From Candidatus Wallbacteria bacterium (GTDB taxonomy: Bacteria; Muiribacteriota; JAQTZZ01), in assembly GCA_028687545.1 (NCBI GenBank), contig JAQTZZ010000016.1, positions 1 through 64,000 of the forward strand: a DNA stretch of 64,000 nt, given 5' to 3'. Below are positions 1 to 64,000 of this stretch, in pieces (positions within the stretch are counted from its first letter, which is position 1; the number at the start of each line of letters is the position of its first letter). The notes beneath the pieces are model-generated. The model did no database searches. It was not told where the DNA came from and saw only the letters and a program-made list of their open reading frames with translations. The position numbers were made by a program, and so were the translations under genes.

Positions 1-623
1 ACGGCCAGACCTGAGACCGGGTGGCCACCCAGGGAATGCCGGATTGCGTCCAGGTCGAAGGAACCGGCCTGATTATAAAGCATCATGAATCCGAGCAGCA
101 TCATCAGGGCTCCGAAAACAGTCATCAGGAATGACTTGTCTGCCCTGAGAACCTGATGTTTTTCGCGGTAGAATCCGATCAGCCGCCAGCTGACCAGACT
201 TGTGATTTCCCAGAAAACATACAGCACGATCAGGTTTCCGGCAAACACCAGTCCCATCATCGCGCCCAGGAACAGAACCACCATCAGGTAATATTCATTC
301 TGATTATTGCATTGTTCGATGTATCCGAAGGAATAAAGCACAATCACCGCGCTGATGAAGGAGGAAACCAGCGCCATGAAAAGCGCCAGCTTATCACCTA
401 CGAAGATGGATGAAAAACCGAGCGGCATGTGCCGGTCGATCTGGATTATCTGATCATTAACAAAGATCGACTGGATCAGTAGAAGGGATAGAAAAAAAGA
501 GGAAGAACTGAAAAGGAGAGCCATGATGTTTCTGAACAGCTTGGAGATTTTTCCGAAAAAAGGCAGCAGGAACGCGCCAATGGTAGGTATGAAGACGATG
601 CTCAGCAGTATGCTTTTTTCCAA
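1..623 (-). CDS. Proton-antiporter-like membrane subunit (NuoL/MrpA/HyfB family), N-terminal part
   Basis: I translated the minus strand by hand. An open frame runs from a TTG at 623 off the left edge, about 207 residues. It is very hydrophobic with about five membrane segments. It contains the features WEITSLVSWRLIGF and, after it, ADKSFLMTVFGALM, which recall the NuoL/MrpA proton-channel family (complex I, Mrp antiporters and membrane hydrogenases). The start is chosen because an in-frame TAA lies just upstream and CTGGAG precedes the TTG at SD distance. Which complex it belongs to cannot be told, since the partner genes lie outside the window. The C-terminal two thirds are missing. Confidence 0.72.
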   Translation of the reverse strand, partial: MEKSILLSIVFIPTIGAFLLPFFGKISKLFRNIMALLFSSSSFFLSLLLIQSIFVNDQIIQIDRHMPLGFSSIFVGDKLALFMALVSSFISAVIVLYSFGYIEQCNNQNEYYLMVVLFLGAMMGLVFAGNLIVLYVFWEITSLVSWRLIGFYREKHQVLRADKSFLMTVFGALMMLLGFMMLYNQAGSFDLDAIRHSLGGHPVSGLA

Positions 624-760
624 CTTGGGCTCCAGGACTTTTTAGTAAGACGCCCGTAATTTACAACGCATTCCGCAGGATTATTTTACTAACATTTCAA
701 TGCTTGTCAACAAAAAAAAAATACCGGCTGACACTATCCTCCAGACCTTTTCGGAATAAT

Positions 761-789
761 TTGCCAAAACCCGGTACCATGTGTATCAT
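761..789 (+). promoter_or_regulatory. Sigma-70-type promoter for dnaN operon
   Basis: TTGCCA at 761-766, a 17-bp spacer, then TATCAT at 784-789. Each box differs from consensus at one position. The predicted transcript starts near 796, giving a leader of about 20 nt before the dnaN ATG at 819. It is the only good candidate in the 183-bp gap between the divergent antiporter gene and dnaN. I saw no DnaA-box cluster in this gap. Confidence 0.65.
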
Positions 790-818
790 GTCTCAAAAAT
801 ATTGCCATGGAGTTTTTT

Positions 819-1937
819 ATGAAACTGGAAATTTCAAAAAAGGAATTGCGTCAGGCTCTGAACAATGTCCATAAAACAGTAGCTACACGATCCACCCTGC
901 CGATCCTGAACAATATTTATCTCAAGGCCTATGGAAAGGAAATTTATCTTTTCACTACGAACCTTGAATCATACACTGAGGTGAAGATACCTGCCAATGT
1001 GATTGAAGAAGGAGAAATCACTCTTCCTGCCAGGCTGATGCTGGAGATGGTGAACGCCATTTCCTCAGGAAGCGAGGAAATCACTCTGGAGAGCAGCAAT
1101 CTCAAATCAGCCAGACTTTTTTCCGGTCCCTTCAATTACATGCTCAACGGCATTGAAGCATCTGAATATAAGGAGTATCTGCCTCAGTTCAACCCGGCTT
1201 TCAGCTTTTTTATCTCAGGCAGCCTGCTTAAACAGATGATCAATATTGTCCGCTGCGCTGTTGCGACAGATGAAAGCAAACCCAGCATGATGGGAGCCAG
1301 GGCTGAATTGAAAGGCAACAATTTCAGGCTGGTGGCCACTGACAGCCGCAGGCTGGCGATCACAAACTGCAGACTGGCTGAATCGGCGGTGGCAGATCAT
1401 TTTTTTCTGATCCCAGGCAAAGCGCTGAATGAAATCTACACTCTGATAGACGATCAATTCCCTGTGAAGATCCAGCTCAATGACGGTGGCAATATAGTCG
1501 GCTTCGAAATCAACAACCTTAAATTTTATTCCCGGCTGCTCGAAGGCGAATTTCCTGACTATGAGTCGTTCATAAAATCCGAATGCCCGATTTCATTCAA
1601 GACTGAAACTGCCGCCTTTGTCGAATCACTCGAAGGAATCATGCCGATCGCCAGGGAAAACGCCAACATCGTGAAGCTGTTCATCGGCGACGGCCGGATC
1701 ACCCTGGAAGCCGCTTCTTCAGAGACAGGGCTCGCTAAAATTGAGCAGTCATGCGAAAAGAAGGGCGGGAATCTGGAGATCAGCTTCAATGCCCGCTATC
1801 TGATCGACGCTTTGAATTCGATCAACGCCGGATCTGTAGAACTGTCTTTCAATAAACCGCTGACACCCTGTTTCATAAAATCCGCAGACGGACAGGGGGA
1901 TTTCATCTGGGTGATAATGCCGATCAGACCGGCCTGA
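819..1937 (+). CDS. dnaN: DNA polymerase III subunit beta (sliding clamp)
   Basis: This is the ring-shaped processivity clamp of the replicative polymerase, 372 residues, the usual family length. It starts MKLEISKKELRQAL and ends with the typical VIMPIRPA tail (consensus V.MPmr), and three repeated clamp domains of about 120 residues are visible. An in-frame ATG exists 12 nt upstream at 807. I prefer 819 because GGAG lies 6-7 nt before it and the protein then begins as family members do. It is first in a plus-strand run, with a promoter at 761-789. dnaA is not adjacent, so this is not the classical dnaA-dnaN origin arrangement. The fold assignment is firm. Confidence 0.95.
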   Translation: MKLEISKKELRQALNNVHKTVATRSTLPILNNIYLKAYGKEIYLFTTNLESYTEVKIPANVIEEGEITLPARLMLEMVNAISSGSEEITLESSNLKSARLFSGPFNYMLNGIEASEYKEYLPQFNPAFSFFISGSLLKQMINIVRCAVATDESKPSMMGARAELKGNNFRLVATDSRRLAITNCRLAESAVADHFFLIPGKALNEIYTLIDDQFPVKIQLNDGGNIVGFEINNLKFYSRLLEGEFPDYESFIKSECPISFKTETAAFVESLEGIMPIARENANIVKLFIGDGRITLEAASSETGLAKIEQSCEKKGGNLEISFNARYLIDALNSINAGSVELSFNKPLTPCFIKSADGQGDFIWVIMPIRPA

Positions 1938-1947
1938 GGAGGAGTAA

Positions 1948-2313
1948 ATGTGGAAAATTCTGATTGGTTTTCTAGGGACTTTCATTTTAGGCTTTTTTCT
2001 GGGTTACCGCAAAGGCGGAAACAGTGAAAGTTGTGACGATCTTGAGGAAGACACAAGATGCGTGGTTTTTCAAGTACAGGCTCCCGAAGCTGCAGGAGTA
2101 ACCCTGGCCGGGGATTTTAACAACTGGGACCCCAAAGCCGATGAACTTTTCAACCTGGGCGGGGGGAAATGGGGAGTTACGCTCTACCTGAAACCTGGAA
2201 GATATCAATACAAGTTCGTGATCGACGGACTGAAATGGATCGAAGACTCCAACTCCCGGGAGACCGAAGATGACGGTTACGGGGGAAGAAGATCGATCAT
2301 TTACGTGGAATGA
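1948..2313 (+). CDS. Small membrane-anchored CBM48 (AMPK-type glycogen-binding) protein
   Basis: 121 residues. Residues 1-20 form one membrane anchor followed by a positively charged RKGG stretch. Residues about 38-120 are a CBM48/AMPK-beta-like carbohydrate-binding module, recognised by LAGDFNNWDP, the aromatic strand YQYKFVIDG and the W in LKWIEDSNS. There is no enzymatic domain. It starts 10 nt after dnaN with GAGGAG as SD, and its stop overlaps the next gene (ATGA). Family knowledge: such modules bind glycogen or maltodextrin, or act as protein-interaction domains. Its task here is unknown. The same module type recurs at the C-terminus of the HD-GYP protein in the microcompartment operon (29975-31429). 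Confidence 0.8.
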   Translation: MWKILIGFLGTFILGFFLGYRKGGNSESCDDLEEDTRCVVFQVQAPEAAGVTLAGDFNNWDPKADELFNLGGGKWGVTLYLKPGRYQYKFVIDGLKWIEDSNSRETEDDGYGGRRSIIYVE

Positions 2314-3407
2314 AACCGCTCCGGAGTTACTTACTGCGGATTAAAATTCTTGACCGCTATCTGCTCACAGAGATCCTTCCTCCATTCTTGTTCGGCGTTT
2401 TCCTGTTTATGGCCATTTTTCTGATCGACATTTTCATGGAACTGACAAACATGGTTATCAACAAGGGTGTTTCAGGTTTCGATGTTCTGAAATTCTTCCT
2501 CTACAGCCTGCCGGCCTTGGCAGTGCTTGTTTTTCCGATGGGACTGCTGCTGGGGGTCGTGATTTCTCTCGGCCGTCTCTCCTCGGATTCAGAGATCGTA
2601 GCTTTGAAAGCTTCGGGGATCAGTTTTTTCCGGATCCTGATGCCGCTCGCCCTGTTCTCAATTTTCATGAGTTGCGCGTCCTTCCTGATCAATGAATTTG
2701 TAGTTCCTTACACAAATCGCGAACGAGCCAATCTGCAGCGCCAGATTCTTTTAAAAAAACCCATTCCGCAGATCGTGGAAGGCGAGTTCAAGCTCAGCAA
2801 CAACGAGCGGGCTCTTTACGCCGAAAAAAACCAGAGAGGTGAACTTGGTGGCGTCGTGATGCTTGAATTCCAGAAGGGAACCTTTCCGATACTGCTCTGT
2901 GCCGACACTGGACGATTCGAAGGGGACAGGTTTATTTTCGACGATGGGTACTGGTACAATTTCAACAGATCAGGGGATTTCAGCAGCCAGGTGAAGTTCG
3001 AAACCATGCAGCGTCCGCTGCAGATGGACCTGGGCGATTACAAGGAGGGCTCTAAAAGCCCCAGGGAAATGTCTTTCGGTGATCTCAAATCCAAAATCAG
3101 GGAATACCAGAACATGGGTTTGAATACAGACAGTATGGCATATGAGCTGTACATGAAGACTTCGCTGCCCTTTGCCTGCCTGGTATTCGTACTGCTAGGC
3201 GCGCCTCTTTCCTTTGTCCCGAGCCGTAATTCAAAAGCGATTGGTACCGGCTTGTCGATTGTGATTATTTTCTTTTACTATATATTATTATCTGTGGGAA
3301 AGGCCTGCTACCTGACCAAGGCATTGACCCCGCTTGTAGGAGCATGGCTCCCGAATATTATCGTTGGAATCGCTGGAGGAATCCTGGTTTGGCGTGCAAG
3401 AAGATAA
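2310..3407 (+). CDS. LptF/LptG family permease (YjgP/YjgQ)
   Basis: 365-residue inner-membrane protein of the LPS-transport permease family. LptF and LptG form the membrane part of the LptB2FG ABC transporter, which extracts lipopolysaccharide and passes it to the LptC-A bridge. The N-terminus reads RIKILDRYLLTEILPPF (family start i.l.rYll.e...p). Three membrane segments follow, then a periplasmic beta-jellyroll region (about residues 130-265) and three C-terminal helices beginning near LPFACLVFVLLGAPL. It overlaps the CBM48 gene by 4 nt. Only one such gene is visible, so the partner (LptG or LptF) must lie elsewhere, and I leave the symbol open. It supports a diderm cell. Confidence 0.85.
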   Translation: MKPLRSYLLRIKILDRYLLTEILPPFLFGVFLFMAIFLIDIFMELTNMVINKGVSGFDVLKFFLYSLPALAVLVFPMGLLLGVVISLGRLSSDSEIVALKASGISFFRILMPLALFSIFMSCASFLINEFVVPYTNRERANLQRQILLKKPIPQIVEGEFKLSNNERALYAEKNQRGELGGVVMLEFQKGTFPILLCADTGRFEGDRFIFDDGYWYNFNRSGDFSSQVKFETMQRPLQMDLGDYKEGSKSPREMSFGDLKSKIREYQNMGLNTDSMAYELYMKTSLPFACLVFVLLGAPLSFVPSRNSKAIGTGLSIVIIFFYYILLSVGKACYLTKALTPLVGAWLPNIIVGIAGGILVWRARR

Positions 3408-4057
3408 TTTCTGGCGGCTTGTTCGTAACCTTTGAGGGACCTGAGGGCAGCGGTAAAAGCACTCAGATCTCTTTGCTTAAAAAGCATTTCGAGGAACAGG
3501 GATACCTGGTGAAATTGACACGGGAACCAGGAGGCACACCAATCTCTGAAAAAATCCGGCAGCTGTTGCTCGACCCCTCAAACACAGCCATGATCCCTGT
3601 GACTGAATTGCTCCTTTATGCTGCTTCACGCACGCAGCATCTCGGCGAAGTGATAGTTCCTCATTTAAGGGAAGGATATCTGGTACTTTGCGACAGATTC
3701 CACGATTCCACAACCGCATACCAGGGTTATGCCAGAGGATTGGATCTGTCTCTGATCAAGGCGGTGCATGAAATTTCCCTGCACGGAATACTGCCTGAAC
3801 TTACTTTCATCCTGATGGTGGATGTGGTAGTGGGAATCGACCGTGCCAGACAGGAAAGCGAGTGCAATGGTAAAATGAAAGGCGGAGACAGGCTGGAACA
3901 GGAAAATCTGGATTTCCACAGACGAGTAGCTTCAGGCTATCAGATGATCGCCAGCGAGAATCCGGACAGGGTGATGCTGGTAAAACCCGGCCGGATCGAG
4001 GAAACAAACCGCATCCTGCTCTCTGAGATCGAAAAAAGGCTCAAGGAAAAACTATGA
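3389..4057 (+). CDS. tmk: Thymidylate kinase
   Basis: Phosphorylates dTMP to dTDP with ATP. The P-loop is FEGPEGSGKST. The DRFHDSTTAYQGYARG stretch carries the DR(Y/F) and TxAYQG dTMP-binding motifs, and REPGGTPISE is the DR-loop partner. The start is uncertain. A TTG at 3389 has GGAGGA 9 nt upstream and gives 222 residues. A TTG at 3419 gives the more family-like 212 residues but has no clear SD. An ATG at 3344 lies deep in the preceding permease gene. I chose 3389 for the SD. The gene is followed at once (ATGA) by yaaR, as in the Bacillus tmk-yaaQ-yaaR-holB neighbourhood. Confidence 0.92.
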   Translation: MACKKIISGGLFVTFEGPEGSGKSTQISLLKKHFEEQGYLVKLTREPGGTPISEKIRQLLLDPSNTAMIPVTELLLYAASRTQHLGEVIVPHLREGYLVLCDRFHDSTTAYQGYARGLDLSLIKAVHEISLHGILPELTFILMVDVVVGIDRARQESECNGKMKGGDRLEQENLDFHRRVASGYQMIASENPDRVMLVKPGRIEETNRILLSEIEKRLKEKL

Positions 4058-4491
4058 GGGTGAACACCGATAAAGACATCAGAGAAATCCAGCAGAGGGG
4101 GAAAAAAAGCATTGAAAAGCAGGCAGGGATTTTTTCTGCACTTTTCGATGCCCAGGTGGATAAAAAAATCACGGAACGGGTCAAGAGACTCTCAGACGAA
4201 GTTGAAAAATTGTCCCAGGATCTTTTGTATTACCGGAATCCGGATGTGCTGAGACGCTTCAAACAGAAAGTCAGGGAATTCACACAGGAATTGCTTTCCC
4301 AGTATAAGGTGAAAACCATTGTAAGCAAAGTGGCGAATCGGGAGGGATTACCCAAGGTTCATCAGATCGTGGAAAGCATTGACCAGAAAATGGACGAAAT
4401 TACTGAAAGCGCCATGCTGAAATTGAAAAAAGAGGTCCTGCAGACAAAAATCTCCGAAATCAGAGGACTGATGGTGGATGCAATTGCTTGA
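4054..4491 (+). CDS. yaaR: YaaR-family (DUF327) protein
   Basis: 145 residues, predicted almost wholly helical, with charged heptad-like stretches, no signal peptide and no membrane segment. The central part, from LSQDLLYYRNPDVLRRFKQK onward, matches the DUF327/YaaR family. Members of this family sit between tmk and DNA polymerase III delta-prime genes in Firmicutes and have no settled biochemical function. Here the gene lies directly after tmk (4-nt overlap) and overlaps rapZ by 14 nt, so it is co-translated with both. The assignment rests on motif similarity plus conserved neighbourhood. Confidence 0.75.
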   Translation: MRVNTDKDIREIQQRGKKSIEKQAGIFSALFDAQVDKKITERVKRLSDEVEKLSQDLLYYRNPDVLRRFKQKVREFTQELLSQYKVKTIVSKVANREGLPKVHQIVESIDQKMDEITESAMLKLKKEVLQTKISEIRGLMVDAIA

Positions 4492-5380
4492 GCACAGGGA
4501 AAAGATATTTTTCGTAAGCGGCCTTTCCGGAGCCGGTAAAAGCCAGGTGTTGAAATTTCTGGAAGACATCGGCTATTTCTGCGTGGATAATCTGCCACCC
4601 CTGGTATTGGATAAATTTCTCTCAGTGATCGAGAATTCCAGCTTGAGAGAGCGCAAAATCGCGATCGGTATTGACATCCGCAGCAGTGAATTTTTTGATG
4701 AATTCCGCAAGATACTGGTTTATCTCAAAGAAAAGGAAACAGAATATAGCCTGATTTTCATGGATGCCAGCGAAGAAGTCCTAGTGAAGCGTTTCAGCGA
4801 GACCAGGCGTGAGCACCCATTGACCGGCAGCGGCACCCTGCTTTCGAAGATTCATCGTGAACGCTCGATGATGGAAGATTTCAAGGTCCGCGCTGATGTG
4901 GTGCTGGATACATCTGAAACCAGCGTCAAGGAATTGTGGGAAAGACTCCATCAGATGTTCTGCGAAGAAGCTGAAGACAGCTTTTACCTGAACATCCTGA
5001 GTTTCGGCTATAAATTCGGGATCCCGATTTCTGCGGATCTGGTTTTCGATGTGCGTTTCATCCCTAATCCGTTTTACATCCCTGAACTTGGTTCCCTGAA
5101 CGGGAACGATCCCAGGGTGCTGGAACACGTCTTGAGCCATAAGGTCACCCGGAAATTCATCAAGCTGGTGCAAACTCTGATCCTGACCCTGATCCCGTAT
5201 TACAAAAAAGAAGGAAAGAACTCGCTGGAGATCGCCTTTGGTTGTACTGGCGGACAGCATCGTTCAGTGGCAATCGCAAATTACCTGAAAAAACTCCTGT
5301 CAGGCAGATACCATGTCAAGCTCTATCACAGACAACTTGAGGAGGACTTCCATGAAAAGGGTAACGACAAACACAATTAA
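4478..5380 (+). CDS. rapZ: RNase adapter / nucleotide-binding protein RapZ (YvcJ)
   Basis: 300 residues. The N-terminal P-loop is SGLSGAGKSQVLKFLED, followed by the family signature GYFCVDNLPP and, further on, RREHPL (consensus RR.HPL). The C-terminal half carries FGIPISADLVFDVRFIPNP and the signature IAFGCTGGQHRSVAIA. In E. coli, RapZ binds GlcN6P and steers RNase E to the sRNA GlmZ. In Bacillus, YvcJ is a nucleotide hydrolase linked to competence. Which role applies here is unknown. It overlaps yaaR at the start and panB at the end (panB starts inside it at 5352). Confidence 0.93.
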   Translation: MQLLEHREKIFFVSGLSGAGKSQVLKFLEDIGYFCVDNLPPLVLDKFLSVIENSSLRERKIAIGIDIRSSEFFDEFRKILVYLKEKETEYSLIFMDASEEVLVKRFSETRREHPLTGSGTLLSKIHRERSMMEDFKVRADVVLDTSETSVKELWERLHQMFCEEAEDSFYLNILSFGYKFGIPISADLVFDVRFIPNPFYIPELGSLNGNDPRVLEHVLSHKVTRKFIKLVQTLILTLIPYYKKEGKNSLEIAFGCTGGQHRSVAIANYLKKLLSGRYHVKLYHRQLEEDFHEKGNDKHN

Positions 5381-6188
5381 GCAGGCCAAGAGTTCCCGTA
5401 AAATAGCTGCAGTCACGGCTTACGATTTTACCATGTCCACTCTGGTTTCCGAATCGGGCATTGATATTGTTCTGGTGGGAGATTCACTGGCCCAGTGCTT
5501 CAAGGGCGAAGAGACTACGCTTGGAGTCACTCTGGAAGAGATGATTTATCACACCAGGCAGGTGGCGCGCGGCAGCAGCCATTCCCTTGTGGTCGCCGAC
5601 CTGCCGTTCATGAGCTATCAGGTTTCAGTGGAGGAGGGTCTTCGCAACGCGGGGCGTGTCCTGAAGGAAACTTCCTGCCAGGCAGTAAAGCTGGAGGGCG
5701 GAAACAAGGAATGTGTGGAACTGATCAGGCGCTGTGTGGAAGCCGGTATACCGGTGATGGGGCATCTTGGGCTTACCCCGCAATCAGTGAATGTTTTCGG
5801 AGGATATCTGGTGCAGGGTGCAAGTGCCGAAGAGGAGGAGCGGATCTTCCGCGAGGCAATCAATATTGAATCTGCAGGTGCCTTTTCCCTGGTGCTGGAA
5901 TGCGTACCCTACCAGCTCGCCAGGAACATCACCCAGAATCTGAAGATCCCTACGATCGGGATCGGCGCCGGACCATACTGTGACGGACAGATCCTTGTGA
6001 TCAATGATCTGCTCGGCCTCTCGGCCTGGAAGAAGAAACCGAGATTCGTGAAGACATTCGCAGATCTAAGGTCTGAAATCAGGAAAGCCCTGGAACTTTA
6101 CAAGCAGGAAATCTGTGATGGGAGTTATCCGGACCTGTCTCAAAGTTATAAAGGGGGAAGTGAAGTTGAAAACGATAAGCCGGCTTGA
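5352..6188 (+). CDS. panB: 3-methyl-2-oxobutanoate hydroxymethyltransferase
   Basis: First committed step of pantothenate synthesis: alpha-ketoisovalerate plus 5,10-methylene-THF gives ketopantoate. 278 residues. Motifs: VTAYDF near the start, VLVGDSL with the metal-binding Asp, TLEEMIYHTRQVARG, LPFMSYQ, and MGHLGLTPQSVNVFGGYLVQG (shortened here by reading only the GHLGLTPQ core as decisive). The start ATG at 5352 is picked because TTGAGGAGG lies just upstream and the protein then begins MKRVTT like the family. An upstream in-frame ATG at 5313 lies inside rapZ. It overlaps panC. Confidence 0.95.
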   Translation: MKRVTTNTIKQAKSSRKIAAVTAYDFTMSTLVSESGIDIVLVGDSLAQCFKGEETTLGVTLEEMIYHTRQVARGSSHSLVVADLPFMSYQVSVEEGLRNAGRVLKETSCQAVKLEGGNKECVELIRRCVEAGIPVMGHLGLTPQSVNVFGGYLVQGASAEEEERIFREAINIESAGAFSLVLECVPYQLARNITQNLKIPTIGIGAGPYCDGQILVINDLLGLSAWKKKPRFVKTFADLRSEIRKALELYKQEICDGSYPDLSQSYKGGSEVENDKPA

Positions 6189-7014
6189 CCTCCTGAACCA
6201 TGAAATCAGGGAAATGAAAGCCAGAGAGCTGAAAATCGGATTTGTTCCTACGATGGGGTATCTGCATGAAGGCCATTCTTCACTGATCGATAAAGCCAGG
6301 CAGGAAAATGGAGCTGTTGTAGTGAGCATTTTCGTCAATCCCAAGCAATTCGGCCCGCAGGAGGATTTGAGCAATTATCCCAGGGATCTTACGAGGGATT
6401 CATCCCTCTGCGAAAAGCACGGAGCAGACCTGATTTACCTGCCTTCAGAGGATGTGATGTACCCTGAGGGATATTCGACCTACGTTGAAGTGGAGGGATT
6501 GTCCGGAATTCTCTGTGGCGCTTCCCGTCCCGGACATTTCAAAGGTGTAGCTACAGTAGTCCTGAAACTTTTTAATCTGGTGTCGCCTGACAGGGCTTAT
6601 TTCGGCCTGAAGGACTTTCAGCAGTTTCGGGTAATCCGGAGGATGGCGCTGGACTTGAATCTACCGGTTGAAGTCCTGGGATGCCCGATCGTCAGGGAAA
6701 AGGACGGGCTGGCCATGAGCTCCAGGAATGTTTATCTCAGCCGGGAGCAGAGGGCTAAAGCCGGCCTTATCCATCAGTCCCTCAAAGAAGCGAGGAATTT
6801 GATCGGGAATGGGGAGACGAGCGGAGAGCGCGTTATCTCAATGATGGGAAAGATGATCTCCGGAATCCCGGACAGCAGGCTCGATTATATTAAAATCTGC
6901 CATCCGGAAACGCTCGAATCAATCGCTGAAATCAAGGAAAAAGTCGTGATCCTGGTAGCCTGCCACGTCGGCAGGGCAAGGCTGATCGATAATCTGACTG
7001 TGGAGACTGCATGA
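6166..7014 (+). CDS. panC: Pantoate--beta-alanine ligase (pantothenate synthetase)
   Basis: Joins pantoate and beta-alanine with ATP to give pantothenate. 282 residues, the normal size. The nucleotidyltransferase HIGH-like motif reads FVPTMGYLHEGH. SIFVNPKQFG, CGASRPGHFKGVATVV and the KMSKS-like AMSSRNVYLS are all present. One spot differs from the usual FGEKDxQQ: here FGLKDFQQ. The start is the TTG at 6166, preceded at 9 nt by AAGGGGG. An ATG at 6115 would add 17 residues with no family counterpart. panD is not next to it, so the beta-alanine source is not shown by this locus. Confidence 0.94.
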   Translation: MKTISRLDLLNHEIREMKARELKIGFVPTMGYLHEGHSSLIDKARQENGAVVVSIFVNPKQFGPQEDLSNYPRDLTRDSSLCEKHGADLIYLPSEDVMYPEGYSTYVEVEGLSGILCGASRPGHFKGVATVVLKLFNLVSPDRAYFGLKDFQQFRVIRRMALDLNLPVEVLGCPIVREKDGLAMSSRNVYLSREQRAKAGLIHQSLKEARNLIGNGETSGERVISMMGKMISGIPDSRLDYIKICHPETLESIAEIKEKVVILVACHVGRARLIDNLTVETA

Positions 7015-9053
7015 TGCTTATTTGGAAAAAAATCTTCCTGGGAATTTGTTTCATGCATGCGATGATTCTTTCCGCAGCCGGAACAGCTGCGGAAGAGGCT
7101 GTCACCCTGAAAATCGTCGGGAGTCCCAAATTTTACTGCAACACCGGAACATCGTTACATACCCCATTGATGGTCCAGCTTTTTAATCAGGACGGAAGCC
7201 CGAAGAGTGGAGTGCAGATCGATTTTGAAGTAATTAATTACAAGAATGACACCTTTCTCTCCCACAATCTTGTCATGACGGATGTGATGGGAATTGCTAC
7301 CGTTGAACTTGCTCTTACAAAGAATGTACCCGATAATGCTCAGATCAACATTTCCGCCAACTGCCATGGCGATGAATCTACCCGTGTATATTATTACATC
7401 ACAGCACAATCTCCCTACTGGATGAAATTCCTCTTCTTTTCCCTGCTGGGCGGGCTGGCTCTGTTCCTGCTCGGGATGGAAATGACCAAGCTCTCTCTGC
7501 AGAAAGTCGCAGGCCGGAAGCTGAAGACGATCCTGACCTCGGTTACCAACAATCGTTTCCTGGGAGTAATGATCGGGACACTGGTGACTGCCGTGATCCA
7601 GTCCAGCACAGCCACCACTGTGATGGTGGTGGGATTCGTTTCCGCAGGGTTGATCGGATTCGTGCAGTCGATGTCGATCACAATGGGAGCTGAGATCGGC
7701 ACCACCTTTACAGTACAGCTGATCGCCTTCAAACTGACTGATTACGCCCTGCTGGTGATTTTCCTGGGTTTCCTGGTCAAGGTCAGCCAGAAGGACGAAC
7801 TCCGTGCCCAGTACGGTACCCTGATCATGGGCCTGGGCATGATTTTTTACGGCATCAAGGTGATGGCAGATTCCATGCAGCCTCTCAAGGATTATCCACC
7901 GATCATTGAAATGCTGAAAAATTTAAATGATCCTTTCTATGCTCTTCTACTTGGTACATTTCTCACTGCACTGATCCACTCTGGAGCCACTATGGCGATC
8001 CTGATCGCACTCGGCAGTCAGAACATGATCACTCTGCAGCAGGCAATTCCGATCGCTTTCGGAGCCAATATCGGGACCACTATCACAGCTATCATTGCCA
8101 GTTGGGGTTCCAATGTCAGTGCTGTGAAAGCCGCTTACTGGCATGCCCTGCACAAGGTGCTGGGAGCGCTGATCTTTTACCCTTTCATTCCCCAGTATGC
8201 GCGTTTGATTGAAAAGATCACGCTCTGGTCTGGCTCTGATTCGGTGCCCCGCCAGATTGCCAATGCGCATACGGTTTTCAATGTAGTCAATGTTTTTCTG
8301 TTCATCGGATTCATCCAGTATTTCGCACGCCTGATGGACTGGCTGGTCAAGGACTCTTCGGACAAGCCCAAATTCAAAACCTATTACATCAAGGAAAACC
8401 TGCTGGACACTCCCACTCTTGCCCTGGAACAGGCTTACCGGGAAATTCTGCACATGGCCAATATAGTGGAGCGCATGATCATCAACATCAAGCCCTCAAT
8501 CCTGGAAAAAGATTACAGACTGATCCAGAAGAATATCAACAAGGACGACAAGGTGGATGTGCTGGAAGAAAAGATCAATCCGTTCCTGACTACGATCTCA
8601 GGCAAGGAACTCTCTGAAGTCGAGTCCAGACGTCTGACAGGAATGCTGTTCGTGGTGGACAACCTGGAGCACATCGGGGACATAATCAGCAAAAATCTGA
8701 TGAAGCTCGCGCAGAAAACCATTGACCAGGATTACAAATTCTCTGAAGACGGCTACCGGGAAATTTTCGAGTACTATGATAAGACTCTGAATAATTACAG
8801 GCAGCTGCTACTCGCTTTGCGCAAGGAAGACTTCGGAATCGCCAAAGCCCTGTCTGAATACAGGCCGCAGATCGAGCCTGAAGCCAAGAAATATTACCTG
8901 TCCCATTTCAAGCGGATGCAGAAGGGCATGAAGGAAACAGTGGAAACCTCTCCGATCCATCTGGACATGATCGACTGCCTGCGGGCCATCAATTTCAGGA
9001 TCGCGGAGATCTCAAGCAACCTGGCCTTCGAAATCATCGGCAGCAAGAATTAG
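7011..9053 (+). CDS. Na/phosphate (NptA/PNaS-type) symporter with extracytoplasmic Ig-like domain and PhoU-like tail
   Basis: 680 residues in three parts. Residues 1-27 are a signal-like segment, and residues about 30-130 form a beta-rich region reminiscent of Ig/Big domains. Next come two inverted repeats of a Na/Pi-cotransporter domain (about 140-460), each with the QSS-T signature (ITAVIQSSTATTVMVVG-like and LIHSGATMAILIALG). Last is a C-terminal helical PhoU-like region (about 490-675) with EEKINPFLTTISGKELSE and MLFVVDNLEHIGD. Family knowledge: these import phosphate with sodium, and the PhoU part may regulate. The N-terminal Ig-like addition is not part of most family members. It follows panC by a 4-nt overlap. 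Confidence 0.85.
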   Translation: MMLIWKKIFLGICFMHAMILSAAGTAAEEAVTLKIVGSPKFYCNTGTSLHTPLMVQLFNQDGSPKSGVQIDFEVINYKNDTFLSHNLVMTDVMGIATVELALTKNVPDNAQINISANCHGDESTRVYYYITAQSPYWMKFLFFSLLGGLALFLLGMEMTKLSLQKVAGRKLKTILTSVTNNRFLGVMIGTLVTAVIQSSTATTVMVVGFVSAGLIGFVQSMSITMGAEIGTTFTVQLIAFKLTDYALLVIFLGFLVKVSQKDELRAQYGTLIMGLGMIFYGIKVMADSMQPLKDYPPIIEMLKNLNDPFYALLLGTFLTALIHSGATMAILIALGSQNMITLQQAIPIAFGANIGTTITAIIASWGSNVSAVKAAYWHALHKVLGALIFYPFIPQYARLIEKITLWSGSDSVPRQIANAHTVFNVVNVFLFIGFIQYFARLMDWLVKDSSDKPKFKTYYIKENLLDTPTLALEQAYREILHMANIVERMIINIKPSILEKDYRLIQKNINKDDKVDVLEEKINPFLTTISGKELSEVESRRLTGMLFVVDNLEHIGDIISKNLMKLAQKTIDQDYKFSEDGYREIFEYYDKTLNNYRQLLLALRKEDFGIAKALSEYRPQIEPEAKKYYLSHFKRMQKGMKETVETSPIHLDMIDCLRAINFRIAEISSNLAFEIIGSKN

Positions 9054-9136
9054 AGCAATTAATAATTCTGTCAGTATACAAGACATGTCGAGTAATGAAA
9101 TTCAGATTGATTTAGGCTGAATGAAATCCGTTGTCC

Positions 9137-9940
9137 TCAGCCTTTGCTGGGCGGGATCAGCACTATGTCCACGCGCCTGTCGCGCGGGCGGTTTTGGGAT
9201 TTGTCGCCCGGATCGAGCGGATGGAATTCGCCGTAGCCGATGGCAGCGAGCCGCTCAGGCGGGATCGGCCCGTTCTGCATCAGGAATTTCAGCACATTCA
9301 GCGCTCTCGCTCCGGACAGCTCCCAGTTGGAAGGGAATTTTGAAGTATTGATCGGCAGGCTGTCTGTGTGGCCCTCGACCATGATCTGAAAATTGTTATC
9401 TTTGATCGTGCCGGCTATCTTACTCAGTTCAGCAATTCCATCTGGTTTAAGGTCAGAGCTCCCAAGTTCGAAAAAGATGTTGGATGAGAGTCGCACCACC
9501 AGGCCGCGTTCCTCCACCTGCAGCTGCACACCCAGGGCATTGACCTCGCCGGTGAGCAGTTGCTCCAGGCTGCCTTTGATAGTCTGTATCTGTTTGTATT
9601 CTAAAGCCAGCTGCCTGTTCTTGGCTTCCAGTTCCCTTGTAGTGACCAGAAAGTTCATTTCCCTGGTCCCCTCGAGGAAAGTCGTGCCTTCGGATTTTCC
9701 GTTCCGCAGTTCCATCAATTTTTTCCCTGAATATGGCAGAACGGGATTCTTACCGCCTTCGCCGGCAGAGAAAACATTGAATCGCAGGGATTCTGCCATC
9801 TGGTCGAACTTTTTTCGATCGACTTTGGACATGGAATACATGATGATAAAGAAAATCACCAGCAGAGTGACCATGTCGGCATAAGTTATCAGCCAGCGGT
9901 CCTGATTGACTGATTTCTCCGGCCCCTTCTTCCTTATCAT
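9137..9940 (-). CDS. motB: Flagellar motor stator protein MotB
   Basis: 267 residues. The single membrane helix follows DRWLITYADMVTLL, where Asp22 is the proton-carrying Asp of MotB. A plug/linker region follows, then a C-terminal OmpA-like peptidoglycan-binding domain (about 145-262) with the motifs VEGHTDSLP, SNWELSGARALNVLKFL and RRVDIVL. It pairs with MotA to form the ion-driven torque generator and anchors it to the cell wall. It starts within the motA stop (TGATG). No flagellar structural genes lie nearby. An ExbD/TolR role is unlikely because of the full OmpA domain. Confidence 0.92.
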   Translation of the reverse strand: MIRKKGPEKSVNQDRWLITYADMVTLLVIFFIIMYSMSKVDRKKFDQMAESLRFNVFSAGEGGKNPVLPYSGKKLMELRNGKSEGTTFLEGTREMNFLVTTRELEAKNRQLALEYKQIQTIKGSLEQLLTGEVNALGVQLQVEERGLVVRLSSNIFFELGSSDLKPDGIAELSKIAGTIKDNNFQIMVEGHTDSLPINTSKFPSNWELSGARALNVLKFLMQNGPIPPERLAAIGYGEFHPLDPGDKSQNRPRDRRVDIVLIPPSKG

Positions 9941-10734
9941 CAGACTTCTTCCTCAGCCAAGCCTTCCTGGTCTGCGGAGGATTTTCTGCTCTCCGGGTCA
10001 AGGTAAGCTTTCAGTTTTTCTTCCACCACGCGTGGATTGTCGCCGGCCTGGATTGCCAATACTCCCTGCAGGATCACTTCGTGAAAAATCAGCTCTTCCC
10101 GGTTTTTCTGCCTGAGCTTCGAGGCCAGGGGGAAATACAGAAGATTTGCAGAACTGATGCCATACAGAGTGGCAAGGAATGCTACTGAAATCATGGGTCC
10201 GAGCTCTTCAGGATGTTCCAGGTTTCCCAGGATTTCGACCATTCCCAGAACTGTTCCGCAGATTCCCAGGGTCGGAGCATAGCCGCCTGCAGCTTCGAAC
10301 CAGTCGATTCCACCTTTATGCCGCTCAGCCATCTGGTCGATCTCAGTCTGGAGGATGCTGCCCACGAGTTCAGGGTCAATTCCGTCGACTACGAGCTGCA
10401 GGCCTTTAGCCAGAAAGGCATTGTCGAGCTGGTCGATGTCCTGCTCAAGCGCAAGCAGCCCTTCCCTGCGGCTCTTGTCCGTAAAGCTGACCATGGTGGA
10501 GATCAATTCCAGCAGTTTGTGGTCTTCTCTGCGGAAAGCGACTCTGATGATCCTGAAGATATTCTTTGTGGTACTCGCATTAGCTGAAGCGATGGAGACT
10601 CCGATCGTGCCTATCACTGAAATGCAGAAGGCGGAAGGATTTAGATACATGCTCAGGTCCGCGCCTTCGATCGTCATTCCAAGCCACAACCCGCCGAATC
10701 CTACCAGGAAGCCGATTACAGATGACAGATCCAT
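9940..10734 (-). CDS. motA: Flagellar motor stator protein MotA
   Basis: 264 residues with four membrane helices: two near the N-terminus (VIGFLVGFGGLWLGM; FCISVIGTIGVSIASAN), a long cytoplasmic loop, then GGYAPTLGICGTVLGMVEIL and MISVAFLATLYGISSANLLYFPLASKL. The conserved motor residues of the MotA/ExbB/TolQ superfamily (Pro in GYAPTLGI, Thr in GTVLG) are present. Adjacency to a MotB with a peptidoglycan-binding domain settles MotA over ExbB. It leads a two-gene unit. The region upstream (10735-10952) is shared with a divergent lipoprotein gene. Confidence 0.92.
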   Translation of the reverse strand: MDLSSVIGFLVGFGGLWLGMTIEGADLSMYLNPSAFCISVIGTIGVSIASANASTTKNIFRIIRVAFRREDHKLLELISTMVSFTDKSRREGLLALEQDIDQLDNAFLAKGLQLVVDGIDPELVGSILQTEIDQMAERHKGGIDWFEAAGGYAPTLGICGTVLGMVEILGNLEHPEELGPMISVAFLATLYGISSANLLYFPLASKLRQKNREELIFHEVILQGVLAIQAGDNPRVVEEKLKAYLDPESRKSSADQEGLAEEEV

Positions 10735-10916
10735 ATTTCATCCTTTTTTTCCAGGTTTCATGTGTAAAATAACAACCCGGGAAGGTTTTTTATCTGGAAT
10801 ATTTATCGAAAGATCTTTGAAAATCAATAGACTTGATTTAAAAAAAGTACCTTCTGCAGGAAGTTCAAGGAGCACTGACAAAACTCTGTTTTGAATTAGA
10901 AGCCTGCTGTTTTTCC

Positions 10917-10925
10917 TGGTATACT
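10917..10925 (+). promoter_or_regulatory. Possible extended -10 promoter upstream of lipoprotein gene
   Basis: TGG immediately followed by TATACT at 10920-10925 forms an extended -10 element (TGn-TATAAT type). The -35 position at 17 bp (TAGAAG) is poor. Transcription would begin near 10932, with AAGGAAGAAAAGAAGG before the ATG at 10953. The rest of the 218-bp divergent gap holds AT-rich sequence with no other convincing element. Confidence 0.45.
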
Positions 10926-10952
10926 TATAGCTAAGGAAGAAAAGAAGGTCTG

Positions 10953-11996
10953 ATGAAATTCTTTAAAAAACTGATTTGTATTTCTATCCTGGCGATTTTA
11001 CTTGGCTGTACTCCCGGCTTCGCCGCTTCCACGTCTGAGACATTCTTTTCCAGAAACAGCAAAGAGAACAGAGCACTTGGGGATAAAATTTTCAAGCTCA
11101 GGAGTTCCATCTCGATTTACATCTCAAAGGATGTGGCACTGGACAGCCGTGAAGTGACCTGGTATTACTCCTCCATCGGCAGACTGAATCGCATGCAGTG
11201 TAAATTGCTAGGGACTCTTTCCCTTTTATACCTTACTCCAAATGTACGCCCTGACAGGAGAATCGATTATGCGAGGGAATTTACTGCTTTCAATGGCAGG
11301 ATCGCTAAGGAAGCAGATGATCAACTGGCAGGTCTTAGGAAAATCAGCCGCTCATTCGGTGTAAATGCTGCCACAGAAGAGGAAAAGTTCAGGTTCATTG
11401 CCGGACTTTTGGAAACTTATCAGGGAGTGAAGACATACCTTGCAGGTTTCAGCGGAAAGTCTGCTGAATTCTGGGCAGGCTCCAAACTTGACATTGCGGG
11501 GACAGCAGAAATGCTCCTGATTCCTGCTGTAGCCTCTTATCCGAATCTGGAACCTGCAGCAGAGCAACTGAAAAGCAGCAGGAACATCCTGAGCAGTTAT
11601 CTGGACGGCCCGGGGCTGCCAAGATTTGAACTGGAGCGCTACCTGCGTGAAATCAATAACATTGATGAAGCCCTGGCCTCACTGGAGAACCTGAAGCAGC
11701 TCTATCTCCTCAAGGACATGCTCGGCAGCCCCTTCAACCTTGGCAGTCATCTGATTTCGAGCAAGTCGCATCCGGGTGTGCTTAATTCAGCCATCGACTC
11801 ATTGAAAAAATATTCTGATCCTGAGAAAACCGGTATTGATCCAGTGTTGAATGCAGGAAACGTCAGGGATAAAAATATATTTCTCTACAACATGAAGAAT
11901 CTGTCTGAGGTTTACTGCGGAGTGAACGGAATAATCGTGAGGTTTCAGGATGATTTCCTGACCGCCTGCAGGATGAGCAGCAAGGCCGGCAAGTAG
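10953..11996 (+). CDS. Putative lipoprotein of unknown function
   Basis: 347 residues. The N-terminus is a signal sequence (KKLICISILAILLGC) whose end LLGC looks like a lipobox, so lipid attachment at Cys19 is likely. An alternative signal-peptidase-I cut after the nearby AAS cannot be excluded. The remainder is predicted mostly helical, rich in Leu, Lys and Ser, with no motif I recognise. It stands alone between divergent motAB and ligA and is followed by a short stem-loop (TACCCG/CGGGTA, 12027-12047) ahead of ligA. I do not assign a function. Confidence 0.75.
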   Translation: MKFFKKLICISILAILLGCTPGFAASTSETFFSRNSKENRALGDKIFKLRSSISIYISKDVALDSREVTWYYSSIGRLNRMQCKLLGTLSLLYLTPNVRPDRRIDYAREFTAFNGRIAKEADDQLAGLRKISRSFGVNAATEEEKFRFIAGLLETYQGVKTYLAGFSGKSAEFWAGSKLDIAGTAEMLLIPAVASYPNLEPAAEQLKSSRNILSSYLDGPGLPRFELERYLREINNIDEALASLENLKQLYLLKDMLGSPFNLGSHLISSKSHPGVLNSAIDSLKKYSDPEKTGIDPVLNAGNVRDKNIFLYNMKNLSEVYCGVNGIIVRFQDDFLTACRMSSKAGK

Positions 11997-12061
11997 AAGG
12001 ATCCAAAGATGGAACCTCAAAAATCTACCCGAGATTTTGCGGGTAAAAACAGTTTGAATGA

Positions 12062-15746
<3,685 letters not shown>

Positions 15747-15797
15747 CTGTTCATGATAACTCCTGGCTGAATTGTTGTAAACGCCGGGGAAGATTTA

Positions 15798-18128
15798 TTA
15801 TGGCCAGATTTTTATCCGAAGATGCGTGGTGATGGTCCTGCCGCTTTCAGTGCAGGAAATTTCCAGCGTGTCGGAATCTCCTGAACCTGGTGCCGTATAG
15901 AGTGTGCCAGTGACAGATCCGCTGGATGGAATATAGCTGAGACCGCTCGCTTCCTGGGTTGTGCCACTGGAATAAAACACGGTTTTTTTGATGGTCGAGA
16001 GTTCAAATGTGCTGCCTGCAGTTACTTCCAGAGTGAGAGGGCTGGTAGTAATGTAAAGAGGTGAAAGGGCCGGGGAAGCGGTTCCTGTATACCAGATGTC
16101 CCTGGTAGTACCACAGATTCCTCCGATTGCCCAGATTCTGTTGTCATAACTCAAACCCGCAAGGGAATACCTTGGGGCAAATGCGGAACTGGCTGTCACA
16201 AGCGTCCAGCTGCTGCCATCGGGCGAGGACCAGACATCGCTATAACAGTCACTGCCGCAACCGCCGATCACCCACATTTTTTCATCAAAAACGAGGCTGG
16301 CCAGATATCCTCTCGGACTGAAAGCCGTGCTTGCAGTGGACTGAACCCAGTTCGAGCCATCCCCGGAACTCCAGACATCGTTTTGGTTACCAATACCGGT
16401 ACTGTATCCACCGATCACCCACATCTTGTTATCAAAGACTATGCTGGCATGACATTTTCTGGCGCTGAAGGCAGCTCCTGAAGTGGCCTCTGTCCAGTTC
16501 ACCCCATTTGCAGAATACCAGACATCGTTCAGGTAACCGGTTTTGCTGTATCCACCGATCACCCACATTTTATTGTCGAAAACCAGACTTGTATGCCAGC
16601 CTCTGACGCTGAAAGCAGCTTCGGAAGTGGCCTCTGTCCAGTTCGTTCCATCCGCGGAATACCAGACATCGTTCAGGTAAGAGGTTGTGTAGCCGCCGAT
16701 CACCCACATTTTGTTGTCAAAAACCAGACATGTATGACGGGATCTGGCGCTGAAAGCCGCGTTGGCAGTGACCTGTGTCCAGTCCGCCCCATCAGTGGAA
16801 TTCCAGACCTCATTTTTTTTATTGGCCTGGTAATCTTCTCCACCGATCACCCACATTTTACCATTGTAACTAAGGCCGGAGGTAGCTACTGCCTGAAAAG
16901 CCGCTTCAGCGGTAGCCTGATGCCACGACACTCCCGGGATCTGCACATAAGTCAATGTATGGGCCTGATCCTCGTTTCTCATCGTTGATACTGCTGCAGC
17001 CGGGATGATCCAGCCGCTGGCAGCCTTGCATTCGATCGTGAATAATGAATTCTCCTCAACTCCGACCGTGTCGCCGCTATTACTCCATGAGCTTCCATGG
17101 TTGATGCTCCACTGCACACCATCGCTGACAGCCTCAGCCGGGGCGAGAGTCACAGTCAATGCATGCTGTGGAAGAGGACCTGTGATGATATTGACTGTCA
17201 GTTCCTGAGTGGCAGTGATATTTCTGGCTGAGAAGCTGACTACTAGTTCATCCGTTCCGTCAGTGTCTGGAGCAGTATAAGTGCTGAGTGCACCTCCGCC
17301 TGACTTCATGTTCCAGGTCATGCCGGTGGCGGTTTCCTGGCTGCCGTTGGAGTAGACTGCTGTAACTTTGATGTTTGACAGAGTGTAACTGGTACCCGGA
17401 TGGAGGTTAATCGAAGAAGGAGAAATAGTGACCCCGGTCAGGGACCTTGTCGGAAGCCCTGACAGATACTTGAGTGTGCCTGGGCGGTCCATGTAATACC
17501 AATAACCGTGATTTGGATCCAGCGTCTGAAGGGTGGAAAAACCGATGGCTGCATTGTTGATGAATGTACGGAAACCTTCGCTGCCCCCATCGGAAGGACG
17601 ATAGAATCCCGAGATGTATCTGGCCACACCGTCGATTGATGTCAGATTGAAGACCGAGTCGATCACAGTGCCGGTCTGAGTTTCCATAGTGGGAAGGCTG
17701 TTGCTGGTCGAAAGCCAGTATCCTGCAAGGTTCCAGCCTGATTCAAGAGACCATTCTCTGGTGTCTGCGATGGCAATTCCGCTCACTTCCAGGGTGGCGG
17801 CCTTGCTCATATAGGCCCAGTACCCGTGGAGTCCGTCCATGGTCCTGAGAGTGGAGAAATCTCTTACAATGTCCAGGTTCATGTAAATCCGGAATCCTTC
17901 AGTACCCGCGTCAACAGGCAAGCGGAAGAATCCCAGCACATATTTCATGTCCGGGCAGCCCGCAAAGATCACTTCAATCGATCCGCTGGCCGGAGTCAAT
18001 CCCAGGCTGATCAGGTTCCAGCCCTGTTTGAGCGGGATCTGGGAAGTGAGGGCTGAGAGGGAATCAAGACTGAAGGACAGCAGAATAAAAAGTAAAACAA
18101 GGTTATGAATCTTGAATCTGATTTTCAT
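15798..18128 (-). CDS. Secreted Kelch-repeat protein with Ig-like domains
   Basis: 776 residues with a signal peptide (first 26 residues). Residues about 30-230 hold two copies of a roughly 100-residue repeat (GWNLISLGL...HGYWAYM and GWNLAGYWL...HGYWYYM). An Ig-like/bacterial-adhesin-type segment and an ALTVTLAPAEAVSDGVQW segment follow. Residues about 400-680 are a Kelch beta-propeller of six near-identical 47-50-residue repeats (NKMWVIGGY...DVWYSADGTNWTEA). A final Ig-like domain closes the protein. No catalytic motif is seen. It is probably an extracellular binding or surface protein. The Kelch repeats are also strongly alike at DNA level, suggesting recent duplication. Confidence 0.82.
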   Translation of the reverse strand: MKIRFKIHNLVLLFILLSFSLDSLSALTSQIPLKQGWNLISLGLTPASGSIEVIFAGCPDMKYVLGFFRLPVDAGTEGFRIYMNLDIVRDFSTLRTMDGLHGYWAYMSKAATLEVSGIAIADTREWSLESGWNLAGYWLSTSNSLPTMETQTGTVIDSVFNLTSIDGVARYISGFYRPSDGGSEGFRTFINNAAIGFSTLQTLDPNHGYWYYMDRPGTLKYLSGLPTRSLTGVTISPSSINLHPGTSYTLSNIKVTAVYSNGSQETATGMTWNMKSGGGALSTYTAPDTDGTDELVVSFSARNITATQELTVNIITGPLPQHALTVTLAPAEAVSDGVQWSINHGSSWSNSGDTVGVEENSLFTIECKAASGWIIPAAAVSTMRNEDQAHTLTYVQIPGVSWHQATAEAAFQAVATSGLSYNGKMWVIGGEDYQANKKNEVWNSTDGADWTQVTANAAFSARSRHTCLVFDNKMWVIGGYTTSYLNDVWYSADGTNWTEATSEAAFSVRGWHTSLVFDNKMWVIGGYSKTGYLNDVWYSANGVNWTEATSGAAFSARKCHASIVFDNKMWVIGGYSTGIGNQNDVWSSGDGSNWVQSTASTAFSPRGYLASLVFDEKMWVIGGCGSDCYSDVWSSPDGSSWTLVTASSAFAPRYSLAGLSYDNRIWAIGGICGTTRDIWYTGTASPALSPLYITTSPLTLEVTAGSTFELSTIKKTVFYSSGTTQEASGLSYIPSSGSVTGTLYTAPGSGDSDTLEISCTESGRTITTHLRIKIWP

Positions 18129-18178
18129 GGATACCTGCCTTGGTTAAATTGAGAACATATTATTAAAATTTCAAAAAT

Positions 18179-19336
18179 TTAGCAAGCCAGGTTTTTGACC
18201 AGCAGGATATGGCTTCCGCCTTGCAGCGGTTTGAAACTGACTTCATCCAGCAGGATGGAAATCAGGTTGTAGGAATCTGCAGAGATCATTTTTTCGCTGT
18301 CGATGTGGTCCCCTTGGGTGCGGATGCCGACTTCCAGTCTGTTGGTTTTAGCGACTACTTTCAGCTCCCAGATTTTATCGGTTTCGCTGGTGGTGTCCAG
18401 GTTCTGCAGGGTGAAGAGCAGTTTGGGAAAGGCAATCCTCATTTTATTCTGGAACTGGATGTCAGGATAGTATTTCGAAAGGAAGGGTCCCACAATTTCC
18501 TTGATTTTCTCCAGCCCCTGCATTGTAGGATGTATCATATGAGTGCTGGATTCCTGCAGGGAATTCTGGATGGCAAAAATGGTGGCATCGTCCGGAAAAA
18601 CACTGTTGCCGCAATGTTTTTTCAAGGCCTCGAACAGCATGGTTACAAGGTGTTGAGGGTCTGCTCCATTCAGAGGGAAAGTACTGCGTATTTTTTCCAG
18701 TGAAAATTCCCGTCCCAAATTATCGCACGCTTCTGTGACTCCGTCGGAAATCATCAGAATGGTGTCTCCTGTCTGGAAAGGCAGTCTGCATGTCTTGAAC
18801 TTGTTGTCGCGGATGATTCCGAGCGGCACATTGTCGAGGTTTGTCAGAATCCGCCAGTTCTTGCTGCCGGCAGAATAGTAATGCAGTGGCAGATGTCCGC
18901 AGTTCACGAATTCCAGTTCTTTCCTGTCCAGGTCAAGGATTCCACAGAGCAGGGTGGCGAACATGCCTTTGCTGGAAAGTCTGTGGATTTCGTTGTTAAG
19001 TTCATAGATGATCCTGGCGGGTTTCTGGAATCTGAAGACCATGAATCTTGCCGAAGAGAGCAGATGCACCATCATGAGGGCAGCCGGAATTCCCTTGCCT
19101 GAGACATCCCCGAACAGGAAAAAGTAGCGGTTCTCCTCTATTGGAAACAGATCGTAGCAATCGCCGCTGGCGTTCTGGGCATTAATCTTCTGCACTCCAA
19201 ACTGGCAGTAACCCCATTTGACTTCCGAAATACCCGGCAGAAAGCTGTCCTGGACTTCCATGGCCAGATTGAGCTGCACCTCATTTTTTTTAAGGTTTGT
19301 TACAGATGAAGATTTAGCTGTTTTGGAAGTTTTCAT
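18179..19336 (-). CDS. SpoIIE (PP2C-type) phosphatase with degenerate RsbW-like C-terminus
   Basis: 385 residues. Residues about 25-230 are a SpoIIE/RsbU phosphatase domain (NASGDCYDLFP, FLFGDVSGKGIPAALMM, FVNCGHLPLHYY, ILMISDGVTE). Residues about 255-385 resemble a worn-down HATPase_c_2 (RsbW anti-sigma kinase) domain. The end ISILLDEVSFKPLQGGSHIL mirrors the last strand and helix of RsbW, but the N-box and G1 Asp motif are not evident. The ATG at 19336 is used because AAGGTG precedes it; a GTG lies 6 nt earlier. It is a stand-alone gene between the Kelch gene and ppx. Confidence 0.85.
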   Translation of the reverse strand: MKTSKTAKSSSVTNLKKNEVQLNLAMEVQDSFLPGISEVKWGYCQFGVQKINAQNASGDCYDLFPIEENRYFFLFGDVSGKGIPAALMMVHLLSSARFMVFRFQKPARIIYELNNEIHRLSSKGMFATLLCGILDLDRKELEFVNCGHLPLHYYSAGSKNWRILTNLDNVPLGIIRDNKFKTCRLPFQTGDTILMISDGVTEACDNLGREFSLEKIRSTFPLNGADPQHLVTMLFEALKKHCGNSVFPDDATIFAIQNSLQESSTHMIHPTMQGLEKIKEIVGPFLSKYYPDIQFQNKMRIAFPKLLFTLQNLDTTSETDKIWELKVVAKTNRLEVGIRTQGDHIDSEKMISADSYNLISILLDEVSFKPLQGGSHILLVKNLAC

Positions 19337-19360
19337 GGTCACCTTGCAACCGATTCAAGT

Positions 19361-20263
19361 TTACAGTCCCGTTTTCTCCTTGTTGGCGATCGCGTAACCA
19401 TACATCAAGTCATAATGCGATGCGAGCAGGAGATCTGAAGAAAAATGCTCCATCAGTGTAAGAATGATCAGCGCTCCGCAGGGAAGGGCGTCAGCCCTGG
19501 TAGGATCCATACCAGGTATTTTTTTCCTGCTTTCCAGGTCCATTTCCGACAGATTCCGGTAGATTTTCTCCAGGCGGGCTCTTGGAATTCCGTGCCCCTG
19601 CACTTTAGTCTGGTCGAATTCTGGAAGGCTGAGGTCGATCGAGGCCAGGGTAGTGGCAGTGCCGCCGATACCGATCAGTCTGGTGAAGCTTCCTGTGGAT
19701 CGGCTTTGATTCAACCCGGAGAGGACCGCTTTTCGGATTTTGTCGAACCTGCCGGATTCCCAGTCATCCAGAAAGCGGATGCAGCCGACAGGTTTGCTCT
19801 CAAGGAGGCATTCCTCCCCGCGCCAGTAAATCAACTCCATGCTTCCTCCGCCCAGATCGACTGCCAGAGAGTCCAGATCGTCACGGAAAAAGTTTTTCAC
19901 AGCCAGATAATTAAAATATGCTTCGTCTTTGCCACTGAGTATTTTAACGGTCAGGCCCAGTTTACCGGCTTTCTCCAGAAAATCACCGCTGTTCTTCGCC
20001 TCCCGTAGGATATTGGTACCGAATGAGCGGACCTGAGCCTGCTGCTTCCTGCAGATTTCAAGATATCCGCCGGCGACTGAGAGAGTGCGTGCTACTGGGG
20101 CCATTTTCAGGATTCCGTCTTCGAAAGCTCCTTCCGAAAGTCTGGTGACAGTTGTAAGTTCGACGAGCGGATGAAAAATATCATCGGTTTTTGTGATCAG
20201 AAGGCGGGTGGAGTTGGATCCGAAGTCGATCACTGCGATTTTTTTCTGCTTCTCAGATTTCAT
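19361..20263 (-). CDS. Ppx/GppA family exopolyphosphatase / pppGpp phosphatase
   Basis: 300 residues of the actin-like ATPase fold. Phosphate-1 motif IAVIDFGSNSTRLLI, second motif LAVDLGGGSMELI, and the typical SGKDEAYFNYLAVK. It is short, lacking the extra C-terminal HD-like domains of E. coli Ppx, like many bacterial single-domain members that act on short-chain polyphosphate or pppGpp. It is transcribed away from a small membrane-protein gene and upstream of the SpoIIE phosphatase with an 18-nt gap after its end, so the two may be co-expressed. Confidence 0.88.
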   Translation of the reverse strand: MKSEKQKKIAVIDFGSNSTRLLITKTDDIFHPLVELTTVTRLSEGAFEDGILKMAPVARTLSVAGGYLEICRKQQAQVRSFGTNILREAKNSGDFLEKAGKLGLTVKILSGKDEAYFNYLAVKNFFRDDLDSLAVDLGGGSMELIYWRGEECLLESKPVGCIRFLDDWESGRFDKIRKAVLSGLNQSRSTGSFTRLIGIGGTATTLASIDLSLPEFDQTKVQGHGIPRARLEKIYRNLSEMDLESRKKIPGMDPTRADALPCGALIILTLMEHFSSDLLLASHYDLMYGYAIANKEKTGL

Positions 20264-20332
20264 GAAATCAGGTTATATGGTCGGAAGCATAAAGTAAATA
20301 TTCAGGTCTGAATTTCTCCAGGTATCGATTCG

Positions 20333-20611
20333 ATGCTAAAATTAATCATGATCAAGATTTATCTACTGGACATGATTTTTTCCTATCTCACCACTTTTTT
20401 CATTTTGTTCATTATCTATTTTCTGTTCTGCGGCAGGAAAAGAACCTGGGTTGATCATTTGATTGTGGCAGTGGCAGCTCTTCTGCTGTCAATCCCCCAG
20501 TGGGATTTGAAATCAGTTAAAAAAATCCTGACTTCTTCAGAGACAGGTGTTAATAATTCGGAACTCAGAATTCAGGATACAGAAGAAATTACAGGTGGAC
20601 AGGGAAAATGA
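20333..20611 (+). CDS. Small putative membrane protein
   Basis: 92 residues. Residues about 12-33 (MIFSYLTTFFILFIIYFLF) are a clear membrane helix and residues about 42-55 a second, weaker one. I know no family. An alternative start lies at 20348. The C-terminal tail, NNSELRIQDTEEI, is encoded by a GGAACTCAGAATTCAGGA stretch that looks like intergenic short-repeat DNA, so the true protein may once have been shorter. It is convergent with the beta-propeller gene that ends 8 nt beyond. It may be real or a chance ORF. Confidence 0.4.
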   Translation: MLKLIMIKIYLLDMIFSYLTTFFILFIIYFLFCGRKRTWVDHLIVAVAALLLSIPQWDLKSVKKILTSSETGVNNSELRIQDTEEITGGQGK

Positions 20612-20618
20612 TTCCGGT

Positions 20619-21635
20619 CTACCTGTTCTGGAAACAGTAGATTGTTTCATTGGTGAAATAAATCACGCGTTCACTGTCGACCAGCGGCGGGATTTCACTG
20701 ATGCTCTCCCTGCTTCTGAAATGCCAGAGCAGAGCTCCATCCAGATCCCTCGCTTCCAGGTGACAGAATCTGTGATCAGCTTCCGAATAGGGAAGATAGA
20801 TTCTTTCGTTGAACACAACCAGTGTGGCGTGATGAGTGAAATACTTGCGTTCACTGAAAATTTCCTGACCCTTCCGCATGTCCTGGATTACAAATCTACC
20901 GGTCGAGAGGCTTCCGCCAAGATAATAAAGCCTGTCGCCTAGCACGGTAAAGGAAGGGGAAAGAGCTGACTGGAGCAGGTCAGAAGGCCAGGGATACATT
21001 GAGGTGAAAATTCCGGTTTTCTTGTCTATTTTATAGACCAGCGGAGAACTTCTGCCTGATTCGTAGCCAACGACTGAAAAACTATTCTGATCCGACGACA
21101 GAGTCAGGGTGGGGAAAAAAGGGATATGCCACAGGAGAGCTGGATGGCGGTCGGTTAAAAATACGAATGGCTCCTCTTTTTGCTGCTCAGTGCCGAGGAA
21201 AGTGTTGATGCGTTCCGGGGAGATCCAGAGTTTGTACATCTTGTTTTCCAGAAACACCCATTCCGCAGGAGTGCCTCGCTTCAGCTGAGAGGCTTCACCA
21301 TAATAATGACCAATAATAGTCTCGTCTGTAGTGATGGCTCCAATTTCCATTGTAGGCGCAGGCACTTTGGCAAACCGCATTTTCCAGCCTGCATCGTTCC
21401 AGATGTATTTAGCTTCAAGATAAAAGTATTCGGTTCCATCCTGAAGGGTGAGTTTTTCAGAATAAGGAGTGATCTTGGTGCCGTTGTATTCGAGTATGCC
21501 CCTGCGTCCCTCTGATCTGGTGCCAGGAGCGACCAGTTCGACCTTCAGGTTCCAGGCTGCATTTGAAGAACATACAAAGCAGAACAGAAAAATGATCGTC
21601 AGAAGCCGAATTGTTGCATTTGCATTATAGAGCAT
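20619..21635 (-). CDS. Secreted beta-propeller-like (PQQ-like) protein
   Basis: About 338 residues, with a signal peptide ending near FVCSSNA. After an N-terminal region of about 140 residues, the protein shows repeats of the PQQ/beta-propeller kind with aromatic-Gly strands: VYKIDKKTGIFTSMYPWP, LGDRLYYLGGSL, LEARDLDGALLWHFRS, FTNETIYCF. No catalytic residues are recognised. The ATG at 21635 is chosen because the signal sequence starts there and GGAGG lies just upstream. An in-frame ATG at 21677 would add 14 residues with no signal-like character. The gene is single, flanked upstream by a palindromic element. Confidence 0.65.
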   Translation of the reverse strand: MLYNANATIRLLTIIFLFCFVCSSNAAWNLKVELVAPGTRSEGRRGILEYNGTKITPYSEKLTLQDGTEYFYLEAKYIWNDAGWKMRFAKVPAPTMEIGAITTDETIIGHYYGEASQLKRGTPAEWVFLENKMYKLWISPERINTFLGTEQQKEEPFVFLTDRHPALLWHIPFFPTLTLSSDQNSFSVVGYESGRSSPLVYKIDKKTGIFTSMYPWPSDLLQSALSPSFTVLGDRLYYLGGSLSTGRFVIQDMRKGQEIFSERKYFTHHATLVVFNERIYLPYSEADHRFCHLEARDLDGALLWHFRSRESISEIPPLVDSERVIYFTNETIYCFQNR

Positions 21636-21718
21636 GCCGCCTCCGTGTGGATGATGATAATTCAATCCAAGGTTCAAAGCAATATATGAAAATGTAGATA
21701 AAAAGATGGCAATATGTT

Positions 21719-21914
21719 TTGATCCGAGTCTAAATCTGTCTGCGTAGGGAGCATGGTTTGATTAGGAAGAACCTTAGCCGCGGAGCCGGTGGGGTCCCCG
21801 CAAAAGCGGGGCCGGCGGAGCGAGATTGGGATGATTGCACAGCCCTGGCTTCTGCAGTACCAATATTTAATCCTAACCCGTCGACCGCAGCAGGCAGATT
21901 TAGACTCAGATCAA
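21719..21914. repeat. Inverted-repeat (MITE-like) element, 196 bp
   Basis: The left arm 21719-21743 and the reverse complement of the right arm 21890-21914 match at 23 of 25 positions (core GAGTCTAAATCTG). Inside lies a GC-rich hairpin, CCCCGCAAAAGCGGGG, near 21796. The right arm coincides with the stop codon of the methyltransferase gene. No ORF of its own. It looks like a non-autonomous mobile element or a structured intergenic repeat. Confidence 0.7.
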
Positions 21915-22606
21915 TCTTCTTCCAACACGGCATGGTAGCGATACTCATAATACATTGAGCCAACTCTGGTCATTTTGAAGCCATGCCGGGCTGCAATCCT
22001 GCTCATTGATTCCGGATGATGGGCGAAGCCGAGTTCACAGAGAGGCGTAAAAGAAAGAAGATGGAACAGGTCGCGGCAGAAGATGGCTGCAGCATAAAAA
22101 AGTCTTACTGCCTGAGGTTTTTGATTGCCGATGATTCTGTAATGATAGAGCAGATAAATCCTTGGATCTATCACATCGAAGAGGATGATTTTTCCTCCGG
22201 GATTAAGGCTCTTTTTACAATTTCCCAGAAATTCGTCCAGCATCCGGCTGTTGAAATACTGGACAACCTGGCCGCAGGTGATTCTGTCGAATTTCCGGTC
22301 CAGTTTGCTCCAGACAGTCCTGTCGTCAGCCTGGATCAGATTGACATTGTTGATTCCGAGGCTCTTGAGTCTTTTTTCCGCGCTGCCCAGCATGGAGCTG
22401 GAAAAATCAGCCCCAACCGCATAGTTGAACGCTCCTGCAAAATAGGATAAGAGCTCTGCAGCCCCGCAGCCGAAATCCAGGATCGATCCGCCGGATCCCA
22501 GGTGGAAAAGTTTCTCCCTGGCTTCGAGAGCCAGGTAAGACTCGTCATTTTGCCTGTGACCGCCGTCTGTCTTGTCTGACCAGAAATTCTGCCAGTTCCG
22601 TTTCAT
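21911..22606 (-). CDS. SAM-dependent class I methyltransferase
   Basis: 231 residues. Motif I is ILDFGCGAAELLSYF, followed by the acidic end of beta-2 (GADFSSSM), then VVQYFNSRMLDEFL and LNPGGKIILFDVIDP, as in Methyltransf_11/25 proteins. Its substrate is unknown, but it sits in a polysaccharide cluster (next: YdjC deacetylase, family 9 glycosyltransferase, ligase), so a sugar or lipid acceptor is plausible. The ATG at 22606 follows GAGG by 6 nt. A TTG 12 nt earlier overlaps the deacetylase. The stop codon lies within the right arm of the inverted repeat 21719-21914. Confidence 0.82.
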   Translation of the reverse strand: MKRNWQNFWSDKTDGGHRQNDESYLALEAREKLFHLGSGGSILDFGCGAAELLSYFAGAFNYAVGADFSSSMLGSAEKRLKSLGINNVNLIQADDRTVWSKLDRKFDRITCGQVVQYFNSRMLDEFLGNCKKSLNPGGKIILFDVIDPRIYLLYHYRIIGNQKPQAVRLFYAAAIFCRDLFHLLSFTPLCELGFAHHPESMSRIAARHGFKMTRVGSMYYEYRYHAVLEED

Positions 22607-22614
22607 TTTAAACC

Positions 22615-23424
22615 TCAAATCTCGCCGAAAGAATCCAAGCTGATCTTTCCGGCAATTTTCCTCAGTACTTCAAGTTCTCTTTCTCTCTGGTCCGACAATC
22701 TTGACCGTTTCCGAAGCAGATCATCGCAAAATCCGGGATGTACCATGATTTCAGTCACACCTTCCGCGTGCCTGAAAACCCTGGTGAAATCCCGCAGGCT
22801 CCAGCGTCCGCAGAACTGCTGGCCAAAGAATGAATCAGGATAACTGAAATTGTATTTTTCAAGCAAGGCTATGATCTTATGAACTGACCAGTTCAGCAGC
22901 AGTGTTTTTGCAACAAGTACCGGGTGTGAGCCGGGAAAAAGCCTGGATTCGAACGGGAGACGGGTTTCCCTGATCCCGAAATCCCGCATCAGCGGGAAGA
23001 CGATCCTGGCGAATTTTTTTGAGAAAAAGTAAAAATGCTGATGCCCGTCGAAATGATCAGGTTTCAGACTCGCAGACATTCTTTCCACCTGGGCCGACAG
23101 TTCCAGACGGATTTCTTCCGGGTTGAGCCTGCCGCTCTGCAGCAGCAGCCAGAGTTTTTTCAGGTCGTGAAAGCGGCCTTTGCTGTTTACGAGTGAAGGA
23201 ACTTTTTCAGCAGGCAGTACAGGCTTTCCGGTTGTCAGGTTGAGGTGAATTCCAGCCGGCAGGCCTGAATTCATCAGTTCCTGGAGCTGCTCAACACAGT
23301 CCGCCTGATTAACCAGCACCGAAGTCGAACTGACCGCGCCTGAGCGGAAAAGTTCCAGAATGCCTCTGGAAACCCCAGGGCTGAGGCCATAATCGTCGGC
23401 ATTGATGATGAATTTCTTGTTCAT
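22615..23424 (-). CDS. YdjC/ChbG-type carbohydrate deacetylase
   Basis: 269 residues, typical of the YdjC-like family, which removes acetyl groups from N-acetylated sugars by a metal-dependent mechanism. Signature residues: IINADDYGLSPGVSRGI (metal-binding Asp pair), GIHLNLTTGKP (His), and DHFDGHQHFYFF (His pair). HPGF appears near the C-terminus. It is coupled to the GT9 gene upstream (4-nt overlap), so it probably trims or modifies a cell-surface glycan or lipid-linked sugar. Confidence 0.88.
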   Translation of the reverse strand: MNKKFIINADDYGLSPGVSRGILELFRSGAVSSTSVLVNQADCVEQLQELMNSGLPAGIHLNLTTGKPVLPAEKVPSLVNSKGRFHDLKKLWLLLQSGRLNPEEIRLELSAQVERMSASLKPDHFDGHQHFYFFSKKFARIVFPLMRDFGIRETRLPFESRLFPGSHPVLVAKTLLLNWSVHKIIALLEKYNFSYPDSFFGQQFCGRWSLRDFTRVFRHAEGVTEIMVHPGFCDDLLRKRSRLSDQRERELEVLRKIAGKISLDSFGEI

Positions 23425-24434
23425 TTTAAAATTTCCAGGGCCAGGTCAACGATCTCTTGAGGTGAGATGGAGTTCATGCACGGTGATTCCGGGCAGCGGC
23501 GATGTGCGTTTTTCTCGCTTCGCCTAAAAGCCGAAGTGCAGGGAGCGCAGGGGAAATCCTTTTTCAGGAAATGGACCTTGTCTCCAAGCGGATGGCTGAG
23601 GCTGAAATCAGTCGGCCCCCAGAGCACGATCAAGGGTACATTCTGTGCACCTGCCATGTGTGCGATACCTGAATCAGCCCCGAGAACCAGGGAAGCGCTG
23701 CCAAGCACTCCGCTCAGCTGACTGACAGTGGTCTGCCCGATCAGGTTTCTGACCGGGAAATCGCAACCTGCAGTCAGCCTGTTTCCAAGTTCGAGTTCAG
23801 TTCTGTCGCCGACCAGGACAAGCTGCCTGCCGGATTCTTTCAACATTTTCAGAACAAGCAGCCAGTGTTCCAGCGGATATTTTTTCGGGGATTCCTGGTT
23901 ACAGGTGGTTCCCGGATGAATCACGATGTATCCGGGAGCAAGAATCGAAGGAACGGAGCGGATCTTTGGAACACTGATGAATTCTTTGTCGCTGATCTGA
24001 AGCCCTGACAGAAGGTTCAGATATTTCCGGCTTTCATGGACCCCGGATTTCCAGGAATATCCCCTGGAAAGCAGAAGCCTGTTGCAGATCCCCCTGAATC
24101 CGGGAAGCCCCGCATGCCCGATGACAGTTACCCGGGGCCTTAAAATACGCAACAGCATCAGGAATTTGTAATTACTGCCCTGATAGGGATGAAAGTAAAC
24201 ATCCAGATCAGGAAGCTCGGAAAGCATATTCATGATTCCTGAAAAAGGTGCTGTTTTAGGCAGGAAATGGAATTCATCGAACAGCTCGGCAGGCAGGATT
24301 TTTTCAGGTTCCCAGGGCAGGCCTCCGATCAGATGGATCGAGGCATCCGGAAATTTATTTCTCAGGGTGGAAAGGAACGGGGTAAACATCACTGCATTTC
24401 CTATCCCCAGATAAAATGGAATCAGGAATTTCAT
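23421..24434 (-). CDS. Family 9 glycosyltransferase (heptosyltransferase-like)
   Basis: 337 residues. The N-terminal Rossmann fold is FLIPFYLGIGNAVMFTPFL, and the C-terminal nucleotide-sugar half carries VIHPGTTCNQ, LVLVGDRTELELG, and GADSGIAHMAGAQNVPLIVLWGPTD, of which the DSGxAHxAGA core is the GT9 hallmark. The family adds heptose or related sugars to LPS core. A Cys-rich tail (CAPCTSAFRRSEKNAHRRC) near the end may bind metal or be structural. The ATG at 24434 is taken over 24470 because the fold starts there and GAGGG precedes it. Confidence 0.88.
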   Translation of the reverse strand: MKFLIPFYLGIGNAVMFTPFLSTLRNKFPDASIHLIGGLPWEPEKILPAELFDEFHFLPKTAPFSGIMNMLSELPDLDVYFHPYQGSNYKFLMLLRILRPRVTVIGHAGLPGFRGICNRLLLSRGYSWKSGVHESRKYLNLLSGLQISDKEFISVPKIRSVPSILAPGYIVIHPGTTCNQESPKKYPLEHWLLVLKMLKESGRQLVLVGDRTELELGNRLTAGCDFPVRNLIGQTTVSQLSGVLGSASLVLGADSGIAHMAGAQNVPLIVLWGPTDFSLSHPLGDKVHFLKKDFPCAPCTSAFRRSEKNAHRRCPESPCMNSISPQEIVDLALEILK

Positions 24435-24441
24435 CGAACCC

Positions 24442-26418
24442 TCATTTAAGGCTGTTGTCTTCATAAACAAGCTTCATATCCACCAGTCCGGGTCTTCTCA
24501 GTCCGCGCAAGCCGAAGACGCGCTCCGGAAATTCTTCGTTGAAATCAATGCTGTCCGGCACAGTCGACGCTTTTCCAGTAAGCCTTTGGATGATACTTTC
24601 TGCCAGAAAGCTGTCCTTCCCGTTCTGGGCTTCTTCTCTTGCCAATCTGGAATATTTGAGGGCGGATTCAGTTTCCCCTGTTTCCAGATAATAATATGCA
24701 AGTTTAAGATGTTCAATCACATTTTCAGGATTTCTTTCCAGACTTTTCAGGATCTGATTCAGATCTTTCCCTATTTGCTGAAGTGCTTCATTTTTAAAAT
24801 CAGCGAGGAAAAAAGTCCTGGGCTCCACCAGGCAGGCTTTCCGGAAAAATTCCTGGGCCTTGTCAAACTGACCGATTTTATTATAATACACAGCAGCCAG
24901 AGCCAGGCTTTCGCCGTGGAAGGCCTGAATCTCACCGGCTTTTCCGAGACTGATCTCCAGATTGACCTTCCAGTAATCAAAACAGGGATAAAGGCATGAG
25001 CCTTTGTTATAGTAGCCAGAAGCCATTCCCAGCCAACTGCTTTTTTGCAAAAAAGCTGCATTGCCTGCATAAAACAGTTCCAGAGGGTTCACAGGCCAGA
25101 GATAATTTGCAGAGGTACTGAAGCAGGAGAGTGCTCTCGAATAGTCCTTGTTTTTCATGAAATCAACGCCAGTTTCATAGATAGAAATTTTAACCAGTAT
25201 GATCAGGCAGACGATGAACGCAGAAGTGGATTTTTTCAGCAGTTTACTAGGCATTCCCGGTTTCAGAAGCGGCAGGTAACAAAGCGGAAGCAGAGAAAAA
25301 AACACCTGGCTTTTAATGAAAATCGCAGCAAAAAAGAAAAACGGATAAAACAGGAGAGCCTTGATTTCCCAGTCCGTCAACAACTGTGACTTCTGGCTTT
25401 CTCCTTCCTTTTCATCAATGGAAAAATAAAGCAGGACCAGAAAAAAAATAACCACTATCTGGTAGGAATAGAAGTTGTTGTCAAAGAAACTGGCCAGGAA
25501 AAAAGGCAGCAGAGCGAGCAGGCATTGCTTACTCCTGACAAAGTTTTTCATGAATCTGTGCGACAGCCAGAGAAGTATCAGTACTCCACAGATCCCGAAA
25601 CCGGAAAGAAGCTCCAGATAAAGCGAATGCGCATGCAGCTTGATCAGCGGTTTATGCTCGAGAAACAGCGAGGAAAATGAGCCCCAGCCATTGCCGAACC
25701 AGGGTCTTTCTTTGAACTGCTCCCAGGCGTTCTGCCAGATTTCCTGCCTTGAAATGGCATAGTTCGATTCAGATATTCCTTGCGACAGCTTGGCTCTGCT
25801 GATGTTTCCGATCAGTATCAGGGAAAGGAAAACCAGCAGGTAGGCTAACGGCTTTAACCTGCGCTCTGAAAAAGCAAAAAGCAAAAGTCCGGACGCCAGC
25901 CCCAGCCAGCAGGCTCTGGATGCTGCGGCAGCAAGACAGATCAGATAGCTGAGGCCCCAGGGGAAGAACTTTTTATCCAGAACCCGGGAGAGATTAAGAA
26001 GCAGGAAAGCCCCGAAAAAGCTGGCATTCTGGAAAAAGCCATGTGTGGTATATGCCGAGAGCGAGGTCAGAAAACCGGTCTGTACAAGCCCGATCAGCAT
26101 AACTCCAGCCAGGATGAAATCGAGCATCCGTCCAAGCTCGCTGCGGATCAGGAATTTCCGGCCGGAAAAAAAAACGGTCAGGCCTGCAGCGATTGCGCTG
26201 TCACGGAGCAGTGTGCAGAAGACAGTAGCGCTGATCATCAGATTGAAAACCAGCAGGAAGGCAGTCCAGAGAAGAAAACGCGATTCCTTATCTTCCAATG
26301 GAGGCAGTATCAGGAGCAGCCAGCACCAGATCAGGCCGCTGACCAGAAGATGCAGATAATCATACTGAGTGTTATAGAAGAACAAACAAAAAAGCGCCAG
26401 GAAAAAGGCGCTTTTCAA
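24442..26418 (-). CDS. O-antigen ligase/polymerase-like membrane protein with TPR tail
   Basis: About 658 residues. Roughly twelve membrane helices span the first 430 residues, with the Wzy_C-type region (GNGWGSFSSLF, HAHSLYLELLSGFGICG) containing the His conserved in WaaL/Wzy-like proteins. A C-terminal region of about 200 residues holds TPR repeats (AAVYYNKIGQFDKAQEFFRKA; LKLAYYYLETGETESALKY). This architecture is common in O-antigen ligases and glycoprotein oligosaccharyltransferases. The start is uncertain: a TTG at 26418 begins LKSAFFLAL. An ATG at 26598 lies inside the palindromic element 26441-26610 and adds 60 residues unlike a family N-terminus. Confidence 0.8.
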   Translation of the reverse strand: MKSAFFLALFCLFFYNTQYDYLHLLVSGLIWCWLLLILPPLEDKESRFLLWTAFLLVFNLMISATVFCTLLRDSAIAAGLTVFFSGRKFLIRSELGRMLDFILAGVMLIGLVQTGFLTSLSAYTTHGFFQNASFFGAFLLLNLSRVLDKKFFPWGLSYLICLAAAASRACWLGLASGLLLFAFSERRLKPLAYLLVFLSLILIGNISRAKLSQGISESNYAISRQEIWQNAWEQFKERPWFGNGWGSFSSLFLEHKPLIKLHAHSLYLELLSGFGICGVLILLWLSHRFMKNFVRSKQCLLALLPFFLASFFDNNFYSYQIVVIFFLVLLYFSIDEKEGESQKSQLLTDWEIKALLFYPFFFFAAIFIKSQVFFSLLPLCYLPLLKPGMPSKLLKKSTSAFIVCLIILVKISIYETGVDFMKNKDYSRALSCFSTSANYLWPVNPLELFYAGNAAFLQKSSWLGMASGYYNKGSCLYPCFDYWKVNLEISLGKAGEIQAFHGESLALAAVYYNKIGQFDKAQEFFRKACLVEPRTFFLADFKNEALQQIGKDLNQILKSLERNPENVIEHLKLAYYYLETGETESALKYSRLAREEAQNGKDSFLAESIIQRLTGKASTVPDSIDFNEEFPERVFGLRGLRRPGLVDMKLVYEDNSLK

Positions 26419-26440
26419 TTTGTTCTGACTAGTGCTCGAC

Positions 26441-26610
26441 TTCGGTAAATTTATTAAATTTATCTCCTGAAAACTTTGTGGGGTGGCCAGTGTTAACTTT
26501 TCCTCATCTGAGCTACTGCGAAGAAGAGAAAAAGTTGACACAGGACAGGACCCGCCACAAATCATGGCTTCACAAAAGCATCTGGCTGCACACCACAAAA
26601 ATTTACCGAA
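26441..26610. repeat. Nested palindromic element, 170 bp, directly after deoC
   Basis: The ends are perfect 12-bp inverted repeats (TTCGGTAAATTT at 26441-26452, its complement at 26599-26610). An inner pair (TGTTAACTTTTCCTC at 26491-26505 and its complement at 26526-26540) matches at 13 of 15. A third pair is TTTGTGG/CCACAAA (26475-26481, 26555-26561). It begins just after the deoC stop and ends upstream of the ligase gene. It may be a mobile palindrome and would fold strongly as RNA, so it could end or protect the BMC transcript. Confidence 0.7.
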
Positions 26611-26616
26611 CTCAAA

Positions 26617-27654
26617 TTAGTATTTCCCACTTCCTGCAGCCTGGCCGCTGACAATCGCTACAGACGCGCTGGCTCCGATTCTGGTAGCGCCTGCTTTCAC
26701 CATTTCCATGGCTGTCTTGGTGTCGCGCACGCCTCCTGACGCTTTTACTCCCATGTCTTCGCCTACCGCTTCCCGCATCAGGGCTACGTCCTTGACTGTG
26801 GCGCCGCCTGGCCCGAAACCGGTGGATGTCTTGACAAAATGAGCCCCTGCAGCCTTGGAAAGGGTGCAGCCGATGATTTTCTCCTCATCAGTAAGAAGTG
26901 CGGTCTCCAGGATCACTTTCACAATCCTGTCGCCCGCTGATTCGACTACGCGGCGGATGTCTTCCTCCACCAGCTTGAAATTTTTGGATTTCAGGGCTCC
27001 GATGTTGATCACCATGTCGATCTCGCCGGCCCCGTCAGTGGCAGCCCTCCTGGTTTCATAAGCTTTCACGCTGGAGGCAGTAGCTCCCAGCGGGAAACCG
27101 ATCACAGTGCAGACCCGGACCTTGGTGCCGGCAAGAATTTTGGCAGCCAGGGAAACCCAGGTGGGATTGATGCAGACTGAAGCGAACTGATATTTTTTGG
27201 CTTCTTCACACAGAGCGATCACCTGATCGGCTGTGGCATCCGGTTTAAGCAGGGTGTGGTCGATATAGGAGGCAAGATCTCCAGGGGCGGATGGAATTCC
27301 GGCACCTGACCCGATCCTGATTGCGCCAGCTTCCATCAGTTTGGAGACTGAGTTTTTGTTGTTCACGATGCAATAGCCGCAGCCTGTGCAATTTCCAGGA
27401 TCGCAGAAACTGCAGGCGCCTGAGGAAAGCAGCATTTCAGGCTTTGACGTTGCTTCCAGTGCGGCAGGTGAATGACCGGCAGAAAGGCTTTGTTCCAAGG
27501 CTTTCAATTCAGAGATAGCGTGTTCGAGAATCCCGATCTGCTTCCTGACCAGGTTCAGCTGGGGAGATTCACAACTGGGACGGGAAGTCTGGCTTCCTCC
27601 CAGCTGCTTTTTCACTTCTTCAGTGATCTTGCGGATCAGCTCGTTGTTATCCAT
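26617..27654 (-). CDS. deoC: Deoxyribose-phosphate aldolase with encapsulation peptide and Cys cluster
   Basis: 345 residues, about 120 longer than ordinary DeoC. Residues 1-20 ([20 protein letters not shown]) form an amphipathic helix typical of microcompartment cargo. Residues 21-80 are a linker with a short coiled stretch. Residues 81-95 are a five-Cys cluster (Cys 81, 84, 89, 92, 95). The aldolase barrel runs from about 129 to 343 with Schiff-base Lys275 (VKTSTGF), Asp213 (EIDMVIN) and Lys304 (VKASGG). It cleaves deoxyribose-5-P to acetaldehyde and glyceraldehyde-3-P. The ATG at 27654 has GGAG at 6 nt. It is last gene of the BMC operon. Confidence 0.93.
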
Positions 27655-27677
27655 GGGTTGCTCCAATTTTCAGCATG

Positions 27678-28013
27678 TTACTTTTCTTTTCTATGTTTTT
27701 TTTCCTTTTTGTCGTCAGTTTCTTCTGCCTCAGGCTTTTCCAGATTCGGAAGTATTGATTCCACGTCCTCATGCGGATTCGCAATCAGGCGGGCAGACAA
27801 CAGTTCGCCGACTTTCTGGGCAGCAGCGGCTCCAGCCTCGATGGCAGCCTGGCAGGCACCCACATCACCTCTGACAAGAACCGTCACCATCCCCACACCG
27901 ATCTTACGGTATCCCACCAGTGTGACATTGGCCGCCTTGGTCATGGCGTCAGCCGCTTCCACGGCTCCCACCATCCCCCTGGTTTCCACCATTCCCAATG
28001 CTCTTTTTTCCAT
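27678..28013 (-). CDS. BMC-H shell protein (PduA/EutM-like)
   Basis: 111 residues with a single BMC domain (residues 3-90): [59 protein letters not shown]-like end ([10 protein letters not shown]). The last 20 residues are a charged tail ([15 protein letters not shown]). Such proteins form hexamers that tile the facets of a bacterial microcompartment. The second of two adjacent ATGs (28013) is used because it lies 5 nt after AGGAGG. It is translationally coupled to the EutN gene upstream. The nearly identical paralogue at 34534-34818 lacks the charged tail. Confidence 0.93.
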
Positions 28014-28297
28014 CATTCCCTCCTATCTGCAATTTCTATCTTATCAACGATACCAACGATCACCGCAGAGAGCGGCACTTTATCGTCATGGAAAAGTTCG
28101 GCTGCTACAGATCCCTCATTCACCACCAGCACGGTTTCACCTGCGCCGGCTCCCACAAAATCAACTGCGATCAGTTCGCCTTTCTCGTCCTTGCCCGTTA
28201 ATGGAGAAACAGGCTGCACCAGCAAGAGTTTGTAACCATCAAAACGCGGTTCCTTGCAGGTAGACACCAAATTTCCTTTCACCCTGGCGAGGATCAC
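28013..28297 (-). CDS. BMC-P vertex protein (EutN/CcmL family), copy 3
   Basis: 94 residues of the EutN/CcmL/PduN family: [25 protein letters not shown], the conserved [18 protein letters not shown] and ending [10 protein letters not shown]. Members form pentamers that cap the vertices of the shell. The start is a GTG whose first bases overlap the stop of the preceding EutN gene (AAGTGA). Three such genes occur in this operon, as is usual for SPU-type and several other BMC loci. They differ enough that they are not recent duplicates. Confidence 0.92.
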
Positions 28298-28584
28298 TTT
28301 CCACCATCCTTTGATTTATCCAGAAGCAGGATTTCGTCCACGATTCCCAGAATCGAAGCATCAGTCGGGACAAGCGGATTTTCCATGGTGTTGCTCGCTT
28401 CCCTGGAAGTCACGTAAAAAACAAGTTCATCGGTCCCAGCGCCGATCAGATCAGTGGCGATGATCTGTTTCCCGGTTTTTTCCAGTTCTCCGTTCAGCGG
28501 CTGGATCAGGATCAGCTTATATCCATCAAGAGAAGGATATTTGTGAGATGCCACCACATTTCCGCAGACGCGAGCAAGATTCAT
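28294..28584 (-). CDS. BMC-P vertex protein (EutN/CcmL family), copy 2
   Basis: 96 residues. Family signatures: NLARVCGNVVASHKYPSL, YKLILIQPLN, DLIGAGTDELVFYVTSREA, and ILGIVDEILLLDK. It is a pentameric vertex-capping shell protein. It overlaps rpiB by 4 nt upstream and the third EutN by 4 nt downstream, so the order rpiB-eutN-eutN-bmcH is made from one coupled mRNA. The central loop (TSREASNTMENPL) is specific to this copy and may define a different surface. Confidence 0.92.
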   Translation of the reverse strand: MNLARVCGNVVASHKYPSLDGYKLILIQPLNGELEKTGKQIIATDLIGAGTDELVFYVTSREASNTMENPLVPTDASILGIVDEILLLDKSKDGGK

Positions 28585-29249
28585 TTTTTCCTCACTAATG
28601 CGATGCCTTTGTCCCTGAGAAAGTCTCTGGCCAGCGGTGTGACAATTGTACCGGATCCTACAGTCAGTTCAGATCCGGAAAAAATTTTCAGATCATCAAT
28701 TGTGATCAGCTTTTTATCCGATACATGAGCGGGTTTTCCGGATTTGGCAAGACCGAATCCAGAGATGATTTCGGAGATCAGCCGTTCGATTCCTGAAAGG
28801 CTTAATGAGAACATTTTTTCAATGGCAGTGATCTTGTCAATCCTGGCCTGATGCCTGCCACCCTCATAGCCGGTGGCAAGCCAGAGTTCCAGCAGTTCCA
28901 TGGTTTTGCCTGTCCCTGTGACCTCGCTGCCTAGAGTGAGAAGATTTGTGTCATTATGTTTGCGGCTGTTTTGTACAATGAAATAGTCATTGCCGCAGAC
29001 AGCTCTGACACCTGGAACTTTATTAGCTGCGATCGCTGAGCCGACGCCTGCGCCGTCGATCATCACACCACGTTCGCATTCACCGCCTGCCACCAGCCTG
29101 GCTACCTTTAATGCGAAATCAGGATAATCGGAATTTTGTTGCTCGAAAGCACCTACATCTATGACTTCATGACCTTTTTTTTTCAGGTTTTCCAGAACTG
29201 ATTCACGCAATTTCATGCCGCGGTGGTCGCTGCCGATCGCTATCTTCAT
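28581..29249 (-). CDS. rpiB: RpiB/LacAB-family sugar-phosphate isomerase with C-terminal extension
   Basis: 222 residues; ordinary RpiB is about 150. Residues 1-145 are the isomerase: GSDHRGMKL, DYPDFA, AANKVPGVRA, RKHNDTNLL, GYEGGRH. The usual catalytic Cys (ICGTG in E. coli) is replaced by Asp65 (MIDGAGVG), an unusual change. Residues about 146-166 (FSLSLSGIERLISEIISGFG) form an amphipathic helix that may serve as an internal encapsulation signal. Residues 180-222 (with IVTPLARD) resemble the small 'T-P-x-A-R-D' tail seen in other BMC-associated proteins. It would interconvert ribose-5-P/ribulose-5-P or a relative. SD GGAAGG. Confidence 0.88.
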   Translation of the reverse strand: MKIAIGSDHRGMKLRESVLENLKKKGHEVIDVGAFEQQNSDYPDFALKVARLVAGGECERGVMIDGAGVGSAIAANKVPGVRAVCGNDYFIVQNSRKHNDTNLLTLGSEVTGTGKTMELLELWLATGYEGGRHQARIDKITAIEKMFSLSLSGIERLISEIISGFGLAKSGKPAHVSDKKLITIDDLKIFSGSELTVGSGTIVTPLARDFLRDKGIALVRKK

Positions 29250-29269
29250 CCTTCCACCCCTCTTATAAA

Positions 29270-29455
29270 TTACTGTTTATTAGAGCCTTTATCCAGCTCA
29301 TTCAGCCGATACAGGTAAATTCCAAATGAGACATATCCCGAAACAATCAGAAGAGGAGAAACATGACCAAAAAGATTATCAGCCCTGTCGTTTACAAGAT
29401 ACAGGCTTGCATATCCAAGCAGCAGTAAAATAAGGGATAAGCTCAGGATCTTCAA
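29270..29455 (-). CDS. Small two-helix membrane protein in BMC operon
   Basis: 61 residues. Residues 3-20 (ILSLSLILLLLGYASLYL) and about 33-50 (SPLLIVSGYVSFGIYLY) are predicted membrane helices, and the tail is polar. It overlaps the pduT-like gene by 4 nt (ATGA) and ends 20 nt before rpiB, so it is embedded in the operon and translationally coupled. I do not recognise a family, and no membrane protein is a standard part of a BMC. It could link the operon products to the cell membrane or be a passenger. Confidence 0.6.
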   Translation of the reverse strand: MKILSLSLILLLLGYASLYLVNDRADNLFGHVSPLLIVSGYVSFGIYLYRLNELDKGSNKQ

Positions 29456-30000
29456 AACAGCACCGTTTCCAGGTCAGGATGAGGGTTAGGTATCACCACT
29501 TCCTCGATGATCAGTCCCTTTTCCTTGAATTCGGCATTCACTGCTGCGATGGAAGCTTTGCAATCTCCCACGCTGCCTGTGGCCAGTACAAAAGCCTTGC
29601 CGCCCAGCCCCTTGGCCAACCGTATTTCAATCAGATGTACCCCTGCGGCTTTGACCATTGTATCAGCCGAAAGAATGGCTCCTGTCAGGGAGAATGTCTC
29701 GACAACCGCCAGAGCTTCAAGTTTTGCCACATCAGTTGCAGCATTGATGGCCGGAAAGACTTCCTCTGCCACATTTGGAATCACGATGCTGTCCACCAGA
29801 TATTCTGATCCCACTTGTTCGCCTGCCTGGACGGAATTTTCCACTGATCCGACCTCGCCGCCGACCACAATTAAATATTTTCCCGGGCAGACCGGGCGGG
29901 AATCGATTAAAAAAACATCGGCAGCTTTGAGCATGGCATCGGTTGATTCAATACCTTTGGCAATGCTGCGCAGTTCAATTACCCCGATCGCTCTTTCCAT
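29452..30000 (-). CDS. pduT: BMC-T shell protein, PduT-like with Fe-S Cys
   Basis: 182 residues made of two fused BMC domains (about 1-90 and 94-180): AIGVIELRSIAKGIESTDAM and the second ALAVVETFSLTGAILSADTM. The trimer forms a pseudohexamer. Cys38, in SRPVCPGKYL, falls at the place of the PduT Cys38 (CPGK), which binds a [4Fe-4S] cluster at the trimer pore. The whole N-terminal half resembles PduT closely. With the PduS-like gene in the same operon, it suggests electron passage across the shell. It starts inside the 3' end of the HD-GYP gene (26-nt overlap). Confidence 0.88.
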   Translation of the reverse strand: MERAIGVIELRSIAKGIESTDAMLKAADVFLIDSRPVCPGKYLIVVGGEVGSVENSVQAGEQVGSEYLVDSIVIPNVAEEVFPAINAATDVAKLEALAVVETFSLTGAILSADTMVKAAGVHLIEIRLAKGLGGKAFVLATGSVGDCKASIAAVNAEFKEKGLIIEEVVIPNPHPDLETVLF

Positions 30001-31429
30001 TCTCGACTCCTACGTTGATCACTGAACTCTGACCGCGGACGGAGTTTTCCACATTATCCTTGGATTCCGGGTCAACCACCCAATTCCCGTCCACTATGAA
30101 CTTGTATTCATATTTTCCCTTATTTAACTCCATGTCTTTGATCCAGTATCCGTCGTTTGACAGAGTCATCGGATCCATGGTGGCGTTCCAGAAATTGAAA
30201 TCACCGATCAGGTAAACGGTTTTGGCCTGTGGTGCGAGATAGCGGAAATGGATCTTGACCTTCTCTTTGTTGCAGTATTCTGTGAACAGCTTGGTATCAC
30301 GCTCCAGCGCGGAGAGAAATGCCGTCACGATTTTGGGGTCAAACTGGGATCCGGAGTTTTTTCTGATCTCATCCACTGCGAATGCGAGCGGCAGTCCCTC
30401 ACGGTATGGCCGGTTGGAAGTCATGGCGTCAAAAGTGTCGGCAACTGCGATGATCCTTGCAAAAAGTGGGATGGTGTCACCTTTCAGGCCCTCAGGATAT
30501 CCTTTGCCGTCATACCTCTCATGGTGATAACGGATGGAGGGGATTTTGTCCTGTAGAAAAACGATTGGGTCAACTATAGATGAGCCGATGTTCGGGTGAT
30601 TCTGGATGATCTTGAACTCCATGTCAGTCAGTTTAGCCCGCTTGCCGATGATTTCTTCCGGAATTCCGATCTTGCCGATGTCATGCAGGAGAGCGCCAAA
30701 TCTGAGTTCCTTGAGTTCCTTGGAGTTGAATCCCATTGCCTTGCCTACTGAAACCGAATACTCAGTTACGCGGTGGGAGTGTCCCCGTGTGTATGCATCT
30801 TTGGCATCGATGGTATTGGCGAGAGCCCTGATGGTACTGAGATAATTCTCCTCAAGTTCTTTATAAAGCCTGGCGCTGTCAATGGCGACTGCAGCCTGGT
30901 TCGCGAAAGCCTGGAACAGCTCCACGTCTTCTTCCAGGAAAGTGTCGTTCTTTAAACTGTTGAGGATCTCCATCACGCCGATGATTTCTCCGTGTTTCAA
31001 ACGCAAAGGGACGCACATGATGGACTTGGTGATGAAGTTGCTCTGAGAGTCAGTGTTGAACCAGCGGTTGTCGGTCTTGACGTCCTTGATCAGCAGAGGT
31101 TCTCCGCTCTTGGCAACCGTACCTGCGATACCCCGCCCCAACGGGACACGGATGCTTTTAACCATATCGCCGGACTCGCCGGTGGCCACTTCAAAGACCA
31201 GTTCGCTGGTTTTTTTGTCCAGCAGAAGGACAGATCCGGCTTCGGCGTCGAGCACTTTGCAGGCTGCCTGGACGAGCAGATCGAGCAGCACATTCAGTTC
31301 AGTAATCCTGTAGATGGATTTGTTGACTTCAAGCAGAAGGTCTCGATTCTCTTTCTCTTTCTTGAGGATTTTCAGCTCATTCCTTAGTGTTTCAAGATTT
31401 TCCGGATTAGTCATTTTATCCTGTTCCAC
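29975..31429 (-). CDS. GAF - HD-GYP phosphodiesterase - CBM48 fusion protein
   Basis: 484 residues, soluble. Residues about 30-190 are a GAF sensor domain. Residues 195-385 are a complete HD-GYP domain: HSHRV, HDIGKIGIP (His249-Asp250), HHERYDGKGYPEGL (GYP at 310-312) and ADTFDAMTSNRPYR, so cyclic-di-GMP hydrolysis is expected. Residues about 390-473 are a CBM48/AMPK-type module (VYLIGDFNFWN, YEYKFIVDGNWVVDPE). The gene lies between pduS (4-nt gap) and pduT (overlap), firmly inside the BMC operon. The start may be GTG 31429 (GGAG upstream) or ATG 31414. I know of no such signalling fusion as a standard BMC component. Confidence 0.9.
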   Translation of the reverse strand: MEQDKMTNPENLETLRNELKILKKEKENRDLLLEVNKSIYRITELNVLLDLLVQAACKVLDAEAGSVLLLDKKTSELVFEVATGESGDMVKSIRVPLGRGIAGTVAKSGEPLLIKDVKTDNRWFNTDSQSNFITKSIMCVPLRLKHGEIIGVMEILNSLKNDTFLEEDVELFQAFANQAAVAIDSARLYKELEENYLSTIRALANTIDAKDAYTRGHSHRVTEYSVSVGKAMGFNSKELKELRFGALLHDIGKIGIPEEIIGKRAKLTDMEFKIIQNHPNIGSSIVDPIVFLQDKIPSIRYHHERYDGKGYPEGLKGDTIPLFARIIAVADTFDAMTSNRPYREGLPLAFAVDEIRKNSGSQFDPKIVTAFLSALERDTKLFTEYCNKEKVKIHFRYLAPQAKTVYLIGDFNFWNATMDPMTLSNDGYWIKDMELNKGKYEYKFIVDGNWVVDPESKDNVENSVRGQSSVINVGVENGKSDRGN

Positions 31430-31432
31430 TTC

Positions 31433-32743
31433 CTACTCCCCGATCCTGATATAATTTGAAGTTACTTCCATCACTGAACCTGAAATCGAAGCATGGCAGT
31501 TGCTTGATAATTTAGCTTCCGCTCTGGGCGCAGCGATTTTTTCACCGGCTTTGACTTTCTGGCCGACCCTGACAAGAGGAACTGCTGGTTCTCCTATATG
31601 CTTCGCTAAATTGATTTTCACGTTTGAAGGTTTGAAAGCAGTATCCTGCGAAGAAATCGGCAGCTGATAATATTTTTCCAGCCTGAAGCGTTTCAAAAGT
31701 CTGGAGGGAGGAATTTTCATCCATTCGCGCTGAGAGCGTACTGCATCAGGTTTTTCCTGGTGAGGGTTGGCGACCTTCTGCTTTTTGAGCTCTGATTTGA
31801 GATACTGATTGATATTTCGAGGAGAAAGTCCCATCGGGCAGCCGAATTCACAGGCTCCGCATTCACAGCAGAGGAAAGCAGCAGGAATTCTGGCTGGACT
31901 GTTGTGAACTATGCTCTGCATGATCCGGTGTGGTTCCAGAGCATGACCGAGCTGATATCTGGGACAGGTGCGGGTACAGTCCGTGCAGTTGCAGCAGACT
32001 GCAAAATCGCGTTTCAATTCACGCTGAATATTCAAGGCACGATTCAGCGAGATTGGATGGTTTTCCGGAAGTACCAGGATTCCGCTGGTGGTTTTTTCGA
32101 TCACTGAGTCCTGGCTGATCATTTTGCCCATCATCGGACCACCATCGAGCAGCACAAACTTGTCACCTATGGTTCCTCCGGCTGATTCCAGAGCTTCTCT
32201 GACTGATGTACCGATTGGATAAAAACCCACTACCGGATTCTTCACCTCACCTGTGATTGTCACTACTCTTTCCGTGACCGGAAGGTCAGAGCTGACAGCC
32301 TGGAAAACCTGATAGATGGTGGCTACATTATCGACCACAACCCCGACCTGAAGCGGAAGCCCACCCTCAGGTACGATTCTGCCGGTTACTTCATAAGTCA
32401 GAGCCTGTTCGTCTCCAGCAGGATAGAAATTACCCAGCCCGAAAACTTTCAGGCAGTCGGCTGAGGAAGCCAGCCTGGATAAAGTCTCAAATGACTCGTA
32501 CTTTTCTTTGAGGGCCAGGATTGCCGACTGGGCTCCGGTTATTTTACGGATCAATGAGAGTCCTTTCAGAATTTCCCCTGGATATTTTTTCATCAAAAAC
32601 TGATCTGACTTGAGCAGGGGTTCACACTCAGCACCGTTTCCGATCACTGTTTCCACCCGGGAGTTCAGCTTGAAATATGTAGGGAATCCGGCTCCGCCGG
32701 CTCCCACGATTCCTGCTTCCCTGATTTTCGAGAGTTCTTCCAT
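31433..32743 (-). CDS. pduS: PduS-like RnfC-family flavo/Fe-S NADH oxidoreductase
   Basis: 436 residues. The N-terminus, VGAGGAGFPTYFK and IGNGAECEPLL, is the RnfC/NuoF-like NADH/FMN-binding fold. An SLBB domain lies near 160-230 (VTITGEVKNPVVGFYPIG). Two [4Fe-4S] motifs follow: Cys 250-253-256-260 and Cys 292-295-298-302. A biotinyl-lipoyl-like C-terminal region (VPLVRVGQKVKAGEKIAAP) closes the protein. In the Pdu compartment, PduS reactivates cobalamin and is proposed to pass electrons through PduT. No cobalamin enzyme is encoded here, so NADH re-oxidation is a likelier role. Confidence 0.9.
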   Translation of the reverse strand: MEELSKIREAGIVGAGGAGFPTYFKLNSRVETVIGNGAECEPLLKSDQFLMKKYPGEILKGLSLIRKITGAQSAILALKEKYESFETLSRLASSADCLKVFGLGNFYPAGDEQALTYEVTGRIVPEGGLPLQVGVVVDNVATIYQVFQAVSSDLPVTERVVTITGEVKNPVVGFYPIGTSVREALESAGGTIGDKFVLLDGGPMMGKMISQDSVIEKTTSGILVLPENHPISLNRALNIQRELKRDFAVCCNCTDCTRTCPRYQLGHALEPHRIMQSIVHNSPARIPAAFLCCECGACEFGCPMGLSPRNINQYLKSELKKQKVANPHQEKPDAVRSQREWMKIPPSRLLKRFRLEKYYQLPISSQDTAFKPSNVKINLAKHIGEPAVPLVRVGQKVKAGEKIAAPRAEAKLSSNCHASISGSVMEVTSNYIRIGE

Positions 32744-32780
32744 AGTGTCCCTTAAAAAATTACATTAAAGCAAAATGACC

Positions 32781-34208
32781 TCAAATAATCTTGAAGTAGT
32801 CCACCAGAACACAACGGCGTTTGCGGGTAAAAGTTTTGGCGGTAGTGACACCTTCTCCAGTCGGTGTGCAGATAGTGAGCGTGGTCGGACCTTCCCCGTC
32901 AAAGCCAAGTCCATTGTATGATGAACCGTTTTTAACGAAAATAGTCGTGTTAATCTGCCTGGCCAGATCATGGAGATTCTGAATATTTTTGGAGTGCATG
33001 ATCGCGGTGTGCAGATTGCCTAATTCCACTTCGCAGGCCAGATCGATGGCTTGAGAGATGTTTGCGACCCTGACGAGCGGGAGCACCGGCATCAGAAGCT
33101 CGGTGAGCACGAACGGATGTGAGGCGGGAGTTTCGCAGAGTATCAGCCGGATCTGTGAACCTACATTGATGCCGATTTCCCGGAGAATTACCGCTGCATC
33201 CCTGCCGATGAATTTCCGGTTGGGGCCTCCCTGCGGATTCATAATCACTTTTTCCAGTTTTTCGATCTCGTCTTTTTTAAGTTCATAAGCGCCGTTGACG
33301 CGCATTACTTCTTTCAGTCTGTCTGCGATCTGGTCCACTGCGATGATCTCTTTTTCTGCGATGCAGAGTACATTGTTGTCAAAAGATGCACCGTTCACAA
33401 TGTCGCGCCCTGCTTTTTCCAGATCTGCGGTTTCATCTACAACTACAGGAGGATTTCCTGGTCCGGCTGCCATCACCTTCTTGCCGCTCTTGAAAGCTTC
33501 GTGGACGACTGCTTCGCCTCCGGTGACAACCAGGAGCCTGGCTTTTTTATGATTCATCACTGCTCTTGAAGTTTCCATGGACGGGTTTTCGATGGCTGTG
33601 ACTATGTTCAGCGGGCCGCCAACGCTCAGGGAAGCTTCGTTCATAAGTTCCACAGCGCGCAGTGATGAACGTCGGGCAGCCGGGTGATTGTTGAAGACGA
33701 CGGTATTGCCAGCAGAAACCATGCTGATACTGTTGTTGATAACTGTGGCGGCAGGATTAGTTGAAGGAGTAATGGAAGCAATCACTCCGAAGGGAGCGCA
33801 TTCTTCCAGGGTCAAACCATGATCGCCTCTGAAAATCAGGGGTGTGAGGTCTTCCAGGCCGGGAGTCCGCTCGATCGCCAGCATGTTTTTCTTGATCTTA
33901 TCGGCGACCTTGCCAAAGCCGGTTTCCTCAACCGCAGTCCTGGCAAGAAACTCCACTTCCTTCCGGCAGAAGGAACGATAGGCGGAAATGATCTCATCCC
34001 GTTTTTTTAAGGTGGTCTGGCTGAGCTGCCTGAAAGCGATTGCAGCTGCCTCGAAGGCTTCATCGACAGTCGGGAACACCCCTTTTCCGCCCGGCCGTGG
34101 TGCTGTTGATGTTTCCTGAGCCTGTGAGACAGCAGGTTCTTCACGTTTTTTCAGGCGATAAACCACCTGTTCGACGATTTTTTTTAATTCTTTTTCGTCA
34201 AGGGACAT
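32781..34208 (-). CDS. pduP: CoA-acylating aldehyde dehydrogenase (PduP/EutE-like) with encapsulation peptide
   Basis: 475 residues. Residues 1-20 (SLDEKELKKIVEQVVYRLK) are an amphipathic cargo helix, followed by a Pro-rich linker and the ALDH domain from about 45. NAD-site motif ITPSTNPAATVINNSI; catalytic Cys282 in GASFDNNVLCIAEKE; further HTAIMHSKN (the conserved His region) and PTTLTICTPTGEG. It converts acetaldehyde, CoA and NAD to acetyl-CoA and NADH, which would be the step after DeoC. It lies between eutN and pduS. The symbol is by analogy. Confidence 0.93.
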   Translation of the reverse strand: MSLDEKELKKIVEQVVYRLKKREEPAVSQAQETSTAPRPGGKGVFPTVDEAFEAAAIAFRQLSQTTLKKRDEIISAYRSFCRKEVEFLARTAVEETGFGKVADKIKKNMLAIERTPGLEDLTPLIFRGDHGLTLEECAPFGVIASITPSTNPAATVINNSISMVSAGNTVVFNNHPAARRSSLRAVELMNEASLSVGGPLNIVTAIENPSMETSRAVMNHKKARLLVVTGGEAVVHEAFKSGKKVMAAGPGNPPVVVDETADLEKAGRDIVNGASFDNNVLCIAEKEIIAVDQIADRLKEVMRVNGAYELKKDEIEKLEKVIMNPQGGPNRKFIGRDAAVILREIGINVGSQIRLILCETPASHPFVLTELLMPVLPLVRVANISQAIDLACEVELGNLHTAIMHSKNIQNLHDLARQINTTIFVKNGSSYNGLGFDGEGPTTLTICTPTGEGVTTAKTFTRKRRCVLVDYFKII

Positions 34209-34242
34209 AGATTATGCCCTCCAGCAGTTAAGAATTTCCAAC

Positions 34243-34512
34243 CTATGTTTGCAGGTTGATGGTATCCACTATGCCGACTACGATGCAGTCCACCGGTTTT
34301 TTATCGGTCTTGACGGTCTGTCTGGCTGAGGAGCCGCTTACAAGCAGCACTGTCTCAGCTGCACCCGCCCCTACCGTATCCACTGCTATATGGAATTTTC
34401 CAGTGGGTTTCAGTTCGATCGTCAATTCCTCGACGACCAGGAATTTGAAACCGACAAGGTTAACATCTTTCCTGGTGGCGACAACAGTGCCACAGATTTT
34501 TCCAAGAAGCAT
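34243..34512 (-). CDS. BMC-P vertex protein (EutN/CcmL family), copy 1
   Basis: 89 residues: MLLGKICGTVVATRKDVNL, FKFLVVEELT, DTVGAGAAETVLLVSGSSARQ, and the ending IVGIVDTINLQT. It is closest of the three copies to the canonical EutN length and form. It is a pentameric shell vertex protein. It sits between bmcH (21-nt gap) and pduP (34-nt gap), the two short gaps carrying SD sequences. Function at the vertex is a family inference. Confidence 0.93.
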   Translation of the reverse strand: MLLGKICGTVVATRKDVNLVGFKFLVVEELTIELKPTGKFHIAVDTVGAGAAETVLLVSGSSARQTVKTDKKPVDCIVVGIVDTINLQT

Positions 34513-34533
34513 TTAATATTCCTTAAAGAGTAT

Positions 34534-34818
34534 TTACTTTTCGCCTTTACCGATCGGCAGCACATCTTCGAGACTGTCGTGCGGTCTCGGGATCACATGG
34601 ACAGACACCAGTTCTCCGACTTTCTGGGCGGCTGCTGCGCCGGCGTCGGTCGCGGCTTTCACTGCAGCGACATCGCCCCGCACCATGGCAGTAACATAGC
34701 CGGAACCGATCTTTTCCCAGCTCACCAGTCTCACATTGGCGGCTTTTACCATGGCGTCTGCGGCTTCAATCATGGCGACAAGCCCTTTGGTTTCGATCAT
34801 TCCCAAAGCGTCTTTCAT
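34534..34818 (-). CDS. BMC-H shell protein (PduA/EutM-like)
   Basis: 94 residues, one BMC domain, no tail: [79 protein letters not shown]. It matches canonical PduA/EutM-type hexamer formers, including the KIGSG pore loop. The AGGAGG SD lies directly upstream. The gap upstream of it is occupied by the inverted-repeat element 34867-35140, which separates it from pduL. If that element ends transcription, this would be the true first gene of the main BMC transcript. Confidence 0.95.
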
Positions 34819-34866
34819 TGTTTCCTCCTAATGATTTTCATCCGGACAAGCTGCAACAAAACCGTT

Positions 34867-35140
34867 AGTGGACCGCCACGCCTAAATTATGGTTTCAGAA
34901 ACATGAGATCGAGATTGATTCGCGAAGCGGCGACAAGGCAACCTGGGCTGGTTGCCGCGACAGCCGCGTCAAAGAAGCAGGCCGATATCATGTTTCACTC
35001 CTTACAGGCTGCCGGATGGCGGCGATTCGTCTGCTGCGTTGCGGCTCGTTGTCGATGCACCACATCGACTCCTCACCGCGCCTTGCATCCAAATCACCGG
35101 CACTCCAGCTGAAACCACAATTTATGCGTGGCGGTCCACT
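34867..35140. repeat. MITE-like element with 32-bp terminal inverted repeats inside the BMC operon
   Basis: The arm 34867-34898 and the complement of 35109-35140 match at 30 of 32 positions, beginning AGTGGACCGCCACGC. The outer ends abut TA on both sides (34866-34867 and 35140-35141), consistent with a TA target duplication as in IS630/Tc1-type elements, although a palindromic end could explain it too. The interior is GC-rich with no transposase and no convincing ORF. It lies in the 384-bp gap between pduL and bmcH; I see nothing else in that gap. Confidence 0.8.
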
Positions 35141-35202
35141 AGGGTCTTGAAACGCTTAGTTCAATATTTTACTCAATCCTCGATGCTCAATGCAATCCTT
35201 CC

Positions 35203-35856
35203 TTAATTAACGATTTCAACCAGTTCACCGCCTTTGATCAGTGCGGAGTTACCCTCGTCGGTGTCGACATGCATCTCTAAGGCAAATTTATCAGATACTC
35301 TGCAGAGTACTTCTCCGAATATCAGAGCTCTGCCTCCGAATGTTCTCACCCTTACTTTCTGTTTATCTGTCACTCCCAGCCGCATGGCATCCCGAACCGT
35401 AAAATGGATATGTCTGCAGGCGATGATCACTCCCTCTTTCAGGGTCACAGCTCCGGCAGGTCCGACAATCACCAGCTTTTCCGATCCGGCAAGGTCGCCT
35501 GAATCGCGGACAGGAGGGTTAATGCCTAGAACATAACTATCGGTTCTGGAGACTTCTACTTGAGTCTGCACTCTATATGGACCAAGAATCCGGACTTTCT
35601 GGAAAATGCCCTTGCAACCGATCAGAGTTACTACTTCATTGGCAGCATATTGTCCGGGTTGCGACAGGTCCTTCTGCTTTGTGAGCAGTGCCTTGTCGCC
35701 GAACAGGATCTTGAAATCAGCTTCTGAAACATGCAGGTGACGGTTGGAAACCGCGATCGGCAGCAGTTTGCTTTTATCCGCAGCTTCATTTCCGCCTAAC
35801 GAATAGTTTTTAAGGATTTCGGCAGTCACTTTCTGAACGAGTTCTTCATTGTTCAT
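35203..35856 (-). CDS. pduL: PduL-type phosphotransacylase with encapsulation peptide
   Basis: 217 residues. The N-terminal helix NNEELVQKVTAEILKNYSL is the cargo signal usual in BMC PduL. The two PduL barrels carry the metal-binding His motifs SNRHLHVSEADFKILFG and CRHIHFTVRDAMRLGV, plus LGPYRVQTQVEVSRTD. It converts acetyl-CoA and phosphate to acetyl phosphate and recycles CoA inside the shell. The ATG at 35856 follows GGGAGATG; an earlier in-frame ATG at 35871 is less well placed. It is first of the BMC genes, 29 nt after the PepSY-like gene but separated from the shell genes by the inverted-repeat element. Confidence 0.94.
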   Translation of the reverse strand: MNNEELVQKVTAEILKNYSLGGNEAADKSKLLPIAVSNRHLHVSEADFKILFGDKALLTKQKDLSQPGQYAANEVVTLIGCKGIFQKVRILGPYRVQTQVEVSRTDSYVLGINPPVRDSGDLAGSEKLVIVGPAGAVTLKEGVIIACRHIHFTVRDAMRLGVTDKQKVRVRTFGGRALIFGEVLCRVSDKFALEMHVDTDEGNSALIKGGELVEIVN

Positions 35857-35900
35857 GACACATCTCCCCATTTTGTTTACAAAACTTGTATTGAATAGTT

Positions 35901-36836
35901 CTAAATTTTACCACCTAAAATCTTCCCGGTTTCTGTATCAATATAAATTTGCATGTACTGGATATCATCACTGTCGACATTATGGGGTATGACTTTCAGA
36001 TTAATTATCCATGCTAATCTCAAGTCCTTGGTGCCATCAGAAAGTACAAGTTCATTATTTAGAAACTTGTAGAGAAGATTTTTCAGTGAATTTGAAAAGA
36101 TGTAATTTGGATGGACGGCCACAGGTCTGGAGAGATCAACATCCATTAATTCTGGAGAAATAGTGATATACTTGTTCGCATTGTCGATCACTTCCAGCTG
36201 ATAGCTACCCTTTTTTTTCTTGATTATATCATTTTCAGCATATTCACAGGCTATTTTCGAGGCTTCTTCCACCGATTTTTTTACACATGTCGACCATAAA
36301 CTGTAAGTATCATAATTTGAACAAAATGCGATTTTTCCATCAGCTGAAAGGTCCATGTTTATTCCATCTGAAGATACATATCCATTTATGCATCTTTTCC
36401 ATTTAAATCTCCACTTCTTTTCTGTTCCGCAATCAGAGGGAGATACATGCCAGATTAGTTTATAATCACTGAAATCAATATTGTTCCAAAAAGTTTTAAA
36501 ATATTTTTCTGCCTGGCTGATTGCAGAATCAAAATTATTTACTACTGTTTCACTTGTTTGATTTTCAATGCTGAAAGAAATGATTTCCATGGTTTCTTGG
36601 TTAAAAGTGAATGCAAAGGGAGTTTTATCTAGCTTTCCATAAATATCAAATCCAGATTTATGATAAAAAGGAAGATCTCTTTCGTGATTTGGCTGGGAAA
36701 TATCCAATTCAGTCCAGTTGTATCCTAAGTGACGAAAAACAGTCTTAATTTTTTCATTATTGACAGTAGAATCATTAGCCCAACAGTGCTTCAAATCTAC
36801 ATTAAAAATGAAAAATAATAGTATTCCTATCATCAT
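35901..36836 (-). CDS. Exported PepSY-like protein
   Basis: 311 residues with a signal peptide (GILLFFIFNV...CWA). Two weak repeats of a PepSY/YcdB-like fold are suggested by NFDSAISQAEKYFKTFW and by the end IQYMQIYIDTETGKILGGK, which fits the closing strand of PepSY domains (hydrophobic-DxxTGk). PepSY domains often inhibit or chaperone proteases. The gene follows the CHAT protease-like gene by 5 nt, so it may be its partner or inhibitor. It is visibly AT-rich relative to the BMC genes. There is no strong SD. The PepSY call is tentative. Confidence 0.6.
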   Translation of the reverse strand: MMIGILLFFIFNVDLKHCWANDSTVNNEKIKTVFRHLGYNWTELDISQPNHERDLPFYHKSGFDIYGKLDKTPFAFTFNQETMEIISFSIENQTSETVVNNFDSAISQAEKYFKTFWNNIDFSDYKLIWHVSPSDCGTEKKWRFKWKRCINGYVSSDGINMDLSADGKIAFCSNYDTYSLWSTCVKKSVEEASKIACEYAENDIIKKKKGSYQLEVIDNANKYITISPELMDVDLSRPVAVHPNYIFSNSLKNLLYKFLNNELVLSDGTKDLRLAWIINLKVIPHNVDSDDIQYMQIYIDTETGKILGGKI

Positions 36837-36841
36837 ACTGC

Positions 36842-39800
36842 TTACTGGTCCAATTTTATCTTACTAGGATCGCCAGGACCACCTATGTAGAGGTGATATT
36901 TTCCAAGATCTTCTTCTCCAGTAATATCTTTAATCCCTTCTTTTGCTGCTTGAGTTATAGAAGGAGCTTCACTTACGCCCTTTTGCTTTTTACAAAAGTA
37001 AAAAAAAGAGTTCCCAAATCTCATAGCAAAACTCGGTACTTGGTTAAAAGTCCAACCCACGTAAACATTAGCGCCAAAAGCTTTAATGTAATCATCACGT
37101 TTTCCCTCAGCAACACCTGTATGACAGGCGTTTAAGAAAACGAAGGGGCATTTAGTTCCAGAAGGAATATCTGATATCTCAAGTGTATCAGGTCTTCCAG
37201 TGCCTATTCCTTGAACTTGATTATAATTTTTATACATACAGATTCCGCTGAACTCGTATTTACCATTTGGATAAATTGTTTTTATTCCATGACCAAGAAA
37301 GTAAAAAATAGAAAACTTATTTTTTATAAAGTCTTCTTTGAATTCATCAAGCGTAGCACTTGCATCTCCAACAACTGAATAATTCAAGTCTTTGATCTTA
37401 AAATAGGTTAATATGTATTTAGGTAATGCAAAGAAACATTGCCAATATTGTGCTCCACTTAAAGCCCTGGTAGCATAAGCATTGCCTTTGCTTTGCGTAA
37501 AGAATCTATCGAATAATGTTTTACTTCCTGATTTGCTTATCACATCTGAAAATTGATACTCTACACCAATATCTTTTTGATCAATCCCACCTAAAGCAGG
37601 ATTACCTTTCAAAACGCTATATTCTTTACCGGAAATTGTAATTTTCTTGTTGCCAAAATCTTGTGGAACTAAATAAAAAGGTTCTGAAAGAAAACTATTT
37701 TTTCTTACTCTAGTACATTCAATTTTATCAACCGAATCAATGGAGCTTTTTAATTTGACAAAAACGGATGGCGAATTACTCTTGTCGATAATTTTAACGA
37801 AAAATTTGGAGTTAGTTGGAATGAATTGTTCTTGATCTTCAAAGCCACATGTTCCTCTCTCAAAAAAAATATTTGAAGCAAAATATAAATCCTTACGGTT
37901 TTTTGTAGGAGCTCTCCATATAGGAATCTGCATCATTATTGTGTCATCTGATAATTTTAGAGAAAATTTCATTAGATTCTGTCCTGGTTTGAAATAAGAT
38001 ACATCTTTACTGTCCAATGGAGTAGGCGATTCAAGTTTAACTTCAAATTTAGAATCTTCAGAAACAAAATCTCTGCTATCTTTTTGAGTTTCATTTAGAT
38101 AGATATCACGAACATCCATCCCATTTTCATCAAGAAAACACATCTGAATCTCATCAGTAACATCAATGGAAAAATCCGTTTTAAAGTTAATGCTTAATTC
38201 AATCTGATTGTTATAAGGAGATTCACCCTTGTCGATACCACTATTTGGACAATAAATTGGAATTCGGGCAAGTCTCTGTCCAAGTTCATTCACCAAACTC
38301 ACTGGTGCTTGATTATCACCTTCGAGCCATATTTCAGAGGAAATTCCTCTTAATACACCGAATCTTGCATCAATCCTGCATTTCGCCGTGAGTATTGTAT
38401 CCAGAAAATCGCCTGTTCCACTTTTGTATTTTGCAGTATTGTCTTTCCAGGTGAAAACATGCCCGTCACCTACATTCCCGCTTTCTTCCCATTTCCATTC
38501 CCTGATCGAACTGGTCGGGATCAAGGCTGGTGTGTCGTCAGGATAGGTCAGGGAAGCAGTAAAAGTTCTTGGTTCACTTTGTGGAGTCGATTCATCAATT
38601 TTTACTTTCAAGATTTCAGACAGACAGTCTTTGGAATTGACCACAATGTCATAGAACCACCATCTGTCATTGCAATAAGAGCCGACCACTTTCGCGAAAT
38701 CCTGCTGTGCTTCGGAATACCTGCCTTGTTCTGCATTGCATTTGCCCCGATACAGGTAAGCTTCAGCTCGGAACACTTCATAGTCCGGATAAATGTCACT
38801 GTTCAGTGCTTTATCAAGGTGGGACAAAGCTTCAGAATAGTGCTGAAGACCGTATTCGCATTTACCCAGGAGAAGCTCATAATGTGGGGCATTGTCGGAA
38901 GTATCTCTGGCTAATCCGAGATCATTAAATTTCTGGCAGGCTGCTTTGCCGTCTGCATATTTTCCCTGTTCTACTAAGCAATCACCTTTGAAGAGCAGGC
39001 TGTAAGCCAGATAATTATTCGCTGCGCTGTTGCTTCCATATTTATCAATGACCTTGTCATACCAGCTGATGGCATTGTCATAGTCCTTCAGGTATCTCAA
39101 GGCATCTCCGCTGCAGCCCATGCCGATTGCAATCATATCCATACCATACGATTCATTATCAATAACTTGCTTAAGTGCAGAAACGGCTTTGTCTGCATAT
39201 TCACGCTGCTTATCCTGGCTTCCGTTTATGCCGCTATAGTCTCTGACGAGTTTCGTGTAATTGTCACCAATATAGAGATTGGCAAGTGCAATCCCTGCGC
39301 CCTGGCTCAGGCCTATCGCGTCTGTCCAGGATGCAATGCTTTCCTTGTAATAATGCTCTACCTCCTGGATATTGTCCTGGTCTTCGTAACATTCAGCGGC
39401 ACGGGAATAGCTCCTGGCAATATTTTGCCTTGCCTCAAGGCCACCATAATAACTCAACAGGTTGTTTTGGAATGCAGCGACAGCTTTAAGGCAATAGTCT
39501 GCCTTTTTCTGCAACACAAAAGTATGAGACTTGGCAGGATCGAGATATTCCATGTAACCTATTTTCAAATAGCAGGTTCCAATATCCGTCCACCTGTCCA
39601 AAGCGTATGAATGGTAGACATCTTTCATTCTCGTGAAAACTTCAACAGCTTTCAGGTAATATTGTTCGCGCGCCTCATTCTGATATGCAAGAAGTTTATG
39701 CAGATAGTCGTCGCAGTAGCCATACGCTGCATCATAAAGGGCGCCATGTGCAAACTGATTGGCAGGATACTGGTCTACGAATTTTACTTCTAATTCTATT

Positions 39801-40960
39801 CCAAGCAGAAAATAACTGATTTTTTTGGCTGGATCGGTTTCTTTCCAGCTCAGATTATAATAAGATCCGGCCTGAAGTTGAACGGGTGTCCAGACTGCCT
39901 CGTCTTCCTGCACAGTGCCACGCCTGATTGCTGCGTTCAAAAACTCAATTGCCTTGAGACCGTTTTCAATGCTGTCAGGCAGCAGGCGAATGTAAATAGA
40001 AACGCCTGAAGCCATTGCATGCATTCGATAAGGCTTCCGTCCGTCTCTATCTATACTTTGCCTGTAAAAATCTATGGCTTCGCTGTATTGCTTCAATTCA
40101 CGGTAACAATCACCGATCAGGCTGTAACAGCCGACTTTAGCGGCATAAACAGGATCAAGTTTCTGCACTTCTGCGAAGAGGCCGGCAGCTTCTTTGTATG
40201 AAGCTGCGGAAAATGATTTCAAGGCTTTTGCATAAAAATCTGCCGTGTTTTCAACAGTGCTTTTGGGACAGTCTTTAAAATTCAGCTCAGAATAAAGAGC
40301 AAAGGATTTTTTGAAATATGGGAGCTTTTCATCATATTCATCTCTCTTGCCTGTTTCCAGCAGTTCAGTCAAAGCGCCAGACTGAAAACCTGCGGCAGAC
40401 ACGCCGTATTTGTCGATCATTTCAGTCATTTTCGGATTCTGTCCAAAATCGACATGAGCATTGCCTACTTCTACAACTATTTCTTTAATCTTGGTTATGA
40501 TTTCAGGATGAGAATTAACAAACTGCTGATTCTGAGATATTTTTTCTTCCAGTTTTGTGGCAAGGACACCCATCCCATTTTTGACGGTATTTTCGGAGTC
40601 CCTGAAACAATCGGTAAATTTCCGGAATGAGGCTTCATTGCCTAAGAGCAGTTGACTGACAATGTTTTCAGCAATTACTGTTGATTCACGTTCAATCTCA
40701 TCCAGGGAAGAAACATAGACCTGTTCCACGGATTCTTTATCTATTCCTGCACTAAGCTGTTGCGATAATCGCATTGTCCAGAAGGAACCGTTGATCAAGC
40801 CGGTCAAGGACTGAAGATCCTTGCCTGGTCTTTTATCGGTAATTGTTAATTCTGGAGCTTGAATTCCGCTGGTTATCAACACATTGGTTAGGTTGGAGGG
40901 CATTGCTGGAAGGATTATGGTAAAGTGAAGCAAAATCAACAGAAGCAATATTTTATTCAT
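36842..40960 (-). CDS. Secreted TPR - CHAT (caspase-like) protein
   Basis: 1372 residues. Signal peptide MNKILLLLILLHFTIILP. Residues about 200-800 hold many TPR-like repeats (KVGCYSLIGDCYRELKQYSEAI; ISWYDKVIDKYGSNSAANNY; LYRGKCNAEQGRYSEAQQDF). Residues about 800-1090 are beta-rich. The C-terminus has a CHAT/caspase-like pair: His1224 in FYFLGHG (codon 37289-37291) and Cys1279 in FLNACHTG (codon 37124-37126). This points to a clan CD peptidase acting outside the cytoplasm. The ATG at 40960 begins the signal; 40981 is an alternative. DNA from about 38.2 kb down to 35.9 kb is more AT-rich than the TPR part. The PepSY-like gene follows it. Confidence 0.8.
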   Translation of the reverse strand: MNKILLLLILLHFTIILPAMPSNLTNVLITSGIQAPELTITDKRPGKDLQSLTGLINGSFWTMRLSQQLSAGIDKESVEQVYVSSLDEIERESTVIAENIVSQLLLGNEASFRKFTDCFRDSENTVKNGMGVLATKLEEKISQNQQFVNSHPEIITKIKEIVVEVGNAHVDFGQNPKMTEMIDKYGVSAAGFQSGALTELLETGKRDEYDEKLPYFKKSFALYSELNFKDCPKSTVENTADFYAKALKSFSAASYKEAAGLFAEVQKLDPVYAAKVGCYSLIGDCYRELKQYSEAIDFYRQSIDRDGRKPYRMHAMASGVSIYIRLLPDSIENGLKAIEFLNAAIRRGTVQEDEAVWTPVQLQAGSYYNLSWKETDPAKKISYFLLGIELEVKFVDQYPANQFAHGALYDAAYGYCDDYLHKLLAYQNEAREQYYLKAVEVFTRMKDVYHSYALDRWTDIGTCYLKIGYMEYLDPAKSHTFVLQKKADYCLKAVAAFQNNLLSYYGGLEARQNIARSYSRAAECYEDQDNIQEVEHYYKESIASWTDAIGLSQGAGIALANLYIGDNYTKLVRDYSGINGSQDKQREYADKAVSALKQVIDNESYGMDMIAIGMGCSGDALRYLKDYDNAISWYDKVIDKYGSNSAANNYLAYSLLFKGDCLVEQGKYADGKAACQKFNDLGLARDTSDNAPHYELLLGKCEYGLQHYSEALSHLDKALNSDIYPDYEVFRAEAYLYRGKCNAEQGRYSEAQQDFAKVVGSYCNDRWWFYDIVVNSKDCLSEILKVKIDESTPQSEPRTFTASLTYPDDTPALIPTSSIREWKWEESGNVGDGHVFTWKDNTAKYKSGTGDFLDTILTAKCRIDARFGVLRGISSEIWLEGDNQAPVSLVNELGQRLARIPIYCPNSGIDKGESPYNNQIELSINFKTDFSIDVTDEIQMCFLDENGMDVRDIYLNETQKDSRDFVSEDSKFEVKLESPTPLDSKDVSYFKPGQNLMKFSLKLSDDTIMMQIPIWRAPTKNRKDLYFASNIFFERGTCGFEDQEQFIPTNSKFFVKIIDKSNSPSVFVKLKSSIDSVDKIECTRVRKNSFLSEPFYLVPQDFGNKKITISGKEYSVLKGNPALGGIDQKDIGVEYQFSDVISKSGSKTLFDRFFTQSKGNAYATRALSGAQYWQCFFALPKYILTYFKIKDLNYSVVGDASATLDEFKEDFIKNKFSIFYFLGHGIKTIYPNGKYEFSGICMYKNYNQVQGIGTGRPDTLEISDIPSGTKCPFVFLNACHTGVAEGKRDDYIKAFGANVYVGWTFNQVPSFAMRFGNSFFYFCKKQKGVSEAPSITQAAKEGIKDITGEEDLGKYHLYIGGPGDPSKIKLDQ

Positions 40961-40983
40961 GAATCCCTGTCTTTCAATCACAA

Positions 40984-41021
40984 TTTATACATAATTTTAC
41001 CAGATCGTTCAATTTTATCAA
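40984..41021 (-). promoter_or_regulatory. Possible promoter(s) of the TPR-CHAT gene
   Basis: On the minus strand two overlapping candidates exist: TTGATA, 16 bp, TAAAAT (41016-41021 and 40994-40999) and TTGAAC, 17 bp, TATAAA (41007-41012 and 40984-40989). Either would start transcription 10-30 nt before the ATG at 40960. AT-rich sequence makes chance matches fairly likely. Confidence 0.4.
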
Positions 41022-41138
41022 GGCAAAAGTTTAGCCCCAAATGTTTAGAACTGACGGAAAATATCAGGGAGAATCACAGGCAGCAGAGTGAAATGGAAGG
41101 TCTGGGTTTCGATCAGGTGGAGAAACCGTACCTGCAGT

Positions 41139-41160
41139 CTCTTTACTGACTGGTAAAGAG
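41139..41160. other. Stem-loop in the gap upstream of rimP
   Basis: CTCTTTAC and GTAAAGAG pair perfectly (8 bp) around a 6-nt loop TGACTG. It lies in the 303-bp gap between the divergent CHAT gene and rimP. No T-run follows on either strand, so it is not a classical terminator. The rest of the gap, 41022-41138, shows no feature I can support. Confidence 0.4.
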
Positions 41161-41176
41161 GTCTTTGAAATAAAGC

Positions 41177-41205
41177 TTGAAAATGGCTGTATCAGGGCGT
41201 AAATT
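41177..41205 (+). promoter_or_regulatory. Candidate promoter of the rimP-nusA-infB operon
   Basis: TTGAAA at 41177-41182, 17-bp spacer, TAAATT at 41200-41205. Transcription would begin near 41212, just ahead of the stem-loop 41216-41243. An alternative start further upstream would place that stem-loop as a leader terminator. Confidence 0.4.
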
Positions 41206-41215
41206 AATGTCGTGG

Positions 41216-41243
41216 AAAAGTGGGTCACCCCACTTTTTTATTT
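41216..41243 (+). terminator. Intrinsic terminator / attenuator in the rimP leader
   Basis: AAAAGTGGG, loop TCAC, CCCACTTTT: a perfect 9-bp stem followed by TTTATTTT, 20 nt before the rimP ATG. No plus-strand gene precedes it within 20 kb, so it most likely acts on a leader transcript of the rimP-nusA operon. Alternatively, as the stem is flanked by A and T runs, it could end minus-strand reads. Confidence 0.6.
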
Positions 41244-41263
41244 TCATTAGATATTGGAGCTGA

Positions 41264-41755
41264 ATGAACGGGAAAAACGAATTTCTGGAAACCCTGAAAG
41301 AACATCTTGAGATAGAAATCAATAGCAAGGGGTTACGGATCCTTGACCTGGAAAATGTAGGCAAGCATCAGATCAGGATCGTGATTTTTATTTACAGGGA
41401 GGATGGAAAACCTGTGGGAGTAGAAGACTGCCAGCTTGTCAACCGGAGTGCCGAAGATTTTCTGGATAATGAGCAGGACTTCCCGGAAAATTATTCGCTG
41501 GAAGTATCTTCACCAGGTCTCTCCAGAAATTTGAAGAAAGAATGTGATTTTCAATATGCCCTGTCGCGAGAAATCGAAATCCATCTGCGCAAGCCCGTAG
41601 ACGGCAAGTTTTCGCTGGTGGGAAAGCTGAAGTCTTTCAATCAGGATGGGATTGTATTGATGATTAACGGAGAAGACAGAATGTTTTCGAGGGATGGAAT
41701 TAAAACAGCAAATCTGTTTTTTAATTGGGGAGGTAAAAAAAATGGTAAACCTTGA
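41264..41755 (+). CDS. rimP: Ribosome maturation factor RimP
   Basis: 163 residues, usual size. N-terminal alpha/beta domain with ILDLENVGKHQIRIVIFIYRE, then VEDCQLVNRSAEDFLD, YSLEVSSPGLSR (the strongest RimP signature), and a C-terminal SH3-like domain with FSLVGKLKSFNQDGIVL. RimP helps the maturation of the 30S subunit. It is first gene in the order rimP-nusA-infB-rbfA conserved across bacteria. The SD TTGGAG precedes the ATG. It overlaps nusA by 14 nt. Confidence 0.94.
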   Translation: MNGKNEFLETLKEHLEIEINSKGLRILDLENVGKHQIRIVIFIYREDGKPVGVEDCQLVNRSAEDFLDNEQDFPENYSLEVSSPGLSRNLKKECDFQYALSREIEIHLRKPVDGKFSLVGKLKSFNQDGIVLMINGEDRMFSRDGIKTANLFFNWGGKKNGKP

Positions 41756-42857
41756 ACTGATTGGTGCTCTGAATGACCTTCAGAAAGAAAAAGGCATTGA
41801 CAAGAATGTGGTTTTAGCTGCACTGGAGGATGCACTGTCCTCTGCTTACAAGAAAAGTTTCGGCAAAGACAGGGAAATAGTGGTCAAGGTGAATCCTGAA
41901 TCAGGGGAAATCCAGATTTTCCATGCGAGGATCGTGGTAGCTGACGTGGATTATACTGCGGACATCAACCAGATCAAATTCAGCGAGGCGATAAAAATCA
42001 ACAAGAAAATCAAGCTCGGTGAGGAAATCAGGGAAGAAATGATCCCAGATAAGAACGACTCCCGGATCGCTGCCCAGACTGCGAAGCAGGTGATAGTTCA
42101 AAAGATCAAGGAAGCCGAAAAGGAAATGATCTTCAATGAATACAAATCCCACGAGAATACCATAGTTGTAGGTGTAGTCCGCCGTTTTGAAAGCCGTAAT
42201 GTGATCCTGGCCATCAATGACAGAGTGGAAGTGCTGCTGCCTCTCAAGGAACAATTGCCCAGGGAACGTTTCCGGATTTCCGACAAAATCAAGGCTTATA
42301 TCATCAATGTGGAAAAATCCGGCAAGGGTCCCAACATCATCGTTTCCCGCACCTGTCCGGAATTCCTCAAGCGTCTCTTCGAAATGGAGATACCTGAAAT
42401 AATGGATAGTCTAGTCGAAATCAAGAGTGTTTCCCGCGAACCAGGCATCCGTTCCAAAGTAGCGGTGGTTTCACACAAGGAAAAAGTGGATCCTGTCGGT
42501 GCCTGTGTTGGATATCGCGGTTCACGCATCCAGGGCATTATCAGCGAGCTGAAGGGAGAAAAAATCGACATAGTGAAATGGAACGATGATCTTGATACGT
42601 ATCTTTCCAATGCTCTCAATCCCGTGAAACTCGTTTCCATGAGGATAAAAAGTGAAACCGATGGCGTCAAACATCTGGAAGCCATTGTGCCGGATTCCCA
42701 ACTCTCCCTGGCGATCGGCAAAGAGGGGCAGAATGTGAAACTGATTTCCAGGCTGCTTAAAATCAAGCTGGATATAATCAATGAGAGCGAATACAAGAAA
42801 TTCATCGAAAAGAACATGTTCGGGAATGATACTCCCGCTAAGACCGAAGAAAATTAA
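41742..42857 (+). CDS. nusA: Transcription termination/antitermination factor NusA
   Basis: 371 residues: N-terminal RNA-polymerase-binding domain (MVNLELIGALNDLQKEKGIDKNVV), S1 domain (VVGVVRRFESRNVILAINDRVEVLLP), KH1/KH2 domains (VGACVGYRGSRIQGIISELKGEKIDIVKW; LAIGKEGQNVKLISRL). It ends soon after KH2, lacking the acidic repeats of E. coli NusA, as in most bacteria. The ATG at 41742 is preceded by GGGGAGG; the in-frame ATG at 41694 lies in rimP. It binds RNA polymerase and nascent RNA and may itself act on the leader terminator at 41216. Confidence 0.95.
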   Translation: MVNLELIGALNDLQKEKGIDKNVVLAALEDALSSAYKKSFGKDREIVVKVNPESGEIQIFHARIVVADVDYTADINQIKFSEAIKINKKIKLGEEIREEMIPDKNDSRIAAQTAKQVIVQKIKEAEKEMIFNEYKSHENTIVVGVVRRFESRNVILAINDRVEVLLPLKEQLPRERFRISDKIKAYIINVEKSGKGPNIIVSRTCPEFLKRLFEMEIPEIMDSLVEIKSVSREPGIRSKVAVVSHKEKVDPVGACVGYRGSRIQGIISELKGEKIDIVKWNDDLDTYLSNALNPVKLVSMRIKSETDGVKHLEAIVPDSQLSLAIGKEGQNVKLISRLLKIKLDIINESEYKKFIEKNMFGNDTPAKTEEN

Positions 42858-42875
42858 TGAAAGGGGGTGAACCCA

Positions 42876-45155
42876 TTGAAAAAGAGAATCTACGACCTAG
42901 CCAAAGAACTCGAACTCTCTTCAAAGGATATAGTTGATTTCCTTAAAACCAAGGGACATGTGAAAGTCGCCAGCAGTACGATTGAGGATGAACTGATCAA
43001 CCTTGTGACTGCCCGTTACAGGAAGGCTCCGCTTAAAGCCGTCAAGCCGGAAGTCCATAAAAAAGCTGAGCCAGCCAAAAAGGAAGACCACAAGAAACCG
43101 GAACCAGCGAAGAAACCGGAGGCAGTGAAAAAAGAATCTCCCAAAGAGGAATTGCCTAAAAAAACCGAACCGCTCAAGCCGGAAGTCCAGAAAAGACCTG
43201 AATTACCAAAGGCAGATCTTCATAAGAAGATAGAGCCGATAAAAAAAGTCGAGCCGCCCAAGGTGGAAGAGGCTAAAAAAATTGAACCGCAGAAGCTGGA
43301 ACCGCATAAACCTGAACCCCCGAAAATAGAAGAAAAATCCGGGAAAACAGAAGCAGTCCCCGTCTTGAAAAAGGAAGAACCGGCTCCTGCTGCTGAAAAA
43401 ACAGTCCAGGTCAAGCTGCCTTTTGAAATCTCATTCAACGACCTGTGCAAGAAGCTCAACTTTTCCAGAGCTGAACTGGTCAAGAAGCTGATGAGTTATG
43501 GGATCACCAATATTAATCTTCCCATTGATTATGAAACTTCATCTATCATTGCCGAGGAAGCCGGGTTCATTCCCGAACAGGACAAACCCGCTGAGGTTGC
43601 GGTAGAAGTGTTCGATCCCCGGGATCTTGAATTTCGATCTCCGATCGTCACCATCATGGGACATGTAGACCATGGGAAAACCACACTGCTGGATTATATC
43701 CGCAAGACTCATGTGGCAGAGCATGAGGCTGGAGGAATCACCCAGCACATCGGCGCTTACAAAGTGATCCTTGACAAACACAAGAAAAAGACGATCACTT
43801 TCATCGATACTCCAGGCCATGAGGCGTTTACTGCCATGCGCGCCCACGGTGCCAAAGTCACAGACATCGCTATTCTCGTCGTGGCCGCAGATGACGGAGT
43901 GAAACCCCAGACCATTGAAGCGCTGGACCATGCAAAGGCGGCAAAGCTTCCGATCATAGTAGCAGTCAATAAAATCGATAAACCTGATGCAAATCCTGAC
44001 AAAGTAAAGCAGGAACTTTCAAATTACGGCATTATGCCTGAGGAATGGGGAGGGAAGACAATCTTTGTCAACATTTCTGCCAAGACCGGGCTGAATGTCA
44101 AGGAATTGCTCGAGATGATCGTTCTTCAGTCTGAAGTACTCGAACTGAAGGCTAATTATAAGATCCCTGCCAGGGGCTTTGTGATTGAGAGCAAGCTCGA
44201 CCGGGGACTTGGCCCGATCGCCACGGTACTTGTACAACACGGTAAATTGAAGGTCGGACAGACGGTCTTGATCGGAAGTCATTATGGTAAAATCAGGACC
44301 ATGCGCAACGAAAACATGGAAACCTTGAAAGAGGCAGATCCAGCCGATCCGGTGGAAATCTCGGGAATCTCGGGAGTTCCACAGGCCGGGGAAACCTTCA
44401 AGGTTGTCGAGACGGAAAAGCTGGCCAAGGATTTTCTCAAGCAGAAGGATGATATCTATAAGACCATGAGTCGAAGCACTACCCTGGAAGAGATCTTCCA
44501 GCAAATAAAGGATGGCGAGAATAAAACGCTGCGTCTGATCGTAAAGTCTGATGTGCATGGTTCAAGCGTGGCGATCGGTGATTCACTCGCCAAACTCGGC
44601 AACAGCGAGGTCAAGGTGGATGTGGTCCATCGTGGAGTCGGCGCGATCACTGAAACAGATGTGATGCTGGCCACCGCCTCCGCTGCAATCATTATCGGAT
44701 TCAATGTCAGGCCGATGAGCAATGCCTTGAAACTTGCAGAGAAGAACAAGATCGAAATCCGCACCTACAAGGTAATCTATGACATCATCGAGGACATCAA
44801 GAAAGCATTGACCGGACTTCTCACTCCTGAGAAGAAAGAAAAAGTAACCGGCCATGCCGAAATCCGCGCAGTTTTCAAAATCAGCAAGATCGGAACGATC
44901 GGCGGCTGCTATCTGACAGATGGAAAGATTGTGAGGACTGCTCAAGTCAGGCTCCTGCGCGATGGAGCAATAATATACACCGGCAAGCTTTCCTCACTGA
45001 AGAGATTCAAAGATGACGCCCGCGAAGTGTTGCAGGGATTCGAGTGCGGGATCGGGATTGAGAACTACAATGACCTCAAAGTCGGCGATGTGATCGAATC
45101 CTTCATTATCGAGGAGATTGAAAAAACGCTGGAATCCGGTGACAATCTGGAATGA
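42876..45155 (+). CDS. infB: Translation initiation factor IF-2
   Basis: 759 residues. The N-terminal IF2_N domain ([22 protein letters not shown]) is followed by a long low-complexity Lys/Pro/Glu-rich linker (about residues 55-180, repeats like [14 protein letters not shown]), a second IF2_N-like domain ([23 protein letters not shown]), the GTPase G1 [13 protein letters not shown]3 DTPGHEAF, G4 NKID, and C-terminal domains. It positions initiator tRNA on the 30S subunit. I use the TTG at 42876, 8 nt after AGGGGG, since family proteins begin MKKxR(I/V)Y. A GTG at 42867 is an alternative. Confidence 0.95.
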
Positions 45156-45170
45156 TTTGATTGAGGCGCT

Positions 45171-45515
45171 ATGGATAGAATCGAACGAGTCAATTCGCTG
45201 ATCAGAGAAATCATAGCCGATATTCTGGCCAGAAAAACAAAGGATCCCAGAATCGGCATGGTGACGATCCATAATGTGGTGGTTTCACGTGATCTCCGCA
45301 CAGCCAAGATTTTTTTCGGGGTGACGAACCTTGCGGAAAAAGAGCAGACTCAGCAGGCCCTGGACAGTGCCGCCCCGTTCATCAGGAAGGAATTGGGTAA
45401 AGAGATAAAGTTCAGATTTACCCCTGAACTCACTTTTATTTATGATGATTCCTACGAGAAGAGCGACCGCATTTTCCAGATATTGAGGAGCCTGAAGAAA
45501 AATGAGCCTGCCTGA
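45171..45515 (+). CDS. rbfA: 30S ribosome-binding factor RbfA
   Basis: 114 residues, one KH-like domain: IERVNSLIREIIADIL, KDPRIGMVTIHNVVVSRDLRTAKIFF, FIRKELGKEIKFRFTPELTFIYDDSYEKSDRI. All family motifs are intact. It assists late assembly of the 30S subunit and cold adaptation. The gene follows infB by 15 nt and overlaps nrnA by 14 nt, preserving the classical order. Confidence 0.94.
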   Translation: MDRIERVNSLIREIIADILARKTKDPRIGMVTIHNVVVSRDLRTAKIFFGVTNLAEKEQTQQALDSAAPFIRKELGKEIKFRFTPELTFIYDDSYEKSDRIFQILRSLKKNEPA

Positions 45516-46470
45516 GGAAAAATTCGATTACCTGATCTCTTCTCTCCAGAGTTGCCGTTCCTGCCTGGTCGTGACACATGAATTTCCGGACGGTGACGCA
45601 GTCGGATCCTTGTGTGCGATGGTCGGGATACTTTCCGGGCGTTATCCGGCCCTTAAAGTTCAAGCCTTTATCAAGACTCCCATTCCTGAAACATATGATT
45701 TTCTCGGGGCAGAAAGATTCATTAAGACAGACGTTGATTTCAAAAAATTTGATCAGATCATCATACTGGACTGCGGCAATCTTTCCCGTACCGGAATCGG
45801 AGAACAGATCAAGGGGCAATTCCTGGTCAATTTCGATCATCATGGCGACAACGATAATTTCGGCAGGCTGAACTATGTGTTTCCAGAAGCCAGTTCCACT
45901 TGCGAAATTCTGTGTTTTCTGGCTGGAAAGCTTTTAAAAGAACCTTTTCCCGCTGAAATAAGCCGTCCGCTCTTCACGGGAATTCTTACAGATACCGGCA
46001 GTTTCCGTTTTTCCTGTACTTCTCACCTTACTCATGAGGCTGTGTCCGGACTTTACCGCTCGCAGAACGCAGGATTGGACGCCATCATCAGAAAAATTTA
46101 TTTCGAGGAGCCTTATCCCAGAATGAAGCTGCTTGGCGCTGTCCTCAACGGCATGGTTTTTGAATCAGGGATCTGCTATGCTGAAATCACCAGGGAAATC
46201 TGGGAGGAAACCGGCACTGATCCCAAAAATGTGGAAGGACTGATTAACTACATGTCCGGGATAAAAAATGTGGAACTTGCGATACTGTTCCAGGAATTAC
46301 CAGGGATCGTAAAGGTCTCCCTCCGTTCCCACGGTACTGTCGATTGCCAGAAGCTGGCCCGGAAATATAATGGCGGCGGGCATGTCCAGGCGGCTGGAAT
46401 AAAAATCGAAGGACAACTGTATGCGGTCAGAAACGAAATCTTAAAACATATAAAGGAACAATTAAAATGA
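45502..46470 (+). CDS. nrnA: DHH-family phosphoesterase NrnA (nanoRNase/pAp phosphatase)
   Basis: 322 residues. The DHH domain shows VVTHEFPDGDAVGSL, IILDCGNLSRTG, and NFDHHGDNDNFG. The linker has GILTDTGSFRFS, and the DHHA1 domain ends with the substrate motif KYNGGGHVQAAG. It degrades very short RNA to mononucleotides and pAp to AMP, and may finish breakdown of pGpG from cyclic-di-GMP. It sits after rbfA, its usual place in many bacteria, and overlaps the SpoIIE gene by 4 nt. Confidence 0.92.
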   Translation: MSLPEEKFDYLISSLQSCRSCLVVTHEFPDGDAVGSLCAMVGILSGRYPALKVQAFIKTPIPETYDFLGAERFIKTDVDFKKFDQIIILDCGNLSRTGIGEQIKGQFLVNFDHHGDNDNFGRLNYVFPEASSTCEILCFLAGKLLKEPFPAEISRPLFTGILTDTGSFRFSCTSHLTHEAVSGLYRSQNAGLDAIIRKIYFEEPYPRMKLLGAVLNGMVFESGICYAEITREIWEETGTDPKNVEGLINYMSGIKNVELAILFQELPGIVKVSLRSHGTVDCQKLARKYNGGGHVQAAGIKIEGQLYAVRNEILKHIKEQLK

Positions 46471-47732
46471 GCAGTCTACGGGAACAGGAACTTAGCATTC
46501 TCCATTATTTCAGCGGCCTGCTGGGAAAAATCTTCGATTTTGAGGAACTTCTCGAGATGCTTGTCACTGCACTTACAAAACACTTCACCTGCCGCAGAAT
46601 CTCCATCATACTTCTGGATGAGGAAGGCTCTCCTGTAGTCAAGATGGCCAAGGGATTTTCCAATGATGATGCTCTGGTTAAAAATCTCAAGCTCGACAGC
46701 ATCGGCCCGATCAGCAAAGAAATCATCAGGAAGAAGAAGCCGATTCTATTCAAGACCAAGAAGGACTGGCTGGATGCCAAACTGAAGATCAACAGCAACT
46801 ACAAGACATTCGCCTTCCTGTCAGTGCCGATTTTGAACAACAACGAAGTCAAGGGCATTATCAATATCGCTGAACCCGAAAAAAAACGGACTTTCAGCAA
46901 CGAAGACATGCGGATGCTGGAAATCATCGCCACCCAGATCGGGTTTTCGCTGGAAACGATCTCACTGCACAAAGCCATTGTTCGGCAGGAAGTTTACAAG
47001 AAAGAGCTGGAGATAGGCAGAAAACTGCAGCTGTCGCTTCTGCCGGCCTCACATCCGAAAAATGACCGGCTTGACCTCTCACTCTGCTCTTTCCCGGCTA
47101 TGCTGGTGGGTGGCGATTATTACGACTTTCTAAACCTCGACGACAACAGAGTCGCCATCGCCATCGGAGACATATCAGGCAAGGGTGTTTCAGCCTCGAT
47201 CATCATGGCGTCGCTGCGCACACTTGTGCGGGCTCATCTGCCGCGCATGTGCAACAATCTTGCTAAGACTGTCCAGGATATCAACGAAGCACTGTATCAG
47301 GATCTCGGCTCCAGCCACTATTATTCCACTTTAATCCTCGGGATTTTTGATTTCAGCAAAATGACTTTTACCTTCATCAATGCCGGGCATAATTATCCGA
47401 TTTTATACCGCGAAGCTACTGGTGAAACCATTGAACTTCAAGGCAGCTCCACCACTTTTCTGGGATCATTCCCTGAACTCAAACCTGAGGAGGAGATCTT
47501 AGATATCCATCCTGGAGATGTGCTGCTTTTTTTCACAGATGGGCTGATCGAAAATAAGAATGCCGAGAGAATCCCTTACGATGAAGAACAGATTAAAAAT
47601 CTCCTGAAGAAACACTCCTCAGGCAACCGGGCTGTGCAGATCAAGGAGATGATCCACAACGATTTCAGGAAACACTTGAAAGGCAACCCGCTGAGCGACG
47701 ATTATACAATCATCATTGCCAAGATTCTATGA
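46467..47732 (+). CDS. GAF-SpoIIE (PP2C-type) phosphatase
   Basis: 421 residues. Residues about 15-180 form a GAF domain (AFLSVPILNNNEVKGIINIAEPE). Residues about 190-420 form the RsbU/SpoIIE phosphatase: LQLSLLPAS, MLVGGDYYDFL, IAIGDISGKGVSASIIM, FINAGHNYPIL, and VLLFFTDGLIENKN. Its place between nrnA and truB, overlapping both by 4 nt, is unusual; this stretch normally carries only translation genes. It is the third SpoIIE-type enzyme in the window. It may tie a partner-switching stress pathway to ribosome synthesis. Confidence 0.92.
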   Translation: MSSLREQELSILHYFSGLLGKIFDFEELLEMLVTALTKHFTCRRISIILLDEEGSPVVKMAKGFSNDDALVKNLKLDSIGPISKEIIRKKKPILFKTKKDWLDAKLKINSNYKTFAFLSVPILNNNEVKGIINIAEPEKKRTFSNEDMRMLEIIATQIGFSLETISLHKAIVRQEVYKKELEIGRKLQLSLLPASHPKNDRLDLSLCSFPAMLVGGDYYDFLNLDDNRVAIAIGDISGKGVSASIIMASLRTLVRAHLPRMCNNLAKTVQDINEALYQDLGSSHYYSTLILGIFDFSKMTFTFINAGHNYPILYREATGETIELQGSSTTFLGSFPELKPEEEILDIHPGDVLLFFTDGLIENKNAERIPYDEEQIKNLLKKHSSGNRAVQIKEMIHNDFRKHLKGNPLSDDYTIIIAKIL

Positions 47733-48622
47733 TCAATGATCTCAATGGCCTGATCATTCTCAATAAGCCGGCCGGTGTCGGATCGCTGGATACAATCCGC
47801 AGACTCAAAAAAAAATTCCCGGATCTATCCAAAACCGGTTTCCTTGGCACTCTTGACCCCATGGCTACCGGAGTGCTTCCCCTGTTTACCGGATTGTCCA
47901 CCAAGCTGATCCCTTTTATCAGAAACAATCCGAAGGTTTATCGCCTGAAGATCAGATTTGGAATCGCCACTGATTCTTACGATTGCACCGGCAAGGTGAC
48001 CAAAACCGCTCTTGTCGATCCGGACCTGCTCAACCAGCAGATCATCGGTGACCTGCTGAGCGGATTCCTCGGGGAAATCGACCAGGTCCCGCCTCCTCTT
48101 TCAGCCTGCAAGTCCAAAGGAAAACGCGCGTATGATCTTTTTTTCTCCGGGCAGCCGGTCACACTGCCGTCCCGCAAAAAAGAGATTTACGAGATAGATT
48201 TCAAGGGTTTTTTTCCTGGTGAAAACCCTGAAGCTGAACTCGTGGTTTCCTGTGAGAGCGGGACATACATGCGTTCACTGGCAGTGGATATCGGGAATAA
48301 AGTAAACCTTCCTGCACATCTTTCCTATCTCTGCCGCCTGTCCTGTGGAGATTTTCTGATCAGCGAAGCAGTCGGGCTGGAGACGCTGCTTGAACAGGGT
48401 CTTGAAAAATATCTGGAACCTCCCGACAGATTCCTGCCTTACCCCGAAGTGATCATCACTGAAAATTCCACTTACTTCCAGCTGGTAAAAAACGGGAATC
48501 AACTCAAGAATATCTGGAATGTTCCGGATGGATTGATCAAAATCAAGGACAACAGGCAGAATCTGCTGGCGATATATAAATCCAGGGGTAATTTTCTGGC
48601 CGCAGCCAAAGTTCTGCTATGA
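47729..48622 (+). CDS. truB: tRNA pseudouridine(55) synthase
   Basis: 297 residues. N-terminal ILNKPAGVGSLDTIRRLKK, the catalytic region TGFLGTLDPMATGVLPLFTG with the nucleophilic Asp in TLDP, YRLKIRFGIATDSYDCTGKV, and the thumb region QVPPPLSACKSKGKRAYDL. It makes pseudouridine 55 in the T-loop of tRNAs. The C-terminal part (about 230-297) shows some PUA-like character but is not certain. It overlaps the SpoIIE gene and ribF by 4 nt each. Confidence 0.94.
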   Translation: MINDLNGLIILNKPAGVGSLDTIRRLKKKFPDLSKTGFLGTLDPMATGVLPLFTGLSTKLIPFIRNNPKVYRLKIRFGIATDSYDCTGKVTKTALVDPDLLNQQIIGDLLSGFLGEIDQVPPPLSACKSKGKRAYDLFFSGQPVTLPSRKKEIYEIDFKGFFPGENPEAELVVSCESGTYMRSLAVDIGNKVNLPAHLSYLCRLSCGDFLISEAVGLETLLEQGLEKYLEPPDRFLPYPEVIITENSTYFQLVKNGNQLKNIWNVPDGLIKIKDNRQNLLAIYKSRGNFLAAAKVLL

Positions 48623-49575
48623 AAATCTTCCGCGGACTCGATTTTCAGATCAAAAACCCTTGCGTGATGGCCTTGGGAACCTTCGACGGGATTCATCTGG
48701 CACACCAGAAACTTCTGCGCTTTGCAAGGAGACTTGCTCGATCCCGGGGTCTGAAATTCGCCGTCTTCTCCTTCCAGAACCTTCCCAGGAATCTTTTTGT
48801 CGCAAAGCCTCTCCAGCTGATCATGACTGTTTCTGAAAAAGAGGAATGCTTCCGCAGGCTGAAAGTGGATTATCTGATTCATCTTGAATTTACCCGTGAT
48901 TTTTCCAGGCTGACAGCCCGGGAATTCGTCGAATTCCTGCACGAACGCTGCCGGATCAATTATCTGTGCGCAGGTTTCAATTTCAAGTTTGGGCACTTGA
49001 ATCGGGGTGATGTGGCTTTCCTGTCCAGAGCATGTGAGCTGCTGGGAATCGAAACCAGGGTGATCCCGCCTGTGGAACGGAATGGTGAAATCGTCTCTTC
49101 AAGCCTGATCAGGGACAAGATTGCAGAGGGTAAGATCGAGGAAGCCGTCTGTTTTCTGAATCATCCGTTACTGATATCGGGCAGAGTCATCTGCGGCAGG
49201 GGAGCAGGAAGAACTTTTGGCTTTCCGACAGCAAACCTAATTCCTGAAGAGGAGATCGTCCCAAAATACGGGGTATATTTCTGCTATGCGATTCTTCCTG
49301 GAAAAATGATTCTTCCCGGTGTGATCAACATTGGCTTAGTCCCGTCTTTCTTTACAGGCGGTCTTCCCAGATTTGAGCTGCATATTTTGGATTTCAACGG
49401 AAATCTTTACCGGAAAAAGATCACAGTCGCGCTCCTGCATTATCGAAGACCGGAATCCAAGCTGACCCAGGCAGAATTGAAAAAATGCATCGCCCTGGAT
49501 ATCAAGGCAGCCCGGAGTTACTTTGCCACAAGGGGGAAAGATGATAAAATCCTGCATAGTGTTTCTGGTCCTTAG
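48619..49575 (+). CDS. ribF: Bifunctional riboflavin kinase / FAD synthetase
   Basis: 318 residues. The N-terminal FAD synthetase (nucleotidyltransferase) has ALGTFDGIHLAHQKLL and CAGFNFKFGHLNRGDVAFL. The C-terminal riboflavin kinase has GRVICGRGAGRTFGFPTANL (PTAN motif) and GVYFCYAI. Riboflavin goes to FMN then FAD. The order truB-ribF is conserved in many bacteria. The usual HxGH at residues 24-27 reads HLAH here, a modest deviation. Its end overlaps the bmp gene by 35 nt. Confidence 0.93.
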   Translation: MKIFRGLDFQIKNPCVMALGTFDGIHLAHQKLLRFARRLARSRGLKFAVFSFQNLPRNLFVAKPLQLIMTVSEKEECFRRLKVDYLIHLEFTRDFSRLTAREFVEFLHERCRINYLCAGFNFKFGHLNRGDVAFLSRACELLGIETRVIPPVERNGEIVSSSLIRDKIAEGKIEEAVCFLNHPLLISGRVICGRGAGRTFGFPTANLIPEEEIVPKYGVYFCYAILPGKMILPGVINIGLVPSFFTGGLPRFELHILDFNGNLYRKKITVALLHYRRPESKLTQAELKKCIALDIKAARSYFATRGKDDKILHSVSGP

Positions 49576-50500
49576 CATGATCACTCTTGCTGATGCCGCC
49601 GGATTCAAGGTTGGACTGGTCACTGACATCAAAGGGCTTGGTGACCGCTCCTTCAACGATTCCTCCATGGAAGGGATCACCCGCGCCGAAAAAATATTTA
49701 ATTTCAAGGCTTCAGTGCTTGTACCGCAGACAACAGGCGAAATCGGGGAAGATCTGCTCAGGCTGGCGATCGGAAAATGCGATCTGATTGTTGCCGCAGG
49801 GTATTCCATGCATGACGCGGTGCTCAAGGCAGCTGAACAGTATCCTGAGATACGGTTCGCAATCGTGGACTCTGTGGTGAATCTTCCCAATGTCTGCTCC
49901 ATTGTTTTCAGGGAAGAGGAAGGCGCTTACCTGGCAGGCATGGCTGCGGCTTATGTCAGTAAAACAGGTAAGATAGGTTTTGTGGGGGGAATGGATGTAC
50001 CTCTGATCGACAAGTTCAGACTGGGTTATTCTCAAGGGGCTTTTGCAGTCAATCCGGCGGTGAAGATTCTGTCGGGATATACCGGATCTTACGGAGAACC
50101 TGTCAAGGGCAAAGAGGAAGCCGTAAGGCTTTACAAAGGTGGAGCTGACGTAATTTTTTCCGCTGCAGGACTTTCCGGGCTCGGGGTGATCAGCGCTGCA
50201 GAGGAATCCAAATTTTATGCGATCGGAGTGGACCGCGATCAGGACGACCTGGCTCCGGGATCGGTTCTCACCAGCATGGTGAAACGCGTGGACGAGGCTG
50301 TGTACCAGGTTGTGAAAGAGACTTACGGAGGGAATTTCACGCCTGGTGTCAGACGATACGGACTGCGGGAAGGCGGGGTCGGACTGACTGATTTCAAGTT
50401 CACGAAAAATAACCTTCCTGCTGATCTTTTCATCAGGCTCGAGCAGGCTAAACGGGATATCATCAGCGGCAGGATCAAAGTGAATGCGGTGAAGAGATAA
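49541..50500 (+). CDS. BMP-family ABC transporter substrate-binding protein
   Basis: 319 residues with a signal peptide (IKSCIVFLVLSMITLADA). Basic membrane protein (Bmp/PnrA) signatures: VGLVTDIKGLGDRSFNDSSMEGI, VLVPQTTGEIGEDL, AYLAGMAAAYVSKTGKIGFVGGM, and VDRDQDDLAPGSVLTSMVKRVD. PnrA/BmpA members bind purine nucleosides, and the Asp/Phe pattern (GDRSFND) that contacts them is present. No permease or ATPase genes are adjacent. There is no lipobox Cys, so it may be periplasmic. The ATG at 49541 follows AAGGGGGAAAG. Confidence 0.9.
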   Translation: MIKSCIVFLVLSMITLADAAGFKVGLVTDIKGLGDRSFNDSSMEGITRAEKIFNFKASVLVPQTTGEIGEDLLRLAIGKCDLIVAAGYSMHDAVLKAAEQYPEIRFAIVDSVVNLPNVCSIVFREEEGAYLAGMAAAYVSKTGKIGFVGGMDVPLIDKFRLGYSQGAFAVNPAVKILSGYTGSYGEPVKGKEEAVRLYKGGADVIFSAAGLSGLGVISAAEESKFYAIGVDRDQDDLAPGSVLTSMVKRVDEAVYQVVKETYGGNFTPGVRRYGLREGGVGLTDFKFTKNNLPADLFIRLEQAKRDIISGRIKVNAVKR

Positions 50501-50508
50501 CAATCATT

Positions 50509-50584
50509 GGTTCGGGGTACGAGGATTGAGGTACGAGGTTTGAAGATTCCCATATCCCGTACCTCGAACCGCGAACCTTGTACC
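50509..50584. repeat. Imperfect palindrome of GTACGAGG words between convergent genes
   Basis: Direct copies GGGGTACGAGG (50514-50524) and GAGGTACGAGG (50528-50538) face inverted copies CCCGTACCTCGAACC (50556-50570) and GAACCTTGTACC (50573-50584). The arm 50509-50522 pairs with 50556-50570 nearly perfectly. It lies between the bmp (plus) and STAND (minus) genes, which end on both sides, so it could act as a two-way terminator. It also resembles small dispersed intergenic repeats. Confidence 0.6.
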
Positions 50585-50604
50585 TTAAAGTCCCAGGCTG
50601 AGTG

Positions 50605-53271
50605 CTAAATTTTCCTGATTATGCAGAAATTGCAGTCTGGATTGAAGTAATAGCAGCCTTTTTCCGGCGAAGAACAGATGAAGCGATTCCCGGCTTTGTC
50701 CAGCAGGATTTCCCTGAGCCTGGAGATTGCCATCCTCACCTGTCCATCGTCATGTTCCGGATCATATGGCCTTTTCCAGACTGCAGGGAACAGGATTTCA
50801 GGCCTGACCGCCTCCCCGGGGTTTCTGCAGAGTTCGTAAAGAAGGGGCACCAGCATCCTTTTTCCGAAAAAGTTGATTTCCGTCCCGTCCACTTCCAGAA
50901 GTCTGGCTTCGAAATCCGCGAACAGTTCGAATTTTTTCCTGTCTCCTGTATGTTGTTCACGATCAGCAGAACTGATTTCCGAAGTCCCGTTTCCTGAGAG
51001 CAGGAGAAACTCCTTACTGCCCCTGGTTTCAACGGTTTTCAGAAGCCATTCCGCATCCTTTTTGAAGCGTTCTCTGGCCGGTTCGGGCAGGAGGCTCAGG
51101 GATTCCAGATACTTCTGTGAACAGGATTCAAAAGCCTGGGAACCGGAACATCTGTGGAACAGCGAAGAGAGCAGGAAATATGAGCTGTTGAGTTCCGGCA
51201 GATGGAGCCTGCCGCTGAAATCTCTGACTCTGTCGAGAAGTGACTGGGTTTCATGCAGCCGGCCGGAGACCAGCTTCAATCTGGCAAAATCCAATTCAAC
51301 AAAGCACAGTTCCAGCGGGAAATCGATTCTGCCGAATCCTGCGAGCGATTTTTCAAACTGGATTTCTGCTTCCGGATAGCGTCCTGAGATTGTATAAACT
51401 CTGCCAAGGATTCTGCATAACTGTGCTGTTTCATAAATCCAGTCGTATTTCATGGTCAGGTTGAGGGCTTTCTGGATCATTCTCCTCGCTTTGATTGCTT
51501 GCCCGATTCTAAGGTAAATTTCCGACTGCAGAATCAGGTCATAGACCAGACCGATATTGTTTCCGATCAGTTCGAAACACTTGATGGATTCTGTAAGGAT
51601 GGTCTGAGCTGAAACGAGCTTCCAGTCGTCGAGCAGGCAGAGCAGTTTTGCCTTTTCGTACAGCACTCTTGCCAGTAATCCGGTCGCGCCATGTTTTCGG
51701 CAGTTGATTTCGGCTTTTTCCAGTGTTTCCAAGCCCTGGAAAATTCCCCCGGTTTTTCCGAGAAAATCCGCTTTGCAGCATAAAATAGCAGTCCACCTGA
51801 TATCAGGTTCGAGCTCAGTCCGGGCATCCAGTTTTGCAAAGCAGGATTCTGCGGCTTTGATATCTCCGAGCCTGGCCAGGCACAATCCCGAGTCGGAAAG
51901 AAGTCGTATCTTGAGGTCATTGCTTATCTTTCTGCCTTCAAGCAGGCGATAGAATTTCAGGGCTTCCGAGTATTGTTCCCTGATGAAACAGACACGGCCT
52001 TTCAGAAAAATAGAGGTTTCATCGTCTCCCAGCCTGCCTGTCAGTTCCATCGCTTCCGGAATCCGCTCGTAGAAAATCAACAGTTCGACTTTGCAGCGCT
52101 GCAGTTCAGGCAGTCTGTAATTCTGGCAGACAGTTAGAGCTTGATCCAGAATCGTGAGATAGTCCGGGATTTCCTCACCCAGAAGGAAGAAAAGGTCTCC
52201 CAGGGCAATTGCGCAATCAACAGCTTCCTGGAAAAGCTCAGCCTCTCTGAAATGGAAAAAAGCTTCCTGCAGATTTCTAGCTTCATGTGCAGCGCATTTC
52301 GACAGGATGATTCCGATTTCAGCATGGAGCTTTTTTTTCCGCTCAATTTCGATGGTACCTGCTGAGAATTCCTTCAGAAGTTCGTGGAGATAGACATTCC
52401 CCCTGCGATCATGTTCGAAAAGCAGCATGTCCTCTAATTTCTTACCAGCCCAGGAGTCTTTATCGAGGAAAATATTGGGATCTACCGGTTTCCTGAGTAG
52501 AGACAGCTTTTCAAGCAACTTCCTGTCTGTTCCCGACAGTTTTTTCCAGATTATTCCTGACAGATAGATTGCCCATTCGCGGTCCAGGATAGATCCTTCT
52601 TCCATGAGATTCTGCAGTGTCTGGCCTGAGAGCAGCAGACTTATCAGCAGTTTCAGGGAATAGGGGTGACCGTGAAGCTTTTCGAAGATCGCTTTTTTAT
52701 CCGGGTCAGCCAGATCTTCACGGCAGTGCGCACCAAGGATCCCTGCAATGAATCTGCCGGTTTCTTCTGCGGAAAGACCTGACAGCTTCAGTTCAAAGAT
52801 GTCTGCGCAGAGTTCAGGCGGAATTCCCGGGCGTTCCCTGGAGATAAGAATCAGCCTGGCTTCGGAAAAGGCGGATAGACTTGCCCGGATAAGATCGGTC
52901 AGAGCGTCTGCAGGTGCATGCTGGGCATTATCGATGAACAGGATTATGGAATGATCCTCCAGAATTCTGCAAAGTGATTCTGCTGAGAGTTCGGGTTTGC
53001 GGATTTCAAGGGCGAGTTCAGAAGCGGTGCGGGTGATTTCGGATCTGAATCCTGAACCTGTGATTCCGGCCGGGCAGGTGAACCAGAGCAGATCCTTGTA
53101 TTCTGCAGTGCGCGACAGGCGTAACGCCAGGGTCTGGGCAAGTGCAGTCTTGCCGATGCCGCCAAGCCCTTCGATTGCAAGAATCTTCTGCTCCGGCAGA
53201 GCGCGGAGCAAGATGGCGAGTTCCCGCTCGCGACCGCAGAAATTGACAGGCTGCGGGTGTTTCCTCTGCAT
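50605..53271 (-). CDS. STAND ATPase - TPR - winged-helix regulator
   Basis: 888 residues. Residues about 8-300 are an NB-ARC-like nucleotide-binding domain: CGRERELAILL, P-loop GLGGIGKT (35-42), Walker B SIILFIDNAQHA. Residues about 330-740 are helical repeats of TPR type (RVLYEKAKLLCLLDDW; LCRILGRVYTISGRYPEAEI). Residues about 780-888 resemble an OmpR/PhoB-type winged helix (RPEILFPAVWKRPYDPEHDDGQVRMAISRLR). It has no membrane segment. In most SARP/AfsR relatives the DNA-binding domain is N-terminal; here it is C-terminal. It probably responds to a ligand by oligomerising and activating transcription. Upstream promoter at 53279-53307. Confidence 0.82.
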   Translation of the reverse strand: MQRKHPQPVNFCGRERELAILLRALPEQKILAIEGLGGIGKTALAQTLALRLSRTAEYKDLLWFTCPAGITGSGFRSEITRTASELALEIRKPELSAESLCRILEDHSIILFIDNAQHAPADALTDLIRASLSAFSEARLILISRERPGIPPELCADIFELKLSGLSAEETGRFIAGILGAHCREDLADPDKKAIFEKLHGHPYSLKLLISLLLSGQTLQNLMEEGSILDREWAIYLSGIIWKKLSGTDRKLLEKLSLLRKPVDPNIFLDKDSWAGKKLEDMLLFEHDRRGNVYLHELLKEFSAGTIEIERKKKLHAEIGIILSKCAAHEARNLQEAFFHFREAELFQEAVDCAIALGDLFFLLGEEIPDYLTILDQALTVCQNYRLPELQRCKVELLIFYERIPEAMELTGRLGDDETSIFLKGRVCFIREQYSEALKFYRLLEGRKISNDLKIRLLSDSGLCLARLGDIKAAESCFAKLDARTELEPDIRWTAILCCKADFLGKTGGIFQGLETLEKAEINCRKHGATGLLARVLYEKAKLLCLLDDWKLVSAQTILTESIKCFELIGNNIGLVYDLILQSEIYLRIGQAIKARRMIQKALNLTMKYDWIYETAQLCRILGRVYTISGRYPEAEIQFEKSLAGFGRIDFPLELCFVELDFARLKLVSGRLHETQSLLDRVRDFSGRLHLPELNSSYFLLSSLFHRCSGSQAFESCSQKYLESLSLLPEPARERFKKDAEWLLKTVETRGSKEFLLLSGNGTSEISSADREQHTGDRKKFELFADFEARLLEVDGTEINFFGKRMLVPLLYELCRNPGEAVRPEILFPAVWKRPYDPEHDDGQVRMAISRLREILLDKAGNRFICSSPEKGCYYFNPDCNFCIIRKI

Positions 53272-53278
53272 GTTTAGA

Positions 53279-53307
53279 ATTATATAGAGCTGACTGCAAA
53301 ATGTCCA
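53279..53307 (-). promoter_or_regulatory. Promoter of the STAND regulator, probably leaderless
   Basis: On the minus strand TGGACA (53302-53307), 17 bp, TATAAT (53279-53284). The start of transcription would fall within one or two bases of the ATG at 53271. No SD sequence is present before that ATG, which supports leaderless translation. Confidence 0.6.
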
Positions 53308-53449
53308 AAAGCAGTGTTTCTGGAAATATTATTGAGTTTTACCTGGTCAAAGAACATTTCGAATTGCAATTTCATTCAGCTGTGCCGCTTACATTGACCA
53401 GTTAAAGATCATTATTGATTTCAAAGATCAATAACTCCAAGAAATCACC

Positions 53450-54718
53450 CTATTCCAGCAGCCACTTGTAAATCGGCTTGACTGTGATTGCTTTTCCTTT
53501 CAACTTAATTTCTTCATCAGTATCTTCAGTCAAAATAAGCGCTGTTTTCAGCTTGAGTTCGTCCATGGCTTTTATCAGCGCCTTTAGCTCTCTCTGCCTT
53601 GTTTTTTCGTCGTCCAGATTATCTGTGACCTGAATCAGCGATAAACCGTTTTTACCGGACTTGAGCAGAAAATCGACTTCCAGGTTATTCGTGGTCTTGT
53701 AATAATAAATCTCCTGGGATTTGCGCCTGAGTTCAAGGAACACCAGATTCTCCAGAAACTTTCCTTTATTCTTTGAAAACTGAAACCCGACCGCATCCGC
53801 CAGACCATTGTCGATGCAGTATATTTTCTTATGGGAAACAAACTGCTGCTTGAGGGAATAGGAAAACCTGCTGGTAAGAAATATCAAGTAACTGTTTTCC
53901 AGAAAATCCGCGTAACTCTTGATTGTATTCATGCTACCCAATCCCAGAACATTTTTCAGATTGTTATAAGAGAATGTTCCTCCGAGATTGCTTAAAAAGT
54001 ACAACCCGAGTTCTCTCAATGGTTTAACATGTTTGATGCCATATCTTGCCACTATGTCACGATACAGAATGTCCTCATAAACCCTCTTCAGAATGGTTGC
54101 ATCCTGATATTTCAGATATTCGGGCATACCTCCATGCAGGAGATATTCAGCAAAATGCTTTTTAATCAATGCTCTATCTTGAGTCAGCGAGATGCCGTTA
54201 ACGGGCAAATGAAAACCCTTGAATGAGAGATATTCTCTAAAAGAAAAGGGGAAGAGCTCGACGCTGACATTTCTGCCTGTCAGTTTTGTACCAAGCTCCC
54301 TGCTGAGAAGTGAAGCATTCGAGCCTGTAATAAAGAATTTGCATCCTTTGCCCTGCATCCGGCGCACGAAAGTTTCCCATCCGGGAACGTTCTGAATCTC
54401 ATCAAGAAAGAAAACTTTTTTATCCCCGTACAATTCCAGAAACACCTCATACAGATGATTAAAGTCTTTAACATTGAAGTCCATCAAGCGTTCATCTTCA
54501 AAATTGAAATAATAAACACATTCCATGTAAAGATCTCTGCTGATCTGATTGAGCAGCGTGGATTTGCCGCAGCGGCGCACTCCTGAGATAACTACCGCAT
54601 GAGGCAGAGAAGCGTGCCGTGAAATGATATTTAACATATCTCTGGGAATGCCGGCATCGATATTCTGATGTTCCTTTTCCTGTTCGAGAATGATTTCCTT
54701 TAATAATGGTTTGTTCAT
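53450..54718 (-). CDS. AAA+ ATPase with DUF4143 (AAA_14) domain
   Basis: 422 residues. Residues about 30-180: P-loop VISGVRRCGKSTLLNQI, Walker B VFFLDEIQNVPGWETFVRR, sensor FFITGSNASLLS, and the typical LTGRNVSVELFPFSFREYL. Residues about 230-420 are the DUF4143 domain, related to PD-(D/E)XK nucleases (EVDFLL, then LIQVTDN). These proteins are widespread, sporadically distributed and of unknown role, often linked to mobile DNA. The promoter (54749-54777) is overlaid by a palindrome. A short inverted repeat (TTATTGAT/ATCAATAA, about 53411-53434) lies after the stop. Confidence 0.9.
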   Translation of the reverse strand: MNKPLLKEIILEQEKEHQNIDAGIPRDMLNIISRHASLPHAVVISGVRRCGKSTLLNQISRDLYMECVYYFNFEDERLMDFNVKDFNHLYEVFLELYGDKKVFFLDEIQNVPGWETFVRRMQGKGCKFFITGSNASLLSRELGTKLTGRNVSVELFPFSFREYLSFKGFHLPVNGISLTQDRALIKKHFAEYLLHGGMPEYLKYQDATILKRVYEDILYRDIVARYGIKHVKPLRELGLYFLSNLGGTFSYNNLKNVLGLGSMNTIKSYADFLENSYLIFLTSRFSYSLKQQFVSHKKIYCIDNGLADAVGFQFSKNKGKFLENLVFLELRRKSQEIYYYKTTNNLEVDFLLKSGKNGLSLIQVTDNLDDEKTRQRELKALIKAMDELKLKTALILTEDTDEEIKLKGKAITVKPIYKWLLE

Positions 54719-54748
54719 CCTTCACCTCTTGTTCTCACTGGTAATAAG

Positions 54749-54777
54749 AGAATACCATCAATAATTCTCAGTGTCAA
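54749..54777 (-). promoter_or_regulatory. Promoter of the DUF4143 ATPase gene
   Basis: On the minus strand a perfect -35 box TTGACA (54772-54777), 17-bp spacer, and a -10 box TATTCT (54749-54754). The transcript would start near 54742, about 24 nt before the ATG, with AGGTGAAGG as SD. The -35 box lies in the loop of the palindrome 54757-54791. Confidence 0.6.
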
Positions 54778-54791
54778 TGAGAATTATTGAT
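54757..54791. promoter_or_regulatory. Palindromic operator over the -35 box
   Basis: ATCAATAATTCTCA (54757-54770) and its exact complement TGAGAATTATTGAT (54778-54791), 14 bp each, spaced by 7 nt. A further TTCTCA half-site occurs at 54732-54737 near the -10 region. It is best read as a repressor site controlling the ATPase gene. The remaining part of the gap to 54986 shows nothing certain. Confidence 0.6.
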
Positions 54792-54986
54792 TATCTTTCC
54801 TGAACACCAGTGTTTGGGTACCCGCGAGGGGCATCCCTGTGATGGTAATTCCATGAAATGACTCAATGCTGTGAATACTGTTGCAAAATGTTGCGGCGAA
54901 TCTGTCTGCAATTTTATCAAACAGACCCATAATAAAAAATAAGGAAAGGCAAAACCGATCCGGAAATAAACTGTGGGGGGGTAAAC

Positions 54987-55598
54987 ATGTTCATTTACAT
55001 CATCGAGGCTGTGATTTACTTCTACTTCAGCTACTGCATCTATATGATCGCAGAGCGGATGGGACACTCGGCGTCATGGCAGGCCTTTGTGCCTGTCTGG
55101 AACTTCTTTCTGATCTGCGACCTGGCTGGATACAACTGGGGCTGGGCTTGTGCCCTGATTCCTCTGCTGGGATGGGATCTTTTCTCATCATTGCTCCTCT
55201 CAGTTATCACTCTTGGTGATCCCGCTGCAACTCCATGGTACTGGCCGCTGGTCAGGATTTATCCGCTGCTCTGCCTTGGACTTCTGGCTGCCATGTTTTC
55301 GAGCATTTCAGAGTCATGCAGCAGACCTGCCTGGCTGGGTCTCCTGATGGTGGTACCTCTGGTGAATCTCGGAGCTGCCGGCTACCTCGCTTTTTCCTCC
55401 TGCAGGGAGTACGAAGTGATCAGGTCCGCAAAAGTAGGCAGAGTAATTCCTGATAAAACTATAGCCCCCAGGCCTCGTCCTAAGAACGGCGCAGTGACTC
55501 TCGCCCAGCGCAGTGCAGGAGCTCAGAGACTTGCAGAAGCTCAGAGGGAAGAATACCTTCAGAGAGTGCTTGAAGCCAGGAAAGTCAGGAATGGATGA
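54987..55598 (+). CDS. Multi-helix membrane protein (DUF5684-like)
   Basis: 203 residues with about four membrane helices in residues 1-150 (FIYIIEAVIYFYFSYCIYMI; FFLICDLAGYNWGWACALIPLL; LLCLGLLAAMFSS; LLMVVPLVNLGAAGYLAFS). The pattern W-x-A-F-(V/I)-P-x-(W/Y)-N (SWQAFVPVWNFF) is typical of DUF5684-type small membrane proteins. The last 45 residues are polar, basic and Ala/Arg-rich, probably a cytoplasmic tail. The function of the family is not known. The gene stands alone; GGGGGGG precedes the ATG. Confidence 0.7.
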   Translation: MFIYIIEAVIYFYFSYCIYMIAERMGHSASWQAFVPVWNFFLICDLAGYNWGWACALIPLLGWDLFSSLLLSVITLGDPAATPWYWPLVRIYPLLCLGLLAAMFSSISESCSRPAWLGLLMVVPLVNLGAAGYLAFSSCREYEVIRSAKVGRVIPDKTIAPRPRPKNGAVTLAQRSAGAQRLAEAQREEYLQRVLEARKVRNG

Positions 55599-55666
55599 AA
55601 AATTGAAACTTAAGGCCTGCCAGCAGGTAGAATTATTAAGAGGGTCTAAAGTGCAGAGGCGGAAAC

Positions 55667-56191
55667 ATGGGGTGGTTTGAGAATTTTGTGCTGAGCCTGG
55701 AAGGGGAATGGGCTGTATATAAGAATGAAACATTACAAGAAGCAGAGGTTCCTGGAAGTCTGGAGATGGTATTCTGTAATTCTGATAAAATCAGGAGAGT
55801 CTGCGACAGATTCGTGACCATGCTCCTGATGGCTAAAGGATATTACAGCATTGCCCCGCTTGACCATAAATCACCGGCCGATATCTTCGGGTTTTGCGAA
55901 CATAAGGAATTTCAGCATCTGGTGCTGATCAAAGTCAAGAGCATCGGATCTGATTTGAAACAGTCTCATCTCACTGAAGGGGAGATCAAGGATCTGAAGG
56001 GATTCTGCGGCTTCACCTTTGATAAATTCAGGAAGGAAAAACCTGAATCAAGATCTGTCGCGGTCAGTTGCGGATATGCAGTGGTATCTTCCGAATACAA
56101 TGTCTGTGAGTTGTATGACTCCGGATTGACCGGAATAGATCCAGGAATCACTGATCTTGAAAAAAAGATCCGCAGTGTCCACCTGCTTTAG
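55667..56191 (+). CDS. Hypothetical protein, possible degenerate PD-(D/E)XK fold
   Basis: 174 residues, no signal peptide and no membrane helix. One stretch, KGYYSIAPLDHKSPADIFGF...HLVLIKVKS, resembles the core of endonuclease-like folds (GWxVxRxxxSxGPxDLxA...xxxVQVK): Asp followed some 20 residues later by a hydrophobic strand ending K-x-K. The usual E or Q before x-K is Lys here, so activity is doubtful. SD GAGG is placed well. It shares no operon with known partners. I cannot assign a function; the fold is a guess. Confidence 0.55.
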   Translation: MGWFENFVLSLEGEWAVYKNETLQEAEVPGSLEMVFCNSDKIRRVCDRFVTMLLMAKGYYSIAPLDHKSPADIFGFCEHKEFQHLVLIKVKSIGSDLKQSHLTEGEIKDLKGFCGFTFDKFRKEKPESRSVAVSCGYAVVSSEYNVCELYDSGLTGIDPGITDLEKKIRSVHLL

Positions 56192-56337
56192 AAATTCAGA
56201 TACCCGGTATCTACTCGCTCCCACCCTTCTGCCTGATGAATCTGCGGATTTTCTTGATTCTTCGCTCCCAATTTAACGCATTCTGCATTACAGTAACACC
56301 AGCTGGCGGATTTCCATCTGCCGCAGGCAGCGGCACC

Positions 56338-56366
56338 TTGACATCCGGGCTTGAAATCAATATATT
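56338..56366 (+). promoter_or_regulatory. Near-consensus sigma-70-type promoter of the mutase operon
   Basis: A perfect TTGACA at 56338-56343, exactly 17 bp, then TATATT at 56361-56366 (5 of 6). Transcription would start near 56373, with AAAAGGGGG at SD distance before the ATG at 56391. A small CTGCC-GCA-GGCAG hairpin at about 56318-56330 lies just upstream. The strength suggests constitutive high expression unless repressed. Confidence 0.75.
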
Positions 56367-56390
56367 ACTTATGAAAAAAAAGGGGGATAA

Positions 56391-56810
56391 ATGGCTGCCA
56401 GTTCAATTACTAACAAAAAGATCATCCGGGCTTGTGTGGCAAAACCCGGCCTCGACGGACATGACCGGGGTGCCAAGGTGCTGGCCAGAGCTCTCAAGGA
56501 CGCCGGCATGGAAGTAATTTACACCGGCATCCGGCAAACACCGGAACAGATCGTTGAAACCTGTATCCAGGAAGATGTGGACTGCCTTCTGCTTTCACTC
56601 CTGTCCGGAGCACACAACCACCTGTTCCCCAGGATCACCTCTTTGCTCAATCAGAAGGGCAGGAAAGACATCCTGGTCCTGGGAGGAGGAGTAATCCCTG
56701 ATGAGGACGATAATTTTTTGATGCAGAACGGGATAGACCGGGTATTCCATACCGGCGTTACCACAGAAGAAATCATCAGTCACATCAAAGCGAAACTGGG
56801 ACAGGAATGA
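56391..56810 (+). CDS. mcmA2: Methylmalonyl-CoA mutase, small (B12-binding) subunit
   Basis: 139 residues, a complete cobalamin-binding domain: AKPGLDGHDRGAKVLARAL (DxHxxG), LLSLLSGAHNHL, and VLGGGVIPDEDDN. In archaea and many bacteria the mutase is split into this subunit and a catalytic chain, encoded here at 57534-59180. It converts (R)-methylmalonyl-CoA to succinyl-CoA. It is first gene in the operon behind the strong promoter and overlaps meaB by 4 nt. It could serve a related mutase (ethylmalonyl, isobutyryl) but the epimerase downstream argues for methylmalonyl-CoA. Confidence 0.93.
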   Translation: MAASSITNKKIIRACVAKPGLDGHDRGAKVLARALKDAGMEVIYTGIRQTPEQIVETCIQEDVDCLLLSLLSGAHNHLFPRITSLLNQKGRKDILVLGGGVIPDEDDNFLMQNGIDRVFHTGVTTEEIISHIKAKLGQE

Positions 56811-57550
56811 CCCTTGCCATCAAACAGCTTGAACTTGGCCGTCTGATTTCCCAGCTGGAAAACGGTGAAATCTCCTTTCATAACCTCAAAGAAAGATTCT
56901 CTCAACCGAAACAGCAAACTTTTGTGCTTGGTGTGACTGGCTCTCCGGGTGTCGGCAAAAGCACACTCCTGAATCTGATGATTTCCGAATACCGCAGGAA
57001 TGGGGAAACAGTGGCAGTGATCGCGGTGGACCCGACCAGTGTCAGGACAGGCGGTGCACTGCTTGGCGACAGGATCAGGATGCAGTCCAACGCAGTGGAC
57101 GAAGGTGTTTTTATTCGTTCCATGGCCACCAGGGGACATCTGGGTGGTCTCTCCGCCAGGACCAGGGAAACTGCAGAACTCCTGAAACTGGCAGGTTTTG
57201 ACATTATTATAATCGAAACAGTCGGGGTAGGTCAGACTGAAGTGGAAGTGGTGGAAGTGGCGGATATGGTGGTCGCGGTGACAACACCAGCCCAGGGAGA
57301 CGAGATTCAGGTGATGAAGGCAGGAATTTACGAGATCGCTGATATCATTGTGCTCAACAAGAGCGATTACAAGGGGGCGGAAGCTGTCTTTATGGACCTC
57401 TCAAGGCTGGCGACAACGATCAGCAGTCCGGGATGGCGGATCCCGGTGCTGAAGACCGTCGGTACGGAGAGGGAAGGAATTGCTGAATTGATGGATAAAC
57501 TGATGGAATTTCAAAAAACTTTGAGAGGTAATCATGAAGGCCAGATCTGA
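56807..57550 (+). CDS. meaB: Short MeaB/ArgK-type GTPase chaperone of the mutase
   Basis: 247 residues; typical MeaB has 310-330. G1 [17 protein letters not shown], then [49 protein letters not shown], and [11 protein letters not shown]. It protects and reloads cobalamin on the mutase. The C-terminal dimerisation arm of about 60 residues present in most MeaB proteins is missing; translation stops soon after the G domain and overlaps the start of the mutase gene by 17 nt. I see no frameshift that would restore an arm, so it is probably a short natural form. Confidence 0.9.
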
Positions 57551-59180
57551 TGAGTGGAATGCGAAATATCAGGAGTCACTGAAAAAAAGACCGGAGCGGA
57601 AAAAATTTCACAACCATTCCGGTTTTGATGTGAATTGCCTGTATACTCCTCAGGACCTAGAAAACCTGGATTACGAGCGGGACCTCGGATTTCCTGGAGA
57701 ATACCCGTTTACCCGCGGGGTTCAGCAGAACATGTACAGAGGGCGTTTCTGGACCATGAGGCAATACGCCGGATTCGGCACAGCCGCAGAGTCGAATGAG
57801 CGTTACCGCCTGCTTCTGTCCAAGGGACAGACCGGGCTTTCGGTAGCCTTCGACCTTCCCACCCAGCTTGGTTACGACTCCGATGATCCCCTGGCAGAGG
57901 GTGAAGTCGGGAAAGTGGGTGTAGCTGTAGATTCGCTGCGGGATATGGAGATACTGTTCGACGGGATTGACCTGGAAAAAGTTTCCACTTCCATGACGAT
58001 CAATGCTTCGGCGTTCGTGATTTTCTCCATGTATCTCGCCCTCGCCAGAAAGCGTGGTATCCCGCTTTCCAAGCTTGAGGGAACCATTCAGAACGACATT
58101 CTCAAGGAATACATCGCCCGGGGTACCTATATTTATCCCCCGAGGGCGTCAATGCGTCTGATCACGGATATTTTTCAATACTGCGCGAAAAATGTGCCGA
58201 ACTGGAATACGATATCCATCAGCGGCTATCATATCCGTGAAGCGGGATCGACCGCTGTCCAGGAAGTGGCTTTCACGCTGGCTGATGCCATCGAATACGT
58301 AAACTATTCAATCAAGGCAGGGCTGGATGTGGATAAATTCGCGCCCAGACTGTCTTTTTTCTTCAATTCGCACAACAATTTCTTCGAGGAGGTGGCCAAA
58401 TTCAGGGCTGCCCGCCGGATGTGGGCGAAGATCATGCGGGAGAGGTTTAAAGCCAGAGACCCAAAATCCTGGACTCTCCGCTTCCATACCCAGACTGCCG
58501 GCTGCTCGCTGATCGCCAGGCAGAAGGACAACAACATTGTGCGGGTTGCGCTGCAGGCGCTGGCGGCGGTACTGGGAGGGACCCAGTCCCTGCATACCAA
58601 TTCCAGGGATGAGGCTCTTTCACTGCCGACCGAGGAATCAGTGAAGATTGCCCTGCGTACTCAACAGGTCATCGCTTACGAAAGCGGAGTCTGCGATACT
58701 GTGGATCCGCTGGCCGGATCGTATTTTGTGGAGTCGCTTACCGATAGGATCGAGCTCGAAGCCGGAGCCTATATCGAAAAGATTGACAAGTTGGGAGGAA
58801 TGCTCAGAGCGATTGAGGAAGGCTATGCCCAGCGGGAGATACAGGACAGCGCTTACCGCTATCAGAAGGCGGTCGAAAGCGGTGAAAATGCTATTGTTGG
58901 TCTAAATATATTCCAGGAAAAAGAAGAAAGAGAAGAGAATGCTAACAAGGATGAGGGAAGGGTGGAAGAAAATCAGCGTAAAATGCTTGCTGAGGTAAAG
59001 AGCGGACGCAACGAGGACCTTGTGAAAAAAATGCTCGACAGGATCAGAAAAACCGCAGCCGGCCAAGAAAACCTGATCCCGGTCGTGATCGAAGCTGTGG
59101 AGAATTATCTGACACTTGGTGAAATCTGCAACGCCCTGCGCAAAGAGTGGGGTGAATACCAGGAAAGGGTTGTATTATGA
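57534..59180 (+). CDS. mcmA1: Methylmalonyl-CoA mutase, large (catalytic) subunit
   Basis: 548 residues, usual for the split form. The TIM barrel begins [19 protein letters not shown], with [18 protein letters not shown] (CoA-site Tyr and Arg), [29 protein letters not shown] (active-site His) and [10 protein letters not shown]. It works with the small subunit at 56391. A region near residues 465-490 ([19 protein letters not shown]) is very acidic and may be a loose loop. The start ATG follows GAGG and lies within meaB. The epimerase starts 4 nt before its end. Confidence 0.95.
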
Positions 59181-59566
59181 AAATTCACCATCTTGGAATT
59201 GCTGTAGCCGATCTTGCCGAATCTATAATGTTTTATCGGGATTCTCTCGGACTCGAGCTGATTGGGGAGGAGGAAGTTCCTGAACAGAAAGTGCATGTTG
59301 CCATGTTCCGCTGCGGTGAGAGCAGGATTGAACTGCTGGCGCCCATGTCTCCTGAGAGCCCTATCGCCGGCTTCCTGGAAAAGAAGGGCCCCGGACTGCA
59401 TCACCTGGCCATAGCAATCGAAAATATCGAGTCTGAAATAATAAAAATGGCTGCCGCAGGTGTTAAAATGATCGACGAGAAACCCCGCTCAGGCGCAGGC
59501 GGGCACCGGATCGCTTTCGTGCATCCAAAGTCCACCCGTGGTGTCCTGCTGGAACTTGTGGAATGA
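59177..59566 (+). CDS. mce: Methylmalonyl-CoA epimerase
   Basis: 129 residues of the glyoxalase/VOC fold: [16 protein letters not shown] (metal His), [36 protein letters not shown] (second His) and GVLLELVE (final Glu). It interconverts (S)- and (R)-methylmalonyl-CoA, supplying the mutase. It overlaps its neighbours on both sides by 4 nt, so it is co-translated. All metal ligands expected for the family are present. Confidence 0.93.
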
Positions 59567-61290
59567 CGGCCCGCCAGAAATTTCTGGAGATCGATCTTCC
59601 CAATCGAGACCTCAAAATCAAGAAAATTGAGGACCAGGTGCTGGAGAAATATCCTGCCGGCTCTGCTCTGGCCACAAAAATTCTGTTTGATTACTTTGTT
59701 CAGGAACCTCTCAGGTGCGCTTCCCCGGAAGGCTGTTATCTGGTATTTACGCTCGGCCTGTTCGCTGATTTGAATTTTTCCGGTTTGAACTCCATTTTTG
59801 TGACATTCCCGGAACCCCATGCCGGTAACTTTGAAGAATCCACGCTCTGCGGCAAGTTCGCAGGAGCTTTCCGTTCCACAGGCTGGGCCGGGTTTTCTCT
59901 CTCTGGAAAATCCGATGTGCCGGTGATCGTGGTTTTTGAAAAAAATCAGGCTTACCTCGAGGAACTGCCTGAAAATTCCGGTGTCAGAGACTTATCTTCC
60001 TTTTTCAGAAAATATCGCGACGAAGGGCATGAAGTCCTGACTGTAGTCGAAACCGTGACCAATTCACCCGGCATCACGCTGCTTGCATCCGATTCCGGAG
60101 ATGCCAGGATGCTTACCGGGGGACCTGGGCTTGCTGCTCTGCTGTATCTGAAAAACGTCCTGGCCCTTGTTGTCAGGCGCGATCCGTTGGAAGAGAGTTT
60201 CAGACCGCAGGATTCCGCAAGAATCAGCGACAAAACCAATCTGTGGCTGGTCAGGGAGTCCTTGAAAAACTGGAGTGATGAGCTGTACATCTCGAATCCG
60301 GCAGATCTGCTGGCTGAATTTGAAGCCCTTTTTTCTACGGCTGAGCCCATTGGGAGTGCCTGTCCAGGCTGCGAAGTGGAATGCCGCCAGAGGGTGCGTT
60401 TTCCAGATCTGGAGATTTCATGCATCCGACCGGGACCGATTGATCTGCTGAACCTGCTGGTGCTGAAAAAAAAAGTTCCAGACTGTATCCATCTCTGGAA
60501 ATCATTAAATGATGCCGGGATTGATCTGGAACTGTTTGCCTCGATCTACAATTTTCTGGAGCAGGCCAGGCGTGAAGGGTACGAACTGTTTGAGCGGGAT
60601 CATCTTACTGTAGATGAACTTTTCACCAATCTGCTTGAAAAAAAAGGTGAATTCAGAGCATTGTCTGAAGGCCTGTACCTTGGTGCGGAAAGATATCATG
60701 TGTTTGGTGCTGAGGCCGCAAACCTGGTCAGAAATTTCGAACTGCCGGTCAGCGTAGATGTAAGAGTTTCGACCATGCTGTCGCTGCTTGCACTGACTGG
60801 CGTATCAAGGCCCAGAATACCCCAGATTTTCTGGCATTATTATTTCAACCGCCAGCAGCCTGCCTGTTTCTGGGACGATTCAAAGGCATTGTATTCCGTC
60901 CGTTCGGCGATTGAATTCCAGGACTACCAGGGAGTTCTCGGGATACTGGGTTTCTGCCCGCAGGCCTGTATCCTGAACTGGACCAGGCAGGAACTGGACC
61001 AGATTTTCAAGGGATTAGGGAGCGGGATGAGTTTCAGCTCTCTGCTTCTTGCCTCCCGCAGAGCTTACATTCTGAAGCGGATTTTCAATTTAAAACGCGC
61101 TTCGTTCCCCTATGAGCGGATTTCATGGAGGATGCTGGTTAAACCGAAAATCTTCGATGACAGGAATTATTTCTCTGATTTTCAGCGCACTATTTTTCTT
61201 TATTATTCAGAGCGGGGAATGAACGAGTTCGGATTCCCCGGAAGCGAAATCATCAAGGAACTGGGATTGGAGGCTGAAGCATGGATCTGA
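59563..61290 (+). CDS. Divergent aldehyde:ferredoxin oxidoreductase-like protein
   Basis: 575 residues. The layout resembles the tungsten-pterin AOR family: an N-terminal domain (FLEIDLPN... then GSALATKILFDY in place of the usual GGRGLG(A/T)) and an Fe-S-type motif, Cys267-x2-Cys270-x3-Cys274 in CPGCEVEC, with a distal Cys465 in ILGFCPQAC after Asp454. Many standard AOR positions are changed, so it may bind the cluster but act on another substrate, or be inactive. It is tightly coupled between mce (4-nt overlap) and the dihydropyrimidinase gene (10-nt overlap). It could use the aldehydes of a linked pathway. The family call is moderate. Confidence 0.6.
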   Translation: MTARQKFLEIDLPNRDLKIKKIEDQVLEKYPAGSALATKILFDYFVQEPLRCASPEGCYLVFTLGLFADLNFSGLNSIFVTFPEPHAGNFEESTLCGKFAGAFRSTGWAGFSLSGKSDVPVIVVFEKNQAYLEELPENSGVRDLSSFFRKYRDEGHEVLTVVETVTNSPGITLLASDSGDARMLTGGPGLAALLYLKNVLALVVRRDPLEESFRPQDSARISDKTNLWLVRESLKNWSDELYISNPADLLAEFEALFSTAEPIGSACPGCEVECRQRVRFPDLEISCIRPGPIDLLNLLVLKKKVPDCIHLWKSLNDAGIDLELFASIYNFLEQARREGYELFERDHLTVDELFTNLLEKKGEFRALSEGLYLGAERYHVFGAEAANLVRNFELPVSVDVRVSTMLSLLALTGVSRPRIPQIFWHYYFNRQQPACFWDDSKALYSVRSAIEFQDYQGVLGILGFCPQACILNWTRQELDQIFKGLGSGMSFSSLLLASRRAYILKRIFNLKRASFPYERISWRMLVKPKIFDDRNYFSDFQRTIFLYYSERGMNEFGFPGSEIIKELGLEAEAWI

Positions 61291-62651
61291 TAGTAAAAAG
61301 AGGCAGGATCGTCACCCAGGATGGTCTGATTTACACGGATATCGGCATCAGGGACGGCAAGATCATTGCAATCGGAAATGATCTCGGCCAGGCCAGGACC
61401 ACGATTGATGCCGGAGAAGCCTTGATTTTTCCCGGCTTGATTGATCCGCATGTGCATTTTCATCTTCCAGTCGGAGATACCTTTTCGAGCGACGATTTTC
61501 TCACTGGTTCAAGGGCGGCTTTGTTCGGGGGAGTGACTACCTTCCTGGATTTTACGAACCAGAAGCCAGGCACGCCTCTTTACTCCACCTGGGAGAATCG
61601 TATTTCAGAGATCAGCGGCAACACTTACGCTGATTTCGGATTACACGCAGTAGTCAACAGCTGGAGCAACTCTTATCAGGAGGAAATTGAAAAGCTGCTT
61701 ACGAATGGAGTGAACAGTTTTAAATTTTTCATGTGCGGGAAGGGAAGCGGCGAACGGCATGACGACGGGCTGCTGCATCGATTGATGCAGGGGCTGCATG
61801 ACAAAGGAATTCTGATCCTGCATGCGGAAAGCGGAGCACTGCTCGATCAGTTTACCGAAGATCAGGTAGACTCCGGACATCTGGACGCTTCAGCCCACCT
61901 GGAAGCGCGTCCGGTGATCGTGGAGGAGGAAGCTGTAGACCGTGCGATCTTTTTCGCCCGGAAAACAGGAACCCTGACCATGATCCTGCATCTTTCCTCG
62001 GGTGATGCCGCACTGCAGGTGAAAAAGGCACGTGCCGAGGGAGTGCCTGTGATGGCAGAGACCTGTCCCCAGTATCTCCTGCTTGACGACTCCATTTACA
62101 AAGGATTGAACGCCTACCTTTTTGCCACCTGCCCCCCTGTCAGGAAAAGACGCGACCAGGAAATTCTCTGGGAACAGCTAGCCCTTGGAAATCTGCAGGT
62201 TGTTTCCTCGGATCACTGCCCGTTCTGGAGACGCGACAAGGATAAGTGGGGAAAAGATTTCCGCAAGCTGTATTTCGGGTTGCCCGGTGTAGAAACAATT
62301 CTTCCCATATTGTATACTTTTGGTGTGGATAAAGGGCTCCTGAGTCTGCAGGATCTGGTACGCCTGACTTCGTCCAATGCAGCCAGGATTTACGGGTTGT
62401 CCAGGAACAAGGGCTGGATTCAAGTGGGATTCGACGCTGACCTTGTGCTGTTCGATCCGGAGGAATCATGGCAGCTGAGGCAGACAGGCCTTCACATGGC
62501 GTGCGATTTCAATCCTTATGAAGGTCTGCGGATGAAGGGCAGGGTAAAAAAGGTCATACGTGCAGGCCGTCTGGTCGTCTCAGACGAGAGCTTTCTTGAG
62601 CTGTCACAGGACGGCAGATTCCAGTTCAGAGGCAAGCCGGAGTTCATTTGA
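61281..62651 (+). CDS. Dihydropyrimidinase / D-hydantoinase
   Basis: 456 residues, cyclic amidohydrolase fold. All metal ligands can be read: His57 and His59 (DPHVHFH), carbamylated Lys148 (SFKFFMCGKG), His181 (LHAESG), His237 (LHLSSGDA) and Asp311 (SSDHCPF). It opens dihydrouracil or dihydrothymine rings (or hydantoins) to N-carbamoyl-beta-amino acids. Dihydroorotase and allantoinase are alternatives, but length and CPQYLLLDD plus DHCPF favour this family. It overlaps the AOR-like gene, and a nitrilase-family amidohydrolase follows one gene downstream, as expected for the next step. Confidence 0.88.
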   Translation: MDLIVKRGRIVTQDGLIYTDIGIRDGKIIAIGNDLGQARTTIDAGEALIFPGLIDPHVHFHLPVGDTFSSDDFLTGSRAALFGGVTTFLDFTNQKPGTPLYSTWENRISEISGNTYADFGLHAVVNSWSNSYQEEIEKLLTNGVNSFKFFMCGKGSGERHDDGLLHRLMQGLHDKGILILHAESGALLDQFTEDQVDSGHLDASAHLEARPVIVEEEAVDRAIFFARKTGTLTMILHLSSGDAALQVKKARAEGVPVMAETCPQYLLLDDSIYKGLNAYLFATCPPVRKRRDQEILWEQLALGNLQVVSSDHCPFWRRDKDKWGKDFRKLYFGLPGVETILPILYTFGVDKGLLSLQDLVRLTSSNAARIYGLSRNKGWIQVGFDADLVLFDPEESWQLRQTGLHMACDFNPYEGLRMKGRVKKVIRAGRLVVSDESFLELSQDGRFQFRGKPEFI

Positions 62652-63478
62652 TGAAGACCATTGTTTTCTTTACCAGGAAATATTTCTATGCCAGGGAAAT
62701 CACCGATTTCCTTAATTTCTATAATTTCCAGGTGCTTACCTACTGGCAGGAGGCTGAGTTGTTCAAAGCTCTGGAGGAGCAGGAGCCCTGGCTTTTAATA
62801 GTTGATTATGTGATCGGCGAGGAGAACTGGGTCAGATTTTTCGAAAAACTCTGGCAGCACAAGCAGAAAAGACAACTGAAAATAATGGCTTTCTGGGAAA
62901 GGGGCGATAAAAAGCTCGAACCGCGGCTGATTGATTTTTACATGGAAAAACCTGTGGTGTTGTCTGAATTAAAGAACAGCCTTGACAGGATCCAGTTTTC
63001 TAGTGAAGTAAATCACAAGGCTGACCTTGAAATTGAAAAGAGCAGTTCACAGGATGAGAATCCCGGAGTGATCCATGAACATCCCTTTGAAACCGGAATG
63101 GACAGAATTCCTACACCTGATCGTATGATGATGGCCAGAAAAACTGAGAATCACGCCGCTCCTCTCAGGATCGATCTTCTCCCAAAACAGCAGGCCAAGG
63201 CTGTTTCCGCAGAACAACCTGAAAAAAGGCTGAGAGTGAAAAAGATCGAGGAAGACCTTGATTCCCTGCGGGCTGAAGTTGAAGAAATCGCCCGCGCCCT
63301 GTCCGGAATTGAAACCAGGATCTGCAACCTGCAGGCTGAAAATCACTATTTAAAAGGGTATGTATATTATCTCAAAGGAAATAAAAAATCCGCCGGAAGG
63401 GAATGCGAGCTGGCTTTAGAGATCGAACCGGACCTGGAAAAAGCCAGGCAACTGATGGGGCACATACAAGGGAGATAA
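62651..63478 (+). CDS. Pseudo-receiver protein with coiled coil and TPR-like end
   Basis: 275 residues. Residues 1-115 look like a response-regulator receiver fold: beta-3 LLIVDYVIGEEN with Asp about 52 at the phosphorylation place, and MEKPV with the conserved Lys-Pro. The acidic pair after beta-1 is absent (FFTRKYF), so phosphorylation is doubtful. Residues about 120-190 are a polar linker, about 195-235 a coiled coil (VKKIEEDLDSLRAEVEEIAR), and the end resembles one TPR unit (LKGYVYYLKGNKKSAGRECE). There is no output domain. The ATG overlaps the hydantoinase stop. Confidence 0.65.
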   Translation: MKTIVFFTRKYFYAREITDFLNFYNFQVLTYWQEAELFKALEEQEPWLLIVDYVIGEENWVRFFEKLWQHKQKRQLKIMAFWERGDKKLEPRLIDFYMEKPVVLSELKNSLDRIQFSSEVNHKADLEIEKSSSQDENPGVIHEHPFETGMDRIPTPDRMMMARKTENHAAPLRIDLLPKQQAKAVSAEQPEKRLRVKKIEEDLDSLRAEVEEIARALSGIETRICNLQAENHYLKGYVYYLKGNKKSAGRECELALEIEPDLEKARQLMGHIQGR

Positions 63479-63483
63479 ACGAT

Positions 63484-63507
63484 GTAGAGACGCGATTTAT
63501 CGCGTCC
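63484..63507. repeat. Small palindrome GACGCGAT-TT-ATCGCGTC
   Basis: A perfect 8-bp stem, GACGCGAT (63489-63496) with ATCGCGTC (63499-63506), embedded in GTAGAGACGCGATTTATCGCGTCC. Words of this form are known to me as dispersed intergenic repeats in several bacterial groups. It fills the 59-bp gap before the amidohydrolase gene. Confidence 0.55.
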
Positions 63508-63537
63508 TGCCGAAGGCAATGGCATGAAGTGTGTAAA

Positions 63538-64000
63538 ATGAAAATCAATGCAGGATTCTATCAGTTTCAGCCTGTATTCGGCGATAACCGGAAAAACCTG
63601 GACTGCGTTCTTGAAAAACTGGCCGATGTCCACAATACGCTGATCGTACTGCCTGAACTGTGCTTTTCAGGTTACAATTTCCTGACTCCTCAAGAGATCC
63701 TTCCGCATGCTGTCGAAATTCCGGATTCCCCCATCATTTTGGAGCTTTCAGATCTCTGCCGCCGCAATTCACTTTATCTCGTGGCAGGAGTGGCGGAACT
63801 CCAGACAGGAAAACTTTTTAACAGCGCATTTTATCTCGGCCCGGAAGGTTTTATCGGAAAATTCCAGAAGACCCATCTGTTTTATCGTGAAAAGGATGTA
63901 TTTCAGCCGGGCAGCACCGGTTTTCAGGTTTTCAGGCGCGATTTTTCCCTGGGCATGATGATCTGCTTTGACTGGTTTTTTCCTGAATCCGCGAGGACTC
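63538..64000 (+). CDS. Nitrilase-superfamily amidohydrolase (partial, runs off window)
   Basis: The first 154 residues are visible. The catalytic triad of the superfamily is present: Glu40 (VLPELCFSGY), Lys111 (KFQKTHLF) and Cys143 (MMICFDWFFPE). Family members hydrolyse carbon-nitrogen bonds; N-carbamoyl-beta-alanine amidohydrolase (beta-ureidopropionase) and N-carbamoyl-D-amino-acid hydrolase are among them. Location just after a dihydropyrimidinase fits the ureidopropionase role, but the specificity residues are in the missing part. The ATG at 63538 has no strong SD and is preceded by a repeat. Confidence 0.85.
   Translation, partial: MKINAGFYQFQPVFGDNRKNLDCVLEKLADVHNTLIVLPELCFSGYNFLTPQEILPHAVEIPDSPIILELSDLCRRNSLYLVAGVAELQTGKLFNSAFYLGPEGFIGKFQKTHLFYREKDVFQPGSTGFQVFRRDFSLGMMICFDWFFPESART

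Follow-up and report, generated by a model that had tools for sequence, protein, structure and literature searches.

The RpiB-family protein P0001, encoded in a window of 64,000 nucleotides of Candidatus Wallbacteria DNA (contig JAQTZZ010000016.1), belongs, with a probability that we put at about 0.95, to a distinct and conserved class of the RpiB/LacAB family that belongs with microcompartments of the sugar-phosphate-utilisation (SPU) type and is genetically tied to the aldolase DeoC. We refer to this class as D-type, after the Asp that it carries at position 65, and distinguish it from the C-type, which has the Cys at this position, and from the mycobacterial-like E-type, which uses a Glu base at position 71. 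Read from the sequence, the two changes at residues 65 and 67 of the D-type would remove the known machinery of C1-C2 isomerisation and leave in place the His and Arg residues of ring opening and phosphate binding.

Membership of the window protein in the RpiB/LacAB family is evident from its match to PF02502 (163.8 bits, gathering score 24.7), and it also passes the cut-offs of TIGR01120, the RpiB model (155.6 bits, cut-off 138.65), and of NF004051 (163.5 bits, cut-off 135). Assignment to LacA, LacB, DerI or RPI_actino was ruled out, all scores against these curated models being under cut-off. The closest solved structure was C. thermocellum RpiB 3he8, which the AF2 model matches in Foldseek with an rmsd of 0.7 at 49% identity. 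The motif ICGTG of the E. coli (1nn4) and C. thermocellum (3he8) enzymes aligns without gaps to IDGAG in the window protein, and this confirms what the initial annotation had claimed, that Asp65 stands in place of the catalytic Cys of E. coli RpiB and that the mycobacterial Glu base is missing as well, position 71 being Ser. The same annotation had named a shifted alignment as grounds for giving up its reading; such a shift, or a sequencing oddity, is ruled out by the gap-free motif and its recurrence in 125 sequences. Its statement that the other active-site residues remain is correct for Asp8, His9, Tyr42, His98, Asn99, Arg132 and Arg136, but not for residue 67, where Thr or Ser has become Ala, nor for Arg109, which contacts the phosphate in other RpiBs (literature numbering) and is Glu here. 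The annotation was silent on Ala67, the second active-site change, and gave no strand; the gene lies on the minus strand. Judged by what an RpiB would be expected to have, the window protein lacks both a Cys at 65 and a Glu at 71, lacks the Ser or Thr at 67 for O2-to-O1 proton transfer, and possesses the ring-opening His98 and the phosphate residues His9, Arg132 and Arg136, with Arg109 missing.

A survey of relatives, of the kind that the annotation had called for, identified Asp65 as a clade feature. The 243 relatives classified, a set enriched for the D-type and thus no random sample, fall into 125 D-type, 114 C-type and 4 E-type sequences with no intermediates, and positions 65, 67, 71 and 94 are all class-specific among them, the D-type signature being D65-G-[A/V]67-G-x-G-S71 together with N94. 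His9, Tyr42, Ser71, Asn94, His98, Asn99, Arg132 and Arg136 are present in 125/125 D-type sequences and Asp8 in 124. Residue 67 is Ser or Thr in all 118 C- plus E-type sequences and in 0/125 of the D-type, and Arg109 is retained in 34/125 D-type as against 97/114 C-type sequences. A degenerate or dead gene was ruled out as an explanation, since 9 of the 12 active-site positions scored are invariant throughout the D-type. One tailed D-type protein (L015, G003:C104:48177-48863) carries Tyr at the near-invariant Asp8 position.

The division was just as clear in the phylum of the window, where a search with the window protein located 68 RpiB-family places in 39 genomes, all of which could be classified: 32 are D-type, 36 are C-type (with C, S or T, M/I/V and L/F/M/Y at residues 65, 67, 71 and 94) and none is in between. 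In a scan of species genomes with the D-type alignment there were at least 589 matching stretches, and 550 of those listed encode relatives; the best 80 of these 550 have D-A-S-N in 80/80, a result that speaks to breadth and not to frequency, the D motif having been one of two patterns in the scan. By record titles, the D-type extends to Chloroflexota, Acidobacteriota, Planctomycetota, Bacteroidota/Ignavibacteria, Spirochaetota, Atribacteria, Eisenbacteria, KSB1 and others. Isolates with a D-type protein include Levilinea saccharolytica (L084) and Candidatus Uabimicrobium amorphum (L098). A single origin of the class is likely and is not rejected by trees: the D-type needs 2 changes on a tree of 173 sequences, and on a tree of 88 sequences, from which L235 and L238 were left out, it occupies one side of a branch of weak support (51/36). 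One sequence (L240) was left unaligned, and the places G063:C4 and G079:C165 lie outside the classified set.

The gene for the window protein is part of a minus-strand run that encodes PduL, BMC-H, EutN, aldehyde dehydrogenase, RnfC/PduS, GAF-HD and tandem-domain BMC proteins, RpiB, two EutN proteins, BMC-H and DeoC (Table 1). The combination of DeoC with a PF02502 protein is given as the signature of SPU microcompartments in the accounts of Axen 2014 (PMC4207490) and Sutter 2021 (PMC8217296). The window holds a PF01791 aldolase, a PF02502 protein, shell genes and an aldehyde dehydrogenase, and its locus is an SPU microcompartment with DeoC. In the window DeoC the motifs EIDMVI, KTSTGF and KASGGVR, which contain the catalytic residues of the aldolase family, are conserved. 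Its N-terminal extension has a group of closely spaced Cys at about residues 86-102 ([15 protein letters not shown]), and a loose regular expression detected such clusters in the first 160 residues of 28/63 DeoC ORFs of D-type loci (for example CPGCxQRCxQTC and CDPCxACGLC); a metal or Fe-S site is possible. A separate observation is that the GAF-HD protein with its CBM48-type domain sits within the shell operon.

Table 1. Features of the D-type gene and its neighbours in the window
Feature	Position	Strand	Basis
DeoC, deoxyribose-phosphate aldolase, N-terminal extension with Cys cluster	26617..27666	-	TIGR00126; aldolase motifs
BMC-H shell protein	27678..28016	-	domain models
EutN/CcmL vertex protein	28013..28297	-	domain models
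EutN/CcmL vertex protein, overlaps end of RpiB gene	28294..28584	-	domain models
D-type RpiB-family gene (P0001), 222 aa	28581..29249, stop codon included	-	TIGR01120/NF004051/PF02502 matches
TPxARD module, residues 181-221	28587..28709	-	module profile, AF2 model
Encapsulation-type helix, residues 151-166	28752..28799	-	AF2 model; similar helices in relatives (by eye)
RpiB/LacAB core, residues 1-147	28809..29249	-	domain matches; Foldseek to 3he8
Asn94 codon (D-type signature; one helical turn before His98)	28968..28970	-	
Ser71 codon (E-type: Glu base; C-type: Met, Ala, Ile, Val or Thr)	29037..29039	-	
Ala67 codon (Ser/Thr in C- and E-type)	29049..29051	-	
Asp65 codon (Cys in C-type RpiB)	29055..29057	-	
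Tandem-domain BMC shell protein (PduT-like by model match)	29452..30000	-	
GAF-HD protein (c-di-GMP phosphodiesterase-like HD), C-terminal AMPK1_CBM/CBM48 glycogen-binding-type domain	29975-31429	-	
RnfC/PduS-like protein	31433..32743	-	domain models
Aldehyde dehydrogenase, microcompartment type	32781..34208	-	NF011927
EutN/CcmL vertex protein	34243..34512	-	model match
BMC-H shell protein (EutM-like)	34534..34818	-	domain models
PduL phosphotransacylase	35203..35871	-	PF06130

Association with shell genes distinguishes the D-type from the C-type throughout the phylum of the window, where 30/32 D-type but only 2/36 C-type genes have EutN on their own contig at a distance of no more than 4.2 kb (Fisher p 1.5e-14, relatedness not corrected for); the two D-type exceptions are on a 5.1-kb contig (L012) and at a contig start (L028). 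Counted by genome, the D-type is present in 32/35 EutN-positive and 0/4 EutN-negative members of the phylum, and the EutN-positive genomes without it (G006, G011 and G023) are 75-84% complete. An unselected draw of 41 Chloroflexota genomes, counted without a weak match (L186) and a 34-residue fragment (L187), had the D-type in 4/5 EutN-positive and 0/36 EutN-negative genomes, the EutN-positive G090 having the C-type only; all four D-type genes of this draw are 1.4-5.4 kb from EutN, and a contig common to EutN and C- or E-type genes was found in 0/33. Further D-type genomes, which were chosen for the D-type gene and are no random sample, have EutN in 48/48. At 80 D-type loci, many of them on short contigs, the fetched flank contains a shell gene in 45, and the remaining 35 comprise 29 in the 48 EutN-positive genomes and 6 unchecked. 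In family f7 of the phylum, a divergent C-type RpiB (L146, G033:C31:181042-181464; L148, G032:C39:29993-30427) lies ~4 kb from EutN, and there is also a D-type with Val67.

Of the 80 loci, again with many short contigs, 61 have DeoC in the fetched flank; it occurs there together with shell genes in 40 and without them in 21, whereas 5 flanks have shell genes alone and 14 have neither. For the 19 loci without DeoC in the flank, 17 genomes were checked, and DeoC was detected elsewhere in 13 and not found in 4. The two genes can also be joined in RpiB-DeoC fusions (L053, 472 aa; L102, 446 aa), as is reported for Marinimicrobia in PMC4207490. Thymidine phosphorylase (DeoA) follows DeoC at 6/80 loci, and at 3/80 there is a phosphorylase of the uridine/purine type, for a total of 9/80. 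The metabolic side of the initial suggestion that the enzyme might act on a deoxy sugar thus finds support in DeoC, the phosphorylases and the fusions; its other side, 2-deoxyribose-5-phosphate (dR5P) as the substrate of an isomerase, has to be abandoned, because dR5P is without a C2 hydroxyl and is no substrate for aldose-ketose isomerisation. A role with the deoxy sugar must for this reason lie in a different reaction, ring opening for instance. Two further observations concern the aldolases of these loci: at one of the 80, an SPU-type locus of Spirochaetales, DeoC is followed by a class II aldolase of the fuculose-phosphate type (L060:11322-12056, plus strand), and three genomes of the phylum have, immediately next to their strong DeoC, a second, weak DeoC-like match of 44-60 bits (G037:C5:43453-43824, G038:C649:7100-7477 and G003:C104:45673-46050).

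The tail of ~75 residues described in the initial annotation, with an amphipathic helix and a TPLARD segment, reappears in the AF2 model (54 sequences, mean pLDDT 91.7) as a helix at residues 151-166 followed by a loose linker and, at residues 181-221, the TPLARD segment as a small folded module. A profile of this module was matched in 39/80 relatives, at the N-terminus in 34 and at the C-terminus in 5. Members of the module set match TIGR02536 (15/16), EutQ (5/16) and PduM (3/16), all microcompartment-linked families by name, with weak scores far under the whole-protein cut-offs, and a profile search of the PDB gave weak matches to E2 peripheral-domain proteins (best E 0.075). Cargo-like helices recur at the N- or C-terminus of relatives, as read by eye, and in other phyla the tail-type pieces are N-terminal; a regular expression for encapsulation helices was too strict (6/80 matches), and the helix call is a reading by eye together with the model. 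The idea of a tail of the cargo type is upheld by the encapsulation-type helix and by a module with weak but recurrent matches to EutQ, PduM and TIGR02536, and we infer that the window RpiB is cargo, delivered by the tail helix and the TPxARD module. Part of the phylum has tailless forms of 149 aa, and membership of the D-type class therefore does not depend on the tail. At another locus, a 164-aa protein that starts with a TPxARD module and has no NCBIfam match adjoins shell genes (L046:7199-7693, plus strand).

Most genomes with a D-type gene are also equipped with another ribose-5-phosphate isomerase (Rpi): 66/80 have a separate C- or E-type RpiB, and among the 14 without a canonical RpiB there are 6 with RpiA and 8 with neither. 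Rpe was found in 14/14 genomes tested, including all eight without other Rpi. Four of five other genomes from the order of G069 and G073 carry both D- and C-type genes, and same-genus sisters of G029 have RpiA, which suggests that the missing Rpi in some of the D-only genomes reflects assembly gaps or recent loss.

The reading that we tentatively place first, at rather less than even odds, is that the D-type protein acts in the shell on dR5P and opens its furanose ring for DeoC, as a putative 'openase'. The substrate inside the shell would be dR5P, which is also that of DeoC; the ring oxygen would be protonated by His98, the O1 proton would be taken by Asp65, placed at O1, or by His133, and the open aldehyde would be released for the lysine of DeoC, C1-C2 isomerisation having been given up on a substrate without O2. 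In RpiB the Cys is described as taking the C2 proton (PMC4783025) and residue Thr67 as moving a proton from O2 to O1 (PMC3755991, PMC4783025), and in LacAB the C65A protein is inactive and T67A about 20-fold slower (PMC3755991). Such a transfer is not needed by dR5P, and an O2-less substrate would directly explain the loss at residue 67. Free dR5P is given as 99.8% furanose, and the DERA lysine needs the open form (PMC5975929, PMC8403123); YhcH, for which opening of Neu5Ac on behalf of its aldolase is experimentally shown (PMC8141875), sets a precedent for ring opening in the service of an aldolase. The retained ring-opening and phosphate residues, the ties to EutN and DeoC with the two fusions, the nucleoside phosphorylases and the separate canonical Rpi in most carriers also count for ring opening. 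The need for an openase is called into question by the uncatalysed opening of ribose-5-P, which is put at 40-100 per second and not expected to limit DERA (PMC5975929). The Ser71 hydroxyl, at the base position of the M. tuberculosis enzyme (MtRpiB), could replace Thr67 and so allow isomerisation; Asp65 is invariant where drift might be expected if ring opening alone mattered, to which a direct role at O1 is our proposed answer. The 14/80 loci with neither DeoC nor shell genes in the flank, the 4/17 checked genomes without DeoC and the 8/80 genomes without other Rpi likewise argue against ring opening.

Only thinly behind ring opening we would place the possibility that the D-type is a ribose-5-P isomerase in which Asp65 is the general base and Ser71 the proton shuttle, an organelle copy that clears ribose-5-P entering with dR5P; a reactive Cys may have been avoided as the lumen fills with acetaldehyde. 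The aldehyde dehydrogenase encoded in this locus has a Cys as its catalytic residue, from which it appears that Cys is not barred from the lumen. The rest of the binding pocket is conserved, the RpiB cut-off of TIGR01120 is passed, and the genomes with Rpe but without other Rpi are what such an isomerase would lead one to expect, but canonical RpiB in 66 of the carriers and RpiA in 6 more speak against it, as do the signs that the missing-Rpi cases are at least partly incomplete assemblies. Carboxylate bases have precedents in Glu75 of MtRpiB (PMC3755991) and in the acidic residues of RpiA (PMC4783025), and high reactivity is described for the Cys of RpiB (PMC3212906); the 20-fold cost of losing the 67 hydroxyl in LacAB weighs on the other side, and isomerisation of ribose-5-P supplies no clear reason for the tight coupling or fusion to DeoC.

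It seems unlikely that the D-type is an aldose-ketose isomerase for some other sugar phosphate, for example one that makes dihydroxyacetone-P from glyceraldehyde-3-P and would thereby draw the DeoC reaction forward, or one for a pentose-P other than that of ribose. Triosephosphate isomerase typically relies on an acidic residue as its base, and the frequent loss of Arg109 would agree with a changed substrate; the equilibrium is reported to lie on the side of dR5P synthesis (K 5000 per M, PMC8403123), so that removal of glyceraldehyde-3-P would help, and a triosephosphate isomerase gene is reported in an SPU locus of Atribacteria (PMC4207490). Against this, the presence of His9, Arg132 and Arg136 in every D-type sequence suggests that the phosphate is bound at the position of five-carbon substrates. 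Least probable of all, in our estimation, is a scaffold, non-catalytic or regulatory, through which DeoC would enter the shell: cargo-type appendages and fusions to DeoC would suit it, but the invariance of most active-site positions would not, and the DeoC proteins bear N-terminal extensions of their own.

The broader proposal that SPU microcompartments possess an RpiB-derived openase devoted to dR5P, with Asp65/Ser71/Asn94 as a new catalytic class, is more tentative than ring opening by the D-type as such. Were it true, a textbook isomerase family would include a new catalytic class, routinely annotated as ribose-5-phosphate isomerase, which only speeds a spontaneous interconversion beside an enzyme that uses the rare form, much in the way that carboxysomes pair carbonic anhydrase with Rubisco. 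The usual name may not describe the role of the D-type, and a curated model that calls the protein RpiB though the known catalytic base is gone is a warning in itself. As a separate catalytic class, the SPU-linked enzyme has a role that becomes directly testable, and its four residues are a marker for SPU loci in sequence data.

The SPU loci, their RpiB-family gene and a presumed link to DNA breakdown were already known, and the window locus shares with the SPU microcompartments of Axen 2014 and Sutter 2021 its DeoC, RpiB-family protein, aldehyde dehydrogenase, PduL and shell genes. The portions of these two papers that deal with the protein (PMC4207490, PMC8217296) present it as an RpiB isomerising ribose-5-P and mention no active-site change; no mention of the Asp class was found in passages of openly available papers on microcompartment RpiB, on deoxyribose microcompartments (from 2021) or on the RpiB cysteine and ring opening. 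With EutQ, PduM and TIGR02536 the window protein would have the short TPxARD-type module alone in common. YhcH, the Neu5Ac anomerase/openase, resembles it in opening a sugar for an aldolase, a role that is experimentally shown there and proposed here, and differs in belonging to the DUF386 family and in its Zn. LacAB galactose-6-phosphate isomerase has the same family and fold, but the window protein scores far under the LacA and LacB cut-offs, and LacB, as described in PMC3755991, keeps Cys65 and Thr67. RpiB of the M. tuberculosis type is of the same family and likewise has an active-site carboxylate, but the acid of the window protein is at 65 instead of 71, and its residue 67 is Ala instead of Ser. 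From the RpiBs of E. coli and C. thermocellum (3he8), with which it shares the fold and the residues Asp8, His9, Tyr42, His98, Asn99, Arg132 and Arg136, the window protein is set apart by Asp for Cys65, Ala for Thr/Ser67, Ser71, Asn94, the link to an organelle and the added tail.

Follow-up and report, generated by a model that had tools for sequence, protein, structure and literature searches.

A putative cyclic-di-GMP phosphodiesterase with an AMPK-type carbohydrate-binding module, encoded within a sugar-phosphate utilization microcompartment operon

In a 64,000-nt stretch of Candidatus Wallbacteria bacterium DNA (contig JAQTZZ010000016.1, positions 1 to 64,000; hereafter the window), we find a gene for a GAF-HD-GYP-CBM48 protein inside a complete sugar-phosphate utilization (SPU) operon of a bacterial microcompartment (BMC). 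The gene is a lineage-specific accessory, found in one genome, and is not a standard SPU part. Its placement, an intact HD-GYP site, a GAF domain and the aromatic/lysine platform of the CBM48 module can be read directly from the sequence. We propose that the product may be a competent cytosolic cyclic-di-GMP phosphodiesterase, kept in the SPU operon of this lineage, made together with the shell, gated by its GAF domain and linked to glucan through CBM48; to this reading as a whole we give an even chance.

The gene runs on the minus strand from 31429 to 29975 and encodes 484 amino acids from a GTG start, confirming an open reading frame picked out earlier from the letters of the window (the sequence-only reading). 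The operon, all of it on the minus strand, encodes in order PduL phosphotransacylase (35203..35871), a BMC-H hexameric shell protein (34534..34818), a BMC-P (EutN/CcmL) vertex protein (34243..34512), a CoA-acylating aldehyde dehydrogenase (AldDH; 32781..34208), a PduS/RnfC-like flavo-Fe-S protein (31433..32743), the HD-GYP-CBM48 protein (29975..31429), a PduT-type tandem BMC shell protein (BMC-T; 29452..30000), an RpiB-type sugar-phosphate isomerase (28581..29249), two further BMC-P vertex proteins (28294..28584 and 28013..28297), a second BMC-H shell protein (27678..28016) and the deoxyribose-phosphate aldolase DeoC (26617..27666). DeoC-type (PF01791) and RpiB-type (PF02502) enzymes thus stand alongside BMC shell genes, and since these two enzymes define the SPU type (PMC8217296), we assign the operon to it. 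SPU microcompartments are thought to use sugars from degraded DNA (PMC4207490, PMC8217296), and more than 280 SPU loci are known across 26 phyla (PMC8217296).

Two of these enzymes carry extensions. DeoC has a 130-aa N-terminal extension with an encapsulation-peptide-like helix (20 residues) and a cysteine-rich stretch (15 residues), the latter perhaps a site for a metal or an Fe-S cluster in a lumen-destined aldolase. RpiB, at 222 aa in total, has a C-terminal extension of ~70 aa that is missing from most loci of family f5 (149-161 aa). In another genome (G002), a gene for an aldehyde ferredoxin oxidoreductase-type protein (AFOR, 721 aa) immediately follows the SPU DeoC gene (L090 1958-4123, minus strand).

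The HD-GYP-CBM48 gene follows pduS after 3 nt, not the 4 nt of the sequence-only reading, and overlaps the BMC-T gene by the 26 nt given there. The BMC-T start codon is conserved among homologues, and a GGAG motif lies 6 nt upstream of it, within the HD-GYP-CBM48 coding sequence. The GC content of the gene (0.495) is similar to that of its neighbours, and its GC3 (0.616) is slightly above theirs. An intact gene, the short gap, the overlap and a neighbour-like GC content together suggest that co-expression with the BMC has been maintained.

The protein consists of a GAF domain (residues 44-184; 30878..31300, minus strand; Pfam GAF_2/GAF, E 2.5e-22), an HD-GYP domain (residues 202-367; 30329..30826, minus strand; Pfam HD_5/HD-GYP, E 1.6e-41) and a C-terminal CBM48, or AMPK-beta-type, module recognized by profile and fold matches (residues 389-475; 30005..30265, minus strand), where Pfam AMPK1_CBM covers residues 399-458 (E 3.2e-11) and CBM_48 residues 389-450 (E 2.2e-08). 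All Pfam matches exceed their curated cut-offs, and the E-values rule out chance domain matches; the architecture is as the sequence-only reading had it. The fold of the GAF domain matches those of cyclic-nucleotide GAF domains (5w10, 3jab). At the N-terminus, AlphaFold2 predicts one long helix (residues 9-41), and inspection by eye finds no encapsulation peptide on the protein; we therefore do not assume a luminal location.

The CBM48 module most closely resembles that of AMPK. Its closest solved sequence is AMPK beta1 (1z0n), and by fold it matches an AMPK beta subunit (6c9f_B; 85 columns, 1.8 A), with a beta-sandwich core modelled by AlphaFold2 at pLDDT 82-96 in agreement with the profile. 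Three AMPK glucan residues are kept, W414 corresponding to W100, K443 to K126 and W450 to W133. By ungapped extension of the alignment, over what we take to be the AMPK tail letters at positions 146-150, the distal contacts L146, T148 and N150 align with V464, G466 and S468, and G147 with R465, so that the T148- and N150-type C-terminal contacts appear to be changed. In AMPK, W100G and K126Q abolish glycogen binding, and W133L and G147R weaken it (PMC6274970). Glucan sensing by this module is plausible, and the genome encodes the glycogen synthase GlgA.

Modules of this type are, however, common in the phylum in contexts unrelated to glycogen, so the fold alone is no proof of glucan binding. 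An alignment of 49 CBM48 domains shows the first platform tryptophan in every one, the second in 46 and the lysine in 32. The platform is also kept in membrane-anchored proteins encoded beside lptF and uvrD, and its conservation alone is no proof of glycogen binding either. Family f5 has, in 21 of its 24 genomes, a gene for a small CBM48 protein that carries a membrane helix at its N-terminus, next to a gene for a 1020-aa GAFx4-HD-GYP protein, which makes the link between CBM48 and HD-GYP wider than the fusion in the window; the charge pattern suggests that this CBM48 lies outside the cytoplasm. The f5 pair (L109 1493-5045, minus strand; equivalents in L110-L116) is arranged as the CBM48 gene followed by the GAFx4-HD-GYP gene, downstream of uvrD. 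In the window itself, a gene at 1948-2313 (plus strand), flanked by dnaN and an lptF-type gene, encodes a 121-aa CBM48 protein that likewise has an N-terminal membrane helix, and the CBM48-lptF neighbourhood recurs in L121.

These observations bear on whether the module senses glucan at all. It may instead be an Ig-like docking or allosteric module, holding the enzyme to the shell or to a partner protein, for example, a possibility that we rate a little below even. The positive-inside rule makes it unlikely that the membrane-anchored proteins beside lptF and uvrD bind cytoplasmic glycogen; the CBM region of AMPK beta1 also binds the protein GDE independently of its glycogen residues (PMC6274970); and the distal binding residues appear to be changed in the window protein. 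Glucan binding is favoured, on the other hand, by the retention of both platform tryptophans and the lysine, by the lack of an apparent membrane anchor on the HD-GYP-CBM48 protein and by the presence of glycogen synthase.

The gene has no counterpart at comparable loci. The phylum of the window is represented by 40 species in our set, of which 33 match the BMC-T query, and we inspected BMC-T loci in 31 other phylum members and in 60 genomes from outside the phylum. In 77 of these loci (31 in the phylum and 46 outside), the PduS and BMC-T genes can be read on one strand. None of the 77 has an HD-GYP gene between the two, and the gap between them is at most 294 nt in every case. This rules out a conserved SPU component and runs against the expectation, raised by the sequence-only reading, that homologous SPU loci would carry the gene. 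The family has one other member (G001), whose contigs end exactly at the PduS-BMC-T position, and the count therefore stands without it.

The fusion is equally isolated, in line with the earlier impression that it is rare. A search with the HD-GYP/CBM48 junction found CBM48 in many contexts and no second HD-GYP-CBM48 fusion in 382 genomes besides that of the window, and the partial matches that reached toward the HD-GYP part, once fetched, had no HD-GYP domain. The full protein gave only two unrelated distant matches in a collection of named genomes. In a quick tree, in which long rows are not securely placed, the HD-GYP part stands alone on a long branch, and the phylum supplies no orthologue of it. 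The HD-GYPs of family f5 are a separate lineage, forming a clade of their own (98% SH-aLRT) that excludes the window protein; an origin of the fusion from the f5 CBM48 and GAF-HD-GYP gene pair is not supported.

Cyclic-di-GMP genes do adjoin BMC genes in other lineages. Three genomes of 1.2-1.4 Mb from a distant phylum (G133, G271 and G385) have a diguanylate cyclase gene of sCache-HAMP-GAF-GGDEF type directly upstream of the first BMC-H gene of the SPU operon, at a distance of 47 nt in G133 and 81 nt in G385. These sCache3-HAMP-GAF-GGDEF genes lie at L175 16525-18318 (minus strand), L180 590-2356 (plus) and L236 2338-4119 (plus), and the operon continues with BMC-H, TIM, PduL, acetate kinase, BMC-P, AldDH, PduS, BMC-T, RpiB, DeoC and SHMT. 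In both genomes tested, G133 and G271, this cyclase is the only GGDEF gene. Taken with the gene in the window, these cases indicate that cyclic-di-GMP enzymes joined SPU operons more than once. Two congeneric species of family f4 (G008 and G014) have a separate PduS-BMC-T pair that is preceded, at 23 or 31 nt, by a REC-HD-GYP gene (L102 10068-11081, minus strand; L123 3586-4599, plus strand). A CHASE2-GAF-GGDEF gene is found near the SPU shell locus in the same genus (L101 10741-13026; L125 3056-5335). In a further genome (G248), a BMC operon ends with a 5'-nucleotidase gene that shares 4 nt with a HAMP-GAF-GGDEF gene (L181 96-1763, minus strand).

Such genes are not generally enriched near BMC loci, and it is individual lineages that stand out. 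Around the 60 outside BMC loci (0.95 Mb), we observe five GGDEF genes against 2.63 expected (P = 0.13, not significant) and no HD-GYP gene against 1.97 expected, so that general clustering is not shown by these counts. The earlier remark that BMCs do not normally include signalling enzymes thus holds on average, but overlooks cyclic-di-GMP enzymes of the opposite sense that open SPU operons in another phylum.

The main rival to our reading is an accidental but maintained insertion: a general GAF-HD-GYP paralogue landed by chance between pduS and the BMC-T gene, and is active and co-expressed but has no compartment-specific function. The gene is a singleton among 78 comparable loci, its genome has eight HD-GYP genes, and the density of GGDEF and HD-GYP genes around the outside loci is not above chance. 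We nevertheless regard this explanation as less likely than not, given the intact reading frame, the close spacing on both sides, the neighbour-like GC content and the cyclases at the head of SPU operons in three distant-phylum genomes.

The HD-GYP domain is apparently catalytically competent, judging from its aligned residues. Its best solved relative is PmGH, a GAF-HD-GYP protein of Persephonella marina that is itself a cyclic-di-GMP phosphodiesterase (PDB 4mcw; E 9e-55 over residues 30-377) and is also the top fold match. All seven core metal ligands are kept: PmGH H189, H221, D222, H250, H276, H277 and D305 correspond to H217, H249, D250, H278, H302, H303 and D331. The HD motif (249-250) and the GYP triad (310-312, inside HHERYDGKGYP at 302-312) are where the sequence-only reading placed them. 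The glutamate that binds the third metal is absent, Y213 replacing PmGH E185, which sets the protein apart from trinuclear HD-GYPs. By the metal-site classes of PMC8177086 and the products expected of them, this substitution predicts a dinuclear site and one-step hydrolysis to a linear dinucleotide.

Cyclic-di-GMP is the most likely substrate. Eight HD-GYP and 13 GGDEF matches occur in the genome, and 11 of the 13 GGDEF domains could be read, all of them canonical GGEEF. Serine at the diagnostic GGDEF position marks the Hypr-type synthases that make cGAMP; all 11 have aspartate there, and no Hypr-type domain is found among them. It is because the readable GGDEF domains are canonical and non-Hypr that we favour cyclic-di-GMP. 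That the enzyme acts instead on 3',3'-cGAMP is very unlikely: some HD-GYPs, such as PmxA, do prefer cGAMP (PMC8177086), and the solved relative that ranks second is the cGAMP-specific HD-GYP V-cGAP3 (5z7c), but PmGH matches better and the readable GGDEF domains leave no known source of cGAMP. It is just as improbable that the domain mainly senses cyclic-di-GMP as a receptor, with scant turnover, and passes the signal on through GAF or CBM48: DvhD (9rbz), an HD-GYP protein from a study of cyclic-di-GMP receptor regulation (PMC13090378), is among the fold matches, but it lacks the HD and HH pairs in the alignment, whereas the window protein keeps all catalytic ligands.

If the product is the GAF-gated phosphodiesterase that we propose, its action may be pictured in three steps. 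The enzyme would likely hydrolyse cyclic-di-GMP, probably to pGpG because the third-metal glutamate is missing, and cyclic-di-GMP would then drop when the compartment is made; this drop may act on the compartment itself or on the cell as a whole. The GAF domain would probably bind a small ligand and set the activity. Finally, with about even chances either way, CBM48 would tether the enzyme to cytoplasmic alpha-glucan or report on it, and the use of scavenged deoxyribose-type sugars would then be coupled to the cell's glycogen and cyclic-di-GMP status. The link of the compartment to cyclic-di-GMP and alpha-glucan put forward by the sequence-only reading thus has its prerequisites in this genome (canonical GGEEF domains and a glycogen synthase), but is not supported as a general SPU feature; what was observed there is borne out with small corrections, and its interpretation is partly supported, for a singleton. 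Its further suggestion, that the BMC is turned on when glycogen runs low, finds no direct support: the window contains no cyclic-di-GMP riboswitch or other Rfam RNA, and no cyclic-di-GMP receptor was found in it.

In the usual picture, the substrate of a catabolic microcompartment controls it through transcription factors or riboswitches. More tentatively, and with the balance rather against it, cyclic-di-GMP may be a recurrent control input of SPU compartments, built in independently by different lineages: through a phosphodiesterase with a glycogen-type module in the window, through a REC-HD-GYP adjoining PduS-BMC-T in another family and through a cyclase heading the SPU operon in a distant phylum. 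If so, assembly or use of the organelle would be tied to the sessile or motile state and to carbon storage. A phosphodiesterase made with the shell and bearing an AMPK-type glycogen module would also be a candidate for a bacterial parallel to the AMPK idea, in which a reading of the energy store becomes a signalling output.

The operon shares with described SPU loci (PMC4207490, PMC8217296) the genes for DeoC, RpiB, AldDH, PduL, PduS, BMC-H, BMC-T and BMC-P, and differs from them in an extra gene, that of the putative cyclic-di-GMP phosphodiesterase, which separates pduS from the BMC-T gene. The words "GAF" and "cyclic" are absent from the 2014 BMC taxonomy (PMC4207490), as are "GGDEF" and "cyclic" from the main text of the 2021 catalogue (PMC8217296), and among the papers searched none pairs "bacterial microcompartment" with "HD-GYP" and four pair it with "GGDEF". 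With PmGH, the protein has in common GAF, helical linker and HD-GYP in identical order, the seven core ligands and GYP; PmGH differs in having E185 for a third iron, and in having neither a CBM48 module nor a BMC context. The CBM48 module has the fold and the W100/K126/W133 platform of AMPK beta (1z0n, 6c9f), but its C-terminal contacts appear to differ, and it is fused to a phosphodiesterase whereas that of AMPK serves a kinase. In Streptomyces, cyclic-di-GMP controls glycogen breakdown via GlgX (PMC9530166), so that the nucleotide is likewise tied to glycogen; there it binds the debranching enzyme directly, whereas here the predicted degrading enzyme itself bears the glycogen-type module.
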